Notes under the pieces: generated by a model
The model's input: the letters and a program-made list of their open reading frames with translations, nothing else
What the model was told of the DNA's origin: nothing
Database searches by the model: none
Shown: positions 1 to 64,000 of the stretch, one piece after another
How positions within the stretch are numbered: position 1 is the first letter of the stretch
Layout of the letters: every line of letters begins with the position of its first letter
Translations under genes and position numbers: made by a program
NCBI RefSeq assembly: GCF_003544855.1
Contig: NZ_CP032101.1
Span: 930,001-994,000, forward strand
Source of the DNA: Malaciobacter marinus
Lineage (GTDB): Bacteria; Campylobacterota; Campylobacteria; Campylobacterales; Arcobacteraceae
Reading direction: 5' to 3'
DNA: 64,000 bases

Positions 1-996
1 ATCTCTATTGTATCTGCAATAGCCATGAAAGATGTTATAAATGTTCAAATAGAGTATATATTTTTAGATGAAAATAGAGATTTTTATCATATTCCAACAG
101 ATACAATAAAATCTAAACTTTTTAGTTCTAGTGAGTATAAAAAATGCCAAAAACTTTTATTGCAAAAAGATGGTTTTTTTACACAAGCTGGATTTTTATC
201 AAAACCTAAAAAGTTAGAAGCAGATGTTTATTTAAATATGATGCATGGTGGTGATGGCGAAGATGGTGTAATTGCTTCACTTTTAGAGTTTAATAATCTT
301 GATTTTATAGGTCCAAGAAAAGAAGCTTGTACTGTTAGTTTTAATAAATTTTTAACAAAAGGTTATGCTCATAGTGTAAATGTAAAAACTATTGATTATA
401 AATATTTTACAAAAGATGATGAGATTTTAATTGAAGATTTCCCTGTAATAATTAAGCCAGTAAGACTTGGTAGTTCTATTGGTGTATCAGTTGTAAAATC
501 AAAAGAAGAGTTAGAGTATGCTCTTGATGTGGCTTTTGAATTTGATGATGCGATAATAATAGAGCCTTTTGTAAATGGAATAAAAGAGTATAACCTAGCA
601 GCTTGTAAAATAGCTGGTGAGTTTGAGTTTTCTATTATTGAAGAGCCTCAAAAAGCAGAGTTTTTGGATTTTGATAAAAAATATTTAGATTTTGCTAGAA
701 CTAGTACTGCTTTAAAAGCTGATATATCAAAAGAGCTAGAAGAAAAAATAAAAGAAAAATTTAAAGCTATTTATAATACACAATTTGAGGGAGCACTTAT
801 TAGGTGTGATTTTTTTGTTAAAGATGATGAAGTATATTTAAATGAAATAAACCCAGTTCCAGGAAGTATGGCAAACTATCTTTTCTCAAATTTTGATGAA
901 GTTATAAAAAAACTTTCTAAATCATTGCCAAAAACAAGAAAGATTTTAATAAACTATGAGTATGTAAATAAGATTCAAGCAAGTAAAGGGAAATAA
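1..996 (+). CDS. ddl: D-alanine--D-alanine ligase, 5' end cut by window
   Basis: This enzyme joins two D-alanines with ATP in the cytoplasm to make the dipeptide that MurF adds to the peptidoglycan precursor. The frame is open from base 1 and the codons before the first ATG at 25 read ISIVSAIA, which matches the conserved segment before that Met in epsilon-class Ddl, so the true start lies left of the window. Visible ATP-grasp features are the KPVRLGSSIGVS strand/loop and the C-terminal metal-binding NEINPVPGS. The stop is followed directly by the TTG start of the next gene. The order ddl, hydrolase, murF is familiar from Campylobacter, supporting the call. Only a short N-terminal portion is missing. 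Confidence 0.95.
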   Translation: MSIVSAIAMKDVINVQIEYIFLDENRDFYHIPTDTIKSKLFSSSEYKKCQKLLLQKDGFFTQAGFLSKPKKLEADVYLNMMHGGDGEDGVIASLLEFNNLDFIGPRKEACTVSFNKFLTKGYAHSVNVKTIDYKYFTKDDEILIEDFPVIIKPVRLGSSIGVSVVKSKEELEYALDVAFEFDDAIIIEPFVNGIKEYNLAACKIAGEFEFSIIEEPQKAEFLDFDKKYLDFARTSTALKADISKELEEKIKEKFKAIYNTQFEGALIRCDFFVKDDEVYLNEINPVPGSMANYLFSNFDEVIKKLSKSLPKTRKILINYEYVNKIQASKGK

Positions 997-1716
997 TTGG
1001 CAGTTAAGAATATAGCAGTTTTTGAAAAAGAGTTTGATGTATCTTATGAAATAGTAAATGCAAATGCAAAACAAGATATAGTTTTCTTGCATGGTTGGGG
1101 AAGTAATAAGCAAATTATGAAAAATGCTTTTGAACATTGCTTGGAAGACTTTAGACATATTTATATTGATATGCCAGGTTTTGGAAAAACATCAAATAGT
1201 TATATTTTGCATACAAATGATTATGCTTTAATAGTTGAAAAACTACTTTATGCTATAAAATCAGAACCAGTTGCGATTGTAGGACACTCATATGGTGGAA
1301 AAGTTGCAACTTTATTAAAACCAAAAAATCTTGTTTTATTAAGTAGTGCTGGTATAGTTGAGAAAAAAAGTTTAGATGTAAAACTAAAAATTTTTCTTGC
1401 CAAAATATTTAATAAATTGGGTTTTTTAAAACTAACTAAAATTTTTAGAAGTAAAGATGTAGATTCAATGAGTGAAAATATGTATGAAACTTTTAAAAAT
1501 GTAGTAAATGAAGATTTTAGCAAACAGTTTTCAAACTTTCCAAATAATGCACTTATTTTTTGGGGAGAAGAAGATAAAGCAACTTCACTTGAGTCAGGGA
1601 AGAAATTATCACAGTTAATTAAAAAATCAAAATTCAAATCATACAAAGCAGATCACTTTTTTTTCTGTATTCATGCAGAAGATATAGCAAAGGAAATAAA
1701 GAATGGAATACTTTAA
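997..1716 (+). CDS. alpha/beta hydrolase between ddl and murF
   Basis: Predicted serine hydrolase of 239 residues. The fold is shown by the oxyanion-region HGWG (residues 32-35), the nucleophile elbow GHSYGG with Ser98, an acid candidate in WGEEDK near residue 192, and the likely catalytic His220 in ADHFF. The start is TTG immediately after the ddl stop, indicating translational coupling, and the 3' end overlaps murF by 14 bases. Homologues sit between ddl and murF in Campylobacterota, suggesting a cell-wall related role, but the substrate is not known. No signal peptide is seen, so it probably acts in the cytoplasm. Confidence 0.85.
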   Translation: MAVKNIAVFEKEFDVSYEIVNANAKQDIVFLHGWGSNKQIMKNAFEHCLEDFRHIYIDMPGFGKTSNSYILHTNDYALIVEKLLYAIKSEPVAIVGHSYGGKVATLLKPKNLVLLSSAGIVEKKSLDVKLKIFLAKIFNKLGFLKLTKIFRSKDVDSMSENMYETFKNVVNEDFSKQFSNFPNNALIFWGEEDKATSLESGKKLSQLIKKSKFKSYKADHFFFCIHAEDIAKEIKNGIL

Positions 1717-3139
1717 TTTATTTACTGAAATAGTTTTCATAATGGCACTTGGTTGGTATATGATTACTAATTTGCAGTGGTATAATTATAAGCTAGAAAG
1801 AGTTATATTAAAGCATCATAAACAAGAATGGCATTTTACATATTTTGTTTTTCCTATTGTTATTTTTTATGTATTAAATGATATAGCTTTTGCTATATTC
1901 TTTTATGTATTTTATGCAGGTTTATTTTATCTTTGGAATAAAAAACTTGATAGACCACTTGTTCTTACTTCAAGAGTAAAAAGATTTTTGGCAATTTTAT
2001 TGTTTGTTACTTTTGCCATTAAAGCTTTATGTTTAGTTAGTCAATCATGCTATATCTCAGCTATTTTTATACCTTTGATTTTGGCATATGTTATCTCTAT
2101 GGTTTTAGAAAAAATCTTTTTTATATCTTTTAAAAATCAAGGTAAAAAAAGAGTTCAAGCTATGAAGAATTTGAAAATAGTAGCGATTACTGCTTCATAT
2201 GGTAAAACTTCTATAAAAAACTATTTATATCAAGTGTTAAGAAATAAATATGTTACATATAAAACTCCAAGATCTGTAAATACAATTGCAGGGATAGTTT
2301 TAGATGTAAATAAAGACTTACCATCAAATACACAAGTTTATATTGCAGAAGCTGGGGCTAGACAAGAGGGTGATATTGCAGAAATTGCAAATTTTTTAGA
2401 ACCACAATATTGTGTAATAGGAAGTGTTGGTGAACAGCATATTGAGTATTTTAAGACTTTGGAAAATATTATTAAAACTAAGTCTGAATTACTTCACTCT
2501 CCAAGGTTAAAAAAAGGTTTTGTACATGAAAGCGTACCATTAAAAAAACATCCATCAATTATTAAATTTCCAGATAATTTAAATATTACAATGAGTAATT
2601 TAGATGGCATATGGTTTGATGTTGAAATCAATGGAATAAAAGAGCACTTTCATGCTCCTTTACTTGGAAGTTTTAATGCAATAAATCTAACAGCTACTAT
2701 ATATGTAGCCCTTGAACTTGGAATGAGTTTAGAAGAGATAAAAGTAGCATTTGAAAAACTTCAACCTGTACCACATAGACTTCAATTAATTCATGCTGGT
2801 GGAAAAATAATAGTTGATGATAGTTTTAATGGTAATCTTGAGGGAATGCTTGAGGCTGTAAATATTTGCTCAACATATGAAGGTAGAAAAGTAATAGTAA
2901 CTCCAGGACTTGTAGAATCAACTGATGAAGCAAATATATTATTAGCAAAACAGATTAATGAAAATTTTGATTTAGTAATAATCACAGGAAAGCTAAATTC
3001 ACATTTATTAAGTAAAAATATTGATGAAAAAAAGGTTATTGTTTTAAAAGACAAATCAAAACTTGAAGAGTTATTAGCACAAAAAACACAATCAGGTGAT
3101 TTGATACTTTTTGCAAATGATGCACCAAACTTTATATAA
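1703..3139 (+). CDS. murF: UDP-MurNAc-tripeptide--D-Ala-D-Ala ligase
   Basis: Adds D-Ala-D-Ala to the UDP-MurNAc tripeptide, the last cytoplasmic step of peptidoglycan precursor synthesis. The 478-residue protein carries the Mur ligase P-loop as ASYGKTS (G167, K168, T169), the conserved EAGARQEGDI segment and a C-terminal ligase domain with VPHRLQ. The first 135 or so residues are hydrophobic, with about four membrane-spanning stretches; this membrane-anchored form is typical of epsilon-class MurF and makes the protein longer than enteric MurF. The start overlaps the hydrolase by 14 bases, so the three wall genes form one operon. Confidence 0.95.
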   Translation: MEYFNLFTEIVFIMALGWYMITNLQWYNYKLERVILKHHKQEWHFTYFVFPIVIFYVLNDIAFAIFFYVFYAGLFYLWNKKLDRPLVLTSRVKRFLAILLFVTFAIKALCLVSQSCYISAIFIPLILAYVISMVLEKIFFISFKNQGKKRVQAMKNLKIVAITASYGKTSIKNYLYQVLRNKYVTYKTPRSVNTIAGIVLDVNKDLPSNTQVYIAEAGARQEGDIAEIANFLEPQYCVIGSVGEQHIEYFKTLENIIKTKSELLHSPRLKKGFVHESVPLKKHPSIIKFPDNLNITMSNLDGIWFDVEINGIKEHFHAPLLGSFNAINLTATIYVALELGMSLEEIKVAFEKLQPVPHRLQLIHAGGKIIVDDSFNGNLEGMLEAVNICSTYEGRKVIVTPGLVESTDEANILLAKQINENFDLVIITGKLNSHLLSKNIDEKKVIVLKDKSKLEELLAQKTQSGDLILFANDAPNFI

Positions 3140-3166
3140 AATTTTATTTTGTGAGAGGAAATCACG

Positions 3167-3655
3167 ATGGAAAAGATATATGCCCCTTGGCGACATGAAT
3201 ATGTAACAGAAGACAAAATCAAAGGTTGTGTTTTTTGTCATATTGGGAAAAACTTAGAAGATGAAAAATTACAAGTAGTATTTAGTGATGAATTATGCTA
3301 TGTTGTGATGAATAAATATCCATATTCCCCTGGGCATATGATGGTTATTCCTTATACTCATACAGATAAAATTGAAGACTTAGATGATGAGGTTTGGTTA
3401 AGAATTAGCCTTAGAGTAAAACAAGGTGTTAAATTATTAAAAGATGTGATGAATGCACATGGGGTTAATATTGGGATGAATCTAAGTGATGCTGCTGGCG
3501 CTGGGATAGCTGAACATGTTCATTATCATTTGCTTCCTAGATGGAAAGGTGATACTAATTTTATCACAGTTATTGGGCAAACAAGAGTCTATCCTGCTGA
3601 TTTTAATGAGATATTTAACAGGCTGAAAAATAACGCTACAAAATATTTTGTTTAG
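3167..3655 (+). CDS. HIT family nucleotide hydrolase/transferase
   Basis: A 162-residue histidine-triad protein; family members hydrolyse or transfer nucleotidyl groups from substrates such as AMP-lysine or dinucleoside polyphosphates. The triad is H117-V-H119-Y-H121 followed by LLPRW, and an N-terminal C21-x2-C24 pair resembles the zinc site of longer HIT proteins. A GAGAG-like GAGIAEH lead-in precedes the triad. It lies 27 bases behind murF with a GAGAGGA ribosome site and is probably the last gene of the wall operon. The physiological substrate cannot be told from sequence. Confidence 0.9.
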   Translation: MEKIYAPWRHEYVTEDKIKGCVFCHIGKNLEDEKLQVVFSDELCYVVMNKYPYSPGHMMVIPYTHTDKIEDLDDEVWLRISLRVKQGVKLLKDVMNAHGVNIGMNLSDAAGAGIAEHVHYHLLPRWKGDTNFITVIGQTRVYPADFNEIFNRLKNNATKYFV

Positions 3656-3708
3656 ATATTATAATAATTTAATGTGAAATTTAATATAATTTCAAAACAT
3701 AAAAAAAG

Positions 3709-3780
3709 CTTAAGGTTTAAGCAGAACATAAGAGATAAATAACTACTTATGCTTCATAATTTTTATAAAATTATAGGAGT
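3709..3780. promoter_or_regulatory. Two inverted repeats upstream of pstS
   Basis: The 130-base gap before pstS holds two short dyads: GCTTAA/TTAAGC arms around 3709-3723, and CATAAG/CTTATG arms around 3728-3752. Neither is followed by a T-run, so they look more like regulator sites or leader structure than terminators. A phosphate-responsive operator would be expected here, but I cannot match either to a defined box. This is pattern only. Confidence 0.3.
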
Positions 3781-3785
3781 AAGTT

Positions 3786-4601
3786 TTGAAAAAATTACTA
3801 CTTACATTAATCACACTCTCTTTAACTTTTTTAAATGCATCAGATTTAAAAGTATTTGAAAATTTAAAAGGTACTTTAAATATAGCTGGTGGAACAGCTC
3901 ATATAAAATGTGAAAAAGAAGCTATCAAAAACATAATGAGAAAATATCCAGATATTACTATTTCAATTGCAGGTGGAGGTAGTGGGATTGGTATAAAACA
4001 AGTTAGTTCAAAAATCATTGACCTTGCAAATTCAGGAAGAAAACCAACACAAAAAGAGATTAAAAATGGAGATTTAAAACTATTTCGTTTTGCAATTGAT
4101 GGAATAGGTGTTATTGTTAATCCTAAGTTAAATATTGATTCTTTAACAACAAAACAATTACAAGATATTTTTAGTGGAAAAATAACTAATTTTAAAGAGT
4201 TAGGTTTATCAAATGCACCTATAAATTTATATACAAGAGATGAGTCTAGTGCTACAAGAAAAGTTTTTTGGAAAAGAGCTTTAAAAAAATCACCTATATC
4301 AAATAAAGCAAGAGTTGTATCATCAAATGCAGCTATGAAAACAGCTATTTCAAAAGATAAAAATGCTATTGGTATTATCTCTTTAGGTGTAGCAAATGAT
4401 AGTGTAAAGTTATTGAATATAAATGGTGTTAAACCAACAGTTGAAAATATAAATAATGACAGTTACAATGTAGCAAGAGGTTTATATTTATTAAGTAGTG
4501 GTGAGCCATCAAAATTAGCAAGTGCATATATCTCTTATTTAAGAAGTAATGAGGGCGCAAAAATAGTATCAAAATATGGTTTTATTCCAATAAATGAATA
4601 A
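3786..4601 (+). CDS. pstS: Phosphate ABC transporter substrate-binding protein
   Basis: Periplasmic phosphate receptor of the PstSCAB importer, 271 residues. It has a Lys-rich N-terminus and hydrophobic signal peptide of about 18 residues, the phosphate-binding GGGSGIGI region and the TRDESSATR motif, both characteristic of PstS-type receptors. Translation starts at TTG behind AGGAG. The 3' end overlaps pstC by 8 bases, so expression is coupled. No phoU, phoB or phoR lies beside the operon, so its regulator must be encoded elsewhere. Confidence 0.92.
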   Translation: MKKLLLTLITLSLTFLNASDLKVFENLKGTLNIAGGTAHIKCEKEAIKNIMRKYPDITISIAGGGSGIGIKQVSSKIIDLANSGRKPTQKEIKNGDLKLFRFAIDGIGVIVNPKLNIDSLTTKQLQDIFSGKITNFKELGLSNAPINLYTRDESSATRKVFWKRALKKSPISNKARVVSSNAAMKTAISKDKNAIGIISLGVANDSVKLLNINGVKPTVENINNDSYNVARGLYLLSSGEPSKLASAYISYLRSNEGAKIVSKYGFIPINE

Positions 4602-5436
4602 TATTTTTTCTAAAGGGCTACTTATAATAACTCTTATAAGTAGTTTTTTGGTTTTTTGCATTTTTTTTATAATTTTTTATTTATGTATAGATTTATTTAG
4701 TTTAGATGAATTGAAGAGTTTTTTCTCTTTTACTTGGAGTGTACAAGATAATAAGTATGGAATCTTGACTTTTTTATTTGGTTCTTTTATTATAAGTTTT
4801 TTAGCATTGATTTTGGGTTTTGTTTTTTCATTTTCTATTTGTAGTATTATATTTCTTACAAATTCGTCACTAATCAAATTTTTCTTAGAAAAAACTGTTT
4901 TGATGATGGCTACAATTCCTACTGTAATTTATGCTTTTTCAGCACTATTTATTTTTGTTCCTTTTATTAGTTATTTTAAACCAAGTTCAACATTATCTAT
5001 AATTGTTGCTAGTGTTGTTTTATCATTGCTTATTATTCCAACTATGAGTTTGATTTTTTTGAATATATTCAATAGTTTATCAAAAAAATACATGAAATGT
5101 TGTATGAATTTATCCATAAGTAAAGAAGAGTTTTTTTTTAAATTTGTAATAAAAAATTCTATTACACAATTAAGTCAAGGAGTTTTATTAGCAACTACAA
5201 GAGCTTTGGGTGATACTATGATTGTTTTGATGCTTGCAGGAAATGCATTGGCTTTTCCTACATCTATATTTGATTCTACTAGAAGTTTAACATCTCATAT
5301 AGCATTGATTTTTGCAAATGATTTTGAATCAATGGCTTTTAAAGCAATTTTTTTATGTGCATTTTTACTTTTAAGTTCTAATTTTATACTAATACTTATT
5401 ATTAGAAAAATAAAAGGTAAAACATATGAAGTATAA
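4594..5436 (+). CDS. pstC: Phosphate ABC transporter permease PstC
   Basis: Inner-membrane permease subunit of 280 residues with six predicted membrane helices. The cytoplasmic coupling loop contains TRALGDTM, the Pst version of the EAA-type motif that contacts PstB. It overlaps pstS by 8 bases and pstA by 11, placing it firmly in the pst operon. PstC and PstA are similar; the assignment of this one as PstC follows its position before the second permease and its sequence around the coupling loop. Confidence 0.9.
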   Translation: MNNIFSKGLLIITLISSFLVFCIFFIIFYLCIDLFSLDELKSFFSFTWSVQDNKYGILTFLFGSFIISFLALILGFVFSFSICSIIFLTNSSLIKFFLEKTVLMMATIPTVIYAFSALFIFVPFISYFKPSSTLSIIVASVVLSLLIIPTMSLIFLNIFNSLSKKYMKCCMNLSISKEEFFFKFVIKNSITQLSQGVLLATTRALGDTMIVLMLAGNALAFPTSIFDSTRSLTSHIALIFANDFESMAFKAIFLCAFLLLSSNFILILIIRKIKGKTYEV

Positions 5437-6295
5437 ACTTTATAAATTGATATTGTATGTTTTTACTTTAGGTGCTATATTTTTAGTTTATACACTTTTG
5501 GGATTTGTTTTATATAAAGGACTTGCTTCTATCTCTTTAGAATTAATTTTTCAAGATACAGATGTAGTAAATGCTCTTTTGTTAAAACAAAGAGTATTTG
5601 ATGGTATTTTTCCTGCAATTGTAGGAACACTTATGCTTATAATATTGAGTTTGGCTTTTTCATTTATTTTTGGTTTTGCTAGTGGAATATACTTAAGTGT
5701 ATATGCAAATAAAAAAGCAAAAGAATATATTAATTTTTGTTTTGAGCTTCTTTCATCTGTTCCATCTATATTAATTGGGCTATTTTTTTTACTATTAAGT
5801 ATATATTTGCATGAAGAGTTTTTAACTAATTTTTTACCATCACTTTTTCTTTCATCTTTGGCTTTAGCACTATTAGTTATGCCTTATATTGTAAAAAATA
5901 CTCAATATGCTTTAGATAGTATTCCAAAACATATAAAATTATTGTCATTGAAATTAGGTTTATCTAAAACTAAAAATCTTTTTTTAGTACTTATTCCTTA
6001 TTGTTCAAAAGAGCTTTTAAGTGGTATCTTTTTAGCTTTAGGTAGAGCTTGTGAAGATACAGCTGTTATTATGTTAACAGGTGCAGTTGCTAGTGTTGGA
6101 ATTGCTAGCAGTATTTTTTCTAAATATGAAGCATTGCCTTTTTATATTTATTATATATCAACAAACTATGCAGATCAAACTGAATTAAATCAAGCTTTTA
6201 GTGCTGCACTTATTCTTTTGATTATTTCATTGGTTTTATTTTTACTTACAAAACTTATACAAAAAGGGGTTAAAAGAAAAGATGGTTATTATTAA
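5426..6295 (+). CDS. pstA: Phosphate ABC transporter permease PstA
   Basis: Second permease of the phosphate importer, 289 residues with about six hydrophobic helices. The coupling-loop motif ALGRACEDTAVIM is diagnostic of PstA. It overlaps pstC at its start by 11 bases and pstB at its end by 14. Together with PstC it forms the membrane channel energised by PstB. Confidence 0.9.
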   Translation: MKYKLYKLILYVFTLGAIFLVYTLLGFVLYKGLASISLELIFQDTDVVNALLLKQRVFDGIFPAIVGTLMLIILSLAFSFIFGFASGIYLSVYANKKAKEYINFCFELLSSVPSILIGLFFLLLSIYLHEEFLTNFLPSLFLSSLALALLVMPYIVKNTQYALDSIPKHIKLLSLKLGLSKTKNLFLVLIPYCSKELLSGIFLALGRACEDTAVIMLTGAVASVGIASSIFSKYEALPFYIYYISTNYADQTELNQAFSAALILLIISLVLFLLTKLIQKGVKRKDGYY

Positions 6296-6938
6296 AAATC
6301 TAAAATTAGAATTTTCAAATAGAGTTATTTTTGAAAATTTAAATTTAGAAATAAAAGAGAATAAAATTACTGCTATTCAAGGTCCAAGTGGTATAGGAAA
6401 AACATCACTATTTTTATGTATTAACTCTATGATTAGATATGAAGATGACTATAAATTAAGTGGAGAAATACTTTACAAAAAAAATGATAACTATATTGAT
6501 CTATTAAAATTAGATGAAAATCAAGCACAAGATTTGAGAAAAGAGATAATTTATGTATCCCAACACCCTGATTTACTTCCTATGAGTATATATGATAATT
6601 TGAATTTTTTTGCTAAAACACATAAATTAGAGAATAAACATGAAAGAATATTAGAAGCTTTAAAACAAGTTTATTTATATGATGAGGTAAAAGATATTTT
6701 ACATAAAAGTGCTTTTAATTTATCAGGAGGACAGCAACAAAGATTGATTTTAGCAAGGGCTTTACTCTTAAAGCCAAAACTTTTATTGCTTGATGAACCT
6801 ACTGCCTCACTTAATGAATCACTTAGCCAAAAAATAGAGGAAATGCTAAAAAATCAAAATATTACTATTTCGATAATTAGTCATTTTAAATCGCAAATAA
6901 ATAATATTGCTGATTTTTGTTATTTCTTAGAAGAATAA
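6282..6938 (+). CDS. pstB: Phosphate ABC transporter ATP-binding protein
   Basis: ATPase of the phosphate importer. Walker A is GPSGIGKTS (residues 34-42), the ABC signature is LSGGQQQR (147-154), and Walker B LLLLDEPTA follows near 168-176. At 218 residues it is shorter than typical PstB proteins of about 250, lacking part of the C-terminal tail, but all catalytic motifs are present. The gene overlaps pstA by 14 bases and ends the operon. Confidence 0.88.
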   Translation: MVIIKNLKLEFSNRVIFENLNLEIKENKITAIQGPSGIGKTSLFLCINSMIRYEDDYKLSGEILYKKNDNYIDLLKLDENQAQDLRKEIIYVSQHPDLLPMSIYDNLNFFAKTHKLENKHERILEALKQVYLYDEVKDILHKSAFNLSGGQQQRLILARALLLKPKLLLLDEPTASLNESLSQKIEEMLKNQNITISIISHFKSQINNIADFCYFLEE

Positions 6939-6945
6939 AAGTTTT

Positions 6946-7221
6946 TTATTCTTCTAAATTTTCTTGACTCTCTTCTAATAGTTGCTCTATTTTAGCGTAA
7001 ACTTCTTCTGCTTGTTCATCATTCATCTTATCTTCTTTTATCGCAAGAACAATATTTTGTAATTCTAAAAGAAATGACTCCATTTCTCTTGATTCATCCA
7101 TATTATCTTCTGTTTGCTCACCTTTTTCAATTAGTTTATGCAAGTCTTCAATATAAGCTTCTACTTCTGGTATCATTGTTGTTTCAACTACTTCTAATAA
7201 ATCTTCTTTTATTTGTGTCAT
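6946..7221 (-). CDS. Acidic helical small protein, function unknown
   Basis: A 91-residue, strongly acidic protein (many Glu and Asp) predicted to be almost entirely helical with heptad-like Leu/Ile spacing. There is no signal peptide, membrane segment or recognised motif. It is convergent with pstB, whose stop lies only 7 bases away, and its start ATG is preceded by GGAAA. I do not recognise the family. Codon use matches the neighbours, so it is probably a real gene rather than a chance frame. Confidence 0.65.
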   Translation of the reverse strand: MTQIKEDLLEVVETTMIPEVEAYIEDLHKLIEKGEQTEDNMDESREMESFLLELQNIVLAIKEDKMNDEQAEEVYAKIEQLLEESQENLEE

Positions 7222-7385
7222 ATGTATATTTTCCTTTGATTTTTTCTATTATAACAAAAGCTAGGTTTATTGTAACAAATCTATTGAAATATTGATTAAA
7301 TTTTTAATGTAGATTAAAAATTTTTTTATTATATATGATTTTTTAGTATTATATACATATGAATATAATCTATAAAGGATTTCTT

Positions 7386-8630
7386 ATGAAAAGAGATGTA
7401 GTTATAATAGGTGGAGGTATTGTTGGCCTAAATTGTGCCTATTTTCTACAAAAAAGTGGAAGAAAAGTAACAATAATAGACGAGGGTGATATTACAAACT
7501 CAACATCATTTGGAAATGCAGGTTTATTATCTTCTTATGATAAAACACCCTTAAGTTATCCAGGAGTTATAACAAATACTTTAAAGCTTATGCTAAAAGG
7601 TCAATCTCCAGCAATTTTTCATCCTACATTAAGTCCTAAGATATACAAGTGGTTACTAAATTTTATGCTTAGTGCAAATGAAAAAAGAACAAAAAAAACA
7701 ATGATGCTTTTTGAAAAGTATGGAGAACTATCTTTACAGTTTTATGAACAAATGATAAAAGAGCATAATTTGGATTTTGATTATCATAGAGATGGAATGT
7801 TGTCTGTTTTTACAGAAGAGAAAAGTTACAAAGAGAAATTGAAAAAATATAATTATATAAATGAAGATAGATTTAAAGTTTTAAAATTTGATGAATTACA
7901 AGAGTATGTACCAACAATAACAAATAAAGCAAAGGGTGCAATTTTATTTAAAAAGAATGCACATTTTGATTCAAGAAAAGTTATGAGTGAATTAAAAAAA
8001 CATTTAGAACAAGAAGGAGTAGAGTTTATACTAAATGAAAGAGTAGAACAGTTAGATATTAGAAATGACAAGATAAAATATATAATCACTTCAAATGGAA
8101 ATCAATATAGACCTGAACATACTATTATGTCTACAGGTTATCAAACATTGCTTGCAAATCAATGTAAAAAGGATTTGATGATGACTCCTGCAAAGGGATA
8201 TAGTATTACTTTTGAAATGCCAAAAGAGTTTGTACCAAAAACTTCTACATTATTTAATGATTTGTTTATAGTTATGACTCCAAGAAAAGATAGTGTAAGA
8301 CTTACTTCAAAATTAGAAATAGGAAGTAATGACCCTGCTGTGGTACAAAAACAAATTGATAGTATAAAAAGTAATTTTTTTGAATATAATAGAGCTTTTG
8401 ATATGAAGGGTGAAGTAAATTGGACAGGTTTTAGACCTCTTACTCCCAATGATATACCTTTAATAGGAAGAGATGAAAACATAAAGAATTTGACATACGC
8501 GATGGGATTAGGCTGGTTAGGTATGACTTTTGCTCCAGCTGTTGGTTCAATAATAAGTGATTTAGTATCAAATGATAAAACAAATGCTCAAAGTGATGGA
8601 ATATTACTTTTTTCAGGATTTTATCAATAA
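7386..8630 (+). CDS. FAD-dependent D-amino acid dehydrogenase-like oxidoreductase
   Basis: A 414-residue DadA/DAO-type flavoprotein. The N-terminus carries the dinucleotide-binding GGGIVGLNCAYFL, and the C-terminal GFRPLTPNDIPLIG and the GLGWLGMT segment are characteristic of the DadA branch. The family oxidises D-amino acids or related amines to keto acids, passing electrons to the respiratory chain. I chose ATG 7386 because AAAGGA sits 6 bases upstream; an in-frame ATG at 7359 lacks such a site. A class D beta-lactamase follows 9 bases after the stop, probably co-transcribed. The exact substrate is not determined. Confidence 0.85.
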   Translation: MKRDVVIIGGGIVGLNCAYFLQKSGRKVTIIDEGDITNSTSFGNAGLLSSYDKTPLSYPGVITNTLKLMLKGQSPAIFHPTLSPKIYKWLLNFMLSANEKRTKKTMMLFEKYGELSLQFYEQMIKEHNLDFDYHRDGMLSVFTEEKSYKEKLKKYNYINEDRFKVLKFDELQEYVPTITNKAKGAILFKKNAHFDSRKVMSELKKHLEQEGVEFILNERVEQLDIRNDKIKYIITSNGNQYRPEHTIMSTGYQTLLANQCKKDLMMTPAKGYSITFEMPKEFVPKTSTLFNDLFIVMTPRKDSVRLTSKLEIGSNDPAVVQKQIDSIKSNFFEYNRAFDMKGEVNWTGFRPLTPNDIPLIGRDENIKNLTYAMGLGWLGMTFAPAVGSIISDLVSNDKTNAQSDGILLFSGFYQ

Positions 8631-8639
8631 AGGATAAAC

Positions 8640-9407
8640 ATGAAAAGATTATTTGTACTACTACTATTTATTAGTAGTTTATTAAAAGCAGAAGATATTG
8701 AGATAAGATTAGTATTTAACTCTTTTAATGTAGATGGCACAATAGTTATACAATCTTTAAATAGTAATAAAAACTATGCTTATAATTTAAATAGGGCAAC
8801 AAAACCTTTGTTGCCAGCTTCAACTTTCAAAATACCAAATAGTTTGATTATATTAAATGAAAAACTACTAAAAGATGAAAATCAAATAATAAAGTGGGAT
8901 AAAAAAAAGAGATTTTTAGATGTATGGAATCAAGACCAAACTTTAAAGAGTGCTTTTAAATACTCTTGTGTTTGGTGCTATCAAAAATTTGCAAAACAAA
9001 TCTCAATACAAAAGTATGAAAACTATTTGAAACTTTTTGATTATGGAAATAAAAAAGTTGGTATTGATTCAAGTAGCTTTTGGCTTGATGGAGATATAAA
9101 AATCACAGCATTTGAACAAGTAGAGTTTTTAAAGAAATTGTACTTAAATAATCTACCACTAGATAAAAAATATATAAATATAGTAAAAGATATTATGTTT
9201 GAAGAAAAAAACAGAAAATATAAACTAAGTTCAAAAACTGGATGGGCTACATCAGTAAAAAATAAACATGGATGGTATGTGGGCTTTTTAGAAACAAAAA
9301 ATGATGTTTGGTTTTTTGCAACAAATCTTTTAATAGAAGATTTTAAAAGATTAGATTTAAGAAAAAAAGTAACCTTAGAAGTCTTGAGACAAAAAAGGGT
9401 AATTTAG
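8640..9407 (+). CDS. Class D (OXA-type) beta-lactamase
   Basis: Serine beta-lactamase of 255 residues with a signal peptide ending near residue 17. All class D hallmarks are present: S61-T-F-K64 (active Ser and the Lys that is carboxylated in this class), S109-C-V111, Y135-G-N137, W148 in the omega-loop region, and K199-T-G201. It would act in the periplasm on penicillin-type substrates. Codon use matches the neighbours and there is no integron or IS nearby, so it looks like a resident chromosomal gene rather than a recently captured one. The substrate spectrum cannot be inferred. Confidence 0.92.
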   Translation: MKRLFVLLLFISSLLKAEDIEIRLVFNSFNVDGTIVIQSLNSNKNYAYNLNRATKPLLPASTFKIPNSLIILNEKLLKDENQIIKWDKKKRFLDVWNQDQTLKSAFKYSCVWCYQKFAKQISIQKYENYLKLFDYGNKKVGIDSSSFWLDGDIKITAFEQVEFLKKLYLNNLPLDKKYINIVKDIMFEEKNRKYKLSSKTGWATSVKNKHGWYVGFLETKNDVWFFATNLLIEDFKRLDLRKKVTLEVLRQKRVI

Positions 9408-9416
9408 ATAATCAAA
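9400..9416. repeat. 17-bp direct repeat, left copy
   Basis: TAATTTAGATAATCAAA occurs here, overlapping the last codons and TAG stop of the beta-lactamase gene, and again exactly at 10959-10975. The two copies bracket the methyltransferase remnant, an unknown gene and the S24 repressor. A repeat spanning the 3' end of a gene and repeated beyond a small module is the layout expected for an attachment site, but no integrase is present. Confidence 0.6.
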
Positions 9417-9441
9417 TAATAAAAAGGTAAGTTTTTATTAT
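9416..9441 (+). terminator. AT-only hairpin after the beta-lactamase
   Basis: ATAATAAAAA (9416-9425) pairs perfectly with TTTTTATTAT (9432-9441) across the loop GGTAAG. The right arm supplies the T-run. With no GC pairs in the stem it would be a weak terminator for the dadA-like/beta-lactamase unit. Confidence 0.4.
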
Positions 9442-9449
9442 CTTAAAAT

Positions 9450-9581
9450 GATTGTAATTTAGTAAGAGAGTTGTATAAAGACTTTAAAATAATAAATAGT
9501 AAAGAGATAGATTACACTCTTGGAGCTAATATGCATAAAAAGAAAAAAAGTGTTAAAGAGGTTTTTATTATGAATTATTGA
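9450..9581 (+). pseudogene. 3' remnant of a D12-class DNA adenine methyltransferase
   Basis: A 43-codon frame that is open only back to an in-frame TAA at 9444 and has no start. Its translation, ELYKDFKII followed by a basic stretch and KEVFIMNY, closely resembles the extreme C-terminus of Dam/DpnM-type (D12) N6-adenine methyltransferases, which end in a K-x-EvxIxNY motif. The catalytic DPPY region is absent from the window. I read it as the tail of a lost methyltransferase, next to a phage-type repressor. The identification rests on a short stretch and is therefore tentative. Confidence 0.45.
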
Positions 9582-9609
9582 TATAATACTCCAAGTTTAA
9601 TAGTTGGAG
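9579..9609 (+). promoter_or_regulatory. Extended -10 promoter and dyad before the module genes
   Basis: TGATATAAT (9579-9587) is an extended -10 element; no good -35 is seen. It is followed by the dyad CTCCAA (9589-9594) / TTGGAG (9604-9609), which covers the expected transcription start and part of the ribosome site of the gene at 9615. The position suits an operator for the S24 repressor encoded two genes downstream. Function is inferred from position only. Confidence 0.4.
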
Positions 9610-9614
9610 ATATT

Positions 9615-10310
9615 ATGAAAGAAGTTTATTATCCTATAATGGATAAACCTTATAAAAAATTATTATTTGAAGAGTTAGAGGATGAAACAGTTCCTCTTGC
9701 GGAAGCTGTAGCTCGTACTTTTTATAAAGCAAAGGGTGAAATTTATGCTTATACAATTGGTTCATATCAAAATGCAAGATTTACAAAAAGAATAAAAAGA
9801 TTTGAAAAACAAGAAGAGTTACTCTCTCCTAAACAAATAAAAGACTTTTATCTAAGTATAAATGAAAACAAGTTAGATATTTTATTTGAATTATTTGAAA
9901 AAGCAAGAACTTCTACCTATGATTTGCATGCAAAAATCTTAGCAAAATTATATGTGAACCTTATTTCTAATGGAAATTTAGATTATCATGAAAGTACATT
10001 TCTCGCAAATATAAATATTATGAATGATACAGATTTAATAAAGTTTTATGAGTTATTAGACGAGCTTTTCAATAAAAAAGGTCTTGATATAGATAATACG
10101 ATTATAAAACAAGAAAAACTAGAATTTGAAACAAAAACATACAGAGATATTTACATTTATGATAAATTATTAAGAGTAGGTCTTATAATGGATACTAGTT
10201 TAGGAAAAGGTAAAGACCTCGCAATGTATGGTGGAGATAGCAAAGACTTTTATATCCATAATTTTACTAAGCTTATGTATTTAATATTGAAAGAAATTTT
10301 AGGAGATTAA
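9615..10310 (+). CDS. Unknown protein upstream of S24 repressor
   Basis: A 231-residue, largely alpha-helical soluble protein with no recognised motif, signal peptide or membrane segment. TTGGAGA provides a good ribosome site. Its stop is 3 bases before the AUA start proposed for the S24 repressor, and the repressor's Shine-Dalgarno lies inside its last codons, so the two are translationally coupled. It lies inside the repeat-bounded module and is probably an accessory gene tied to the repressor's function. I do not recognise the family. Confidence 0.7.
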   Translation: MKEVYYPIMDKPYKKLLFEELEDETVPLAEAVARTFYKAKGEIYAYTIGSYQNARFTKRIKRFEKQEELLSPKQIKDFYLSINENKLDILFELFEKARTSTYDLHAKILAKLYVNLISNGNLDYHESTFLANINIMNDTDLIKFYELLDELFNKKGLDIDNTIIKQEKLEFETKTYRDIYIYDKLLRVGLIMDTSLGKGKDLAMYGGDSKDFYIHNFTKLMYLILKEILGD

Positions 10311-10312
10311 AA

Positions 10313-10957
10313 ATAAATATAAATAACATATTAGACAAATTAAAAGATATCTTATCTCAAGAACTAGGAGATAAGAAGATATATGATAAAGATGTTGCAA
10401 CAGCTCTTGAAATAAACTATGATACCTTTAGAAAACAAAAACAATATAATAAAGTGCCATACTATGAGATAATGAGCTTCTTAGCTAAAAGAAATATTTC
10501 TATTAACTGGTTTTTCTTTAATCAACTTCCTGAGAGTTTAATAGAACCCACATCAAATTATATAATACTAAAATATCAAAAGAGTGTAATATCTTCAGCA
10601 GGTGGTGGAGCTATAAACTATGATATAAAAACTGAACCACTTATAATAGATAAACAATTGCTAGATTATATAAATAGTAGCTATAAATATACAGAAGTAA
10701 TAAAAACATTTGGTGAAAGTATGGAACCAGATATAAAAGATGGAAGTTTAATCTTTTTAGATAAAAGTAAAAAAGAAATAGACTCTACTAATATATATGT
10801 GATAAATACTCCAGATGGTACTTTTATTAAAAAGCTTAATATATATAATGATAAAGTATATTTAAAATCAAATAACCAAGCTTACAATGATATTTGGTTC
10901 AAAATAGATGAAGTTGATATTGTTGGTAGAGTTTGTGGAGTGTTATTTAAATTATAA
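10313..10957 (+). CDS. S24-family (LexA/CI-like) transcriptional repressor, AUA start
   Basis: A phage-type repressor with an N-terminal helix-turn-helix and a C-terminal self-cleaving S24 domain. Counting from AUA 10313, the cleavage site is A96-G97, the catalytic Ser136 lies in GESM and Lys173 in FIKKL; the 37-residue Ser-Lys spacing equals that of LexA. The first ATG/GTG/TTG in frame is GTG 10454, which would delete the DNA-binding region, although the frame reads a plausible HTH (KDVATALEINYDTFRKQ) from 10313. Between the in-frame stop at 10268 and 10454 there is no ATG, GTG or TTG. AGGAGA at 10301-10306 sits 6 bases before AUA 10313. Either AUA initiates or an ATG was lost. Confidence 0.8.
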   Translation: MNINNILDKLKDILSQELGDKKIYDKDVATALEINYDTFRKQKQYNKVPYYEIMSFLAKRNISINWFFFNQLPESLIEPTSNYIILKYQKSVISSAGGGAINYDIKTEPLIIDKQLLDYINSSYKYTEVIKTFGESMEPDIKDGSLIFLDKSKKEIDSTNIYVINTPDGTFIKKLNIYNDKVYLKSNNQAYNDIWFKIDEVDIVGRVCGVLFKL

Positions 10958-10958
10958 A

Positions 10959-10975
10959 TAATTTAGATAATCAAA
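10959..10975. repeat. 17-bp direct repeat, right copy
   Basis: Exact second copy of the sequence at 9400-9416, lying just after the repressor stop. The 1.56 kb between the copies carries the accessory module. The bases just outside the copies differ, so the identity stops at 17. Confidence 0.6.
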
Positions 10976-10989
10976 AAAGATTATCTAAA
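10962..10989. terminator. Convergent hairpin between repressor and next gene
   Basis: TTTAGATAATC (10962-10972) pairs perfectly with GATTATCTAAA (10979-10989) over an A6 loop. It lies between two convergent genes and overlaps the stop of the gene on the minus strand. The 11-bp stem could end transcription from either side, though T-runs are short. Confidence 0.45.
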
Positions 10990-11401
10990 ATACAAAAGCT
11001 ATTTCTGTAAGGCTTAGCTGATACATAGTAACTTTAACACCAGCAGAATCAACTATATTGTAAGTAATAGTATATTCATTTGGGTTTTCAATGTTTGGAT
11101 TGTTTTTTGCAAACTCTTCAAATTTTTTATTATTTATTATTGAATAGATAAATTGTGTTTTTTCTTTAAACTTATCATTATTGATGTATAAATCAAATAT
11201 TTGTTTATCTTGAACCTTATCATACTTATTTACAAAGTTTTTATTGTATAGCTCTTCTACTAAATCTGGTTTGTTAAATTCATTAGTATTATATAAATAG
11301 TAATCTTTGTGTAAAAGTTCATTTAGATTTTCACTTATTAGAAAATGGTTGTATCTTATATAGTCTTCATCTTTTGAGATTTCATTAATATATTCAATCA
11401 T
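10985..11401 (-). CDS. Unknown 138-residue protein
   Basis: Soluble, acidic and aromatic-rich protein with no signal peptide, membrane segment or motif I recognise. The start ATG is preceded by AGGAG, and codon use matches the genome, so it is likely a real gene. It is convergent with the S24 repressor, sharing a hairpin at its 3' end, and divergent from the ribosomal operon. Function cannot be assigned. Confidence 0.6.
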   Translation of the reverse strand: MIEYINEISKDEDYIRYNHFLISENLNELLHKDYYLYNTNEFNKPDLVEELYNKNFVNKYDKVQDKQIFDLYINNDKFKEKTQFIYSIINNKKFEEFAKNNPNIENPNEYTITYNIVDSAGVKVTMYQLSLTEIAFVF

Positions 11402-11467
11402 ATTACTCCTTATTATATGTAAAAGTTTATATAATTTTAACTTTATAAAAGCATAAAAATATTTTTA

Positions 11468-11563
11468 TCCTTTTAAAAAGGAAGAAAATAGTAAAAATAG
11501 ACAAATAAGTCCAAAAAAGCTTAAAAATCACTATATTAGTCATTACTTCCTTTCTAAAAGGAA
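11468..11563. repeat. Pair of related palindromes upstream of the S10 promoter
   Basis: TCCTTTTAAAAAGGA (11468-11482) and TTCCTTTCTAAAAGGAA (11547-11563) are two near-perfect dyads sharing CCTTT and AAAGG half-sites, about 80 bases apart. They lie in the 295-base gap between the minus-strand unknown gene and the ribosomal promoter. They could be twin operator sites or processing hairpins; no protein is known to me that binds this sequence. Confidence 0.4.
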
Positions 11564-11601
11564 ATAAAATTAAAATATTTTTTATAGAAGCCCCATAAAC
11601 A

Positions 11602-11630
11602 TTGACATTTTATATAAAAAAAGTTATAAT
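11602..11630 (+). promoter_or_regulatory. Consensus sigma-70 promoter of the S10 operon
   Basis: TTGACA at 11602-11607 and TATAAT at 11625-11630 are both perfect consensus hexamers separated by 17 bases. Transcription should start near 11637, about 60 bases before rpsJ. No other strong promoter is visible before infA, so this probably drives the whole ribosomal unit. Confidence 0.88.
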
Positions 11631-11648
11631 CCGCGTCCATAAAATATA

Positions 11649-11676
11649 GTTAGGGTGTTTTTTAAACGCAACTAAC
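11649..11676 (+). promoter_or_regulatory. Leader hairpin between S10 promoter and rpsJ
   Basis: In the predicted 5' leader, GTTAG (11649-11653) pairs with CTAAC (11672-11676) and GTGTTT (11655-11660) with AAACGC (11664-11669), with one G-U pair, a small internal loop and a TTT apical loop. It is GC-richer than its surroundings. Ribosomal operons are often controlled by a ribosomal protein binding a leader structure; this hairpin is a candidate, without direct evidence. Confidence 0.45.
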
Positions 11677-11696
11677 GAGTTCTTTAAAGGAAAAAA

Positions 11697-12011
11697 ATGG
11701 AAAAAATTAGATTAAAGCTTAAAGCTTATGATCATAGAGTTTTAGACAGAAGTGTTGCTTCTATTGTTGAAGCTGTTAAAAGAACTGGTGCTGAGTTAAG
11801 AGGACCAATTCCTCTTCCAACGAAGATTAGAAAATATACGGTTCTTAAAGGACCTCACGTTAACAAAGATGCTAGAGAACAATTTGAAATTAGAGTACAC
11901 AGTAGAATTATTGATATTATTGCTGCTACTCCTGATACAGTTGATTCTTTAATGAAACTTGATTTAGCTCCAGAAGTTGATGTTGAAGTTAGATCAATGG
12001 GTCAAGAATAA
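11697..12011 (+). CDS. rpsJ: 30S ribosomal protein S10
   Basis: First gene of the S10 operon, 104 residues, the usual length. S10 binds the 3' domain of 16S rRNA in the 30S head and, as NusE, partners NusB in antitermination. The conserved loop region GPIPLPTKI and the C-terminal EVRSMGQ strand identify it. It starts with ATG behind AAAGGA and is followed by rplC after 16 bases. The promoter and leader hairpin lie directly upstream. Confidence 0.98.
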
Positions 12012-12027
12012 AAAGAAAGGGTAAAGA

Positions 12028-12606
12028 ATGGAATTCATAGTTGAAAAAATCGGTATGAGTAGAACTGTTTCAGTTCCAAGTGTTCCTGTTACACTTTTAA
12101 AAGTTCTTGATACAAAAGTATGTGAGATAGCTGAAAACAGTAAAGCAATAGTAGCTTTTGCAAGTGGTAAAAAGCTTAATAAAGCTATTGAAGGTCAACA
12201 AAAAAAATACAATATAAGTAAAGAGTTTAACAGATTTGCAACAATGACTGTAGCAAACACTGAAGCTGGTGACTTAGATGTATCTGGATTATCTGAAGCT
12301 AAAGTTTTAAAATCGACTTTTAAAACAAAAGGTAGAGGATTTGCTGGTGGTATGAAAAGATGGAATTTTGCTGGGGGACCTAAGTCTCATGGTTCAAGAT
12401 TTCACAGAGCTGTTGGTTCAATCGGTAATGCTGAATGGCCAGGTAGAGTTCAACCAGGTAAAAAAATGCCAGGACATTACGGAAATACAAACGTATCTTT
12501 AAAAAATGAAGTTATTTCATTTGATGTTGAAACAGGTATTTTAGTTGTAAAAGGTTCAATTGCTGGACCAAATGGTGCATTAGGAAAAGTAAAGGTTGCT
12601 AAATGA
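12028..12606 (+). CDS. rplC: 50S ribosomal protein L3
   Basis: An early 50S assembly protein of 192 residues whose central loop reaches toward the peptidyl transferase centre. [12 protein letters not shown] and KKMPGHYGN are the diagnostic stretches. In E. coli the latter contains the glutamine methylated by PrmB (KMAGQMGN); here that position is His, as in many non-enteric bacteria, so this modification is not expected. It is shorter than E. coli L3 (209). The last 4 bases overlap rplD. Confidence 0.97.
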
Positions 12607-13214
12607 GTAAAGCAATAAAATTAAATGAAAAATTTGAAAATAACGGTGAATTAGATTTACCAGCAAAATATGATGAGATTAACTCTCACAATTTATATTT
12701 ATATGTTAAATCACATCTTTCATCATTAAGAGCTAATACAGCTAGAGTTAAAAACAGAACTGAAGTAAGAGGTGGTGGTAAAAAACCAAAAGCTCAAAAA
12801 GGTTCTGGTGGTGCTAGATGGGGTTCTAAAAGATCTCCACTTTTTGTTGGTGGTGGACAAATTTTTGGACCTACTAAAAGAAACTACAATCAAAAAGTTA
12901 ATAAAAAGCAAAAAGCTTTAGCATTATCTTATGCTTTAAATGCTCATGCTAAACAAGAATCTTTATTTGTAGTTGATTCTGTTAAGGTTGAGTCTGGAAA
13001 GACTAAAGATGCAGTGGCAGTTTTAAATAAGATTAATAAAAGAGATACTTTAATTGTTGTAAATTCAATTGAAGAGAAAACTTATTTATCATTTAGAAAC
13101 ATTAAAAACTGTTATGTTATTGAAAAGCAAGAAGTTAATGCTTATTTAATTTCTGCATACCATTCAATACTAATTGAAAAATCAGTATTTGATGCACTAA
13201 CAAAAGAGGCGTAA
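12603..13214 (+). CDS. rplD: 50S ribosomal protein L4
   Basis: A 203-residue protein lining the nascent peptide exit tunnel. The extended loop with [19 protein letters not shown], rich in Gly and basic residues, is the part that reaches the tunnel and where macrolide-resistance changes occur in other species; nothing abnormal is seen in it. In enteric bacteria L4 also represses the S10 operon, but conservation of that role here is unknown. Overlaps rplC by 4 bases. Confidence 0.97.
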
Positions 13215-13216
13215 AA

Positions 13217-13498
13217 ATGGCAGATATTACAGATATAAAAGCAATATTATACACAGAAAAAACTATTGAGCTTCAAGAAGACGGTGTAATCGTTGTTCAA
13301 ACTAGTCCTAGAATGACTAAGTCTGGTTTAAAAGAAGTTTTTAAAGAGTATTTTGGAGTAACACCTTCAAAGGTTAATTCATTAAGACAAAGTGGTAAGG
13401 TAAAAAGATTTAGAGGAAGAGTTGGTAAAAGACCTGACTTTAAAAAGTTTTACGTAACATTGCCAGAGGGCGCTGAAATAGCGAACCTATCAGCATAA
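13217..13498 (+). CDS. rplW: 50S ribosomal protein L23
   Basis: A 93-residue protein at the tunnel exit, where it docks the signal recognition particle and trigger factor. It shows the conserved TEK near the N-terminus and the basic loop [18 protein letters not shown]. It begins 2 bases after rplD. Length and position in the operon are normal. Confidence 0.97.
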
Positions 13499-13510
13499 GG
13501 AGTATAGAGT

Positions 13511-14338
13511 ATGGCATTAAAAAAATTTAGACCAATAACTCCTGCAAGAAGATTCATGTCTGTTATGGATACTTCTGATATTACTTCTAAACCAACAGTT
13601 AGATCTTTATTAAAAAGAGTAAAAGCTAGTGCTGGTAGAAATAATAACGGTAGAATCACTTCAAGACACAAAGAAGCAGGTGCTAAAAAGTTATATAGAA
13701 TTATTGATTTCAAAAGAAACAAATTTGGTGTAGAAGGTACTATTTCTACTATCGAATACGATCCATATAGAAATTGTAGAATTTGTTTAGTAACTTATGC
13801 TGATGGAGATAAAAGATATATTTTACAACCATCTGGATTAAAAGTTGGAGATAAAGTACAAGCTGCTGAATCTGGACTAGATATCGTTACTGGAAATGCA
13901 TTAAAACTAGTAAGTATCCCAGTTGGTACTATGGTTCATAATATTGAGTTAAAACCTGGAAAAGGCGGACAAATCGCTAGATCTGCTGGTGGATATGCTC
14001 AAATTATGGGTAGAGAAGGAAAATATGTTATCTTAAGATTACCATCTGGTGAAATGAGAAAAATCCTTGGTGTTTGCATGGCAACTGTTGGTATTGTAGG
14101 AAATGAAGATTTCATTAATATGGTAGTAGGTAAAGCTGGTAGAACTAGACACCTTGGTATTAGACCTCAAACTAGAGGTTCTGCAATGAACCCTATTGAT
14201 CACCCACACGGTGGTGGTGAAGGTAAAACTAACTCAGGAAGACATCCAGTTACTCCATGGGGTATGCCAACTAAAGGTTATAAAACTAGAAAGAAAAAAG
14301 CTAGTGATAAATTAATCATTTCAAAAAGAAAGAAGTAA
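13511..14338 (+). CDS. rplB: 50S ribosomal protein L2
   Basis: The largest primary 23S-binding protein, 275 residues, needed for subunit joining and the peptidyl transferase centre. The universally conserved [10 protein letters not shown] segment near the C-terminus, containing the functionally important His, is intact, as is the basic C-terminal tail. It lies 12 bases after rplW with an AAGGAG site and 9 bases before rpsS. Confidence 0.98.
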
Positions 14339-14347
14339 GGGTTTAAG

Positions 14348-14626
14348 ATGGCAAGATCAATAAAAAAGGGTCCATTTGTAGACGCGCACCTAATTAAGAA
14401 AGTTATCAAAGCTACAGAAGCTAATGATAAAAAACCTATTAAAACATGGTCAAGAAGATCAACTGTTTTACCTGATATGATTGGATTAACGTTCAATGTA
14501 CATAATGGTAGAAACTTTGTTCCTGTAAATATTACTGAAAATCATGTTGGTTATAAGTTAGGTGAATTCGCACCAACAAGAACTTTTAAGGGACATAAAG
14601 GTTCTGTACAGAAGAAGGTAGGATAA
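14348..14626 (+). CDS. rpsS: 30S ribosomal protein S19
   Basis: A 92-residue 30S head protein near the A site that forms a complex with S13. The start [12 protein letters not shown] and the central [14 protein letters not shown] are diagnostic. It is separated from rplV by only 2 bases. Normal length and sequence. Confidence 0.98.
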
Positions 14627-14628
14627 GA

Positions 14629-14961
14629 ATGGCTAAAGCAATATTAAAATTTATTAGAGTTTCTCCAATCAAAGCAAGATTAATTGCTAGAGAAGTTCAA
14701 GGTATGAATGCTGAATATGCAATTGCTTCATTAGAGTTTACTCCTAATAAAGCTGCAGGAATTATTTCAAAAGTTATTGCATCTGCTGTTGCAAATGCAG
14801 GTTTAGAACCAGAAGAGGCAGTTGTTACATCTGCTAGAGTTGATAAAGGTCCTGTTCTTAAGAGATTTACTCCAAGAGCAAGAGGTTCTGCTTCACCTAA
14901 GCATAAACCAACTGCACACATTATGATTGAAGTAGCTGCTGCTGAAAAAGGAGATAAGTAA
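14629..14961 (+). CDS. rplV: 50S ribosomal protein L22
   Basis: A 110-residue protein whose beta-hairpin extends into the exit tunnel opposite L4. The hairpin region [14 protein letters not shown] and the C-terminal TAHIMIEV strand are typical. It overlaps rpsC by one base. No insertion or deletion is seen in the tunnel loop. Confidence 0.97.
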
Positions 14962-15659
14962 TGGGTCAAAAAGTTAATCCAATAGGTTTAAGATTAGGTA
15001 TCAATAGAAACTGGGAATCTAGATGGTTTCCTTCATTTTCTAAATTACCTGCAAACGTTGCAGAAGATGATAAAATCAGAAAATATATCAAAAAAGAGTT
15101 ATATTATGCTGGTGTTGCACAAACTATAGTAGAAAGAACTGCAAAAAAAGTTAGAGTTACTATCGTTGCTGCTAGACCTGGTATTATCATTGGTAAAAAA
15201 GGTGCAGACGTTGAAAAATTAAAAGCAAATCTTTCTAAATTAGTTGGAAAAGAAATTGCTGTTAATATCAAAGAAGAAAGAAAACCACAACTTTCTGGTC
15301 AGTTATCTGCTGAAAATGTTGCTCAACAATTAGAAAGAAGAGTTGCATTTAGAAGAGCTATGAAAAGAGTTATGCAAAATGCACTTAAATCTGGTGCAAA
15401 AGGAATTAAAGTTTCTGTTTCTGGTAGACTTGGTGGAGCTGAAATGGCTAGAACTGAGTGGTACTTAGAAGGTAGAGTTCCTTTACATACTTTAAGAGCT
15501 AGAATTGATTATGGTTTTGCAGAAGCTCATACAACTTATGGTTGTATTGGTATTAAAGTTTGGATTTTCAAAGGTGAGGTACTTGCTAAAGGTATTCCTG
15601 CTGAAAAAGCTGAAACTTCTAAACCAAAAAGAAGACCAAGTAAAAGAAGAGGTAAATAA
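14961..15659 (+). CDS. rpsC: 30S ribosomal protein S3
   Basis: A 232-residue 30S protein at the mRNA entry tunnel with helicase activity together with S4 and S5. It starts with [12 protein letters not shown] and contains the KH-domain motif [16 protein letters not shown]. The C-terminus ends in a Lys/Arg-rich tail. It overlaps rplV by one base and precedes rplP by 2. Confidence 0.98.
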
Positions 15660-15661
15660 TT

Positions 15662-16087
15662 ATGTTAATGCCTAAAAGAACTAAATACAGAAAGCAAATG
15701 AAAGGAAGAAATAGAGGTAAAGCTCAAAGAGGTAACTTTTTAGCATACGGAGATTTCGGACTTAAAGCTTTAGAACATGGAAGAATCGATTCAAGACAAA
15801 TCGAAGCTGCCAGAATTGCTATGACTAGAAAAGTTAAAAGACAGGCAAAAGTATGGATTAAAGTTTTCCCAGATAAGCCACTTACTGCTAAACCATTAGA
15901 AACAAGAATGGGTAAAGGTAAAGGTGCTGTTGATAAATGGGTTATGAATATTAAACCAGGTAGAGTTTGCTTTGAAATGGCAGGTGTTGGTGAAGAGTTA
16001 GCAAGAGAAGCTTTAACTTTAGCTCAACATAAATTACCATTTAAGACTAAAATTGTAACAAGAGATAGCGAAAATGAATTATACTGA
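15662..16087 (+). CDS. rplP: 50S ribosomal protein L16
   Basis: A 141-residue protein that helps place A-site t[15 protein letters not shown] is the conserved N-terminus, so ATG 15662 is preferred over the in-frame ATG at 15668. [10 protein letters not shown] near the C-terminus is also typical. The 3' end overlaps rpmC by 14 bases, an unusually long overlap compared with the 1-4 bases elsewhere in the operon. Confidence 0.97.
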
Positions 16088-16259
16088 TATTAAAGATAAA
16101 AGCTTAACAGAGTTAAACGAGTTATTAAAAGAGAAAAAGGTGCTTCTTTTTGAATTAAAAGCTAAGCTAAAAACGATGCAGTTAACAAATACATCTGAAT
16201 TAAGAGCGGTAAAAAAAGATATCGCTAGAATTCAAACAGCAATTACTGCAACTAAATAA
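16074..16259 (+). CDS. rpmC: 50S ribosomal protein L29
   Basis: A 61-residue two-helix protein near the tunnel exit that contacts L23. It shows the helical N-terminus with [12 protein letters not shown] and the second-helix KKDIARIQT. The start lies inside rplP, so translation is coupled. Length is normal. Confidence 0.95.
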
Positions 16260-16275
16260 CTTAAGGATCTAAGGT

Positions 16276-16530
16276 ATGAGTATACATAAAAGAGAGATTC
16301 ACGGTGTTGTAGTAAAAAGATCTGGAGATAAAACAGCTTCTGTATTAGTTACAAGAAATGTTTTACACCCAAGATATCACAAGACTGTGAAAAGATTTAA
16401 AAAATATTTAATTCACGATGAAAAAAATGAATTGAATGTTGGAGACTCAGTTGTTGCAATTGAGTGTAGACCGATCTCGAAAACTAAATCTTTCAGATTA
16501 AAGAAAATTGTAGCTACAGGAGTTAAATAA
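16276..16530 (+). CDS. rpsQ: 30S ribosomal protein S17
   Basis: An 84-residue OB-fold protein that binds the 5' domain of 16S rRNA. The motif KTASVLVTR near the start and the central [14 protein letters not shown] are diagnostic. It begins 16 bases after rpmC behind AAGGAT and overlaps rplN by one base. Confidence 0.97.
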
Positions 16531-16898
16531 TGATTCAAAGTTTTTCTAGATTAAATGTAGCTGATAATACTGGTGCAAAAGAGATCATGTGTATCAAAGT
16601 TTTAGGTGGGTCTAAAAGAAGATATGCAACAGTTGGTGATGTTATCGTTGCTTCTGTAAAAAGAGCTCTTCCAACAGGAAAAGTAAAAAAAGGTCAAGTT
16701 GTTAAAGCAGTAATTGTAAGAACTCATAAAGAAGTTCAAAGAGAAAATGGTTCTTTAATTAGATTCGATGACAACGCTGCTGTTATACTTGATGGTAAAA
16801 AAGAACCAATTGGAACAAGAATTTTTGGACCAGTAGCTAGAGAAGTTAGATACTCTGGTTTCATGAAAATTGTTTCACTTGCTCCGGAGGTACTATAA
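16530..16898 (+). CDS. rplN: 50S ribosomal protein L14
   Basis: A 122-residue interface protein that contacts 16S rRNA in bridge B8. [18 protein letters not shown] is the conserved N-terminus, followed by [11 protein letters not shown] and the ARRVKRA-like [12 protein letters not shown] region. Length matches the family exactly. It overlaps rpsQ by one base and precedes rplX by 2. Confidence 0.98.
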
Positions 16899-16900
16899 TT

Positions 16901-17140
16901 ATGGCTATTAAATTAAAAATAAAAAAAGGTGATACAGTTAAGATTATCACAGGTGACGACAAAGGTAAAACTGGTGAAGTTTTAAAAGTGTTACCAAAGC
17001 AAAATAAAGTAATTGTAAAAGATTGCAAAGTAGCTAAAAAAACTGTAAAACCAGATCAAGAAAAAAACCCTAATGGTGGATTTGTAAACAAAGAGATGCC
17101 TATTGATATCTCTAATGTAGCAAAAGTAGAAGGTAATTAA
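16901..17140 (+). CDS. rplX: 50S ribosomal protein L24
   Basis: An assembly-initiator protein of 79 residues with a KOW-type N-terminus: [18 protein letters not shown]. It is shorter than E. coli L24 (104), lacking C-terminal extension, which is usual in this phylum. It is 2 bases from both neighbours. Confidence 0.96.
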
Positions 17141-17142
17141 TT

Positions 17143-17691
17143 ATGGCAGCAAGATTATTCGAAAAATATAAAAATGAGATTAAGCCAGTTTTAGAATCTG
17201 AATTTCCAAAAAACAAGATGTTAACTGCTAAGTTAGAAAAAGTAGTTATCTCTGTTGGTGCTGGTGAAGCTATGAAAGATAGTAAATTAATGCAAAACAT
17301 TCAAGATACTATCTCTTTAATTGCTGGTCAACATGCAGTTAAAGTTATCGCTAAAAAATCAGTAGCAGGATTTAAAGTAAGAGAAGGTATGCCAGTAGGT
17401 GTAAAAGTTACACTAAGAGGTGAAAATATGTACACTTTCTTGGATAAACTTTGTTCAGTTGCTTTACCAAGAGTTAAAGACTTTAGAGGTCTTAAAAGAA
17501 ATGGATTTGACGGAAGAGGAAATTTCAACTTCGGTTTAGATGAACAGTTAATGTTCCCAGAAGTAGTTTATGATGATATCATAAAAACTCATGGTATGAA
17601 TATTTCAATTTCTACAAGTACTGATAATGATGCAGAAGCATTTAGATTATTAGAGCTTGTTGGAATTCCATTTACTAAAGGAAGAGCGTAA
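17143..17691 (+). CDS. rplE: 50S ribosomal protein L5
   Basis: A 182-residue protein that carries 5S rRNA into the central protuberance and contacts P-site tRNA. Diagnostic stretches are [17 protein letters not shown], the DFRGL motif and the [14 protein letters not shown] segment. It overlaps rpsN by one base. Confidence 0.98.
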
Positions 17692-17876
17692 TGGCAAAGA
17701 AGTCTATGATTGCTAAAGCAAAGAGAACTCCTAAGTTCTCTTCAAGAGCATATACAAGATGTTCAGTTTGTGGAAGACCACATTCAGTATACAAAGATTT
17801 TGGTCTTTGTAGAATTTGTTTAAGAAAAATGGCTAACGAGGGATTACTTCCTGGTGTTAGAAAATCTAGTTGGTAG
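17691..17876 (+). CDS. rpsN: 30S ribosomal protein S14, zinc-binding short form
   Basis: A 61-residue S14 of the C+ type. C24-x2-C27 and C40-x2-C43 form a zinc ribbon, and [11 protein letters not shown] is diagnostic. Bacteria with this form depend on zinc for S14; many also carry a zinc-free paralogue induced under starvation, but none is visible here. It overlaps rplE by one base. Confidence 0.97.
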
Positions 17877-17889
17877 GAGAATTTAAGCT

Positions 17890-18288
17890 ATGATGAATGA
17901 TATAATCGCAGATGCTTTAACTAGAATAAGAAATGCTGCACTTAGAAAATTAGAAGTTGCAACATTACTACACTCAAATGCTGTTGTTGGTATTTTAGAA
18001 GTATTACAACAAAAAGAGTATATTGAGAGTTTCAAAGTTATTGATGGTGAAAATAATAAGAAAACAGTACAAGTTACATTAAAATATGATGACAATGAAA
18101 CATCAGTAATTAATGAAATCAAAAGAGTTTCAAAACCAGGAAGAAGAGTTTATAAATCTTTTTCAGAATTAAAAAACTTTAAAAATGGATACGGTACAAT
18201 CATTGTTACAACTAACAAGGGTATAATCGCTAACGATGAAGCTTATGCTTCAAAAGTTGGTGGTGAGCTACTGTGTACAGTATGGTAG
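17890..18288 (+). CDS. rpsH: 30S ribosomal protein S8
   Basis: A 132-residue central-domain 30S protein; in enteric bacteria it represses the spc operon. The N-terminus [14 protein letters not shown] and the C-terminal GGELLCTVW are conserved. Two adjacent ATG codons (17890, 17893) occur; AGGAGA at 17875-17880 favours the first. It is 9 bases before rplF. Confidence 0.97.
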
Positions 18289-18297
18289 GAGAGTGTA

Positions 18298-18831
18298 ATG
18301 TCTAGAATTGGAAAAAGACCTATCTCAATACCAAACGGAATTGAAGTAACTGTAGATAATACAGTTGTAAGCGTAAAAAAAGGAAGTAAAGTTTCTTCAA
18401 TCGAGACTCACGGTAGAGTTGGAATTGAAGTGGCTGATAATCAAGTTGTTTTAACTAGAGTAAATGATACTAAAGAATCATCTGCATTCTGGGGTACTTA
18501 TAGAGCACTTATTAATAATGCAATACTAGGATTAGAAAAAGGTTTTGCTAAATCTTTAGAAATCAATGGTGTTGGTTATAGAGCAGCTGTTAAAGGTAAA
18601 GTTTTAGAACTTCAATTAGGTTATTCTCACCCAATCAACTATGATATTCCTGAAGGATTAGATATCACAGTTGAGAAAAACTTAATCCATGTTAAGGGAG
18701 CTGACAAACAACAAGTTGGTCAAGCTGCTGCAATTATCAGAGGTTTCAGAAAGCCAGAGCCATATAAAGGTAAAGGTGTTAAATATACTGACGAGGTTAT
18801 CGTTAGAAAAGCCGGTAAAACTGCTAAGTAA
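18298..18831 (+). CDS. rplF: 50S ribosomal protein L6
   Basis: A 177-residue protein near the factor-binding stalk base. MSRIGKRPI and the C-terminal [15 protein letters not shown] signature are conserved, as is the two-domain repeat structure. AGGAG precedes the ATG, and rplR follows after 10 bases. Confidence 0.98.
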
Positions 18832-18841
18832 GGTGTGAGAA

Positions 18842-19201
18842 ATGAGTAGAGCAAAAGAGATAGCAAAAAAGAATGCTTTAAGAATAAAAAGAAAAAAAAG
18901 AGTTAGAGGTAGTATCTCTGGTACAGCAACTGTTCCAAGAGTTACAATAACTAAATCTAATAAATATGTTTCAGCACAGGCAATTGATGATGTAGCTGGT
19001 AACACTTTAGCTGCAGCTAATTCTAAAACTTTAGGGTTAAGTGTAACTAAAGAGAGCGCTTCAAAAACTGCTGCTATTATAGCGGAAGGTTTAAAAGCGA
19101 AGAATATTGATACTGTTGTATTTGATAGAAACGGATACCTGTATCATGGTGTGGTTGCAGCATTTGCTGACGCATTAAGAGAAAATGGAATTAAACTATA
19201 A
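18842..19201 (+). CDS. rplR: 50S ribosomal protein L18
   Basis: A 119-residue 5S rRNA-binding protein. The basic N-terminus [14 protein letters not shown], the [13 protein letters not shown] strand and the C-terminal [15 protein letters not shown] are typical. It precedes rpsE by 6 bases. Confidence 0.97.
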
Positions 19202-19207
19202 GGGTTA

Positions 19208-19654
19208 ATGATGGCAGCAGTAAATAGAGAAGATTTTCAAGAAGCAATCGTTAAAATCGGAAGAGTAACAAAAGTTGTAAAAGGTGGTAGAAGATTTAGA
19301 TTTACAGCTTTAGTTGTTGTTGGTGATAAAAACGGTACAGTAGGTTATGGAACTGGTAAAGCTAAAGAAGTTCCTGATGCAATTAAAAAAGCTTTAGATG
19401 ATGCATTTAAATCATTAGTAAGCGTTTCTATTAAAGGAACTACAATTGCACATGATATTGAACATAAATATAATGCAAGTAAGATTTTATTAAAACCAGC
19501 TCCTGAGGGGTCTGGACTTATCGCTGGAGGTGCTGCAAGACCAGTTCTTGAGCTTTCTGGGGTTAAGGATATTGTTGCAAAATCTTTAGGTTCAAATAAT
19601 CCAAATAACCTTGTACAAGCTACTGTTGAAGCATTAGCTAGAATTAAAGGATAA
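19208..19654 (+). CDS. rpsE: 30S ribosomal protein S5
   Basis: A 148-residue protein of the mRNA entry site that contributes to decoding accuracy. The S5 signature [21 protein letters not shown] and the [16 protein letters not shown] segment are intact. Two adjacent ATGs (19208, 19211) are possible starts. rplO follows 4 bases later, so rpmD (L30), which sits here in many bacteria, is absent. Confidence 0.97.
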
Positions 19655-19658
19655 TTAG

Positions 19659-20057
19659 ATGGTATTAAGTAATTTACAACCAGCTGAAGGTAGCATAAAA
19701 AATGTTAAAAGAGTTGGTAGAGGTCAAGGTTCAGGAATGGGTAAGACTTCTACTAGAGGTCAAAAAGGACAAAAATCTAGATCTGGATTTAAGAATAAAA
19801 GAGGTTTCGAGGGTGGTCAACAACCAATCCATAGAAGACTTCCTAAAATCGGTTTCTTCTCAAGAGTGCAAAAGCCTTACTCTATCAATGTAGATAAAGT
19901 TAAGCAAGTTGCACAGTTAGAAGAGATTACTTTAGATTCTATAAAATCAGTTTATAAATTATCTAAATCTGTTGTGAAGGTTAAATTAATCGGTTCAGCT
20001 GCAAAAGATTTAGCTTCTAAAATCAAAGACGAAAACATTACTACAACTGGAAAATAA
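19659..20057 (+). CDS. rplO: 50S ribosomal protein L15
   Basis: A 132-residue late-assembly protein with the Gly/Arg-rich N-terminal extension [19 protein letters not shown] and the [15 protein letters not shown] motif. It directly follows rpsE without L30 between and is 2 bases from secY. Confidence 0.97.
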
Positions 20058-20059
20058 TC

Positions 20060-21322
20060 ATGAGTAAAGATCTTATAAATAAGATTCTTATTACTTTAGG
20101 GTTTATATTCCTTTACAGGTTACTGGCATATGTGCCAGTACCTGGTGTTAATATAGATGTAGTAAAAGAATTCTTCGATTCTAATGCAAATAATGCATTG
20201 GGTCTTGTAAATATGTTTAGTGGTAATGCAGTTGAAAGATTGTCAATTATATCACTAGGAATTATGCCTTACATTACAGCTTCTATTATTATGGAACTTC
20301 TAGCAGCTACTTTCCCAGCACTTGGTAAAATGAAAAAAGAGAGAGATGGTATGCAAAAATATATGCAAATCATCAGATATACAACTATTGTTATTACTTT
20401 GATTCAATCAATTGGTGTATCAATGGGATTAAACTCTTTAACTGGACAAAGTGGACAAAATGCAATTTCTATTGATATGGATACTTTTATTGCAGTGTCA
20501 TCTATATCAATGTTAACTGGAACTATGCTTTTAATGTGGATTGGTGAACAAATAACACAAAAAGGTATTGGTAATGGTATTTCATTAATTATCTTTGCTG
20601 GTATTGTTTCTGCAATTCCAAGTGCTATTGGTGGTACTATTGATTTAGTAAATAATGGTCAAATGAATTTCTTAACAGTAATTGCTATTTTAGTTATTGT
20701 TTTAGCAACAGTTGGAGCTATTATTTATGTAGAGCTTGGTGAAAGAAGAGTTCCTGTTTCATATTCAAGAAAAGTTATGATGCAAAATCAAAATAAAAGA
20801 GTTATGAATTATATTCCTATTAAGGTTAACTTATCAGGTGTAATTCCAGCTATTTTTGCAAGTGCAATTTTAATGTTCCCTGCAACTGTTTTGCAAGGAA
20901 GTCAAAATGAGTACTTAATGGCTGTTGCGGATTTTTTAAATCCAAGTAGCTATACATTTAATATTTTTATGTTTTTATTTGTAGTATTCTTCGCATTTTT
21001 CTATGCAAGTATTACTTTTAATGCAAAAGATATTTCAGACAATTTAAAAAGACAAGGTGGATTTATTCCAGGTGTTAGACCAGGAGCATCAACTGCTAGT
21101 TTCTTAAATGAGGTTGCAGGAAGATTGACTTTTTGGGGTGCATTATACCTTGCAGCGATTTCGACTGTTCCATGGCTACTAGTAAAAGCTATGGGTGTTC
21201 CTTTTTATTTTGGTGGGGTTGCTGTTCTTATTGTTGTTCAAGTTGCTATTGATACAATGAGAAAAATTGAAGCACAACAATATACTAATAAGTATGAAAC
21301 ACTAAGTGCGGTAGGTTTATAG
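20060..21322 (+). CDS. secY: Preprotein translocase subunit SecY
   Basis: Central pore protein of the Sec translocon, 420 residues with ten predicted membrane helices. Recognisable signatures are LYRLLAYVPVPGV at the start, GIMPYITASIIMELL in helix 2, GIGNGISLIIFAGI, and the cytoplasmic RRVPVSYSRK loop that contacts the ribosome and SecA. It is encoded in the spc operon as usual, 2 bases after rplO and 2 before map. Confidence 0.98.
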   Translation: MSKDLINKILITLGFIFLYRLLAYVPVPGVNIDVVKEFFDSNANNALGLVNMFSGNAVERLSIISLGIMPYITASIIMELLAATFPALGKMKKERDGMQKYMQIIRYTTIVITLIQSIGVSMGLNSLTGQSGQNAISIDMDTFIAVSSISMLTGTMLLMWIGEQITQKGIGNGISLIIFAGIVSAIPSAIGGTIDLVNNGQMNFLTVIAILVIVLATVGAIIYVELGERRVPVSYSRKVMMQNQNKRVMNYIPIKVNLSGVIPAIFASAILMFPATVLQGSQNEYLMAVADFLNPSSYTFNIFMFLFVVFFAFFYASITFNAKDISDNLKRQGGFIPGVRPGASTASFLNEVAGRLTFWGALYLAAISTVPWLLVKAMGVPFYFGGVAVLIVVQVAIDTMRKIEAQQYTNKYETLSAVGL

Positions 21323-21324
21323 TC

Positions 21325-22092
21325 ATGGCTATTGCAATAAGAAAACCAAACGAAATTCAAAAGCTTCGTGATGCTAATGTTATAGTTGCGAAGACTTTAA
21401 ATTATTTAAATGAAAATGTAAAGCCTGGTATGACTTTAAAAGAAGTTGATGCTATGGGTGAAAAATTTTTAACGAATCTAGGAGCTAGACCGTCTTTCAA
21501 AGGACTATATGGCTTCCCTGGTGCTATTTGTACATCTCTTAATGAAGTTATTATTCATGGTATTCCATCAGATGTTGTTTTAAAAGAGGGCGATATTTTA
21601 GGCCTTGATATTGGAACAGAACTTGATGGTTGGTATGGAGATGCTGCTATTACTATGCCAATTGGCAAAATCTCAAAAGAAGATGAAGAGTTAATTGCTT
21701 GCGCAAAAGACTCTTTACTTTACGCAATTGATATTATACATGAAGGTATGAGATTTAAAGAGCTTTCAAAAGCAATTGAAGATTTCATAGTTGCAAGAGG
21801 GTATCAACCACTTATAAGATTTTGTGGACATGGGATTGGTAAAAAACCTCATGATGAACCTGAAATTCCAAACTATTTAGAAAATGGAAGTCCAAAATCT
21901 GGACCAAAAATTAAAAATGGAATGGTATTTTGTTTAGAACCTATGATTTGTCATAAAGATAGAGAACCTGTTATTTTAGAAAATGATTGGGATGTTGTAT
22001 CAAGTGATGGATTAAGAGGAAGTCATTATGAGCATACGGTAGCTGTTATTAATGGCAAAGCTGAGATTTTAAGTACAGTAGTAGATAACTAG
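21325..22092 (+). CDS. map: Methionine aminopeptidase, type I
   Basis: Removes the initiator methionine from nascent proteins. The pita-bread fold metal ligands are visible as the Asp in [13 protein letters not shown] and the second Asp of that stretch, the His in [12 protein letters not shown], and the Glu residues in FCLEPM and YEHTV. The 255-residue length is standard. It is coupled to secY (2 bases) and followed by infA after 10 bases. Confidence 0.97.
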
Positions 22093-22102
22093 GGAGAATA
22101 AA

Positions 22103-22321
22103 GTGGCAAAAGATGATGTAATTGTGATTGATGGTAAAGTTGTAGAGGCTTTACCAAATGCAATGTTTAGAGTAGAGCTAGACAACGGACATGTAGTTTT
22201 ATGTCATATCTCAGGAAAAATGAGAATGCACTACATAAAGATTTTACCTGGTGATAAGGTAAAGGTAGAAATTACACCTTATTCACTTGATAAGGGTAGA
22301 ATTACTCACAGATATAAGTAA
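22103..22321 (+). CDS. infA: Translation initiation factor IF-1
   Basis: A 72-residue OB-fold protein that occupies the 30S A site during initiation. [19 protein letters not shown] and the C-terminal [13 protein letters not shown] are diagnostic. The start is GTG behind GGGAG. It is the last gene of the ribosomal unit and is followed at once by a strong terminator; the alpha-operon genes rpmJ, rpsM, rpsK, rpsD, rpoA and rplQ that follow in many relatives are not here. Confidence 0.97.
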
Positions 22322-22328
22322 TTTTTAT

Positions 22329-22366
22329 AAAAAGAGACAATAACTTATAATTTTGTCTCTTTTTTT
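22329..22366 (+). terminator. Rho-independent terminator of the ribosomal operon
   Basis: AAAAAGAGACAA (22329-22340) pairs with TTGTCTCTTTTT (starting 22353) across a 12-base AT loop and runs into an uninterrupted T tract to 22366. It lies 8 bases after the infA stop, closing the rpsJ-infA unit. Confidence 0.88.
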
Positions 22367-22424
22367 CACTTCTTTTAGATGAATCTTGTTAAAATACTTT
22401 AAAATAATTAAAAGATGAAATAAT

Positions 22425-23642
22425 ATGGAAAATATAAAAACTATAATTAAAAATACTATCAAATCTTTAACAAGACAAGAAATAATCGCAACACCTTCAA
22501 ATTATGCAAAAGAGTTTTATAAAGAAGCAAAAGAATTAAACTTTAATGTTGAAGAGCTAAATAAGTTTCATAAGTTATTAAAAAACTTAAGTGATGAAGA
22601 AAAGCTATATATAAGAGAAAATGATGTTACTACTTATTATGAATTAACTTTTTTACTTTTAAAACGTATAAATGATAAAGATTTAAAAAAGTTTATTGAT
22701 AATTTAGATTTTTTACTTACTCCTTCCATTGATTATAATATTGAAAAAAAGATATCTGAACTAAAACTTGAATTAGAAGATAATCCTGAACGTTTAGTTA
22801 AAAATAGCACTATTAATAGATTAAGAAAATTTACAAATGAAAGAATTACAAGGGATAAAGTTGTAGTTCAAGAAAAAGCTAAAGATGTAAAAAAAGTAAT
22901 TGGTCTTATGGGTAAATATTTTGATAAATGTTTATTACAAAGTGATGACACATCACAAGAAGTTTCAATGATTAAGACAGAACTTGAGAAGTTAGAATTA
23001 TCTAAACACTCTGCAAGAGATTTAGCGATGCTTCAAAGCAAGCTTGTAAATACAATTCATAAGTTAGAAAATACAATAGATGAATCACAAGCTGAACTCT
23101 TTAAAGGCCAAAAAGATTGTGTTTATTTACAAAAACAAATAAATAAATTGGAACAAGATTTAAATGAAGTTAGTAGAGAAAAAGATATTGACTTTTTAAC
23201 TGGTATTGCAAATAGAAGATCTTTTGTAGCAGAAGTTGATAAGATTGAAAATGAATATGAAATTTTTAAATCAAAATATGCAATAGTTTTTTATGATATA
23301 GATCATTTTAAATCTATAAATGATAATTATGGTCATGAGTGTGGTGATACTATTCTTACAACTTTTGCTACAATCTTAAAAAAACTAACAAGAGAAGAAG
23401 ATGTAATATGTAGATATGGTGGCGAAGAAATTAGTTACTTAAAAAGAGTTAGAAATATTGTATCTACTAATAAGTTTGTTCATAAAGACATAAAATTAAA
23501 AATAAAATTTTGTGCGGGAGTTGTATATAGAAATAAATATAACTCTTATAAAGAAGCAATAAATCAAGCTGATTTACTTTTAAATAAAGCAAAACATGAA
23601 GGTAGAAATAAAATTATTATTGATACTGGTATTTACGTTTAA
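22425..23642 (+). CDS. GGDEF-domain protein with a damaged signature
   Basis: A 405-residue diguanylate cyclase-type protein: a long helical N-terminal part (1-255), then a GGDEF domain from DFLTGIANRR (256-265) through FYDIDHFKSINDNYGHECGD to the C-terminal AKHEGRN. The signature region reads RYGG-E334-E335-I336 followed directly by SYLKRVR. In normal domains GGEEF is followed by a beta-strand and loop of some 15-20 residues before that helix. Those residues, and the F of GGEEF, appear to be deleted in frame, so cyclase activity is doubtful. It follows the infA terminator with its own start. Confidence 0.85.
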   Translation: MENIKTIIKNTIKSLTRQEIIATPSNYAKEFYKEAKELNFNVEELNKFHKLLKNLSDEEKLYIRENDVTTYYELTFLLLKRINDKDLKKFIDNLDFLLTPSIDYNIEKKISELKLELEDNPERLVKNSTINRLRKFTNERITRDKVVVQEKAKDVKKVIGLMGKYFDKCLLQSDDTSQEVSMIKTELEKLELSKHSARDLAMLQSKLVNTIHKLENTIDESQAELFKGQKDCVYLQKQINKLEQDLNEVSREKDIDFLTGIANRRSFVAEVDKIENEYEIFKSKYAIVFYDIDHFKSINDNYGHECGDTILTTFATILKKLTREEDVICRYGGEEISYLKRVRNIVSTNKFVHKDIKLKIKFCAGVVYRNKYNSYKEAINQADLLLNKAKHEGRNKIIIDTGIYV

Positions 23643-23657
23643 TATTAAATATTTTGA

Positions 23658-23867
23658 TTAAAGATTATCTTTAATTGAATTTATCTCTTTTTGAAGAAAA
23701 TCTTTTTGATTTATCATCAATTCTAAATTTTTATCTAAAAATTCTTTTCTTTTATATGACTCAATAATAAAAGCATAAAGCTTAGGTCTTGTTTTCTTCC
23801 AGTTATGTAAAGTTGTTTTATTTACTCCTAAATCTTTTTCTAATATTCTAAGACTTGGTGAAGACAT
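23658..23867 (-). CDS. Small helix-turn-helix protein
   Basis: A 69-residue protein with a clear helix-turn-helix (LRILEKDLGVNKTTLHNWKK) followed by a helical tail. The Trp in HNWKK is typical of phage-type and TetR-like small HTH proteins that recognise DNA as dimers. It is convergent with the GGDEF gene and divergent from the UDG-like gene, with two direct repeats in the shared upstream region that may be its operator. Target genes are unknown. Confidence 0.7.
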   Translation of the reverse strand: MSSPSLRILEKDLGVNKTTLHNWKKTRPKLYAFIIESYKRKEFLDKNLELMINQKDFLQKEINSIKDNL

Positions 23868-23906
23868 TATATATCCTGTATTTTATTTAAAAACTATTGT
23901 ACAAAA

Positions 23907-23957
23907 TAATGGAACGATAGTCAATATATAAAAAATATTTATATAAATTAATGGAAC
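23907..23957. promoter_or_regulatory. Direct repeats TAATGGAAC, 42 bp apart
   Basis: TAATGGAAC at 23907-23915 recurs exactly at 23949-23957. The 42-bp period is four helical turns, so both would face the same side of DNA. They lie between the divergently transcribed HTH gene and UDG-like gene, the right place for autoregulation by the HTH protein. This is inference from spacing and position. Confidence 0.4.
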
Positions 23958-23994
23958 AAATTAATGTGAAAGTTAGTTTTTTGTAAAATTTCAT

Positions 23995-24660
23995 ATGACA
24001 AAAGCAGTAAAAAATAGAATTTTATATCAACTAAATTTTTTTAAGTCAATTGGGTATGAGTATCATAATAACGTTGAATTTGGAAATAATGAAATTAATA
24101 ATTCAAATTTGCCAAATAACTTAACTGAATTAAAAACTATTGTTGAAAATTGTTACTTGTGTGATTTATGTAAAAGTAGGAAAAATGTACTTTTTGGGCA
24201 AGGAAATAGTGATGCAAAAATTCTTTTTATTTTAGATGAACCTAGTGCAAGTGAAGATGAATTAGGTCAGTTTTTTGTTGGTAAAAGTGGTGAAATACTT
24301 AAAAATATGATACAAAATGTTTTGATGTTAGATATTGATGATGTTTATATAACAAATATTGTAAAATGTAAATCAAATGATTCTTTTAATGCAACACATG
24401 CAAATAATTGTAGAGTCTATTTAGATAAACAAATTGAAATAGTAAATCCAATGTTAATTGTTACTTTTGGAGAAAAAGTTTATAAATACCTTACAAATGA
24501 TAATGCATTATTTGAACAATTAAGAGGAAATATTTTACCTTATAAATATTATAATGTTTTACCTACTTTTTCACCTAATATTTTACTTAGAAATCCTTCA
24601 CTTAAAAAGGAAGCATATTACGATATGCTAAAAATAAAATCTATACTGGAGATACATTGA
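23995..24660 (+). CDS. Divergent family-4 type uracil-DNA glycosylase
   Basis: A 221-residue member of the iron-sulfur uracil-DNA glycosylase superfamily. C53-x2-C56 near the start, with later cysteines in IVKCKS and NNCRVYL, match the four cluster ligands, and GKSG and LLRNPSLKKE match family segments. However, the usual motif GEAPG-x-x-ED reads LDEPSASED and the usual HPS before LLRNP reads FSPN, so the first-motif residues and the conserved His are changed. The fold call is firm; glycosylase activity on uracil is not. It overlaps the next gene by 4 bases. Confidence 0.75.
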   Translation: MTKAVKNRILYQLNFFKSIGYEYHNNVEFGNNEINNSNLPNNLTELKTIVENCYLCDLCKSRKNVLFGQGNSDAKILFILDEPSASEDELGQFFVGKSGEILKNMIQNVLMLDIDDVYITNIVKCKSNDSFNATHANNCRVYLDKQIEIVNPMLIVTFGEKVYKYLTNDNALFEQLRGNILPYKYYNVLPTFSPNILLRNPSLKKEAYYDMLKIKSILEIH

Positions 24661-25769
24661 AACATATAGTACTTGTAATTTCTATTGCTTTTTTATTTTT
24701 TGGTTGTACTCAAAAACAAAAAGTAATACAAACAGATAAGAAACAAGAAAACATAGAAATAAAAAAGTCAGACAATGAAGTTGAATTTGATAAAATTCCA
24801 CAAGATAAAATTATTATTAATGAAGTTAAAACTATTGAAGACAGTGAATTAGATGATGTTTTTAAATTAGCAATTATTTACCCATCTAAGGTTGTTGGTA
24901 AGTATGCTAATAACACTGTTAACACAGTTACTGCATATTTATTATTTAAAAATGAAAAATTTAAAATTGAGACATTTGATACAAATAATGAAACAGAATT
25001 TTCTATAAAAAAAGGCATGGAAAGTATAAAAGATGCAGGATATAAAAATATTATTGCATTATTTACAAATGAGGGCTATAATAAAATAGAAGATTTATCT
25101 TTCTCAAGTGATTCAAGAATATATTTTCCTTTATTAAATAAAGAAGAAGTTAAGGTAACAAAAGATAATTTTATTTATGGTGGTATATCTTACTCAAAAC
25201 AGATATCTTTACTTCAAAGTTTATCAAATGGTAAAAATATAATGTTTTACCAAAATAATTATTTAGGAAATAAGTTAAAATCTATTTACGAAAATAGTAT
25301 TAAAAAATTTATTACTATAAAAAGTGTAGAAAATAGTAATAACGATTATAGAAGACTTATTAATGATAATAGATTAAATAAATCAACTATTATGCTTAAT
25401 ACTTCTATTATTAAAACTTCTATTATACTTTCTCAAATTAGAGCTTTTGAAAAAGAACCAGAAGTTGTTTTATCTACACAGTTAAATTTTAATCCATTTT
25501 TAATATCTTTAACTCAAGTTGAAGATAGAACTAGCTTTGTACTTGCTAATTCTATTGATGAAACTGATGAAAAACTTGAAGATATAATGGACTCGTTAGA
25601 GTCAAATATTGTTTATGATTGGGTAAATTACTCTTCACTTATTGGAGTTAATACTCTTTTTGATGACAATAAATCAGAATTGATTAAGACAAAGGTTAAA
25701 GGAAATGATGTTTTATATGAGCCAAAATTATATAAAAGCACAGCACACGGATTTCAAAAGATTAAGTAA
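24657..25769 (+). CDS. Predicted lipoprotein, possible periplasmic-binding fold
   Basis: A 370-residue lipoprotein: hydrophobic leader followed by the lipobox FFGC (Cys17), then a charged linker and a domain starting [13 protein letters not shown] near residue 76. Repeated alternation of beta and helical stretches ([21 protein letters not shown]) resembles the two-lobed LpoA / type I periplasmic-binding fold. That would suit a cell-wall activator role, but the similarity is structural impression only. TTG start overlaps the UDG-like stop, so the genes are coupled, and aspS follows. Confidence 0.7.
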
Positions 25770-25813
25770 ATCTTGGGTATAATCGCGAATATTTAAAAAG
25801 ACGGAGTTTAGAA

Positions 25814-27580
25814 TTGAGAACGCATTATTGTACAGAAGTAACGGAAAAAAACATTGGTGATACGGTTACTGTTACAGGTTGGGTAAACAGTAGAAGAGAT
25901 CATGGTGGAATTATATTTATTGATTTAAGAGATAAAGGTGGACTTGTTCAGTTAGTTTGTGACCCACAAGATAGCAAAGAGTCTTTAGAAAAAGCAGAAA
26001 CAGTAAGAGATGAGTTTGTTCTTATAGCAACTGGTAAAGTAAGAGCAAGAGGTGAGGGATTAGAAAACCCTAACTTAACTACTGGGAAAATTGAGATTGT
26101 TGTTAGTGATTTAACTATTGAAAACAGATCAAAACCAATGCCTTTTGAATTAGGTGATGAAAAAGTAAATGAAGAAATTAGACTAAGAAATAGATTCTTA
26201 GAATTAAGAACACCAAAAGCTTATGATATTTTCAAATTAAGAAGTAAAGCTACTATCCAAGTTAGAAATACATTAGATGAATTAGGTTTTTTAGATGTTG
26301 AAACTCCAATTTTAACAAAATCAACACCTGAGGGTGCAAGGGATTATTTAGTGCCAAGTAGAGTTCATCCTGGTGAGTTTTATGCACTTCCTCAATCTCC
26401 TCAACTATTTAAACAATTACTAATGGTTTCTGGATTTGACAAATATTTTCAAATTGCAAAATGTTTTAGAGATGAAGATTTAAGAGCTGATAGACAACCT
26501 GAATTTACACAAATAGATATTGAGATGTCTTTTTGTAATCAAGAAGATATTATAAAAGTAGCTGAAAGATTAATATCTGATGTATTTAAAGCTTGTGGTA
26601 AAAATAATATCCCTACAACATTTACAAGAATGACTTATAAAGATGCTATGGAAAACTATGGTTCAGATAAACCTGATATGAGATTTGATATGCCTATGGT
26701 AGATGTTATTGATATTTTTGCTAACTCTACAAATGAAATCTTTGCTGATATTGCAAAAGATAAGAAAAACAATAGAATCAAAGCTTTAAGATGTCCAAAT
26801 GGGGATAATATTTTCTCAAAAAGACAAATGAAAGGTTTTGAAGATTATGTAAGAAAATTTGGAGCTAAAGGTTTAGGTTACTTCCAAATGAAAGAGGATG
26901 GTTTAAAAGGTCCTTTAACTAAATTCTTTAGTGAAGAAGATTTAGAGCAAATTGTAAAAACAACTGAACTTGAAGTTGGTGATGTTGTATTCTTTGGAGC
27001 AGGTGATAAAAAAACTGTATGGGATTATATGGGAAGATTTAGACTTTATCTTGCAGAACAAATGGATATTGTTCCAGCTGATGCTTATGAGTTCTTATGG
27101 GTTGTTGATTTCCCAATGTTCGAAGTTGAAGATGGAAGAACAAAAGCATTACACCATCCATTTACTATGCCAAACTTAGAAAAATGTGATTTAGATAATA
27201 TTGAGGATTTAGAAGATATTGAATCAATTGCATATGATTTAGTTTTAAATGGAACTGAACTTGGTGGTGGTTCAATAAGAATTCACAAAGAAGAGATTCA
27301 ATCAAAAGTATTTGAACTTATGGGAATTTCAGAAGAAGAAGCACAAGAAAAATTTGGTTTCTTATTAAATGCCTTACAATATGGTGCGCCAAGCCATGGA
27401 GGAATTGCATTTGGTCTTGATAGATTAGTAATGCTTCTTGCAGGAACTGATTCTATTAGAGATGTTATTGCATTCCCTAAAACTCAAAAAGCTCAATGTT
27501 TATTAACTGATGCACCAAGTGCTGTTGATAATGAACAATTAAAAGAGTTAAGTCTAAGAATTAGACAACCTCAAGCTTAA
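25814..27580 (+). CDS. aspS: Aspartyl-tRNA synthetase
   Basis: Class II synthetase of 588 residues, the bacterial-type length including the insertion domain. The N-terminal OB-fold contains [11 protein letters not shown]; motif 2 is [14 protein letters not shown] with the RQPEFTQ flexible loop; motif 3 is [11 protein letters not shown]. Translation starts at TTG behind CGGAG, and MRTHYCTEV is the conserved start. Organisms of this phylum commonly use a non-discriminating AspRS with GatCAB, but that cannot be settled here. A TATAAT at 25778-25783 may be its -10. Confidence 0.97.
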
Positions 27581-27597
27581 ATTTAAAAAGTATAGAT

Positions 27598-28383
27598 ATG
27601 AAAAAAATAATAATACTATTTTTTCTATCTATATCTATCTTGGCTGCAAAGCCAAGAGTTTCTGTATCAATTCTACCTTTAGAGTATATAATTGAAAAAA
27701 TCACATTAAATAAGTTTTATCATATGTCACTATTTGATGAAAACTATTTAAATGAATTTCCATCAAAAAAGAAGATAAGAAAATTATCTTATTCTCCTAT
27801 TTTTTTATCTATGAACTTACCAAGAGAAAAGAAATACATAAAAGATTTACAAGCAATAAGTAATATAAAAATAGTTGATGTTACAAAAGGAATTAATAAA
27901 ATTGATAATAATCCATATATATGGATGGATCCAATAATTTTTAGAAAAATAGTTTTAAATGTTTATGATCAGATATTAAAACTTGATAGGGAACATAAAA
28001 ATTTTTATGAGAATAATTTAAATAAATTTTTGAAAAATATTGATGAGATTTTTTTAGTTGTTAGAAAACAATTAAACAATGCCAAAAGTTATAATTTTTA
28101 TGCTTTTGATAAATATTGGGATTATTATGCAAAAAGATATAGAATTAATTTAATAAAAAAAGAAAAGCATAAATTAAATGCTAAAGAGATTTATGAAACT
28201 ATAATATTTGCAAGAGAAAACAATATAAATAAAACATTAGTAGATGAACATGATTCAAAAAAAATCATATCATTTTTTGCTCAAAATTCTGAAACAAAAA
28301 TTATTAAAAATAATATTTTTAAAAAGAATTGGCAAAGCAATATCTTCATACTTACTCAAAAAATATCAGAAGAAAATAACTAA
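27598..28383 (+). CDS. ZnuA/TroA-like solute-binding protein lacking His ligands
   Basis: A 261-residue secreted protein with a signal peptide of about 17 residues and the layout of cluster A-I zinc/manganese receptors: an N-terminal VSILPLEYIIEKI strand, the NPYIWMDP motif, the linking helix, and LVDEHDSKKI. The expected metal histidines are replaced: DPHIWLDP reads with Tyr for His, and the FHPAWGYFA-type His becomes Asp in AFDKYWDYYA. There is no ZnuB or ZnuC beside it. It may bind a different ligand or act as an accessory protein. Follows aspS by 17 bases. Confidence 0.75.
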   Translation: MKKIIILFFLSISILAAKPRVSVSILPLEYIIEKITLNKFYHMSLFDENYLNEFPSKKKIRKLSYSPIFLSMNLPREKKYIKDLQAISNIKIVDVTKGINKIDNNPYIWMDPIIFRKIVLNVYDQILKLDREHKNFYENNLNKFLKNIDEIFLVVRKQLNNAKSYNFYAFDKYWDYYAKRYRINLIKKEKHKLNAKEIYETIIFARENNINKTLVDEHDSKKIISFFAQNSETKIIKNNIFKKNWQSNIFILTQKISEENN

Positions 28384-28492
28384 CAAATTAAAAATTATAT
28401 ACAATTGTATATATACTATACACTAAAAACAATACAAAAAAATTCAAAAATTATATAATATTTATATCTAATCAATCTATAAGGGGAAAATC

Positions 28493-30964
28493 ATGTCAGG
28501 ATTGATAAATTATAAAGGTATAAATGTAAAAAAAGAGTTATATCCTATAATTAAGCATATTGAAGATGTAGATAAATATAGAGAAGAATTAGGCAGACTT
28601 AGTTCTTCTTGGGATATTTTTGCATTACTTGGACAACTTGGTGATATAAATATTGATATTGGCAAAACAAAAGAAAATTTCTTAAACCTTACTTCAACAC
28701 TTTTAAATCATTTAAGTGAACAAACAATAAAAAAAGTAACTCAAGAGATGAATTTTAAATCTCAAGTTGCTATTGATGTTGTTATTAGAAATCTTTTTGA
28801 AAGAACTGCAGATATTGGATTTTTGGCAACGGATGATGATATTAGAACTTTTATTAAAAATTATGTTTCTGATTACAATAATGAAAGTATTGAACTTAAA
28901 CATGAAATTCAAAAAAGATTTAAAGAGTATGTTGCAAAGTACTCTGTATATTTTGATATTGTTTTAGTAAATACAAAGGGTAAAATTTTAGTAAGACTTG
29001 ATGAAGATGAAAAGTTAGAAAAAGTAGATTTTGAGTTTGTTAATGAAGTTTTAAATAGTACACAAGAGTATGTAGAAACTTATAGATATCATGATTTTTT
29101 ACCCCATCATGAAAAAACATTGGTCTACTCTTATAAAGTTACAAAAACAAACAATCCCAGCTCTGAAAACCTTGGAGTATTATGTTTATGTTTTAAATTT
29201 CAAGATGAAATGAAAGGCATTTTTAATAATCTTATTGACCCCAAAAATAAAGAATCAATAACTATTTTAGATGAGCAAGGAGTTGTAATTGCTTCTAGTG
29301 ATAAGGTACATATACCATTAGATTCAAAATTACCAATTGTATTAAATGAGCAATATAAAATTATATCATTTGCAGGAAGAGATTATATAGCAAAAACTTG
29401 CAAAACAAATGGATATCAAGGTTTTAAAGGACTTAATTGGTATGGGCATATTATGATACCTCTTGAGTATGCTTTTTTAAGTAATTACTTAGAAACTTTA
29501 AAAGTTGATGACAATGTTATTAATGCAATGATGGGAAATGAACAACATTTCTCAAAAGAGTTGCAAGAGGTTTTTAATAAAAGTAAGACAATTCAAGATA
29601 ATCTAAATAGAGTAATTTGGAATGGAAATATTTCTCAAAGTAAAACTAACTCATCAAATAGAGAGTTTTCAAAGTCACTTTTAAATGAAATCGGAAGTAC
29701 AGGAGTAAAAGCAAACTCTTCTTTAAGTAATTTAAATCAAACTATTATTAGCTCAATTTTAAAAGATAGTGAGTTTTTATCATCATTAGCAATTGATATT
29801 ATGGATAGAAATCTTTATGAAAGAGCAAATGATTGTAGATGGTGGGCTTTAACTTCTTATTTTAGAAAAGCTTTAGATGATATAAATTCAATTTCATATA
29901 AACAAGATGAAATAAATTCAATATTAAAGTATATAAATGATTTATATACTGTCTATTCAAATCTTTTGATTTTTGATAAAGACGGGAAAATTATTGCAGT
30001 TTCAAATAAAGAAGAAGAGTATTTAATAGGAAAAGTATTGACTCAAGAGTGGGTAGATAAAACTTTAAATTTAGAAGATACATCAAAATATTGTGTATCA
30101 AAATTTGAAAAATCAAATTTATATAATAATGAATCAACATATATTTATTGTAGTGCAATTCGTTGTTTAAATGATGATAAAAAAATAAATGGTGGAATTG
30201 CAATTGTTTTTGATTCTACTTTTCAGTTTAATGCAATGCTTGATGAGACTTTACCAAGAAATAATAAAGGTGAAAAAGTTGATGGTGTTTTTGCACTATT
30301 TACAAATAAAAATAAAAATATTATATCTTCTACAAATGAAGAGTTTAAAATAGATACTTTTTTGGATTTAGATGATAGATTTTTTAATTTAAATAATGCT
30401 CAAAAGTTAAGTGAAATAGTTGAATATGAGGGTAAGTATTACGCTGTTGGAGTTAGATGTTCTTCTGGATATAGAGAGTATAAAAGTAATATTGATGATT
30501 ATGTAAATGATGTATTATGCTTTGTATTTATTTATATAGGAGCGATTAATAATGGTAATAAAATTAAATATAAAGTAAAAGATAAATTTGCCTTATCTTC
30601 GAAAAAGAGTTTAACAAAAAATAGTGTTGACTTGGCAACTTTTTATTTAGGAAATAAATTCTTAGCAGTAGAAGCTAAAAATGTTATATCTTCAATTGGT
30701 ATAGATAAACTTGAAGAGTCAATAGACATGGATAAAAACAATCATTTCAAAGGGATGGTTTTATATAAAGAAAACTTGATATCTGTACTTGATATTAGAA
30801 AGTTTATAAATGAAGATATCACAGATGATGGACTTGAAAATATTATATTACTTCAATATGATGAAGATAATATTGAACATTGTGTTGGAATATTAGTATC
30901 TTCTTTAGAAAATATCAGTGTTGTTGAAAAAAGTTCTATTCAACATATACAAAGTCACTTTTAG
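28493..30964 (+). CDS. Cytoplasmic double-Cache-like/CheW signalling protein, frameshifted
   Basis: A large protein (823 residues to the first stop) with no membrane segment. Two homologous sensor units can be seen, each starting with an L[FY]ERA[NT]D helix (around residues 98 and 440) and containing Cache/PAS-like strands (VLVNTKGKILVRL; LIFDKDGKIIAV). A CheW domain begins near DLATFYLGNKFLAVEA and is cut at HIQSHF by TAG 30962-30964. The rest of the CheW domain continues in another frame to 31080. CheW units dock CheA and chemoreceptors, so this would link a soluble sensor to chemotaxis. Confidence 0.8.
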   Translation: MSGLINYKGINVKKELYPIIKHIEDVDKYREELGRLSSSWDIFALLGQLGDINIDIGKTKENFLNLTSTLLNHLSEQTIKKVTQEMNFKSQVAIDVVIRNLFERTADIGFLATDDDIRTFIKNYVSDYNNESIELKHEIQKRFKEYVAKYSVYFDIVLVNTKGKILVRLDEDEKLEKVDFEFVNEVLNSTQEYVETYRYHDFLPHHEKTLVYSYKVTKTNNPSSENLGVLCLCFKFQDEMKGIFNNLIDPKNKESITILDEQGVVIASSDKVHIPLDSKLPIVLNEQYKIISFAGRDYIAKTCKTNGYQGFKGLNWYGHIMIPLEYAFLSNYLETLKVDDNVINAMMGNEQHFSKELQEVFNKSKTIQDNLNRVIWNGNISQSKTNSSNREFSKSLLNEIGSTGVKANSSLSNLNQTIISSILKDSEFLSSLAIDIMDRNLYERANDCRWWALTSYFRKALDDINSISYKQDEINSILKYINDLYTVYSNLLIFDKDGKIIAVSNKEEEYLIGKVLTQEWVDKTLNLEDTSKYCVSKFEKSNLYNNESTYIYCSAIRCLNDDKKINGGIAIVFDSTFQFNAMLDETLPRNNKGEKVDGVFALFTNKNKNIISSTNEEFKIDTFLDLDDRFFNLNNAQKLSEIVEYEGKYYAVGVRCSSGYREYKSNIDDYVNDVLCFVFIYIGAINNGNKIKYKVKDKFALSSKKSLTKNSVDLATFYLGNKFLAVEAKNVISSIGIDKLEESIDMDKNNHFKGMVLYKENLISVLDIRKFINEDITDDGLENIILLQYDEDNIEHCVGILVSSLENISVVEKSSIQHIQSHF

Positions 30965-31080
30965 GTTCTGGTACATTAATTCAAAGTCTTGTTGATATTG
31001 AAGAAGAAGGTAGTTCAAAAGTAGCTATGATTCTTGATATTGAAAAAATTGATGACAATTTAACACAAGAGTTAAGCTAA
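30965..31080 (+). pseudogene. Detached CheW-domain C-terminus after frameshift
   Basis: Read in the frame that begins with GGT at 30964, this stretch gives GSGTLIQSLVDIEEE and then VAMILDIEKI before TAA 31078-31080. That is the expected last strand and helix of the CheW domain whose upstream part ends at 30964. Adding one T to the T4 run at 30959-30962 would remove the TAG and restore a continuous protein of about 862 residues. It has no start of its own. Confidence 0.75.
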
Positions 31081-31149
31081 TTTGAAATTTATAGAATAAG
31101 TTAAATGATATTTAGGCACAATACAAAAAAATATTAAGGCCAAATATAA

Positions 31150-32907
31150 ATGAATAAGAATGAATTTTTACCAACTACAAAAGAAGAGATGAAAAAGCGA
31201 GGCTGGGAAGAACTAGATGTTGTTTTAATCTCTGGCGATGCTTATATAGATTCACCTTTTATGGGAATTGCAGTTGTTGGAAGAATACTTGAAAGTATTG
31301 GGCTAAGGGTTGGTGTAATAGGGCAACCTGATATAAATAGTGATGTTGATGTAAAAAGATTGGGTGAACCAAAACTATTTTGGGGTGTTAGTGGTGGAAG
31401 TATTGATTCTATGGTATCAAACTATACTGCAACTAAAAAGTTTAGAAATAGTGATGATTATACTCCTGGTGGAAAAAACAATAAAAGACCTGATAGAGCA
31501 ACACTTGTTTATACAAATTTAATTAGAAGATATTTTAAAAATACAGTACCAATTGTTTTAGGTGGTATAGAAGCAAGTCTTAGAAGATTAAGTCATTATG
31601 ATTATTGGTCAAATAAGCTTAGAAAACCGATTTTATTTGATACAAAAGCTGATTATATGATTTATGGAATGGGTGAACAAGCTATTATCGATCTTGGTAA
31701 CACACTAAGAGATGGTGGTGATCCTAAAAATATAAGAGGAGTTTGCTATATCTCAAAAGAACCTGTCTTAGAATATTTACAAATACCAAGTCATGAAGAG
31801 TGTTTAAGTAATAAAGAAAAATATATTGATTTATTTAAAGTATTTTATGACAATAATGATCCTGTGTACTCAAAAGGGCTTTGTCAAAAAGTAGATTCAA
31901 GATATCTAATCCAAAATCCTCCAAGTGATTATTTAGAAGAAAAAGAGATGGATAAAATCGCATCTTTTCCTTATCAAAGAGATGTTCACCCATATCACAA
32001 AAAAGATGGAAAAGTTAAATGTCTAGAAACAATTAAATTTTCAATTATGACTCATCATGGATGTTGGGGTGAGTGTAATTTTTGTGCAATAGCAGTTCAT
32101 CAAGGACGAACTATTAGAACACGAAGTGAAGAGAATATTATTCAAGAAGCAAAAGATTTCACAAAAATGAAAGATTTTAAAGGAATAATTTCAGATGTTG
32201 GAGGTCCTACTGCAAATATGTACGGATATGAGTGCAAGAAAAAACTTAAAAAAGGTACATGTGTAGATAATTATAGGTGTGTTGATGATAAAAGACTTTG
32301 TAAAGCCATGAAAGTTGATCATAGCAGAAACATACAACTACTAAAAGATATAAGAGAAGTGCCTGGAGTTAAAAAAGCCTTTGTAGCTTCAGGAGTAAGA
32401 TATGATTTAATTACTGCTGATAAAAAACATGGATACGATTATTTAAAGCAGATGGTAAATCATCATATCTCTGGACAAATGAAAGTTGCGCCTGAACATA
32501 CAGATGATGAGGTTTTATATCATATGGGAAAACCTGGAAAACAAACACTAATTGACTTTAAAAAGATGTATGATAAGCTAAATAAAGAATCAGGTAAAAA
32601 GCAGTTTTTAACTTACTATTTAATTGCAGCTCATCCAGGTTGTAAAGAGAAGCATATGCATGAACTTAAACAGTTTACAACACATGAGTTAAAGATGAAT
32701 CCAGAGCAAGCACAAGTCTTTACTCCAACTCCTGGAACATACTCAGCTGTGATGTATTATACTGAAATGGACCCATTTACAAAAAAGAAAATATTTGTAG
32801 AAAAAGATACAAGAAGAAAAGAGAAACAAAAAGAGATTGTAATTCAAAAAAGAACATATAATAAAAATGATAAGAGAAAAATATCTTCATATGGTATGCA
32901 AGGATAA
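31150..32907 (+). CDS. YgiQ family radical SAM protein
   Basis: A 585-residue radical SAM protein of the YgiQ family. The cluster ligands are C305-x3-C309-x2-C312 in the HHGCWGECNFC segment; the N-terminal cobalamin-like domain, the APEH motif, and a C-terminal region with TPTPGTYSAVMYYT are typical. The chemical reaction of the family is not established. It has its own upstream region and a downstream gap of 50 bases before adk. Length fits the family. Confidence 0.93.
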   Translation: MNKNEFLPTTKEEMKKRGWEELDVVLISGDAYIDSPFMGIAVVGRILESIGLRVGVIGQPDINSDVDVKRLGEPKLFWGVSGGSIDSMVSNYTATKKFRNSDDYTPGGKNNKRPDRATLVYTNLIRRYFKNTVPIVLGGIEASLRRLSHYDYWSNKLRKPILFDTKADYMIYGMGEQAIIDLGNTLRDGGDPKNIRGVCYISKEPVLEYLQIPSHEECLSNKEKYIDLFKVFYDNNDPVYSKGLCQKVDSRYLIQNPPSDYLEEKEMDKIASFPYQRDVHPYHKKDGKVKCLETIKFSIMTHHGCWGECNFCAIAVHQGRTIRTRSEENIIQEAKDFTKMKDFKGIISDVGGPTANMYGYECKKKLKKGTCVDNYRCVDDKRLCKAMKVDHSRNIQLLKDIREVPGVKKAFVASGVRYDLITADKKHGYDYLKQMVNHHISGQMKVAPEHTDDEVLYHMGKPGKQTLIDFKKMYDKLNKESGKKQFLTYYLIAAHPGCKEKHMHELKQFTTHELKMNPEQAQVFTPTPGTYSAVMYYTEMDPFTKKKIFVEKDTRRKEKQKEIVIQKRTYNKNDKRKISSYGMQG

Positions 32908-32935
32908 AACAAAAAAACTTGTATAAGTTGCTTTT

Positions 32936-32944
32936 TGCTATAAT
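32936..32944 (+). promoter_or_regulatory. Extended -10 promoter for adk
   Basis: TGCTATAAT (32936-32944) has the TG of an extended -10 and a perfect TATAAT, with a T-rich stretch upstream but no clear -35. Initiation would fall near 32951, about 38 bases before the adk start. Confidence 0.5.
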
Positions 32945-32988
32945 ACGGCCAATTTAATATGTTTATAAAAATTGATAAGGGAATATTT

Positions 32989-33558
32989 ATGAAAAAACTT
33001 TTTTTAATTATTGGTGCACCAGGAAGTGGTAAAACAACAGATGCAGAGCTAATTGCCCAAAAACACGAAAATATTACTCATTATTCAACTGGTGATATGT
33101 TCAGAGCAGAAGTAGCAAGTGGAAGCCAAAGAGGACAACTAATTGATTCATATGTATCAAAAGGGAATCTTGTACCAATTGATATTGTTATTGAAACAAT
33201 TGTAGGTGCTATTAAAAATGCTCCAACAGATGTTGTTGTTATTGATGGTTATCCAAGAAGTGGTGAACAAATGACTGAGTTAGATAAATACTTAGAAAAT
33301 GAAACAGAAGTTGAATTAATAAACTGTATTGAAGTTCAAGTATCACAAGAAGTTGCAAAAGATAGAGTTCTTGGTCGAGCAAGAGGTGCTGATGATAATG
33401 TTGAGGTATTTAACAATAGAATGAAAGTATATACAGATCCATTAAAAGAGATTCAAGAATTTTATACAAAAAAAGAGCTTTTAAAGAAGATTGATGGTGA
33501 AAGAACTATTGAAGAAATTGTTGCTGAAATGGACGAATTTATTCAATCAAAAATCTAA
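32989..33558 (+). CDS. adk: Adenylate kinase
   Basis: Interconverts AMP + ATP and two ADP. The P-loop GAPGSGKTT lies at residues 8-16, followed by the AMP-binding STGDMFRAE and the DGYPRSGEQ motif, and [11 protein letters not shown] in the lid. I place the start at ATG 32989, 6 bases after AAGGGA, giving 189 residues; the in-frame ATG at 32959 is before the ribosome site. The short lid form without a zinc finger is normal for this phylum. Confidence 0.95.
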
Positions 33559-33573
33559 TTTAAAGTAATAAAA

Positions 33574-34353
33574 GTGAAAAAAAACGAAGATTTAATTAAC
33601 TTTTATTCAGTAATTATTGGAACAGAACTTTTAAATGGGCGTCGTAAAGATGCCCATTTTGCTTTTTTAAATAAAGAACTTCTAAAAAGAGGGTGGAGAC
33701 ATAAAGCCTCTTTTGTAATTGAAGATGATCCTAAACTAATGGAAAATATATATAATCTTATAAAAGCAGATGAAAACTCTGTGATGTTTAGTTTTGGTGG
33801 AATTGGTTCTACTCCTGATGATTTGACAAGAGAAGTTGCAGCAAAAGTTTTTAGAGATGGTGAAATGTATTTTCATGAAGAAGCAAAAGCTTTAATTGAA
33901 AATCAGTTTAAAGAAGAAGCCTATCCACATAGAATAAATATGTCATATCTTCCAAAAAATGCAAAACTTCTTGATAATATTGTAAATAATGTACCTGGTT
34001 TTTATTTGGATGATAGATTCTTTTTTACACCTGGATTTCCATCTATGAGTCAAGCTATGGTTTTACAAGCATTAGATACTTATTATTGTAAAAATAGTGT
34101 TGTAAAGTATAGGTTATCTTTAACTGCTGCTTGTGGTGAGAGTGATTTAATTGACATAATGAAACAAGTAAATAGTGATGAAGTTGAATTGTCTTCACTA
34201 CCAAGGTTTATTGATAATCATAAAAGAGCTACGGTAATATCACTTAATTCAACAAGTAAGAAAGCTGTAGAAAAGTATTATGATTTATTTGTACAATATC
34301 TAAAAACAAAAAGAATTGATTGTTTCTTAGAAGATATTGCTAAAAGAGATTAA
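33574..34353 (+). CDS. CinA-like molybdopterin-binding domain protein
   Basis: A 259-residue protein with the MoCF/CinA N-terminal fold: SVIIGTELLNGRRKD at the start, MFSFGGIGSTPDDLTREV as the GGxGxTxDD signature, and the PGFYLDDRFFFTPGFPSMSQ segment. It lacks the C-terminal nicotinamide-mononucleotide deamidase domain of full CinA. Such stand-alone domains are often called competence/damage-inducible or molybdopterin-binding proteins, but their activity is uncertain. The start is GTG, 16 bases after adk. Confidence 0.85.
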   Translation: MKKNEDLINFYSVIIGTELLNGRRKDAHFAFLNKELLKRGWRHKASFVIEDDPKLMENIYNLIKADENSVMFSFGGIGSTPDDLTREVAAKVFRDGEMYFHEEAKALIENQFKEEAYPHRINMSYLPKNAKLLDNIVNNVPGFYLDDRFFFTPGFPSMSQAMVLQALDTYYCKNSVVKYRLSLTAACGESDLIDIMKQVNSDEVELSSLPRFIDNHKRATVISLNSTSKKAVEKYYDLFVQYLKTKRIDCFLEDIAKRD

Positions 34354-34355
34354 TT

Positions 34356-35024
34356 TTATTCTGGTTCTGTGTAAAAATTAAATTTGAAACCTTTATCTTC
34401 TGGATATCTTCTTAAATTATAATCTTCATATACTTTTATACATAAAGGATGATTTTTTTTCATTCCTTCTTTTGCAAAGGTATGAGCTCTTCCAAAGTTA
34501 GGAAATACTCCTTGTCCACTAGCATACATTAAAGCAAGATTACAATGTGCTTCTGTAAAACCAGCTTTTGAAGCCTTTTCAAAATATTTTACTGCTAGTT
34601 TATAGTCTTTATCCACTGCAATACCACTAACTAGAATTTTTCCCATCATATTATAAGCTGGAACATAATTTGCATTACTTAACTCTAAAAAGAGATTATA
34701 GGCTTTTTTTTCATCATAATAAGCTAACTTCTTATTTAAATAAAGTTTCCCAAGATAATAACCTGCTTTTTTATCTCCTAATGTTGCACCTTTTGTTAAA
34801 AGAACAAATGTATTACTTATATTTCTTTGAATCTCTTCACCTTTTGCATAAATCATTGCAAGTCTAAAAATAGCTTTTGTATTATCTTTTTGTGCAAGAT
34901 CTTTATAATAACCTAATGCTTCTAATACACCATTTTCTTTTTCAATACTCTTAACTTGTTCAAATGTCATTGCACTTGAAAATGTAATAAATGCAATAAA
35001 TACAAAAAAATATTTTATAATCAT
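34356..35024 (-). CDS. Secreted Sel1-repeat protein
   Basis: A 222-residue protein with a signal peptide ending near SSA (residue 18) and several Sel1-type (SLR) helical repeats, for example [30 protein letters not shown] and [15 protein letters not shown], each containing the A-x-x-x-LG/A-x-x-Y pattern. Such solenoids mediate protein-protein contacts in the periplasm. It overlaps the stop region of alr upstream by 4 bases, so it is the distal gene of a uvrC-alr unit. Binding partners are not known. Confidence 0.85.
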
Positions 35025-36043
35025 ATTATCTCTTTTTTTATATTGGGATTTAATGTTGTAATAATTTCATATGTAATTGTATCATGAATTTTTGCTAATT
35101 GTCTAACATCATCAAAAATACAAACTTCTTCATCTTGACTATTTATACTTAGATTATCCATTGATACTCTACCTAAAATCTTATATCCTTTAGGAGTGAT
35201 ATACTTATGTTTTTCATTTAATCTTAAAAAGCCATCTCCATATCCAACATCATAAGTTGATACAGTCATATCTTTTTTTGCAAAATAACTTCCACCATAA
35301 CCAATTCTTTGACCTTTTTTTATTTCACGTGTAGAGATTTTTTGAGCCCAAAATGACATTACAGGTTTTAATTTAGGATTATTAAATATTGTGTCAGTTT
35401 CTAAATATCCATATGTTGCTATTCCAACTCTTGCAAAATCTTCATCAAAATCTTTTACTCTAAATAGTGCTGATGAGTTAGCTGAATGAAACTTTGGAGT
35501 TGGTATTGAAAGTTTTTCACATGTGCTTTTCACTTCTTGTTTTATTTGCTCAAAATTTGATCTTTGCCAATAGAAATCTGTAGATAATTCATCTGCACAT
35601 CTATAGTGTGTGAATAAACCTGTGAACTTTAAGTTTTGTTCACAAATCCCAATAATAGCCTCTTTAAGCTGTTTTTTATTTATTCCATTTCTATGCATTC
35701 CTGAATCAATTTTTAGATGAACCTTCGTATTTATGGGCAGTTTTTTAATTTGTTCTAAAGAGTTAACTGCTATGTGAAAAGTATGTGAATAAGTGCTGTT
35801 TTCTACATCAGCTAATATTAAGACATCCTCAAAAAAGTTATTAATTTTCAATGCTTCTTCATGGGTTCTAACTACTGCTTTTTTTATTCCATATTCACTT
35901 GCAAGTTTTGCTATTTCAAGTAATCCATGCCCATAAGCATTATCTTTTAATACGATTGCAACTTTTTCTATCCCTTTTGCTTGTTTTGAAATTAGATTTA
36001 GATTGTGAAATAAATTTTCTCTGTTTAAAATTATTTTTGCCAA
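35021..36043 (-). CDS. alr: Alanine racemase
   Basis: PLP enzyme converting L- to D-alanine for peptidoglycan. Lys33 in [10 protein letters not shown] is the Schiff-base lysine, and IGYGGSY carries the second catalytic-region Tyr/Gly motif; DSGMHRNG is the substrate-binding stretch. At 340 residues it is slightly shorter than the E. coli enzyme (359), as usual here. It is 10 bases after uvrC. Its product is the substrate of the Ddl at the left edge of the window. Confidence 0.95.
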
Positions 36044-36053
36044 TTTGTAGCCT

Positions 36054-37886
36054 TTAGTTATCTAATGTTTTAAAATAGTTTATTAATAATGAAGCATCCT
36101 TTTCATTTAAAACAATTTTTAGTTCATCAAAAGATGCATTTTTTATTTTTTCAAATTCTCCAAAATATAAAAGAAGTTTTTTGACTTTAGCTTCACCAAT
36201 TCCTTTTATTTGAAGTAAAGATATTTTACTATCATCTTTTCTTTTTTGTTTTTTATGAAAAGAGATTGCAAATCTATGTGCTTCATCTCTTAGTCTTTGA
36301 ATAAATTGTAATCTTTTATCACTTGGAAGTAAATCTACTCTTTTTATATTACTATTTTCTTCAAAATAGATTATATCTTTTGCACTTCCTTTTGCTCTAT
36401 GTGCTTTAAAATCAAGTTTTTCTTTTGCAATTGCAATTATATCAAGATTTACTCCCACAGAGTTTCTTATATCAATAGCAAGTTTTAATAAAGTTTCTCC
36501 TCCATCAATAACCCAAACATCAGGAGCTGGATTTTTTTCAAAACTTTGTACTCTTCTTATTAGTGTTTCTTTCATTTGTGCATATTCATCTTTTGCTTCA
36601 AGATTATAATGTCTATAATCTGCTTTTATAAACTTCTCTTCCCAAGTAATCATTGCGCCAACTGTTGCTTGACCCATCATATGTGAGTTATCAAAGCATT
36701 CAAATCTATTTGGTGTATATGAAAGGTTTAATAACTCTTGTAGTTGTTTATAAATAGTAGTTGCATTACTATTTTGAAGTCTTAAAAGCTCATTACAGTT
36801 ATTTATTGCAATTTTTATAATTTGTGTTTTCTTCCCTCTTTTTGGATGAATGATTGGGATATTTTTTTCAAATCTATCTTTTATAAACTCTTGAAGCTCT
36901 TCAATTTCTTGTGTTATCTCATCAGCTACAACTATCTCTTTTGGTAGTAAAGGAATTTCATTGTCATAATAGTTAATTATTGCTCTTTTATATGCTTCAT
37001 TTAGGTCTATGTCTAGCTCTTTTTGATTTATTTTTAAATAGTCATGGTTACTTGAAGCTAACTTACCATCTCTAAAAAACATTCTTACTATTACCGCTTT
37101 TTCTTTAGATGCTTTTATTGCAAATAAATCTAGATTATCATTACTTGCTAAATCCATTCCTGTATGGATTTGAGATTTTTCAATTGTTTTAATTCTATCT
37201 CTAATTTTCATAGCTTCTTCAAATCTAAACTCTTCTGAGTATTGAAGCATTCTTTCATTTAATTTTTTAATTAACTTATTTTTATTGTATATATATTCTA
37301 AGGCTTCATCAACTATTTTACTATACTCTTCTTTTGAAATTTTTCCAACACAAGGAGCATAACACTTTTTTATTTGATGAAAAAGACAAGCTTCTTTTCC
37401 TTTAATACAAGATTTTTTTTGTACTAAAGGAATTATTTCATAAATACTATCAAGCATATCTCTAGCACCAGTGGAATATGGACCAAAGTATTTAATATTT
37501 TTATCTTTTAATACTTTTCTTGTTATTTCTAATCTTGGAAAATCTTCTTTATAATCAATAACAATATAAGGATATGTTTTATCATCTCTTAATAAAATAT
37601 TGTATTTTGGTTTAAGTTGTTTAATAAGTGAATTTTCAAGTATAAGTGCATCATGTTCATTTGGTGCAATAATCCACTCTAAAGATTTCACTTCTGTTAT
37701 CATTTTGTAAATTCTAGGACTTAATTTATCAGCAGGTGCTAAATTAGGAGTAAATTTAAAATATGATTTGACTCTATTTTTTAGTACTTTTGCTTTTCCT
37801 ATATAAAGTAAGTGTCCATCTTTATTAAAGTACTGATAAACACCAGCACTATTTGGTAATTCTTTAAGTTTTTCTTCTAAGTTCAT
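36054..37886 (-). CDS. uvrC: UvrABC system protein C
   Basis: Nuclease that makes both incisions in nucleotide excision repair. The 610-residue protein shows the N-terminal GIY-YIG domain (GVYQYF then LLYIGKA), four Cys residues near [15 protein letters not shown], a UVR domain for UvrB binding ([15 protein letters not shown]), the RNase H-like 5' nuclease with [10 protein letters not shown] and VIDGGETLL, and a C-terminal helix-hairpin-helix ([16 protein letters not shown]). Complete and typical. Confidence 0.96.
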
Positions 37887-37922
37887 AAATAAATTTTATC
37901 CAAAAGTTTATACGCTTTTGTT

Positions 37923-38831
37923 TTAATGATAATTTATATAATAAGGTCTTACCATTATTTTTTGATTTCCAACTGGTTCAAAGCCTAAAATTTGTTTTGG
38001 AGTCATAATAGGTTTTATATCATTTTTATAAAATATCTTAAAACCTCCAATTGCTTTATCTATTTGAGTAGTTGCAGCATACAAACCATTATATATTTTA
38101 ATTTTTACTTGTGCACTTCCATGACCATCTATATTGTATATTAGTTTTATATTATCATAGTTTTTTACTTGTTCTTTTTGTCTTAACATTCTTTTGTGAA
38201 ACATATGAATTATAAGTTTTTTTTCTTGATTGATATTATTTTCTTTTAAATATGTACTAATTAATTCTTGTGCTTCATTTAGTTGATTTGCAAATATGTG
38301 TCCTATATATCTTCCTGGTGGATATCTTCTATGTTTTGGAATTTTAAATTCTGGATCTATTGCTAGATGAACATTTTCATATTTTAAATATTTTAATACA
38401 GGTTTTATTGCTTCATAAGGAGTGTAAGTGCCAAGTTGTAAATCAATAATTACTAAAAAGTTCTCTTTTTGTGCTCTTTTTATATATTTTAAAACTGTTT
38501 TTTCACTCATTCCTAAAAGATAATCATTTCTTCTTCCTGGATCTTTTGTTGCAAGTGAATGTATTAAATGAAAAGCAAGTTTTACATCTAGTTTATTTTC
38601 TAACTCAGTATTGAAATATTTTTGTTTTTCTCTCATCTTTTTAATTAGTTCATCAAGATTAGTTTCCCCAAGTATTCCAAGTGTTGGAGAGTTTGGTCTT
38701 CCATAATAGCCAATTAATACTTCTTCTTTTTTTAAAACAGTATTAGCTTGATTTGTATCGATTATATTTGCAAATATCTCTTGTGAAAATAGGATAAAAA
38801 GTAAAGTAGTAGTTAGTAAAATTTTTTTCAT
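37923..38831 (-). CDS. Secreted protein of unknown function
   Basis: A 302-residue protein with an N-terminal signal peptide (cut near residue 22). The mature part has alternating strands and helices, with an N-terminal GYYGRPNSP strand, LVIIDLQLG, VHLAIDPEF and LIIHMFHKRM. This resembles TIM-barrel-like secreted proteins of unknown function seen in several phyla, where ID-x-Q and DPE occur at barrel strand ends, but I cannot assign activity. Acidic residues at those positions would suit hydrolase chemistry. It follows uvrC's start region divergently at 36 bases and stands alone. Confidence 0.6.
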   Translation of the reverse strand: MKKILLTTTLLFILFSQEIFANIIDTNQANTVLKKEEVLIGYYGRPNSPTLGILGETNLDELIKKMREKQKYFNTELENKLDVKLAFHLIHSLATKDPGRRNDYLLGMSEKTVLKYIKRAQKENFLVIIDLQLGTYTPYEAIKPVLKYLKYENVHLAIDPEFKIPKHRRYPPGRYIGHIFANQLNEAQELISTYLKENNINQEKKLIIHMFHKRMLRQKEQVKNYDNIKLIYNIDGHGSAQVKIKIYNGLYAATTQIDKAIGGFKIFYKNDIKPIMTPKQILGFEPVGNQKIMVRPYYINYH

Positions 38832-38929
38832 TTATTCTTTCTTTTAAATTGTGTTTATATTTTGTGAAAGTATAATATAAAATCTTAAAAATTTAATTTA
38901 AGTAAAAGTAAATAGCTGTAAAAACAAAC

Positions 38930-39697
38930 TTATAAATTTGCGTTAAACCATAATCTACATATATAAAAGTATATTTTTTTATATGTTTCTAGCTTTTGTA
39001 AATCTTTTTTTCTTACTTTATTAAAGTATGTATTTAATAAAACCCTTGTTTTTCTTGTATTTAATTTAAATTCAATACAAATAGTAGCTAAATCAAAGAA
39101 AATATCATTTATTCCAGCATATTCCCAGTCAATTATAAAAACGTCTTTTTTTGAAAAGATAATATTTTTACAGTTTAAATCATGGTGGCATAAAGCATAA
39201 TTATTTTTATATTTTTTACTCTTTTTTATCTCTTTTTTTAGTTTAAATAATAGTTTTAAACTATTTTTATCCTTTAGTACTTTTTTATAATATTTAAGAT
39301 CTTTAGAAAAATCATATTTTTTTGACTTTAGTTTTATTTTATGAATTTTTTTTACTTTTTTTATCAAAACTTTTAGTTGAGCATTATTAAGTCTATCTTT
39401 GTGCTCACCTTTTATATATTTTGAAATTAGTAGACTATTTTTTTTATCAAAATAGTAAGGTTTTGCACTAATATTTTGATTATGTGCTTTTTTTTGTGCT
39501 TGATATTCAAACTCTCTGTTTATATTAACACTTCTATTTGAGTGGAAAACTCTTAATACATAAGCTTTTTTTTCTGTTTTTACAAGGTAGTTTGTATTGC
39601 AAAGACCTTGATTTTTAAACAAGTTTATACTCTTTATTTTTTTATTTTTAAAAAAATCGTGGGTTTTTAAAAAATTTATATCAATTTGTTTTTTCAT
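38930..39697 (-). CDS. APH/choline-kinase-like phosphotransferase
   Basis: A 255-residue kinase of the aminoglycoside phosphotransferase / choline kinase superfamily. CHHDLNCKNIIF is the catalytic HxDxxxxN loop and FIIDWEYAG the metal-binding DxD/E-type motif; an N-terminal AYVLRVF contains the ATP-binding region. Start ATG 39697 is preferred because the 18 residues upstream in frame are encoded inside the PnuC gene and have no family similarity. The gene overlaps the end of that gene by 17 bases. The partner suggests it phosphorylates the imported vitamin or nucleoside, e.g. thiamine, but choline or another small alcohol is possible. Confidence 0.75.
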   Translation of the reverse strand: MKKQIDINFLKTHDFFKNKKIKSINLFKNQGLCNTNYLVKTEKKAYVLRVFHSNRSVNINREFEYQAQKKAHNQNISAKPYYFDKKNSLLISKYIKGEHKDRLNNAQLKVLIKKVKKIHKIKLKSKKYDFSKDLKYYKKVLKDKNSLKLLFKLKKEIKKSKKYKNNYALCHHDLNCKNIIFSKKDVFIIDWEYAGINDIFFDLATICIEFKLNTRKTRVLLNTYFNKVRKKDLQKLETYKKIYFYICRLWFNANL

Positions 39698-40289
39698 ATT
39701 CACTTTTCCACTTAATAAATGCAACAATTGCAAGTATTGTATAAATTGCAAATAAAACAGCTGTTAAATAAAACTGTTTATTTATATAAATATAAATAGA
39801 TACTGTATCAATTACTATCCAGTAAATCCAGTTTTCTATTATTTTTTTTGTAAGTAAATAAGTACTGTATATTGCAAAAATAGTTGTAAATGTATCAAGG
39901 TATGCAAAATCAGCACTTGTATAGTTTTGCATATAAAATCCAAGAATTAAAGAAAGAATTGATAATAAGATTATTATTTTTATATTTGTTTTAATACCAA
40001 ATGAAGATATTTCTAACTCTTTATTCTCTTTTATATTTGAATATTTCCAAGAATACCAACCATATATAGCCATAAGTAAATAATATGCATTTAAAAATGA
40101 ATCCATTAAAAGTGAAGCATCAAAGAAAATAATTGTATAGATTAAAGTACTAAAAAATGCTGCTACGAAGCACCAAACATTTTGTTTTATTGCTAAAAAA
40201 AGGTATAAAATAGATAAAAACATAGCTATAGCTTCTAAAGAAGTTGTTGTTTTTGTTGTTTGAATTAGTGCATCAAAAAAAGTTTCTAT
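39681..40289 (-). CDS. PnuC-family vitamin transporter, AUA start
   Basis: A membrane protein of the PnuC family (nicotinamide riboside, thiamine or riboflavin facilitators), with about seven helices, KQNVWCF after the first helix and AIYGWYSWKY. The first ATG in frame (40223) would cut off the N-terminus: upstream codons read ETFFDALIQ and TSLEAIA, matching the family's usual beginning. Between the in-frame TAA (40295-40293) and 40223 there is no ATG, GTG or TTG. AUA 40289-40287 sits 6 bases after AAAGGA (40301-40296), giving 202 residues. The adjacent kinase suggests import coupled to phosphate trapping. Confidence 0.75.
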   Translation of the reverse strand: METFFDALIQTTKTTTSLEAIAMFLSILYLFLAIKQNVWCFVAAFFSTLIYTIIFFDASLLMDSFLNAYYLLMAIYGWYSWKYSNIKENKELEISSFGIKTNIKIIILLSILSLILGFYMQNYTSADFAYLDTFTTIFAIYSTYLLTKKIIENWIYWIVIDTVSIYIYINKQFYLTAVLFAIYTILAIVAFIKWKSEYEKTN

Positions 40290-40407
40290 ATTTTATCCTT
40301 TATAAAATTGAAAATATATCTAAACCTAGATAAAATTACACAATATGTAAGTATCATCTAATTAATGATAGTGTACATTACGAATTAAAAAAAACTATAG
40401 GAATACA

Positions 40408-40686
40408 ATGAGTTTAGTAAAACAGACAGTTTACATTGCAAAGCAAACAAAAGAAAATGATTTGAAAAAACTACTTTTTACTCACCTTCTAAATGTTAAT
40501 AAAGTGCAAGGATGCAAAAATTATGAAGTTTATGAAGCAGATGATGATGAAACAGAGTTATTAGTTTTTGAAGAATGGGATAATCAAGAGTATTATAATA
40601 CATATACTCAAACTCAAGATTATAAAAACTTTAGTGAACAAAAAAAGAGTTTAATAAAAAGAGAAGAAGTTCTTCCAAATTTTTAA
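40408..40686 (+). CDS. Antibiotic biosynthesis monooxygenase domain protein
   Basis: A 92-residue single ABM domain, a ferredoxin-like dimeric fold used by quinol monooxygenases and some haem-degrading enzymes. It has the strand QTVYIAKQ, the GCKNYEVYE strand and LLVFEEWDNQEYYNTYTQ, where the EEW motif is characteristic. No cofactor site can be seen. A good AGGAA site precedes the ATG. It may be co-transcribed with the next gene 10 bases downstream. Physiological role unknown. Confidence 0.8.
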   Translation: MSLVKQTVYIAKQTKENDLKKLLFTHLLNVNKVQGCKNYEVYEADDDETELLVFEEWDNQEYYNTYTQTQDYKNFSEQKKSLIKREEVLPNF

Positions 40687-40696
40687 AGGCAAGATT

Positions 40697-41332
40697 TTGA
40701 TAGAAAAAAAAGATATAGTAGAAGAAATACGCCAAGATTTAAGTAATAATAAAAAGTTAGATGAAATTTTAAAAGATTTAGAATATGAAGCAAACTTAGC
40801 AAAGTGGGCACATAGATTTTCTACTGAAGAATTTGATAAAAATGTAACTTTATCAAGAAAACTTTTTCATTATGTATTATCAACTGCAAAAGATTATAGA
40901 GATTATGTAGATTTTGCATTTTATATTAGCAAAAAAGATGGATTAGAAGATAATAATTTAGCAAAAGAAGCTTACAAATTAGCAGTTACAAAAATTACAT
41001 TACTTAGAGATTTACGTACTGTTGCAGATATTTTAGCAAAAGAAAAAGACTCTTTTTATGATAAAGAGATGGCAAAAAGTATTTATAGTGAAGCAATTGA
41101 AAAAGCTACAATTGTTTATGAGTATTTAACTATTGCTGAATCTTTAAGTGATAAAGAGTTATTAAATGATAAAAAATGGGCAAAAGAAGTTTATGAAGAA
41201 GCTATAAAGATTTCATCAACTGCTGATGAAATAGAAACAATTGCTCAATCAATAGCAAATGAAGATACTTTAGATGATGATAAATGGTCAAATGAAGTAT
41301 TTGCTTTAAGTTCAAAATATAAAAATGATTAA
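40697..41332 (+). CDS. Helical repeat protein with 37-residue repeats
   Basis: A 211-residue cytoplasmic protein built from about four and a half tandem repeats of 37 residues, each beginning with a [DN]-x-x-x-[AS]-[KR] turn and [VIL][YF] helix followed by a second helix with A-x-x[IL]. The units start near residues 45, 82, 119, 156 and 193. The period is close to Sel1/TPR solenoids but the consensus does not fit either exactly. TTG is the start codon. It probably serves as a protein-binding scaffold; partners unknown. It ends 4 bases into the convergent SprT-like gene. Confidence 0.65.
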   Translation: MIEKKDIVEEIRQDLSNNKKLDEILKDLEYEANLAKWAHRFSTEEFDKNVTLSRKLFHYVLSTAKDYRDYVDFAFYISKKDGLEDNNLAKEAYKLAVTKITLLRDLRTVADILAKEKDSFYDKEMAKSIYSEAIEKATIVYEYLTIAESLSDKELLNDKKWAKEVYEEAIKISSTADEIETIAQSIANEDTLDDDKWSNEVFALSSKYKND

Positions 41333-41829
41333 TTAAAAGGATTTGTTTTTTCAATGATTATATCATTGTGATTAACAAATCTATCACACTTCTTTCCTTC
41401 TAAAAAAATACAAATTTCTTGCCATTTTTTAGAATGACCACCATTTTGTCTTGAAAAGTCACCTAATATAAACATTATTGCATGAGCATATTCATGGGGC
41501 AAAACAGAATCAATCATATAATTAACATTTTCTTTAAATCTATTTTTATTTAAATATATAACTATTTTTTCATCAAAGCTATATTTTGTTTTACCAAAAA
41601 GGTTACTTTTCATATCTTTTGATATTAATATGGGTATATTATAGTTTATGTTGTATTTTTCTAAAGCAAGACTTTTTAAATATTTTGTTTTTTCTTGAAT
41701 TCTTAAAATAGTATCTTTTGTTAAAGGTTTTGTGTCAAATTGATAATCTTTATACCAAAGATATATTAAAAAAATAGTACTAATCGTAGTTAGGAATAAA
41801 AAAATATTAAATACTTTTTTTATTCCCAT
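41329..41829 (-). CDS. SprT-like zinc metalloprotease, membrane anchored
   Basis: A 166-residue protein with one N-terminal membrane helix (about residues 6-25) and a zincin site H112-E-Y-A-H116 followed by a third ligand candidate His in GGHSKKW. The SprT fold cleaves protein substrates; members without the DNA-binding zinc ribbon are common in bacteria. The membrane anchor suggests an outward-facing catalytic domain. It shares the strand with the J-domain gene 4 bases upstream, suggesting an operon for protein quality control (inference). Confidence 0.75.
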   Translation of the reverse strand: MGIKKVFNIFLFLTTISTIFLIYLWYKDYQFDTKPLTKDTILRIQEKTKYLKSLALEKYNINYNIPILISKDMKSNLFGKTKYSFDEKIVIYLNKNRFKENVNYMIDSVLPHEYAHAIMFILGDFSRQNGGHSKKWQEICIFLEGKKCDRFVNHNDIIIEKTNPFN

Positions 41830-41832
41830 TAT

Positions 41833-42300
41833 TTATCCTAAGTGTTGAAAAAGTACATCTTTATAGTGGTTTAATTCTTGCATCAAACTATCATCACTGT
41901 TATTAATATCTGGATGATATTTTCTTGCTAATTCTTTGTATCTTTTTTTTACTTCTTCTTTTGTTGGTGTATGAGTAAATCCAAAAAACTCTTTTGCTTT
42001 TTCCACTTCTCCAAGTCCTGGTCTTTGTGCAAATTGTTGATTGAAATTATTAAAATCAAAGTCTCTAAAATCAAAATTTTGATTTGCACCTTGTCTAAAA
42101 TCACCTTGAGTATAAGTAAATTTAAATTCATTTGACATTTTTTTTAATTTTTTATAAATAAAAAAATATCCAAGTAAAAATATAGTTATGATAATTACTA
42201 AAAAAGTTCCAAAATTAGTAAAAATAAGATATAAAATAAATAATAAGATACCAACTCTTATTAGTCGATTGAAAATATATATAATTGTATTATTGTACAT
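41833..42300 (-). CDS. Membrane-anchored J-domain protein
   Basis: An N-terminal hydrophobic region (one or two helices), a basic/Gln-rich linker with NFDFRDFDF, and a C-terminal J domain with HPD (in KYHPDIN). J domains stimulate DnaK ATPase; here the chaperone would be recruited to the membrane. ATG 42300 gives 155 residues. The in-frame ATG at 42378 is unlikely because a ribosome site AAAGGGA lies at 42319-42313. That site is 13 bases from ATG 42300 but 6 from an AUA at 42306, so an AUA start is again possible. Confidence 0.75.
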   Translation of the reverse strand: MYNNTIIYIFNRLIRVGILLFILYLIFTNFGTFLVIIITIFLLGYFFIYKKLKKMSNEFKFTYTQGDFRQGANQNFDFRDFDFNNFNQQFAQRPGLGEVEKAKEFFGFTHTPTKEEVKKRYKELARKYHPDINNSDDSLMQELNHYKDVLFQHLG

Positions 42301-42579
42301 TTGTATTAAAATTCCCTTTGTTCTTAAAAGTTTAATATTATAATATAAACATGTAAAATCTTTATAATAAAATATCAATTATACAAAAAGAATCGAATAA
42401 GTAAATAAAAATAAAAGTAATTGAATCTTTTTTTTATAATTACTTTATGAGCTTATTTTATTTTGTTTCATAATTACTCAAATTTAATAATACAATTGCT
42501 AATTTTTTCTCCATTTATTTTTATCATACAATTATCACATTTCTTTTTTATTATTTTAGTGAGTTCAAAGGAGAGTTAT

Positions 42580-44271
42580 ATGGACATTAGTACACAAGCA
42601 CTATATGCTGCATTACCAATTTTTATTGCAGCTATATTATTAGTTGGTCTTAGGCTACCAGCAAAAAAGGCAATGCCTATAGTTTATATTGCTACAGCTT
42701 TAGTAGCTTTATTTGTTTGGGAAGTGACGTTTAATAGAGTGTTAGCTTCAACAATTCAAGGTTTACTTATTACTATTGCAGTTTTATGGATTATTTTTGG
42801 CGCTATTTTACTTTTAAATACATTAAAACATTCAGGAGCAATTGGTGTAATTAGACAAGGTTTTAATAATATCAGTCCTGATAGAAGAGTACAGGTAATT
42901 ATTATTGCGTGGTTATTTGGTTCATTTATTGAAGGTGCTTCAGGTTTTGGTACACCAGCAGCAATAGCAGCACCATTGTTAGTAGCAATTGGTTTTCCAG
43001 CAATGGCTGCTGTTATGGTTGGTATGATGATTCAAAGTACACCTGTATCATTTGGTGCAGTTGGAACTCCTATTTTAATTGGAGTTAATAAAGGATTAGA
43101 TAGTGCAAGTATTGGTACTTTACTTGATTCATTAGGTTCAAATTGGGATGCTTATTTAAGACTTATTACATCAGAAGTTGCTATTGTCCATGCAATTACA
43201 GGAACTCTTATTCCTTTATTTATGGTAATAATGCTAACAAGATTTTTTGGTAAAAACAAATCTTGGACAGAGGGTTTAAATATTGTTCCATTTGCTATTT
43301 TTGCAGGTATTTCATTTACAATTCCATATGCTTTAACAGGTGTTTTCTTAGGTGCTGAGTTTCCATCATTAATAGGGGCATTAGTTGGTTTACCTATTGT
43401 TACATTTGCAGCAAAAAAAGGATTTTTAATTCCAAAAAAATCTTGGGATTTTGCTCCAAAAGAAGAGTGGCCAGTTCATTGGGTAAGTAAATTAGAGTTA
43501 AAACTTGATGCAATGACAGCTAAAGTTCCTATGTCTTTATCAAAAGCTTGGTTACCATATATCTTAGTTGCTGTAATTTTAGTTATTACAAGAGTTAGTG
43601 ATGAAGCTAAAGCTTTTGTAAATTCAATTGTAATACCTTTTAAAGATATTTTAGGTGAGGGCTTAGGTTATACTATTTCTCCTTTATATCTTCCTGGTGG
43701 AATATTAGTATTTGTTGTTTTACTGACATATTTTCTTCATAGAATGGAGTTTAAAGAGTTAAAAGAAGCAGTTTCAGAATCTTCAAAAGTTATGTTAGGG
43801 GCTGGATTTGTTTTAATATTTACAATTCCTCTTGTAAGAATTCTTATTAATTCAGGAATTAATGAATCAGGATTTGATTTTATGCCTGTTGCTATGGCAA
43901 ATTTCGTTGCAACTTCTGTGGGAGATATATATCCTTTATTTGCACCAATGATAGGAGCTTTAGGAGCATTTATTGCAGGTAGTAATACAGTATCAAATAT
44001 GATGTTAAGTCAGTTTCAATTTGGTGTTGCTGATGCTTTAGGTATTTCAACAGCTTTTATGATTGCTCTTCAAGCAGTTGGTGCAGCAGCTGGTAATATG
44101 ATAGCTATTCATAATGTGGTTGCAGCTTCTGCTACTGTTGGATTACTAGATCAAGAGGGTGAAACATTAAGACGAACAATTATTCCTACGCTTTATTATT
44201 GTTTAATTGCTGGGATAATAGGACTTATTGGAATGTATGTATTAGGACTTACAGACCCACTTATGAAATAA
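42580..44271 (+). CDS. L-lactate permease
   Basis: A 563-residue LctP/LldP-family membrane protein with twelve or more helices that imports lactate (and glycolate) with protons. [15 protein letters not shown] is the family signature, with [13 protein letters not shown] and [15 protein letters not shown]. Start ATG 42580 is preceded by AAAGGAGAG; an in-frame ATG at 42463 would add a T-rich, signal-like extension outside the family alignment. A terminator follows immediately, and a lactate-family Cache sensor lies downstream. Confidence 0.92.
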
Positions 44272-44294
44272 AAGAGGAACATCCCTCTTTTATT
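44267..44294 (+). terminator. Terminator after lactate permease
   Basis: AATAAAAGAGG (44267-44277) pairs perfectly with CCTCTTTTATT (44284-44294) over a 6-base loop. The stop codon lies inside the left arm. The T-tract is within the right arm rather than after it, so it is a moderate terminator. Confidence 0.6.
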
Positions 44295-44369
44295 GAAAAA
44301 ACATTTCACTAATTGACACAAATTTTTTTTTGAAGTATACTTAAGTTAAATAGTCTTAGGATATATCAA

Positions 44370-45542
44370 ATGACAAAAACAATTAGTGTTTCAATGCGAA
44401 CTAAAGTATTGATAATCTCTATATTTGTAGTTTTTTTTCTCGCAGTTGCTTCACTTATAGCAACAATCGTTACAGTAAATACAATCAATAAATCTAATAT
44501 AGATGAATATAAACATGATATTTATAAAAAAACAGAAATAGAACTTCAAAATTACGTACAAGTAACTATTCAAACAATTGATTCATTTTATAAAAGAACA
44601 CTTCCTTCTAAAATAAAACAAGAAGTGAAAAATCACTTGACTCAAAGAATGGATTTTCTCTTTTCTATATTAGAAGAAAATTATAAGATATATAAAAATA
44701 GTATGTCTAAAGAGGAATTAAAACAACACTTAATCAAAATAATTAAGTCTGCAAAATATTCTAATAGTGGTTATTTTTGGGTAAATGATTTTGATGCAGT
44801 AATGATTATGCATCCAATTTTAGAACAATTAAATAATCAAAATTTAATGGATCAAAAAGATGAAAATGGTAAAGAACTTTTTAAAGCTTTTGTTCATGTG
44901 GCAAAAAAACAAAATGCAGGTTTTGTTGATTATTTATGGCCAAAGCCTGGTATGAAAAAAGCAGAAGAAAAAATATCATATGTAAAAGTTTTTGAACCTT
45001 TTAATTGGATAATTGGAACAGGGGATTATGTACAAGAAGTTACAAATAAAATAAAAAAAGATGCAATAAAAACAATATCTGAAATAAGGTATGGTAATAA
45101 TGGATATTTTTGGATAAATAATAGTAAATCAAAAATGATAAGCCATCCAATTTTTAAAGATTTAAACGGTAAAAATCTTTCAACTTTTCAAGATGAAAAT
45201 GGACAATATATTTTTAATGAGTTTGTTACTATTGCAAATGAAAAAAAAGAAGGTGGGCTTGTTCTTTATTTATGGCCAAAGCCAGGTGAACAAAAAGCAA
45301 AACCAAAGATTTCATATGTTCAAAAATTTCAACCTTGGGATTGGATAATTGGAACGGGTGCATATGTTGATGAGATTGAATTAAAAATCAAAAATATGGA
45401 AGAAAAATCAGAAAAGAGTTTACAAACAATTACAATTTTAAGTGCAATTATATTTGTGATTGTTTTAATAATTTTATCACTAATAACTTTAACTTTATCT
45501 ACTAAAAGAGATGATAAAGATTATGAAGAAGAGTATTTATAA
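44370..45542 (+). CDS. Double-Cache membrane sensor without an output domain
   Basis: A 390-residue protein with two membrane helices (about 13-36 and 350-375) enclosing a periplasmic region of two homologous sCache_2-type domains. Each has a GYFW[VI]N motif, a HP[IV] motif and ends in [NW]WIIGTG[DA]YV. After the second helix only about 15 acidic residues remain, so there is no HAMP, kinase, GGDEF or methyl-accepting domain. Such Cache domains bind carboxylates; the upstream lactate permease suggests lactate as ligand (inference). It may signal through a partner or be a receptor remnant. Confidence 0.85.
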   Translation: MTKTISVSMRTKVLIISIFVVFFLAVASLIATIVTVNTINKSNIDEYKHDIYKKTEIELQNYVQVTIQTIDSFYKRTLPSKIKQEVKNHLTQRMDFLFSILEENYKIYKNSMSKEELKQHLIKIIKSAKYSNSGYFWVNDFDAVMIMHPILEQLNNQNLMDQKDENGKELFKAFVHVAKKQNAGFVDYLWPKPGMKKAEEKISYVKVFEPFNWIIGTGDYVQEVTNKIKKDAIKTISEIRYGNNGYFWINNSKSKMISHPIFKDLNGKNLSTFQDENGQYIFNEFVTIANEKKEGGLVLYLWPKPGEQKAKPKISYVQKFQPWDWIIGTGAYVDEIELKIKNMEEKSEKSLQTITILSAIIFVIVLIILSLITLTLSTKRDDKDYEEEYL

Positions 45543-45645
45543 TCTTTGTCCTAAAATGTGAAAAATATTGTATAATTCCAAAAATTAAAGTATAAATGCG
45601 TTATAGTGATAAATAATATAGAAAAGATTAAATAATGGGGAGTTT

Positions 45646-45912
45646 ATGGATAAAGAAGAGTTTGATAAAGCTGTTGATTTATTTGGGATATTAACTAAAA
45701 TTTCAAAAAAAGAGTTAAAACAAAAGTATTTAAAACTTTCAAAAATATACCATCCTGATACTTCAACAGGTACACAAGAGAAATTTCAAGAACTTAAAGA
45801 GGCTTATGAGCTTTTATTAAAGTATATTGATAATTATAAATTTAGTTTTGAAGAAGAAGAGTTTAAGCAGCAGTATCCTGCTTTTACCAATTATAAAAAT
45901 TGGAATATTTAG
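45646..45912 (+). CDS. Small J-domain protein
   Basis: An 88-residue protein that is little more than a J domain: helix II ELKQKYLKLSKI, then H36-P-D38, then helix III with KFQELKEAYELL. It would stimulate a DnaK-type chaperone. It has no zinc finger or C-terminal domain. The next gene starts 16 bases later and may be co-transcribed, so it could be a specificity factor. No client can be named. Confidence 0.8.
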   Translation: MDKEEFDKAVDLFGILTKISKKELKQKYLKLSKIYHPDTSTGTQEKFQELKEAYELLLKYIDNYKFSFEEEEFKQQYPAFTNYKNWNI

Positions 45913-45927
45913 ACTTAGGAGTTTAAA

Positions 45928-46782
45928 ATGTATGATAAAAAACAAATAAAAGATATTATTCTTAGCACATTAGTTGCTGATTCTTTATGTTTAGTAGCTC
46001 ATTGGGTTTATGATGAAAAACAATTAAAAAGTTTAAATATTGATTGGAGTAAATTAAATAAACCATACTCTATATGGCATAAGAGTAAGGGTGCAGGTGA
46101 GTTTACTCACTATGGAGATCAAACTTATTGGTTTTATGAATATTTAAAAGATAAAGAAAAATTTGATGTAAAAGAGTATGCCTTATATTGGTTAGAAAAA
46201 ATACAATCATATAATGGATATATAGATTCAGCTACAAGAAATAGTATTGAGCCTTTAAGTAAAGGTTTATTAATAGGTTCTGAATCTAGTGATTTATCAA
46301 TTGTTGGAAGAATATCACCATTATTAATGGTTAGTAAAACTAAAAAAGAGTTTTTAGATAATGTACAAAGCTTTGTTTGTCTTACACATAATAGTTCTGA
46401 ATGCAAAAATGCAAGTTCATTTTTTGCAAAATTACTATTAAAAGTATTAGATAAACAAGATATTGAAAGTTCAATATTAGAGTTAAAAGAACAATCAAGT
46501 GAAGATATTAAAACTTATATTGATAAAGCAATAAAATCTAAAGATAAAGATAGCTTTGATGTAATAAGAGAGTTCGGCCCTGCTTGTGGTACAAGTGAAG
46601 GTTTTGCTTCTGTATTGCATTTGCTTTTAAAATATAAAGATTTAAAAGAGTTATTAATACAAAATGCAAAAGCTGGTGGTGATTCAAGCGCTAGAGGTAT
46701 GGTGGCAGTTATGATTTTTACTGCAAAATATGGATTGAAAGATATTCCACAATCTTGGTTGAAAATAAAGGTTATACTATAA
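45928..46782 (+). CDS. ADP-ribosylglycohydrolase family protein
   Basis: A 284-residue protein of the DraG/ARH fold, which removes ADP-ribose from proteins or small molecules using two magnesium ions. N-terminal ADSLCLVAHWVYD and GDQTYWFYEYL correspond to the helix bundle and metal region, and C-terminal AGGDSSARGMVAVMI is the second metal-ligand motif. The usual first motif GDAxG is altered to ADSLC, so catalysis may differ. The stop is adjacent to the PsiE-like gene. No ADP-ribosyltransferase is seen nearby. Confidence 0.8.
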   Translation: MYDKKQIKDIILSTLVADSLCLVAHWVYDEKQLKSLNIDWSKLNKPYSIWHKSKGAGEFTHYGDQTYWFYEYLKDKEKFDVKEYALYWLEKIQSYNGYIDSATRNSIEPLSKGLLIGSESSDLSIVGRISPLLMVSKTKKEFLDNVQSFVCLTHNSSECKNASSFFAKLLLKVLDKQDIESSILELKEQSSEDIKTYIDKAIKSKDKDSFDVIREFGPACGTSEGFASVLHLLLKYKDLKELLIQNAKAGGDSSARGMVAVMIFTAKYGLKDIPQSWLKIKVIL

Positions 46783-46783
46783 G

Positions 46784-47194
46784 ATGAAAAGAATTTCAAA
46801 TTTTTATAAAGATAAGTTTTATGTTGAAATACTTGTAGCAACATTGCTTTTTATTATTGCTATTGCTATGAATAAATTAATGGATTTTATTATTTATATG
46901 CTTTATTTTATTATCTTTCTTGAAATAGTAAGAATTGTAATTAATTTTATTAGAGAGCAAAAAGTAGTATTAAGTATTCTTGTTGATGCTTTTATTATTT
47001 TAACACTAAGAGAGCTTATTTTAAATGTAGTAAAAGTAAATAAAGAGGATTTAACATCTTTTGATGCATTGTTTTCTAGCCCTGTTAATTTTAATATAAT
47101 GATATTATCAGGAGTGATAATATTTTTATTTTTTGTAAGATACTTATCTATTAAAACTTGTCCTCAAAATCTCTTACAAGAAACCAAAGATTAA
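46784..47194 (+). CDS. PsiE-like phosphate-starvation membrane protein
   Basis: A 136-residue membrane protein with four hydrophobic helices. The DAFIILTLRELILNV segment is characteristic of the PsiE family, named after an E. coli phosphate-starvation gene; biochemical function is unknown. It starts one base after the ADP-ribosylglycohydrolase stop, and a strong terminator overlaps its 3' end, ending the 45646-47194 unit. Confidence 0.75.
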   Translation: MKRISNFYKDKFYVEILVATLLFIIAIAMNKLMDFIIYMLYFIIFLEIVRIVINFIREQKVVLSILVDAFIILTLRELILNVVKVNKEDLTSFDALFSSPVNFNIMILSGVIIFLFFVRYLSIKTCPQNLLQETKD

Positions 47195-47220
47195 AAAGGT
47201 CAAAATTAGACCTTTTTAAT
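47190..47220 (+). terminator. Terminator after PsiE-like gene
   Basis: A perfect 12-bp stem, ATTAAAAAGGTC (47190-47201) with GACCTTTTTAAT (47209-47220), over loop AAAATTA. The right arm includes a T5 tract. It can act in both directions. The remaining 270 bases up to the RRM gene hold a TATAAT at 47398-47403 and otherwise no recognised feature. Confidence 0.75.
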
Positions 47221-47492
47221 CTTAAGCATAATCTTTTCTTTAAACTATAAATGTTTATAGTTTAATTTTCTTTTATAGAACTCTTTAGCTACCATAAAAT
47301 AGGAGTTAATTAGTTTTCTTAATTTTTTAATTTAAATAAATTTAAAAATTTTTTATATTTTTTTGAAAAAACCAGTAGAAAATACAGTTTTTTATAGTAT
47401 AATCTTCTTACTAATATTTTTAATGTACCCAATACAGACTAAGAGGATGTAAAAGGTTCGTTAATTATATAACAATAAAAGGAAAAGAAAAA

Positions 47493-47771
47493 ATGCAAAT
47501 TTACGTTGGGAATATGTCTTATCAGACTACAGAAGAGAGTTTAAGAGCTTTATTTGCTCAGTATGGAGAAGTTAGTTCTGTAAAGATTATTACTGATAGA
47601 GAAACTGGAAGAGCTAAAGGTTTTGGATTTATCGGTATGGAAGATAATAGTGCTGGACAAAGTGCTATTGAAGAATTAAATGGAACAGAATTTGAAGGAA
47701 GAACTCTTAAAATTAATGAGGCTAAACCAAGAGAAGAAAGACCAAAAAGAAACTTTAATAGTAGATTTTAG
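47493..47771 (+). CDS. RRM-domain RNA-binding protein
   Basis: A 92-residue protein that is one RNA-recognition motif: RNP2 IYVGNM at residues 3-8 and RNP1 KGFGFIGM at 42-49, then an Arg-rich tail EERPKRNFNSRF. Such proteins resemble the cyanobacterial RbpA group and are thought to bind structured or AU-rich RNA, possibly in cold response; no target can be named. It is monocistronic with a candidate -10 at 47398, implying an unusually long leader of about 85 bases, and ends in a strong terminator. Confidence 0.9.
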   Translation: MQIYVGNMSYQTTEESLRALFAQYGEVSSVKIITDRETGRAKGFGFIGMEDNSAGQSAIEELNGTEFEGRTLKINEAKPREERPKRNFNSRF

Positions 47772-47810
47772 TCTAAACTATTATTTTAAAGCTTACAGTC
47801 TTTAAAGTAT

Positions 47811-47846
47811 AAAGGGAATGAAGTTAATCTTCATTCCCTTTTTTTA
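47811..47846. terminator. Bidirectional terminator between RRM gene and xth
   Basis: AAAGGGAATGAAG (47811-47823) pairs with CTTCATTCCCTTT (47829-47841) over loop TTAAT, followed by a T-run to 47846. On the other strand the 5' A-run supplies a short T-run. It separates two convergent genes and is among the strongest in the window. Confidence 0.85.
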
Positions 47847-48629
47847 TAGCTCTAATTCAAGTGCAATTGGACAATGGTCACTTCCCATATATTCATCTAA
47901 AATATAAGCATTTTTGATATTATCTTTTAAATCTTCACTTACATAAAAATAATCAATTCTCCAGCCAACATTATTTGCTCTGGCATTTGCTCTATAACTC
48001 CACCAGCTATATTTATCTTTAATATCACCATTTACATATCTAAATGTATCAATATATCCATGATTTAAAAACTTTGTAATCCAATCTCTTTCCATTGGTA
48101 AAAAACCAGATTTTTTTTCATTTGCTTTAGGTCTTGCAATATCAATTTCTGTATGAGCTGTATTTACATCACCACAAATTATTAATGAAAAATTTTCTTT
48201 TTTTAAATTTTCACAATATTCTAAAAATCTATCATAAAATTGCATTTTATACTCAAGTCTATCATCATTACTTTGACCATTTGGAAAATATACATTAAAA
48301 AATGCAATCTTTTTACCATCAAAGTTAAAGTGTGCTTCGTTTATTCTACCTTCTTTTAAAATATCAACATTAAGTGTATTATCACTAAATATAGGTTCAA
48401 TATCACTATAAAGGGCAGTTCCTGAACGACCTTTGATACTACAAGGGTTAATATGTGTAAAGTTAAACTCTTTATCAAAAATAGTTTTTGGAATTTGATT
48501 TTCTTCTGCTTTAATTTCTTGAAGACCTAAAATATGAACATTATCATTATCAACCCACTTTAAGGCTTCTTTTTTATCTACTGCTCTAACTCCATTTACA
48601 TTCCATGAAATAAACTTATATGTTTGCAT
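47844..48629 (-). CDS. xth: Exodeoxyribonuclease III
   Basis: AP endonuclease/3' exonuclease of base-excision repair, 261 residues. SWNVNGVRA, LQEIKAEE (metal-binding Glu), GDVNTAHTEID (catalytic Asp/Asn) and the C-terminal GSDHCPIALEL (catalytic Asp-His) are all present. It is convergent with the RRM gene and shares the terminator. A small secreted-protein gene lies 7 bases upstream on the same strand. Confidence 0.93.
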   Translation of the reverse strand: MQTYKFISWNVNGVRAVDKKEALKWVDNDNVHILGLQEIKAEENQIPKTIFDKEFNFTHINPCSIKGRSGTALYSDIEPIFSDNTLNVDILKEGRINEAHFNFDGKKIAFFNVYFPNGQSNDDRLEYKMQFYDRFLEYCENLKKENFSLIICGDVNTAHTEIDIARPKANEKKSGFLPMERDWITKFLNHGYIDTFRYVNGDIKDKYSWWSYRANARANNVGWRIDYFYVSEDLKDNIKNAYILDEYMGSDHCPIALELEL

Positions 48630-48635
48630 ATTTTG

Positions 48636-48860
48636 TTAATCCTTTTTTTCTTTTTGTTTGCTTTGTTTTTCTTTATTTTTTGTTTCTTTTGTCTGTTTTT
48701 TTAATTCATCAAATTCATTGTGAAAAGATGATTTAGTAAAATCTTTCTTGTTATTTCCAATTAAGGAATCACCTTTTCCACCATGCATATCTATTTTGCC
48801 ATAATTATTTGAAAAACCAATAGTTATTAAACTAAGGGTTAAAAGTATCAATTTTTTCAT
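48636..48860 (-). CDS. Small Lys-rich secreted protein, unknown
   Basis: A 74-residue protein with a clear signal peptide (about 17 residues) and a mature part that ends in a Lys/Glu/Gln-rich, presumably disordered helix. No motif is recognised. It overlaps the gene upstream by 29 bases and precedes xth by 7, so the three may be co-transcribed. Function unknown. Confidence 0.6.
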   Translation of the reverse strand: MKKLILLTLSLITIGFSNNYGKIDMHGGKGDSLIGNNKKDFTKSSFHNEFDELKKQTKETKNKEKQSKQKEKKD

Positions 48861-49101
48861 TTCTTCTTTTCCTTAAATTTTTAAATATTCCATAGATTGT
48901 AATAGCAATCCAAAATACTTCAATTATAAAAGAACCAAGATTAAAATGAACACATAGTGAAATAAGTAATAATATAGCACCAACTAAATTTAATAATTGA
49001 TATTGAATTGAGTGAATATCATATTTACCTAATTGTAAAAATAAATAACCAGTTACAACAAATGCCATGCCTACGAAGCCTATCCATTGGAAAATGTCCA
49101 T
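48832..49101 (-). CDS. Small membrane protein of CBU_0592 type
   Basis: An 89-residue protein with three predicted helices. The pattern WIGFVGMAFVVTGYLFLQLGK, then QYQLLNLVGAILLLI and IIEVFWIAITIYGI, matches a widespread family of small membrane proteins (CBU_0592-like) of unknown function. The C-terminus is basic and faces the cytoplasm. It overlaps the downstream small secreted-protein gene by 29 bases. Confidence 0.7.
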   Translation of the reverse strand: MDIFQWIGFVGMAFVVTGYLFLQLGKYDIHSIQYQLLNLVGAILLLISLCVHFNLGSFIIEVFWIAITIYGIFKNLRKRRNEKIDTFNP

Positions 49102-49208
49102 TTTTTACCTTCTTTAAATGTATATAAAATAATATTATTAATACAAAAAAATCTATTTTAAATAAAAAAACTTTTCTATAATACGAAATATTTTTATTTA
49201 GGATTTTT

Positions 49209-49664
49209 TTGAAACTTATAATTTTACTCTTTTTTGCTTTATTAAATTTAAATGCAGATTCTTCTTTCAATAAAATAAATATGAATGCAAATTTTTATAT
49301 TTATCAAGGTGAAAAGAAATCTGATAATATGAATTTTATTTATGATATTAGCATTTATCATAATACAAAAGATGAGTTTACATCTAAATCATATTGTTTT
49401 TTAGCTTCAAAAAAAAACATGAAATTAAATTTTGACAATAAATCAAAATACAAAATCTGCTTAAATAATAAAAATAAGATTTTTGTGTATATACTAAATA
49501 AATCAAATAGATACACAAAAAGTAAAGACTTTGATGCTAGTATTAATAATATATCTCTCAAAATTAAAGGAAATAAGCATACTTGTAAAAAAAATGCAAA
49601 TACTTATGCTTTACTTCATACAAACATAAATAAATGTTTAAAAAATATAAATAATAAATCTTAG
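49209..49664 (+). CDS. Secreted basic protein, unknown
   Basis: A 151-residue protein with a signal peptide (about 16 residues) and a Lys/Asn-rich mature part containing four Cys (in YCFLAS, KICLNN, HTCKKN and NKCLKN), probably two disulfides. Start is TTG behind AGGAT. It is divergent from the small membrane-protein gene. No family is recognised and base composition resembles the neighbourhood. Confidence 0.55.
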   Translation: MKLIILLFFALLNLNADSSFNKINMNANFYIYQGEKKSDNMNFIYDISIYHNTKDEFTSKSYCFLASKKNMKLNFDNKSKYKICLNNKNKIFVYILNKSNRYTKSKDFDASINNISLKIKGNKHTCKKNANTYALLHTNINKCLKNINNKS

Positions 49665-49798
49665 ATTTTATGATTTCTTAAGAATAAACTATATAGAATT
49701 TAATTTCTTAAATTAAGTGAATTCCAAGGTTTGGAACGACAATTATACTTTACTTGTCAAATGCTTTTTTAAAAAACTGAAGTTTCTAAGGTTTTTAA

Positions 49799-50350
49799 AT
49801 GCAGCGAAATAAAAAAATCCTTTTATTAAGTCATTGTCTATTAAATGTAAATTCAAAAGTAAATAAAATTGCAAATTATGGTGGTTGCTTAGAAGAGTTA
49901 ATGGTTCCTTTAATTCAAAAAGGCTATGGCTTTATTCAACTTCCTTGTCCTGAATTATTATCTTGTGGTATAAAAAGATGGGGACAAGTAAAAGAACAAC
50001 TTGATACTCCTTATTTTCGTAAACACTGTGAAAAGCTACTTGAACCAATAATACAACAACTTATTGATTATAGTAATAGTGGTTATAAAATATCTGCTTG
50101 TATAGGTGTCGATAATAGTCCTAGTTGTGGAGTAAATACTACTTGCAAATCTTCTAAATGGGAAGGTGAAATTGATAGTTCTTTTTCTTTGGAAGAAACT
50201 TTGAATTCATTGAATATAGTTAATGAAAAAGGTGTTTTTATGGAAGTCTTTAAAAATTTATTGGATAAAAATGCAATAAATTTAGACTTTTATGCAATAA
50301 ATGAATCTAATCCAAATACTTCAGTAAAAAATATTTTAAAGGAATTATAG
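49799..50350 (+). CDS. TudS-related desulfidase-like protein
   Basis: A 183-residue protein of the DUF523/TudS-related family. Three Cys positions expected to bind an iron-sulfur cluster are visible: Cys13 in SHCLLN, Cys in LLSCG, and Cys in DNSPSCGVN. Related proteins remove sulfur from thiouracil; the substrate of this branch is unknown. The stop overlaps the GTG start of the next gene by one base, tying it to the amino-acid transporter downstream and suggesting use on an imported sulfur compound (inference). Confidence 0.8.
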   Translation: MQRNKKILLLSHCLLNVNSKVNKIANYGGCLEELMVPLIQKGYGFIQLPCPELLSCGIKRWGQVKEQLDTPYFRKHCEKLLEPIIQQLIDYSNSGYKISACIGVDNSPSCGVNTTCKSSKWEGEIDSSFSLEETLNSLNIVNEKGVFMEVFKNLLDKNAINLDFYAINESNPNTSVKNILKEL

Positions 50351-51075
50351 TGAAAAAATTTATAGCGGGATTTTTACTTTGTTTTTCAATGTTTTCTTAT
50401 GCCCAAGAAGATGTAATAACAGTAGGGCTTTGTGCAGCTTATCCACCATTTGAATCAAGAGATGCAAAGTCTGGTGATATTGTAGGTTTTGATATTGACT
50501 TAGCAAATGAAATAGGTAAAGTATTAAATAAAAAGATTGTAATTAAAGATGCTGAATGGCAAGCTTTATTAGGTGGATTAAAAACAAATCAATATGATAT
50601 GATTTTAAGTGCTATGAGTCGTCAAGAAGCTGGAGAAAATAATGTGAATTTATCAAATACATATTATTTACTAAATGATGTAATTGTAGTAAAAAAACAA
50701 AATAATAAAATTACTTCAAAACAAGATTTAAAAAATAAAGTTGTTGGTGTACAACTTGGAAGTGGAAGTGAACAAATTGTTGATAAGTTAAAAGGCTTAA
50801 AAAAAGTTGCAAGATATAACTATAATCCAGAAGCATTTTTAGACTTAAAACATGAAAGAATTGATGCAGTTGTAGTGGGTTATGCATATGCTGCTAAACA
50901 AAAGAATTTTAAAAGTGAATATAAAATAGTTGATAAATTAGCTCCATCAGAATTAGTTGTTGTAATGAAAAAAGATAAAGATGAGTTAACAAAACAAATA
51001 AATATGGCATTAACTAAACTAAAATCAAATGGTGTATATGATAAATTAGTTCAAAAATGGTTAGAAGTAAAATAG
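50350..51075 (+). CDS. Polar amino acid ABC transporter substrate-binding protein
   Basis: A 241-residue receptor with a signal peptide of about 19 residues and the SBP_bac_3 fold: VGLCAAYPPFESRD, GFDIDLANEIGKVL and NTYYLLNDVIVVKK. The R in AMSRQE aligns with the carboxylate-binding residue of the family. GTG start overlaps the TudS-like stop, and the permease begins next to its own stop. Specificity could be cystine, glutamate or another amino acid. Confidence 0.88.
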   Translation: MKKFIAGFLLCFSMFSYAQEDVITVGLCAAYPPFESRDAKSGDIVGFDIDLANEIGKVLNKKIVIKDAEWQALLGGLKTNQYDMILSAMSRQEAGENNVNLSNTYYLLNDVIVVKKQNNKITSKQDLKNKVVGVQLGSGSEQIVDKLKGLKKVARYNYNPEAFLDLKHERIDAVVVGYAYAAKQKNFKSEYKIVDKLAPSELVVVMKKDKDELTKQINMALTKLKSNGVYDKLVQKWLEVK

Positions 51076-51729
51076 ATGAATTTTAATGTAGTTTATGACA
51101 ATCTTGGGTTTTTATTTGAAGCTTCTTGGCTTACAATATACTTATCATTTATATCTTTTATAATTGCATTTATAATAGGTATAGTTGTAGGAACTTTAAG
51201 AAGTTATAAAATACATAAACTTTTAGATTTTGTCTTGACTTCATATATAGAAATTTTTAGAGGAACACCTTTATTAATACAGTTATTTTTTATATATTAT
51301 GGTTTGCCACAAGTTGGTATATCAATGTCAAGTCATGAAGCTGCAATTTTAGGTCTTTCATTGAATTTTGGTGCTTATATGTCTGAAATAGTAAGAGCTG
51401 GCGTTCAAGGTATACCAAAAGGTCAGTATGAAGCTTCAAAGTCATTAGGAATGAGTAATCTAAGTATGCTTGCATATATAATATATCCACAAGCATTAAG
51501 ACTTACTCTTCCTACTTTAACTAATACTTATGCTGCTATATTAAAAGATAGTTCTTTAGTTTCTGTTTTATCAATAACAGAATTAACAAGAGCAGGGCAG
51601 TTGATATATGTACGAACATATGAACCTTTTGAAATATATCTTACACTTGGAGTTTTTTATTTTGTAATGACATATTCAATATCAATTATTTCTAAAAAAC
51701 TTGAAAAAAAACTATATTATAATACTTAA
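51076..51729 (+). CDS. Polar amino acid ABC transporter permease
   Basis: A 217-residue HisM/GlnP-type permease with five helices. EIFRGTPLLIQL is the diagnostic start of the family, and GQYEASKSLGMS is the coupling loop that contacts the ATPase. It begins immediately after the receptor stop. No ATP-binding subunit gene follows; the next gene is a TSUP permease 93 bases away, so the ATPase must come from elsewhere. Confidence 0.9.
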   Translation: MNFNVVYDNLGFLFEASWLTIYLSFISFIIAFIIGIVVGTLRSYKIHKLLDFVLTSYIEIFRGTPLLIQLFFIYYGLPQVGISMSSHEAAILGLSLNFGAYMSEIVRAGVQGIPKGQYEASKSLGMSNLSMLAYIIYPQALRLTLPTLTNTYAAILKDSSLVSVLSITELTRAGQLIYVRTYEPFEIYLTLGVFYFVMTYSISIISKKLEKKLYYNT

Positions 51730-51822
51730 AAATATAAAATATAAATTTTAGTTTTTAAAGCTATTTTATTTATAAGTGAGTTTTTGTTATTTTATTTTCT
51801 ATTTTTTAGAAAGTGAAGAAGT

Positions 51823-52539
51823 ATGACAACAGAGATTTTTTTAGGAATAATTACATTTTTTACATCAACAATTGCAGGTGTTGTTGGACTTGGTGGAGGT
51901 ATGATTTTAATAGCAATCTTACCATCTTTTTTACCTGTAAATGCTTTGATTCCTGTACATGGCTTAACACAAATGTCTAGTAATTTCAGCAGAGCCGTTT
52001 TTGGATATAAAGATGTGCAATATCAAGTTATACCTAAGTTTATCTTTGGCTCACTTTTAGGAACTGCTCTTATTTCAAGTATTATTTATTATATCTCTTT
52101 AGAGTATGTACCTCTTTTTATAGGTGTGTATATTCTTCTTTCTTTGTGGTCTACAAAATTTAATGAAAAAATAAAAAGATTTGAAAGTTATTTTATAATA
52201 GGTTTTTTTCAAACAGGTCTTTCTCTTGTTGTTGGTGCAACAGGACCTTTGACTATGACTTTACTTTATAAAGATTTTGAGAAAAAAGATGAAGTTGTTG
52301 CAACAGCTGCTGCACTTATGGGTATTACTCATATTTTTAAAGTATTTGTCTTTATCTTTTTTGGTTTTGCATTCTTTGAGTATCTTTGGCTACTTGTTTT
52401 TATGATTGTTGGAGCAGTTGCAGGAAGTTATGCAGGTACAAAATTAAGAAATAAAATTGATGGTAAAAAATTTAGATCTTTACTTAAAATACTATTATCA
52501 ATCTTAGCAATCAAAGTAATTGTTTCAGTTTTTATTTAA
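51823..52539 (+). CDS. TSUP/TauE-SafE family permease
   Basis: A 238-residue membrane protein with about eight helices and the two-fold repeat of the sulfite exporter family. GVVGLGGGMILIAIL is the first-repeat motif and VVGATGPLTMTLLY the second-repeat counterpart; VPLFIGVYILLSLW lies between. Members export sulfite, sulfonates or sulfoacetate. The preceding desulfidase-like gene and amino-acid transporter fit a sulfur theme, but the substrate here is not established. Confidence 0.8.
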   Translation: MTTEIFLGIITFFTSTIAGVVGLGGGMILIAILPSFLPVNALIPVHGLTQMSSNFSRAVFGYKDVQYQVIPKFIFGSLLGTALISSIIYYISLEYVPLFIGVYILLSLWSTKFNEKIKRFESYFIIGFFQTGLSLVVGATGPLTMTLLYKDFEKKDEVVATAAALMGITHIFKVFVFIFFGFAFFEYLWLLVFMIVGAVAGSYAGTKLRNKIDGKKFRSLLKILLSILAIKVIVSVFI

Positions 52540-52581
52540 TATTAGATATAATAAGAAATAATAAAATAAAAGGACAAGAAC

Positions 52582-52773
52582 ATGTTTGTTAAATTAAATG
52601 ATAGAGTTTACTTAAATCTAGCAAGAATTACTAGAATAAAAATTGATCAAGTAGAAGATGGAATAAGAATTAGATTTTATGAAGGTCAAGATCAAGTTGC
52701 AAAATCTCAAAAATTTGCTTCTATTGAAGAAGCAGATCAATGGCTTGAAAAGTTTTTGAAAATAGAAAAATAA
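52582..52773 (+). CDS. Small soluble protein, unknown
   Basis: A 63-residue protein with alternating strands (YLNLARITRIKI, IRIRFYEGQD) and a C-terminal helix. AAAGGA precedes the ATG and a terminator follows the stop. Codon use fits the genome, so it is likely expressed. No family is recognised. Confidence 0.6.
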   Translation: MFVKLNDRVYLNLARITRIKIDQVEDGIRIRFYEGQDQVAKSQKFASIEEADQWLEKFLKIEK

Positions 52774-52779
52774 TATTCT

Positions 52780-52803
52780 AATAAGAGGTTTTAACCTCTT
52801 ATT
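52780..52803. terminator. Convergent terminator before ferritin
   Basis: AATAAGAGG (52780-52788) pairs with CCTCTTATT (52795-52803) over loop TTTTAA between convergent genes. There is no long T-run, so strength is moderate. It overlaps the ferritin stop. Confidence 0.55.
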
Positions 52804-53308
52804 GATTTGTAGGATCGTTAAATACTCTTGCACTTAGCTCTTTATCTATTGTATATAATCCATATCCGTTATCTCCCACAAGTTTGATATGGTCAATAAT
52901 CTCTTTTACTGTTGCTTCTTCTTCAACTTGTTCTGTTACGTACCATTGAAGTAAGCTATATGTAGCATGATCTTTATCTTTCATAGCTAAATCACTTAAA
53001 ATATTTAAATTTTTAGTCATTTTTTGTTCATGTGCTAATGATTTTTTAAATACATCAAGTAAAGATTTATACTCAACTTTAACTTCATCAATTGCTGGAA
53101 GTTTAATCTCTACATCTTGGTCTTCAAGGTATTTGAAAAGTTTCATTCCATGAGCAACTTCTTCTTGATACTGAATTAAAAACCAATTTGATGCACCATT
53201 AAAACCCTCTTTTGAACAGTATGCACTCATACCAAGATAGATATATGCAGAGTGATACTCTTTGTTTAATTGCTCTATTAATGCTTCTTGTAAATCTTTA
53301 CTAATCAT
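52799..53308 (-). CDS. ftn: Non-haem ferritin
   Basis: A 169-residue four-helix ferritin that oxidises and stores iron in 24-meric shells. Ferroxidase-centre ligands are Glu in NKEYHSA, Glu and His in EEVAHGM, and the later Glu in EQVEEE. Length and C-terminal helix are normal for bacterial FtnA. It is monocistronic, divergent from ppaC, and preceded by AGGAGA. An iron-regulated promoter is likely upstream but no clear Fur box was seen. Confidence 0.93.
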   Translation of the reverse strand: MISKDLQEALIEQLNKEYHSAYIYLGMSAYCSKEGFNGASNWFLIQYQEEVAHGMKLFKYLEDQDVEIKLPAIDEVKVEYKSLLDVFKKSLAHEQKMTKNLNILSDLAMKDKDHATYSLLQWYVTEQVEEEATVKEIIDHIKLVGDNGYGLYTIDKELSARVFNDPTNQ

Positions 53309-53459
53309 GTTGTCTCCTTTTTTTAATTATATTAATTATAACAAGTAATAGTAATATACTTGTTTAAAACTAACATAACAAAACTTTAGATAAAATCACA
53401 AAATTTAAAATACAACTGGTTCCCTTTTTGTTGGGGAACAATAAAAAGGATATTTTTTT

Positions 53460-54380
53460 ATGGCAATTTATACATGTGGACACACAACTCCTGATTCAGA
53501 CTCAATATGTTCAGCTATCTCTTTAGCATATTTATTAAATAAAATAGGGCGTGAGGCAATTCCAGCACGACAAGGACCAGTTTCGCCTGAAACTCAATTT
53601 ATTTTAAATAGATTTGGTTTTGAAGCACCAGAACTTAAAACAGAGTTTGCTGGTGAAGAGATTTTTATTACTGATTATTCAGATAGAGGTCAAGCTCCAA
53701 AAGATATTGATGAGGCTACTATTGTTGGTATTGTTGATCATCATAAATTAGGAGATTTAACTACTTCAACACCACTTGAATGTTGGATTAGACCTGTTGG
53801 TTGTACTAACACAATTGTAAAAGAGATGTATGATTATCATGGTGTAGAAATTCCTGCAAATATTGCTGGTGTTATGCTTTGTGCTATTTTAAGTGATACT
53901 GTTATTTTTAAATCACCAACATGTACAGATATTGATATTAAAATAGTTAGAGAACTTGCACAAATTGCTGGTGTTGAAGACTTTGGTGCATTGGGTATGG
54001 AGATGTTTAAAGTAAAATCAGCAGTTGATGGAGTTCCTGTAAGAGAACTTATCTTAAGAGATTACAAGCCATTTGATATGCATGGAAGTGCTGTTGGTAT
54101 TGGACAACTCGAAGTTGTTGATTTGGCAATTTTTGATAATGTAAAAGATAAATTACAAGCTGATTTAGATGCGCTTAGAGTTGAAAATGATTTACATACT
54201 GCTTGTTTACTTTTAACTGATATTATGAAAGAGGGTTCTGAAGTACTTGTTTCATCAGAAGATACATCTGTATTTGAAAAAGCATTTGATGTAAAATTAG
54301 AAGATGGAAAAGTTTGGTTAGATGGTTGTCTTTCAAGAAAAAAACAAATTATCCCTTTCTTAGAACCAGCATTTGCATAA
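53460..54380 (+). CDS. ppaC: Manganese-dependent inorganic pyrophosphatase
   Basis: Hydrolyses pyrophosphate to drive biosynthesis; family II (DHH) enzyme of 306 residues. H8-x3-D12-x-D14 in GHTTPDSDS, Asp in ITDYSDRG and the DHH motif VDHHKLGD are metal ligands; the C-terminal SRKKQIIP contains the substrate-binding Arg-Lys-Lys. It has its own terminator downstream and is divergent from ferritin. Confidence 0.96.
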   Translation: MAIYTCGHTTPDSDSICSAISLAYLLNKIGREAIPARQGPVSPETQFILNRFGFEAPELKTEFAGEEIFITDYSDRGQAPKDIDEATIVGIVDHHKLGDLTTSTPLECWIRPVGCTNTIVKEMYDYHGVEIPANIAGVMLCAILSDTVIFKSPTCTDIDIKIVRELAQIAGVEDFGALGMEMFKVKSAVDGVPVRELILRDYKPFDMHGSAVGIGQLEVVDLAIFDNVKDKLQADLDALRVENDLHTACLLLTDIMKEGSEVLVSSEDTSVFEKAFDVKLEDGKVWLDGCLSRKKQIIPFLEPAFA

Positions 54381-54382
54381 AT

Positions 54383-54413
54383 AAAAAGATAGCTTAATTG
54401 CTATCTTTTTTTT
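54383..54413. terminator. Terminator after ppaC
   Basis: AAAAAGATAGC (54383-54393) pairs with GCTATCTTTTT (54400-54410) across TTAATT, followed by T-rich sequence to 54413. The A-run on the left makes it usable in both directions, so it could also end minus-strand transcripts coming from the deaminase gene. Confidence 0.82.
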
Positions 54414-54453
54414 AAGAGCTAAATTTTACTTTTTAGTTTTAAAAAGTTAAGAT

Positions 54454-54477
54454 AAAAAGCAAGCAAACGACTTGCTT
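54454..54477 (-). terminator. Minus-strand terminator-like hairpin
   Basis: On the minus strand AAGCAAG (54477-54471) pairs with CTTGCTT (54463-54457) across TCGTTTG, followed by T-rich sequence at 54458-54454. It would end a transcript coming from the deaminase gene, or a separate RNA covering the structured region just upstream. Confidence 0.5.
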
Positions 54478-54560
54478 ACAGTTAGATATTTGTTGTCTAC
54501 CTTGCTTGTATGCACTTTCTTCGAGAAAACTGATAAAGAGTGCATACAGTAGTATTATTC
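54454..54560 (-). ncRNA. Candidate structured RNA beside the deaminase gene
   Basis: This stretch is richer in GC than its surroundings and has nested structure but no credible frame. GTATGCACT (54508-54516) pairs perfectly with AGTGCATAC (54539-54547), enclosing a second small hairpin (TTCT/AGAA around TCG), and a separate hairpin at 54457-54477 ends it. The minus strand gives a terminator at its 3' end, so I favour that strand; a weak promoter-like TTTACT (54425-54430) and TAAGAT (54448-54453) pair would instead drive the plus strand. AvcD deaminases are controlled by a small RNA, AvcI, but that lies on the 5' side. Expression is unproven. Confidence 0.35.
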
Positions 54561-54873
54561 TAAAGGTACAAATAGTTTCGTGCGTAAGTGAAAATAAACA
54601 TATAGCTTCTAGCTTCATCAAAGTTTAGGAAGAAAAAAAGTTTAAACTATCATTTGTGAATTTATTAAATAGAAGTTACAAGTTTAAATAAATCAAAAAG
54701 TGAGAGAGAAGATAATTGAAGAATATTTAATAGATAATATAGAATAATATTAAATGGTAGAATAAAACTTGAGGCGAGAAATAATATGGGTACAGTTTAA
54801 TAACCAGAACTTTTAAATATCTTTCAATGACACTTAAAAGTTTGATATTATCAATAGTTTTATTCTCTCTATG
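54561..54873. other. Gene-free stretch between structured region and deaminase
   Basis: About 310 AT-rich bases with stops in every frame. The only pattern noted is the palindrome TTGATATTATCAA at 54842-54854, immediately beyond the deaminase stop. No gene, promoter or repeat is supported otherwise. Confidence 0.5.
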
Positions 54874-56823
54874 TTATGTATTTAATGCTTTTAATTCATC
54901 TTTATATGAAAATATTGGTTCATATAGTTTTTGATAAGCCAATCCAATTGCACCTCTAAAATGCACCATCTCTATATCATTAATACCAATATCAAATACT
55001 TGTTCTTTTGAAATATCAGGATATGCTTCAATATAAACTATTCTTTTCATTCCTAACTGATATGCTTTTTTTGCACATAAGAAGCAAGGTGAAGCAGTAG
55101 TAAATAATTGACCTCCAATTATTTCAGTATTTCCATATTTAGAAGCTTGGAGAAATGCATTTTCTTCTGCGTGTAAAGAACGTGTATAAACCTGATTTTT
55201 TTCACCATCTATTTTATTTTGTATTTCTTTAAAGCAAAATGAATCATTTAAACCTTGTTTATTAGATAGTTTAAAATCATTTTCATATATAGATTTAAAT
55301 TCTTTTTTCTTTCTTAGTTTATTTTTTTCATAATTACTATAATCTAACAAAGAGGTATTGCTTAATAGTTCATTGTGACTTCGTAATAAACATGGTATTT
55401 GACCTTCTGGAACTTCATTCCAACCTACAGCTCTTATAGAATCATATTTATTTAATACCACTGCACCTACCTGCCTTGATATACAACCAGAGTTAAATTT
55501 AGCATTTAAAGCTAATTGCATAATTATTTCATCTTTTGTTGGTGTAATAATTCCAGGATGTACTATTAAGCTTAAATATTTAAAAACTTGTTTGTATAAA
55601 GTATCTTTCTCATCATTATTATTATCAATATAAATATCGCTTCTTTGTATACATTCAATAATATTTTGTGAATTAAAATCTTTTTTAGAGTCTAATGAAC
55701 CTTTTTGTTTATCCGTATTATCTTTATTTAATTCTTTCTTATGGATTGATTTAATATCTATGTTAGTATCTATAAACCTTTCATATATTATTTCATCTGT
55801 AGCATGAATTGAAAATGTATAGTAAGCTGAATATCTTTCTTTAAAAAATAATATTTCAAATGGATTTTTTAAAGAATCTATTGCAATATAACAATATTTA
55901 TTTTTCTTCTTTGATTGTTTTCTATAAGATTTAATTAGTAAATTAATATATTCTGGTAATTGAAAAATATCTATTTTTTCTCTTACTAAGTCACCAATTA
56001 CTTGTAGTTGTGGTATTGATAGTTCTTTAGATTTTCTTTTTTCTAAAATAATATTATTATATTTGTTATATAGCTTAATAAAAATTGAACTTTTATTTTT
56101 GGCTAAGTATTCTAGTACTTTACTTATGATTTCTCGTTTTTTTTTAAACTTATTTAGTATTTTATTTTTATCGTTTATTGGAGAATTTATCTTCTTATAT
56201 TTTACTTTTTTAAAAAGTTTATTTTGAGATTTTAACTTTGAACCAAATAAAGTATTTATTTCTTTAATTAGATTTTCAAGATTTTGATTTAATAATTTTT
56301 TTTCATACTTATTTTTTTTATCTTTAATATATTTTAATACAAGTGATTTATTTTTATCAGAACAATTTTCAATTAAATTATTTAAATAGTATTCAAAATT
56401 AGATTTATTATCTAACTTATTATTTATATCAAAACTTATAAATGCTTTATAAAGATTTAATAATTTGTTAGATTCTTCTTTTATTTCATTTTTATCTTCA
56501 TGTGTTTTTTCCAGAAGTTCTTTTAATATTTTAATTTGTGTAAAGAATATACTTTTTTCAAATATAAATAACATTATAATTATTGTTGATGGTTTAATAA
56601 TCTCAAATTTCTTATCAATAAAATTTTTATTTGCAAAGTTTTTAATAATATTATCTTTTCTATTTTGAATTGATTTATCTTCGTGATTTGTAGCACTATA
56701 ATTTGCATAACCATTTTTTAATATATTTGAAATTGTTGTACAACCACTACCTGTTTTTCCAGTTAATCCAATTACAATAAAGTTATTTTTTTGATGATAT
56801 ATGTTTTTTATAAGTTTTTTCAT
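54874..56823 (-). CDS. AvcD-like P-loop/cytidine deaminase fusion, candidate antiphage
   Basis: A 649-residue protein with an N-terminal P-loop kinase-like domain and a C-terminal dCMP/cytidine deaminase domain. The P-loop is G22-KTGS-G27-C28-T29, with Cys where the usual Lys stands. The deaminase zinc site is H551-A-E553 and P579-C580-x2-C583, with SGCISRQVGAVV before it. This architecture is that of AvcD, which depletes dCTP/dCMP pools during phage infection and is restrained by the RNA AvcI. It is longer than V. cholerae AvcD (about 530), with a Lys/Asn-rich helical insert around residues 95-260. Start ATG 56823 follows AAAGGA. Defence activity is inferred from family. Confidence 0.8.
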   Translation of the reverse strand: MKKLIKNIYHQKNNFIVIGLTGKTGSGCTTISNILKNGYANYSATNHEDKSIQNRKDNIIKNFANKNFIDKKFEIIKPSTIIIMLFIFEKSIFFTQIKILKELLEKTHEDKNEIKEESNKLLNLYKAFISFDINNKLDNKSNFEYYLNNLIENCSDKNKSLVLKYIKDKKNKYEKKLLNQNLENLIKEINTLFGSKLKSQNKLFKKVKYKKINSPINDKNKILNKFKKKREIISKVLEYLAKNKSSIFIKLYNKYNNIILEKRKSKELSIPQLQVIGDLVREKIDIFQLPEYINLLIKSYRKQSKKKNKYCYIAIDSLKNPFEILFFKERYSAYYTFSIHATDEIIYERFIDTNIDIKSIHKKELNKDNTDKQKGSLDSKKDFNSQNIIECIQRSDIYIDNNNDEKDTLYKQVFKYLSLIVHPGIITPTKDEIIMQLALNAKFNSGCISRQVGAVVLNKYDSIRAVGWNEVPEGQIPCLLRSHNELLSNTSLLDYSNYEKNKLRKKKEFKSIYENDFKLSNKQGLNDSFCFKEIQNKIDGEKNQVYTRSLHAEENAFLQASKYGNTEIIGGQLFTTASPCFLCAKKAYQLGMKRIVYIEAYPDISKEQVFDIGINDIEMVHFRGAIGLAYQKLYEPIFSYKDELKALNT

Positions 56824-56840
56824 TTAATGTTATCCTTTAT

Positions 56841-56878
56841 TATTTATGAACTACACACAACTATTTATCAAACACACA
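56841..56878. repeat. Two imperfect tandem repeats upstream of the deaminase gene
   Basis: The plus strand reads TATTTAT then ACACACA twice: 56841-56859 (19 bases) and 56862-56878 (17 bases), in the short leader between the agmatinase-family gene and the deaminase start. Tandem direct repeats here could be an operator, or could recall RNA-antitoxin repeats, but two copies are too few to decide. Confidence 0.3.
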
Positions 56879-56926
56879 TTTTATATAAAAGACCCTTAAA
56901 TCATATAATAATTATATTTCTTTCCT

Positions 56927-57988
56927 TTAATTATACGATATTTTATTTTGACTTGCTAGTAAGGCTGCGCTAAGTTGGTATAAAATTCTTGCGCCGACGT
57001 TTTCATCCCAGTCGTTTTTACTAATTCCTACTTCACATAAATCAAATCCTATTATATTTCTACCGCTTTTTACTACCATAAAAATAAGATGTTCTAATTG
57101 ACTATATCTAAGTCCTCCTGGAACTGGTGTTCCTGTATTTGGGCAGTTAATTGGTTCTAAGCCATCAATATCAATAGATAAATATACATTTTGTGGAAGT
57201 TGCTCAATAAAAGGAAAATATACCTCTTCTAGTGACTTTCCACATGCAAGTTTTTCTTGCATATGTGTATCATATAAACAATCAGCTTTTTTTCCGTACT
57301 TTTTTATTCTCAAAGCTTCTTCACTACTATAATCTCTAATTCCTATTTGAATAAGATTTGAGATTTTGTCACATTCATTCATGACATTATAAAAAATAGA
57401 AGCATGGGAATAAGTAAAACCCTCATATGCTTTTCTTAAATCATGGTGTGCATCAACATGCAATATTCCAAAGGCTTCATCTTGAGTATCATTTAAAGCT
57501 TTGATAAGTCCCAGTGGGCAAGAGTGATCACCACCTACAACTGCTACAAATTTACCTTTTTTGATTTGTTTGATTGATTTTTTATAAACAGAGTCATTTA
57601 AGGTTTTAGAAGCTTCATTTACAAAGTTTAATGCTTTTTTCTTTGTAGTTCCTTTTTCAAGTGCTTGAATTACTTTCAAAGCTTTTTTTCTAGCTTTATT
57701 ACTTAATTTTAATAAACTTTTATCAGTTTCAAGCATAGCAATTCCAGCAGTATAAGGCTTAATATAGTGGTATGTTTCCACATCAAGTTGATGACTTGAA
57801 ATTCTTATAGCATCAGGTGCTTTTGCTGTTCCTTCTCCAAATGAAACAGTTGCTTCCCAAGGAACAGGAAGTAAAATTAAACTAGCTTCTTTGGGATCTA
57901 ATCTTCCACCAATAAAACCATCATCTTCCATTGGAGGTAAGCCTAATTCCAATACTTTTATCTCTTCTTTTAAAGTTCTATAAGACAT
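56927..57988 (-). CDS. speB: Agmatinase/arginase family ureohydrolase
   Basis: A 353-residue binuclear manganese ureohydrolase. Metal ligands appear as His in GGDHSCPLGL, the Asp/His set in HVDAHHDLR, and the Asp pair in SIDIDGLEP. The FGEGTAKAPDAIR segment is also typical. Agmatinase (putrescine formation) is the likeliest activity, but arginase or a guanidine-type ureohydrolase is possible. ATG 57988 is chosen over TTG 57991 because AGGAG is better spaced. It is longer than typical SpeB by an N-terminal extension. Confidence 0.85.
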   Translation of the reverse strand: MSYRTLKEEIKVLELGLPPMEDDGFIGGRLDPKEASLILLPVPWEATVSFGEGTAKAPDAIRISSHQLDVETYHYIKPYTAGIAMLETDKSLLKLSNKARKKALKVIQALEKGTTKKKALNFVNEASKTLNDSVYKKSIKQIKKGKFVAVVGGDHSCPLGLIKALNDTQDEAFGILHVDAHHDLRKAYEGFTYSHASIFYNVMNECDKISNLIQIGIRDYSSEEALRIKKYGKKADCLYDTHMQEKLACGKSLEEVYFPFIEQLPQNVYLSIDIDGLEPINCPNTGTPVPGGLRYSQLEHLIFMVVKSGRNIIGFDLCEVGISKNDWDENVGARILYQLSAALLASQNKISYN

Positions 57989-58017
57989 CAATTTCTCCTA
58001 TTAAATTATCTATTCTA

Positions 58018-58539
58018 TTAAATTTTACTTTCAGCCCAATCAGAAAAACTTGGATGATTTAATTTGGCAATTTTAGTTAATTCTTCTGGGTTTATATGTT
58101 TAACACCAAAGTGCTCATTTACTAGTTTTTTTAAAAGAGTCCAATTTAAATCTTTTTTCTCTTTTGAATTAGGCTCTATCCATGAGCCACTAAAAAATAA
58201 AAAGCCTGAAGCCATTTGTTTAACAAACTCTGTAATAGATGAAGAAACAAGATAAGCATCACCCTCAGAATCCATAAAAACAACAGGCGGTTCTGTTTTT
58301 AGTTTTGGATAAAACCATAAAAGAAACATTGAGCCACTTGCATCTTTACCAAACTGAATAAAACTATCACCAGAAGATGACCAAGTTTCATTGCCAAACC
58401 AATATTTAAGTGTTTCTTCCAATTGGGTTTTACTAGCTTGATAAAACTCAAAATCTATAGGCCAAGATATAATCTCTTTTTCACACAACTCTTTTAAATA
58501 CTCTAATGATTCTAAAGAGTTATTGTTTAATCTGTTCAT
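58018..58539 (-). CDS. Possible SUKH/SMI1-KNR4-like protein
   Basis: A 173-residue soluble protein whose central part (FIQFGKDASGSMFLLWFYP, then PVVFMDSEGDAYLVSSSITEFVKQM) has the strand order and conserved Gly/Asp pattern of the SMI1/KNR4 (SUKH) fold. That fold is common in immunity proteins of contact-dependent toxins, but also in housekeeping proteins. No toxin gene is adjacent. It is 30 bases upstream of the agmatinase-like gene on the same strand. Assignment is tentative. Confidence 0.5.
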   Translation of the reverse strand: MNRLNNNSLESLEYLKELCEKEIISWPIDFEFYQASKTQLEETLKYWFGNETWSSSGDSFIQFGKDASGSMFLLWFYPKLKTEPPVVFMDSEGDAYLVSSSITEFVKQMASGFLFFSGSWIEPNSKEKKDLNWTLLKKLVNEHFGVKHINPEELTKIAKLNHPSFSDWAESKI

Positions 58540-58596
58540 TTGAAATATACTCCTAAATATTCTCTTTTAAACTAAATATATAATTTACTTAGTGAA

Positions 58597-59037
58597 TTAT
58601 TCAGTATCACCAAAGTTAGCAAAAGCATTTTCTATATTTGGAATACTTTTATATCTAGTATTCGTAAGTCTTACTTTTTTAGTGTTTAAATCACATATTG
58701 CAATTCTAAAATTTGATCCTATAAAAGGTTCTACAACACAAATAATTTTATCTTCAACTTGTCTTGTTGTGTAAATAGTACCTTGAAGAGAATTAAAAAA
58801 ATATTTTGGATAACTTAAGGGTGTAATCTCAACTATATCAATAGTTTCATCATTTTCAATAGTTTGCAATATATCCATTGCATCTTCATAACTATCAAAT
58901 TGAATGCACCAGTCATCAAAGATTTTATTAAAATGTTCTAAATCTTCATCTAGAAATCCACCTGCTAATGATTGTAAAGTAAAAATTGCCACTAAAACAC
59001 CTTGAAATAAATATAAATTAATATTTGATTTTAACAT
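58597..59037 (-). CDS. Unknown protein with N-terminal signal-like helix
   Basis: A 146-residue protein whose first 25 residues form a hydrophobic segment (signal peptide or anchor ending near LAGG), followed by an acidic alpha/beta domain with Cys in DDWCIQ, KIICVV and IAICDL. No motif is recognised. It is 57 bases upstream of the SUKH-like gene on the same strand and divergent from selO. Confidence 0.55.
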   Translation of the reverse strand: MLKSNINLYLFQGVLVAIFTLQSLAGGFLDEDLEHFNKIFDDWCIQFDSYEDAMDILQTIENDETIDIVEITPLSYPKYFFNSLQGTIYTTRQVEDKIICVVEPFIGSNFRIAICDLNTKKVRLTNTRYKSIPNIENAFANFGDTE

Positions 59038-59179
59038 ATAATTAAAAATATCTCTTGAAAGTCTAAGTCTTTAAATTTATTTTTGACTTAATAAAAATTT
59101 CTAAATCCTATTTTTGCTATGTATTTCAAATACTTATGCTAAAAATCTTAATAGATAAAAAATTAATGGACAATAAATA

Positions 59180-60880
59180 ATGAAAGAAAATTTAAAAGAA
59201 GATATAAAAACATTTGAACAATTTGCAAAATTAGCTGATTACTCTTTTGTAAACAGACTTAATTGTGATCCTGATGCTAAATTCAATGGTGATAACAAAG
59301 AACCAAGAGAAGTTTTTAGCGGTCATTATGTAAGTGTAGAACCAACTGCTATTAAAGAACCCATATACATATGTCATAGTGAAAACTTTTTTAATGATTT
59401 GGGTTTTAATAAGAGTTTAATAAAATCAGATGACTTTATTAAAATGTTTTCAGGTGATATGTCAAATATATCTTATCCTATGGAAAATGTAGCTTGGGCA
59501 ACTGGATATGCTTTATCTATTTATGGTACTGAGTATTATGCACAATGTCCTTTTCAAACAGGGAATGGATATGGTGATGGTAGAGCAATCTCTGTTTTTG
59601 AAGCAGTTATAAATGGTAAACGATGGGAGTTTCAACTAAAAGGAGCTGGAAGAACACCATATTGTAGAGGTGCAGACGGTCGTGCTGTATTAAGATCAAG
59701 TATAAGAGAGTTTTTAGCACAAGAGCATATGCATGCACTTAAAGTTCCAACATCAAGATCTTTGAGTCTATTTACATCAAAAAAAGAGCAAGTAAAAAGA
59801 CCATGGTTTAGAAATAACTCTTATTCAAGAGATCCTGAAGTGATGATTGAAGAAGATGTGGCAATTACTACAAGAGTTGCTCCTTCATTTATTCGTGTTG
59901 GTCAACTTGAACTTTTTGCTAGACGAGCTAGAAAAAATGAACATAAAAAAGCATATGAAGAGTTAGAACAGATTGTTTTACATTTAATTCATAGAGAATA
60001 CAATGATGAAATAAATAGTGATTTAAACTTAGAAGAAAAGGTAATACTATTAGCAAAACAGTTCCAAAATAGACTTACATCTTTAGTTGCAAATTGGATA
60101 AGAGTTGGATACTGTCAAGGTAATTTCAATAGTGATAATTGTGCAGCAGGAGGTTTTACACTTGATTATGGTCCTTTTGGTTTTATAGATATGTTTGACC
60201 CTAAATACCAACCTTGGACTGGTGGGGGAATGCACTTTTCATTTTTCAATCAACCCAATGCAGCAAAAAAGAATTTTAAATCATTTTGTAGTTCTTTAAA
60301 ACCATTGCTTAGTTCAAATTTAAATAGTTTAAAAGAACTTGAAGAGATTGAAAATAACTTTTCAAAGATTATGCACTTAAAAATAGAAAATATGTGGGCT
60401 AGTAAATTAGGAATTGATAAATTTGACTTTGAATTGTTTGATGAGCTTATAAATCTAATGATTGAAACTAAAGTTGATTATACTATATTTTTTAGAGAAT
60501 TATCAAATATACCTAATAGTATCAATGAACTTGAAAAAAGTTTTTATGATAACTTTGAAAATAAAGATATTAGATTAAAATGGAGCAGTTGGTTAGAAAA
60601 ATGGAGAACAAAAATAGATACAAACTCAAATGAGTCTATAAAAAAAGTCTCAAATCAAATGAAATCAGTTAATCCAAAGTTTACTTTAAAAGAGTGGTAC
60701 TTAGTTTTGGCATATGAACAAGCCCAAGAAGGAAACTATGAATTAGTAAAACAGTTACAAGAAGTAATGACAAATCCATATATTGAAAATAGTAAAGAGT
60801 TTGAAGATAAGTACTACAATAAAAAACCTTCAAATCTTTTTGGGATGGCTGGTATTTCCCATGTTAGTTGCTCTTCATAG
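59180..60880 (+). CDS. selO: SelO/YdiU family protein adenylyltransferase
   Basis: A pseudokinase-fold enzyme that transfers AMP onto proteins, linked to oxidative stress. [26 protein letters not shown] and the [14 protein letters not shown] motifs correspond to the nucleotide-binding and metal-binding core. The C-terminus ends HVSCSS, where eukaryotic SelO has selenocysteine and bacterial forms Cys. At 566 residues it is longer than E. coli SelO (about 480). It has its own upstream region and no obvious operon partner. Confidence 0.93.
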
Positions 60881-60919
60881 GTTAAATTATTTTATTTTTG
60901 AGCTAAAAAGTGCTAAAAT

Positions 60920-60976
60920 AGGAAATGCTTTGCTTATTAAATATAGATTTATTATAAAAATAAATAGCAAGCATAG
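60920..60976. repeat. Bulged inverted repeat before ybaK
   Basis: ATGCTTTGCTTATT (from 60924) and AATAGCAAGCAT (to about 60975) can pair over two single-base bulges in the gap between selO and ybaK. It could be a terminator for selO or a leader structure; there is no T-run. Low support. Confidence 0.25.
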
Positions 60977-61002
60977 ATAAATAAAAAAGGATTTTTTAGC
61001 TT

Positions 61003-61470
61003 ATGACACCAGCAATAAATATTTTGAAAAAAAATAAATGTGATTTTAAAATACATAAATATGAACATGATACAAATAATACAGATTTTGGAAATGAAGC
61101 AGTAGAAAAATTGGGTTTAGATGCAAATAGAGTTTATAAAACGTTACTTGTTGAAACATCACCAAAAAAACTTGCAGTTGCTGTTGTGCCTGTTTCAAAT
61201 CAACTTAGTTTAAAAAAAATAGCCAATGCTTTAGGTGAAAAAAAAGTAGTAATGGCAGATAAAAATGAGGCTTCAAAAGTGACTGGATATTTAGTAGGAG
61301 GAATCTCTCCTTTAGGACAAAAACGATTGCTTCCTACGGTTATTGATAGTTCTTCATTAGCTTTTGAAACTATTTTTGTAAGTGGTGGGAAAAGAGGTCT
61401 TGATATTGAACTAAATGCAGTTAAATTGAAAGAAATATTAAATGCAAAAATAGAAGATATTAAAGCATAA
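61003..61470 (+). CDS. ybaK: Cys-tRNA(Pro) deacylase, YbaK type
   Basis: A 155-residue editing-domain protein that hydrolyses mischarged Cys-tRNA(Pro) in trans. Family features are [23 protein letters not shown] and the [14 protein letters not shown] segment, with [10 protein letters not shown] toward the C-terminus. The start ATG follows AAAGGA. It stands alone between selO and the glutamate dehydrogenase. Confidence 0.92.
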
Positions 61471-61599
61471 AATCAATCTTAATCAAAAAAAGTAATTTTT
61501 TAAATAATTTTGTATCTTATTCAAAAGTAACTATAGTTTAAGTTACATATAAAGTTTGTTAATAGATAATCTTTATAACTTACTAACAAAGGAAAGACT

Positions 61600-64000
61600 A
61601 TGGCTACTTCAGATATTGAAGCTGTTTGCTCTCAGTTATTAACAAAAGAGGATTTAAAAGTATCGGATAAATTTTTCCAAGAAGTTTTAGATGAATGTAT
61701 AATAACACATATTCATGAAGATAATAACTCAAATCATATAAAAATTTATTCTGTTAATCAACTTTATTTATCTACTATTACGCCTATTTTACATGATATT
61801 GGATTTGAAATAGTAGATGAAGTAACTTATAATATTTCAAATAAATCAAAAGTTATTTATGTTAGTAGATTTAATTTGCATATTAAAGATGTAAATATAG
61901 TTAAAAAAGCAAAAGAAAATTTAGAAAATGTAATCACTCAAACATTAAAAGATGAGAAAATATATCACTCTAAATTATTCTCTTTAGTGTTACTTCAAAA
62001 TCTTACTGTAAAAAAAGTTTATCTTTTAAAAGCTTTTATTGAGTATTTAGACCAAGCTGTTTTAACAATTAATGCAGATACCATACTAAATACACTTACA
62101 ACACATCATAAAATTTCAAATCTTTTCTTAAACTACTTTTACAAAAAATTTGATCCAAAACAAAAAGCTAAAAGAAAACAAGATTTAGAAAACTTACAGT
62201 TAGAAATCGAAGATGAAATAAAAATAATTCCTCAAATAATTGATGATAAAATTTTAAAATTGACTTTTTCTTTTTTAAAGTCACTTTTAAGAACTAATTA
62301 TTTTTTAAATAAAGAAACAATAGCTTTTAAAATTGATACAAAATGTTTTTCAGAAAACTTAAGAGGTTTACAACCAAATATCGAAAACTTTATTTATCAT
62401 TCTGATTTTTATGGAATTCATTTAAGAATGAGTAAAATTTCAAGAGGTGGTCTTAGATGGAGTGATAGACATGAAGATTATCGACAAGAGATAAAATCTC
62501 TTATGATTACACAAGAGGGAAAAAACTCTATTATTATTCCAGATGGTTCAAAAGGTGGATTTGTAATAAATAAAGATATAGCAGAAATCACAAAAGAGTA
62601 TTTTGAACAAATCTACTCTTTATTTATTAATTCAAATTTAGATTTAGTTGACAATATGATAAATGGCAAAATTGTAAGAGATGAAAGAATCGTGGCTTAT
62701 GATGGTGATGATGCATATTTTGTAGTTGCTGCTGATAAGGGAACTGCTTCTATGAGTGATGTTGCAAATGATATAGCAATTAGTAGAGGCTATTGGCTAG
62801 GTGATGCTTTTGCAAGTGGTGGTTCAAATGGTTATGGACATAAAGATTTAGGTATTACTGCTCGTGGTTCTTTAATGTCAACAAAAAGATTTTTTATAGA
62901 AGAGGGTATTGATATTTACAAAGACCCAATTACTGTAATGGGACTTGGTTCTATGAGTGGTGATGTTTTTGGAAATGGAATGATAGAATCAGACAAGTTC
63001 AAGCTACTTGCAGCAATTGGTCATAAAGAGATATTTATTGATCCAAATCCTGATTTAAAAGTAAGTTTTGAAGAGAGAAAAAGACTTTTTAATTCAAAGC
63101 AAGGAAGTTGGGGCTTTTATGATAAAGAAAAGATTTCAAAAGGTGGTGGAGTATTTTTAAGAAGTGAAAAAGAAATAGTTTTAACACCTGAAATAAAAAA
63201 ACTTATTGGTACAAGTAAAAAAACTCTTAGTGGAGAAGAGCTTTGTGTAAAACTTCTTACTTTGCATGTTGATTTATTATTTAATGGTGGAGTTGGAACT
63301 TATGTAAAGGCAAGTGATGAAAATAGTCTTGACATAGGTGATAAACAAAATGAAGCAGTAAGAGTAGATGCAACAGATATAAAAGCAAGAATTGTAAGTG
63401 AGGGTGGAAACTTAGGATTTACTCAAAAAGCTAGAATTGAATACGCTTTAAATGGTGGAAAGATAAATATAGATGGTATTGATAATGCAGGTGGAGTAAA
63501 TACTTCTGACCATGAAGTAAATTTAAAGATTTTATTAAATATTATAAAAGAGCAAGGCTTACTTTGTGAGCAAGAAACAAAAGCAACACTACATAGCTTG
63601 ACAGACCAAGTTGTAAATTTAGTATTGCAAAATAACTATAATCAATCTTTTGTAATATCTATGGATGAAAGACTTTCAAGAAAGCATAGAAATAACTTTA
63701 TAAAAACAATAGAGATTTTAGAAAAATATGTAACAGCTTTTAATAGACATGACTTTTATATCCCTAAAAATGAAAATATAGAAGATGTAGTTGATATAAA
63801 TGATTCAATTGTAAGACCTGTACTAAGTTCTCTTTTATCATATTCAAAAATATTTATTAAACAAACTCTTTTAGAATCAACTTTAGTAGATGAACAGTTT
63901 GCATCGCAATATCTTTATAGATATTTCCCTAAATCATTTGTAAGTGCATATGAACACGAAATAACAAGTCACCCTTTAAAAAGAGAAATAATTGCTACAA
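61600..64000 (+). CDS. NAD-specific glutamate dehydrogenase, 3' end outside window
   Basis: Open from ATG 61600, behind AAAGGA, to the window edge without a stop (800 codons visible). The catalytic Gly-rich PDGSKGGFV with its Lys, the KISRGGLRWSDR segment, DKGTAS, the nucleotide-binding GLGSMSGDVFGNGM and the DNAGGVNTSDHEVN segment identify the large NAD-type GDH family that oxidises glutamate to 2-oxoglutarate. The N-terminal portion is short relative to the 180-kDa type, matching the roughly 1000-residue forms of this phylum. About 200 residues should remain beyond the edge. Confidence 0.9.
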   Translation, partial: MATSDIEAVCSQLLTKEDLKVSDKFFQEVLDECIITHIHEDNNSNHIKIYSVNQLYLSTITPILHDIGFEIVDEVTYNISNKSKVIYVSRFNLHIKDVNIVKKAKENLENVITQTLKDEKIYHSKLFSLVLLQNLTVKKVYLLKAFIEYLDQAVLTINADTILNTLTTHHKISNLFLNYFYKKFDPKQKAKRKQDLENLQLEIEDEIKIIPQIIDDKILKLTFSFLKSLLRTNYFLNKETIAFKIDTKCFSENLRGLQPNIENFIYHSDFYGIHLRMSKISRGGLRWSDRHEDYRQEIKSLMITQEGKNSIIIPDGSKGGFVINKDIAEITKEYFEQIYSLFINSNLDLVDNMINGKIVRDERIVAYDGDDAYFVVAADKGTASMSDVANDIAISRGYWLGDAFASGGSNGYGHKDLGITARGSLMSTKRFFIEEGIDIYKDPITVMGLGSMSGDVFGNGMIESDKFKLLAAIGHKEIFIDPNPDLKVSFEERKRLFNSKQGSWGFYDKEKISKGGGVFLRSEKEIVLTPEIKKLIGTSKKTLSGEELCVKLLTLHVDLLFNGGVGTYVKASDENSLDIGDKQNEAVRVDATDIKARIVSEGGNLGFTQKARIEYALNGGKINIDGIDNAGGVNTSDHEVNLKILLNIIKEQGLLCEQETKATLHSLTDQVVNLVLQNNYNQSFVISMDERLSRKHRNNFIKTIEILEKYVTAFNRHDFYIPKNENIEDVVDINDSIVRPVLSSLLSYSKIFIKQTLLESTLVDEQFASQYLYRYFPKSFVSAYEHEITSHPLKREIIAT

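Follow-up and report, generated by a model that had tools for sequence, protein, structure and literature searches.

The deaminase AvcD converts dCTP and dCMP into dUTP and dUMP, and it is kept off by a labile RNA, AvcI, that is lost once a phage stops host transcription (PMC10511110). The window, a 64,000-nt stretch of the Malaciobacter marinus genome, carries on its minus strand (54874..56823) a gene that an earlier note had read as a member of the AvcD family with an additional insert and as a candidate phage-defense gene. The question raised by this locus is whether its product is an AvcD in the narrow sense and, if it is not, what sort of enzyme it is and how it might be held in check in a healthy cell. 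To answer it, we compare the gene, its predicted fold, its relatives and its surroundings with those of AvcD and of the ordinary dCMP deaminases.

The Gene and Its Predicted Fold

The open reading frame has an ATG start and 649 intact codons, and all the active-site residues are present. The deaminase zinc site (residues 551-586; 55066..55173, minus strand) comprises HAE at 551-553, within LHAEENAF, and PCFLC at 579-583, within SPCFLC; the positions of H551, E553, C580 and C583 are invariant in all 14 sequences of alignment A3. The loop that begins at residue 19, GLTGKTGSGCTT, is P-loop-like (GLTGKTGSGCT, residues 19-29; 56737..56769, minus strand), and its GKTGSGCT stretch has C28 at the position of the Walker Lys. 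Between these two sites lie a helical insert (residues 95-260; 56044..56541, minus strand), 38% of which is Lys or Asn, and an IDSLKNPFE motif (residues 315-323; 55855..55881, minus strand) that reads IDAIRNPFE/YE in the long clade described below. The zinc site, the Cys-bearing loop and the Lys/Asn-rich stretch are thus all where the earlier note had placed them. The composition of the insert is partly explained by its AT-rich coding DNA, which has a GC content of 15% overall and of 9% at third codon positions, the latter the same as in the remaining gene.

Structure prediction, which the note had proposed as a check, recovered two folds. In the AlphaFold2 model the core domains are fair and the insert is poor (pLDDT about 30-45). 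The model aligns with the dCMP deaminase 2w4l (Z 17.6, rmsd 3.2, 146 residues); it also matches the adenylate-kinase-related 3lw7 over 164 residues in the range 16-421 (Z 14.8, rmsd 2.2). The fold of the insert was taken instead from a 576-aa relative, L122, whose model has a mean pLDDT of 79 and a helical stretch at about residues 81-230 with block pLDDT of 74-92. Since the alignment of this second model with 3lw7 (Z 15.9, rmsd 2.0, 169/170 residues) spans model residues 17-344, the helical stretch as modeled splits the kinase-like domain, interrupting it after the P-loop helix. In the nucleotide monophosphate kinases, the NMP-binding helices occupy this same place. The window protein is accordingly predicted to begin with an adenylate-kinase-like domain, which the insert divides in two, and to end with a dCMP-deaminase domain. 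The dCMP deaminases of phages T4 (1vq2) and S-TIM5 (4p9c) and of human (2w4l) share the fold and the zinc motif of its C-terminal domain; unlike the window protein, they are metabolic enzymes without a kinase-like domain. The N-terminal domain is modeled with the same fold as the adenylate-kinase-related SSO1041 (3lw7, 3h0k; Z 14.8-15.9), from which the window protein differs by its fused deaminase, by the replacement of the loop Lys with Cys and by the inserted helical domain.

A Long-Insert Clade of Anti-Phage Deaminases

The protein matches Pfam dCMP_cyt_deam_1 (E=1e-14), the PADLOC dCTPase model (E=8e-115) and, over residues 15-641, the NCBIfam equivalog NF041025, "anti-phage dCTP deaminase" (E=4e-102). 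Its best full-length matches are these defense deaminases and not the ordinary dCMP deaminases that, according to the earlier note, would have spoken against a defense gene. The NF041025 score of 342 bits lies under the curated cut-off of 400 bits, and function must therefore be carried over from diverged relatives. We rejected the insert as the sole cause of the shortfall, since deletion of residues 91-262 gives 354 bits, still below 400; the low score is due to divergence and not to the insert alone. Within the long clade, G074 and the Pantoea protein pass the cut-off and the others fail.

Relatives were gathered by profile and tblastn searches from cyanobacteria, Pantoea, Aeromonas, Lachnospira, Dyadobacter, E. 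coli prophages and viral contigs. A single-sequence query found no close viral relatives of the window protein, the phage records giving distant ones only, and a profile search of IMG/VR returned 22 full-length long-clade ORFs. The loop Cys is present in all nine aligned long forms (alignment A1) and in every one of the 22 viral-contig ORFs except L138, which has Ser. The long and short groups are set apart in the tree with a support of 100/100, a value to be read with caution as the branches are long, and the two forms are 21-27% identical.

The earlier note had described the insert as missing from the shorter AvcD proteins, and this is borne out by the distance between the loop and the IDAIRNPFE-type motif: 104-106 residues in the short AvcD-type proteins (n=3), about 195-255 in the long clade and 296-304 both in the window protein and in G033, the homologue nearest to it (61% identity). 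The insert is nonetheless not special to the window gene, because its core, together with the loop Cys, marks the whole clade. By these sequence comparisons the insert is a clade character, longer by several dozen residues in the sub-lineage of the window protein and G033. The further suggestion that it may bind RNA finds no support: its net charge is not conserved, with clade members anywhere between -8 and +22, and a basic RNA-binding domain was rejected on this ground.

The long forms from Pantoea (WP_129063485), E. coli (WP_001206704) and Geminocystis (WP_066349598), annotated as "anti-phage dCTP deaminase", resemble the window protein in their Cys loop, helical insert, deaminase domain and mobile context, and belong to the same clade; the window protein and G033 differ from them by about 80 extra insert residues and a lower NF041025 score. 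The long clade is therefore already known to the databases. Our literature search, whose scope did not extend to the primary Nat Microbiol 2022 reports, found no long-clade member with a published activity. A homologue on a Geminocystis plasmid (L032, 4350-6233) has Trp at the C580 position (ASPWELC) and is, from its sequence, likely inactive; adjoining it (2711-4030) is a gene for a dGTP triphosphohydrolase, an enzyme of another nucleotide-depletion type.

With AvcD of Vibrio and of E. coli ETEC (L036, on the ETEC plasmid p58), the window protein shares an N-terminal P-loop-type domain, a C-terminal zinc dC-nucleotide deaminase with the HAE...PCxxC signature, and an accessory or mobile location. 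The identity, however, is 23-27%, the P-loop region of AvcD is degenerate in a different way (GFAGCGMKT), and the approximately 105 residues between its loop and its I(D)xLKxPEE motif leave it without the helical insert. Of the family assignment in the earlier note, the broader part stands: NF041025 and PADLOC place the protein in the anti-phage dCTP deaminase superfamily. The narrower part does not, as the tree puts the protein in the long clade, sister to AvcD proper. Sequence comparison thus identifies the gene as a long-insert variant of the anti-phage dCTP/dCMP deaminases, belonging to the long clade, and not as AvcD in the narrow sense.

An Accessory Insertion and the Context of Its Relatives

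The gene lies in a segment of about 2.48 kb (54426..56926, minus strand) that is absent from the sister species G001, as revealed by blastn and global alignment with the corresponding locus (L050). There, the flanking pyrophosphatase and agmatinase genes (53460-54380 and 56927-57991 in the window) are joined in an empty site, only 65 nt apart. The blastn match stops at window position 54441 and restarts at 56926; by global alignment, the left edge falls near 54425 and the right one at about 56905-56926. So clean an empty site supports the idea, already put forward in the note, of a small insertion between housekeeping genes. The inserted DNA contains the deaminase gene alone and noncoding sequence, with no other defense gene beside it at this locus. 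Two small ORFs nearby (58018-58539 and 58597-59037, minus strand), without a Pfam or PADLOC match, lie in DNA that the sister species also has and are therefore outside the insertion.

The deaminase gene has a GC content of 21%, its flanking genes one of 32-33%. Its distribution is sparse: of six congeners, its own genome alone has it; a full-length member of either clade is found in four of 104 family genomes, three of them long forms; and among 397 evenly sampled genomes of the phylum, searched at E 1e-50, only its own has one. The window gene is an accessory gene.

The relatives occupy comparable surroundings. The G033 homologue is part of a likely defense island (L055, 2613-18726) with an integrase at its head, tyrosine-type as named from its sequence, followed by an NB-ARC protein, an Mrr-like nuclease, the deaminase, PDC-S21, a KAP-like ATPase, and a type II restriction enzyme and methylase. 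In E. coli the long form occurs in six of 5426 complete genomes, one copy being frameshifted (G5), and in all three loci opened (L198, L199, L208) it lies between a P2-like prophage integrase, which it adjoins, and sequence with the 3' end of ssrA. This 3' end, an attachment site, is what we read in the conserved DNA upstream of several prophage-borne long-clade loci; ARAGORN found no complete gene in that DNA.

The window gene therefore has the features of the anti-phage dCTP/dCMP deaminases in the broad sense: a complete H-x-E ... P-C-x-x-C site in a C-terminal deaminase, an N-terminal nucleotide-kinase-like domain with a fold like that of 3lw7 and a Cys for the Walker Lys, and an accessory position on mobile or defense DNA, as judged from the empty site, the single occurrence among congeners and the defense island and prophages of its relatives. 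On this comparison, it is probably a real defense gene of a known kind.

The Upstream Spacer and the Hairpin Repeat

The insertion is bordered, 3' of the gene, by a copy (54426..54664, minus strand) of a structured Arcobacteraceae repeat of about 200 nt; this copy is diverged (69% identity) and has a terminator-like hairpin inside it (54479-54457). The repeat is dispersed in 33 of 104 family genomes. In 32 aligned copies (alignment A5) it forms a long hairpin in which 95.3% of cells are paired, and 29 of the 40 pairs have changed on both sides, against a mean of 13.5 in shuffled alignments (none of 500 shuffles as high) and 8-11 in slid versions. Copies adjoin PDC-M62AB pairs (own genome and G038), an AbiZ-like gene, a GmrSD enzyme, PDC-S31 and HNH genes, and also housekeeping genes. 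Two other copies in the own genome are at L067 7222-7447 and 7957-8195. Beside recQ in the same genome, a PDC-M62A/PDC-M62B pair (a Septu-like AAA ATPase and an HNH protein; L067 4560-7227, about 2478559-2481226 of C1) has been inserted; it is missing from the same place in the sister species and ends exactly at a repeat copy. Two accessory insertions of this genome thus have the repeat at an edge. An integron attC site was rejected, the copies being dispersed and the genome having no integron integrase. The repeat is not an Rfam family and had no match in plasmids, and one strict pattern of it was absent from viral contigs. Y1 transposases are present in 31 of 104 genomes, including this one. 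The repeat may be a mobile terminator, a recombination site or a MITE.

Homology to AvcD and this strongly structured element directly 3' of the gene are what might be expected of a true AvcID-like type III toxin-antitoxin, in which an unrecognized RNA antitoxin would overlap the upstream gene or reside in the hairpin repeat. The rest of the evidence makes this unlikely. The spacer upstream of the deaminase gene (56824..56926, minus strand) is 103 nt long, whereas the AvcI transcript of V. parahaemolyticus is about 280 nt (PMC10511110); an AvcI-sized RNA gene would not fit into it, and the window locus differs from AvcD in this respect. The spacer, searched against Rfam and compared with the region upstream of the G033 homologue, which it does not resemble, contained no recognizable AvcI-type RNA antitoxin. 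With G074 there are 68 nt in common (72%, E 6e-4), a weak and AT-rich match, and the upstream conservation in prophage-borne relatives is that of ssrA. As for the 3' repeat, it trails many unrelated genes and so is no dedicated antitoxin. Because the spacer is too short and shares nothing with that of G033, AvcID-type control is not transferable to the window protein.

Probable Function of the Window Gene

A decaying or inactive defense gene would be in keeping with the very low GC content, with the rapid divergence of the insert (31-34% identity to G033, against 77% for the deaminase domain) and with the broken-looking copies elsewhere in the clade, such as the Geminocystis C to W change and the E. 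coli G5 frameshift. Against this stand the intact frame with every active-site residue in place and the pattern of codon differences from G033 outside the insert, which are concentrated at position 3 (0.38-0.41, vs 0.09-0.15 at position 2); decay is, in our estimation, quite improbable. Least credible of all is a metabolic dCMP/dCTP deaminase supplying dUMP for thymidylate synthesis: the catalytic domain is the same, but the gene is missing in five of six congeners and is not the conserved, single-domain gene that a housekeeping enzyme of the genus would be, its relatives are found in mobile and defense contexts, and nearly all family genomes retain a separate small deaminase (in this one a 145-aa gene, L002), which fits the metabolic role.

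We consider it likely that the window gene encodes a horizontally acquired, single-gene anti-phage enzyme of the long-insert clade that acts by nucleotide depletion. Upon infection, the C-terminal zinc deaminase, to which a catalytic role is given because of its homology to AvcD, would convert dCTP and dCMP into dUTP and dUMP, and this loss of dC nucleotides would starve phage DNA synthesis. The adenylate-kinase-like domain at the N terminus, lacking the catalytic Lys and split by the helical domain, would most likely be a ligand-binding regulator rather than a kinase, and would hold the deaminase off until infection. More tentatively, the long clade could be a one-protein system in which the Lys-less kinase-like domain and the insert directly sense a nucleotide or a phage-made cue and switch the deaminase on, thereby replacing the RNA antitoxin; we regard this as possible and well short of probable.

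In the AvcID system, the off-state of the enzyme in healthy cells is explained by an RNA antitoxin. A widespread sister clade offers a ready comparison for control within the protein: at the locus examined there is no space for such an RNA, but the kinase-like domain is modified and a helical insert is present. The hairpin repeat that borders the insertion may, separately, hint at how small defense insertions move among the Arcobacteraceae.
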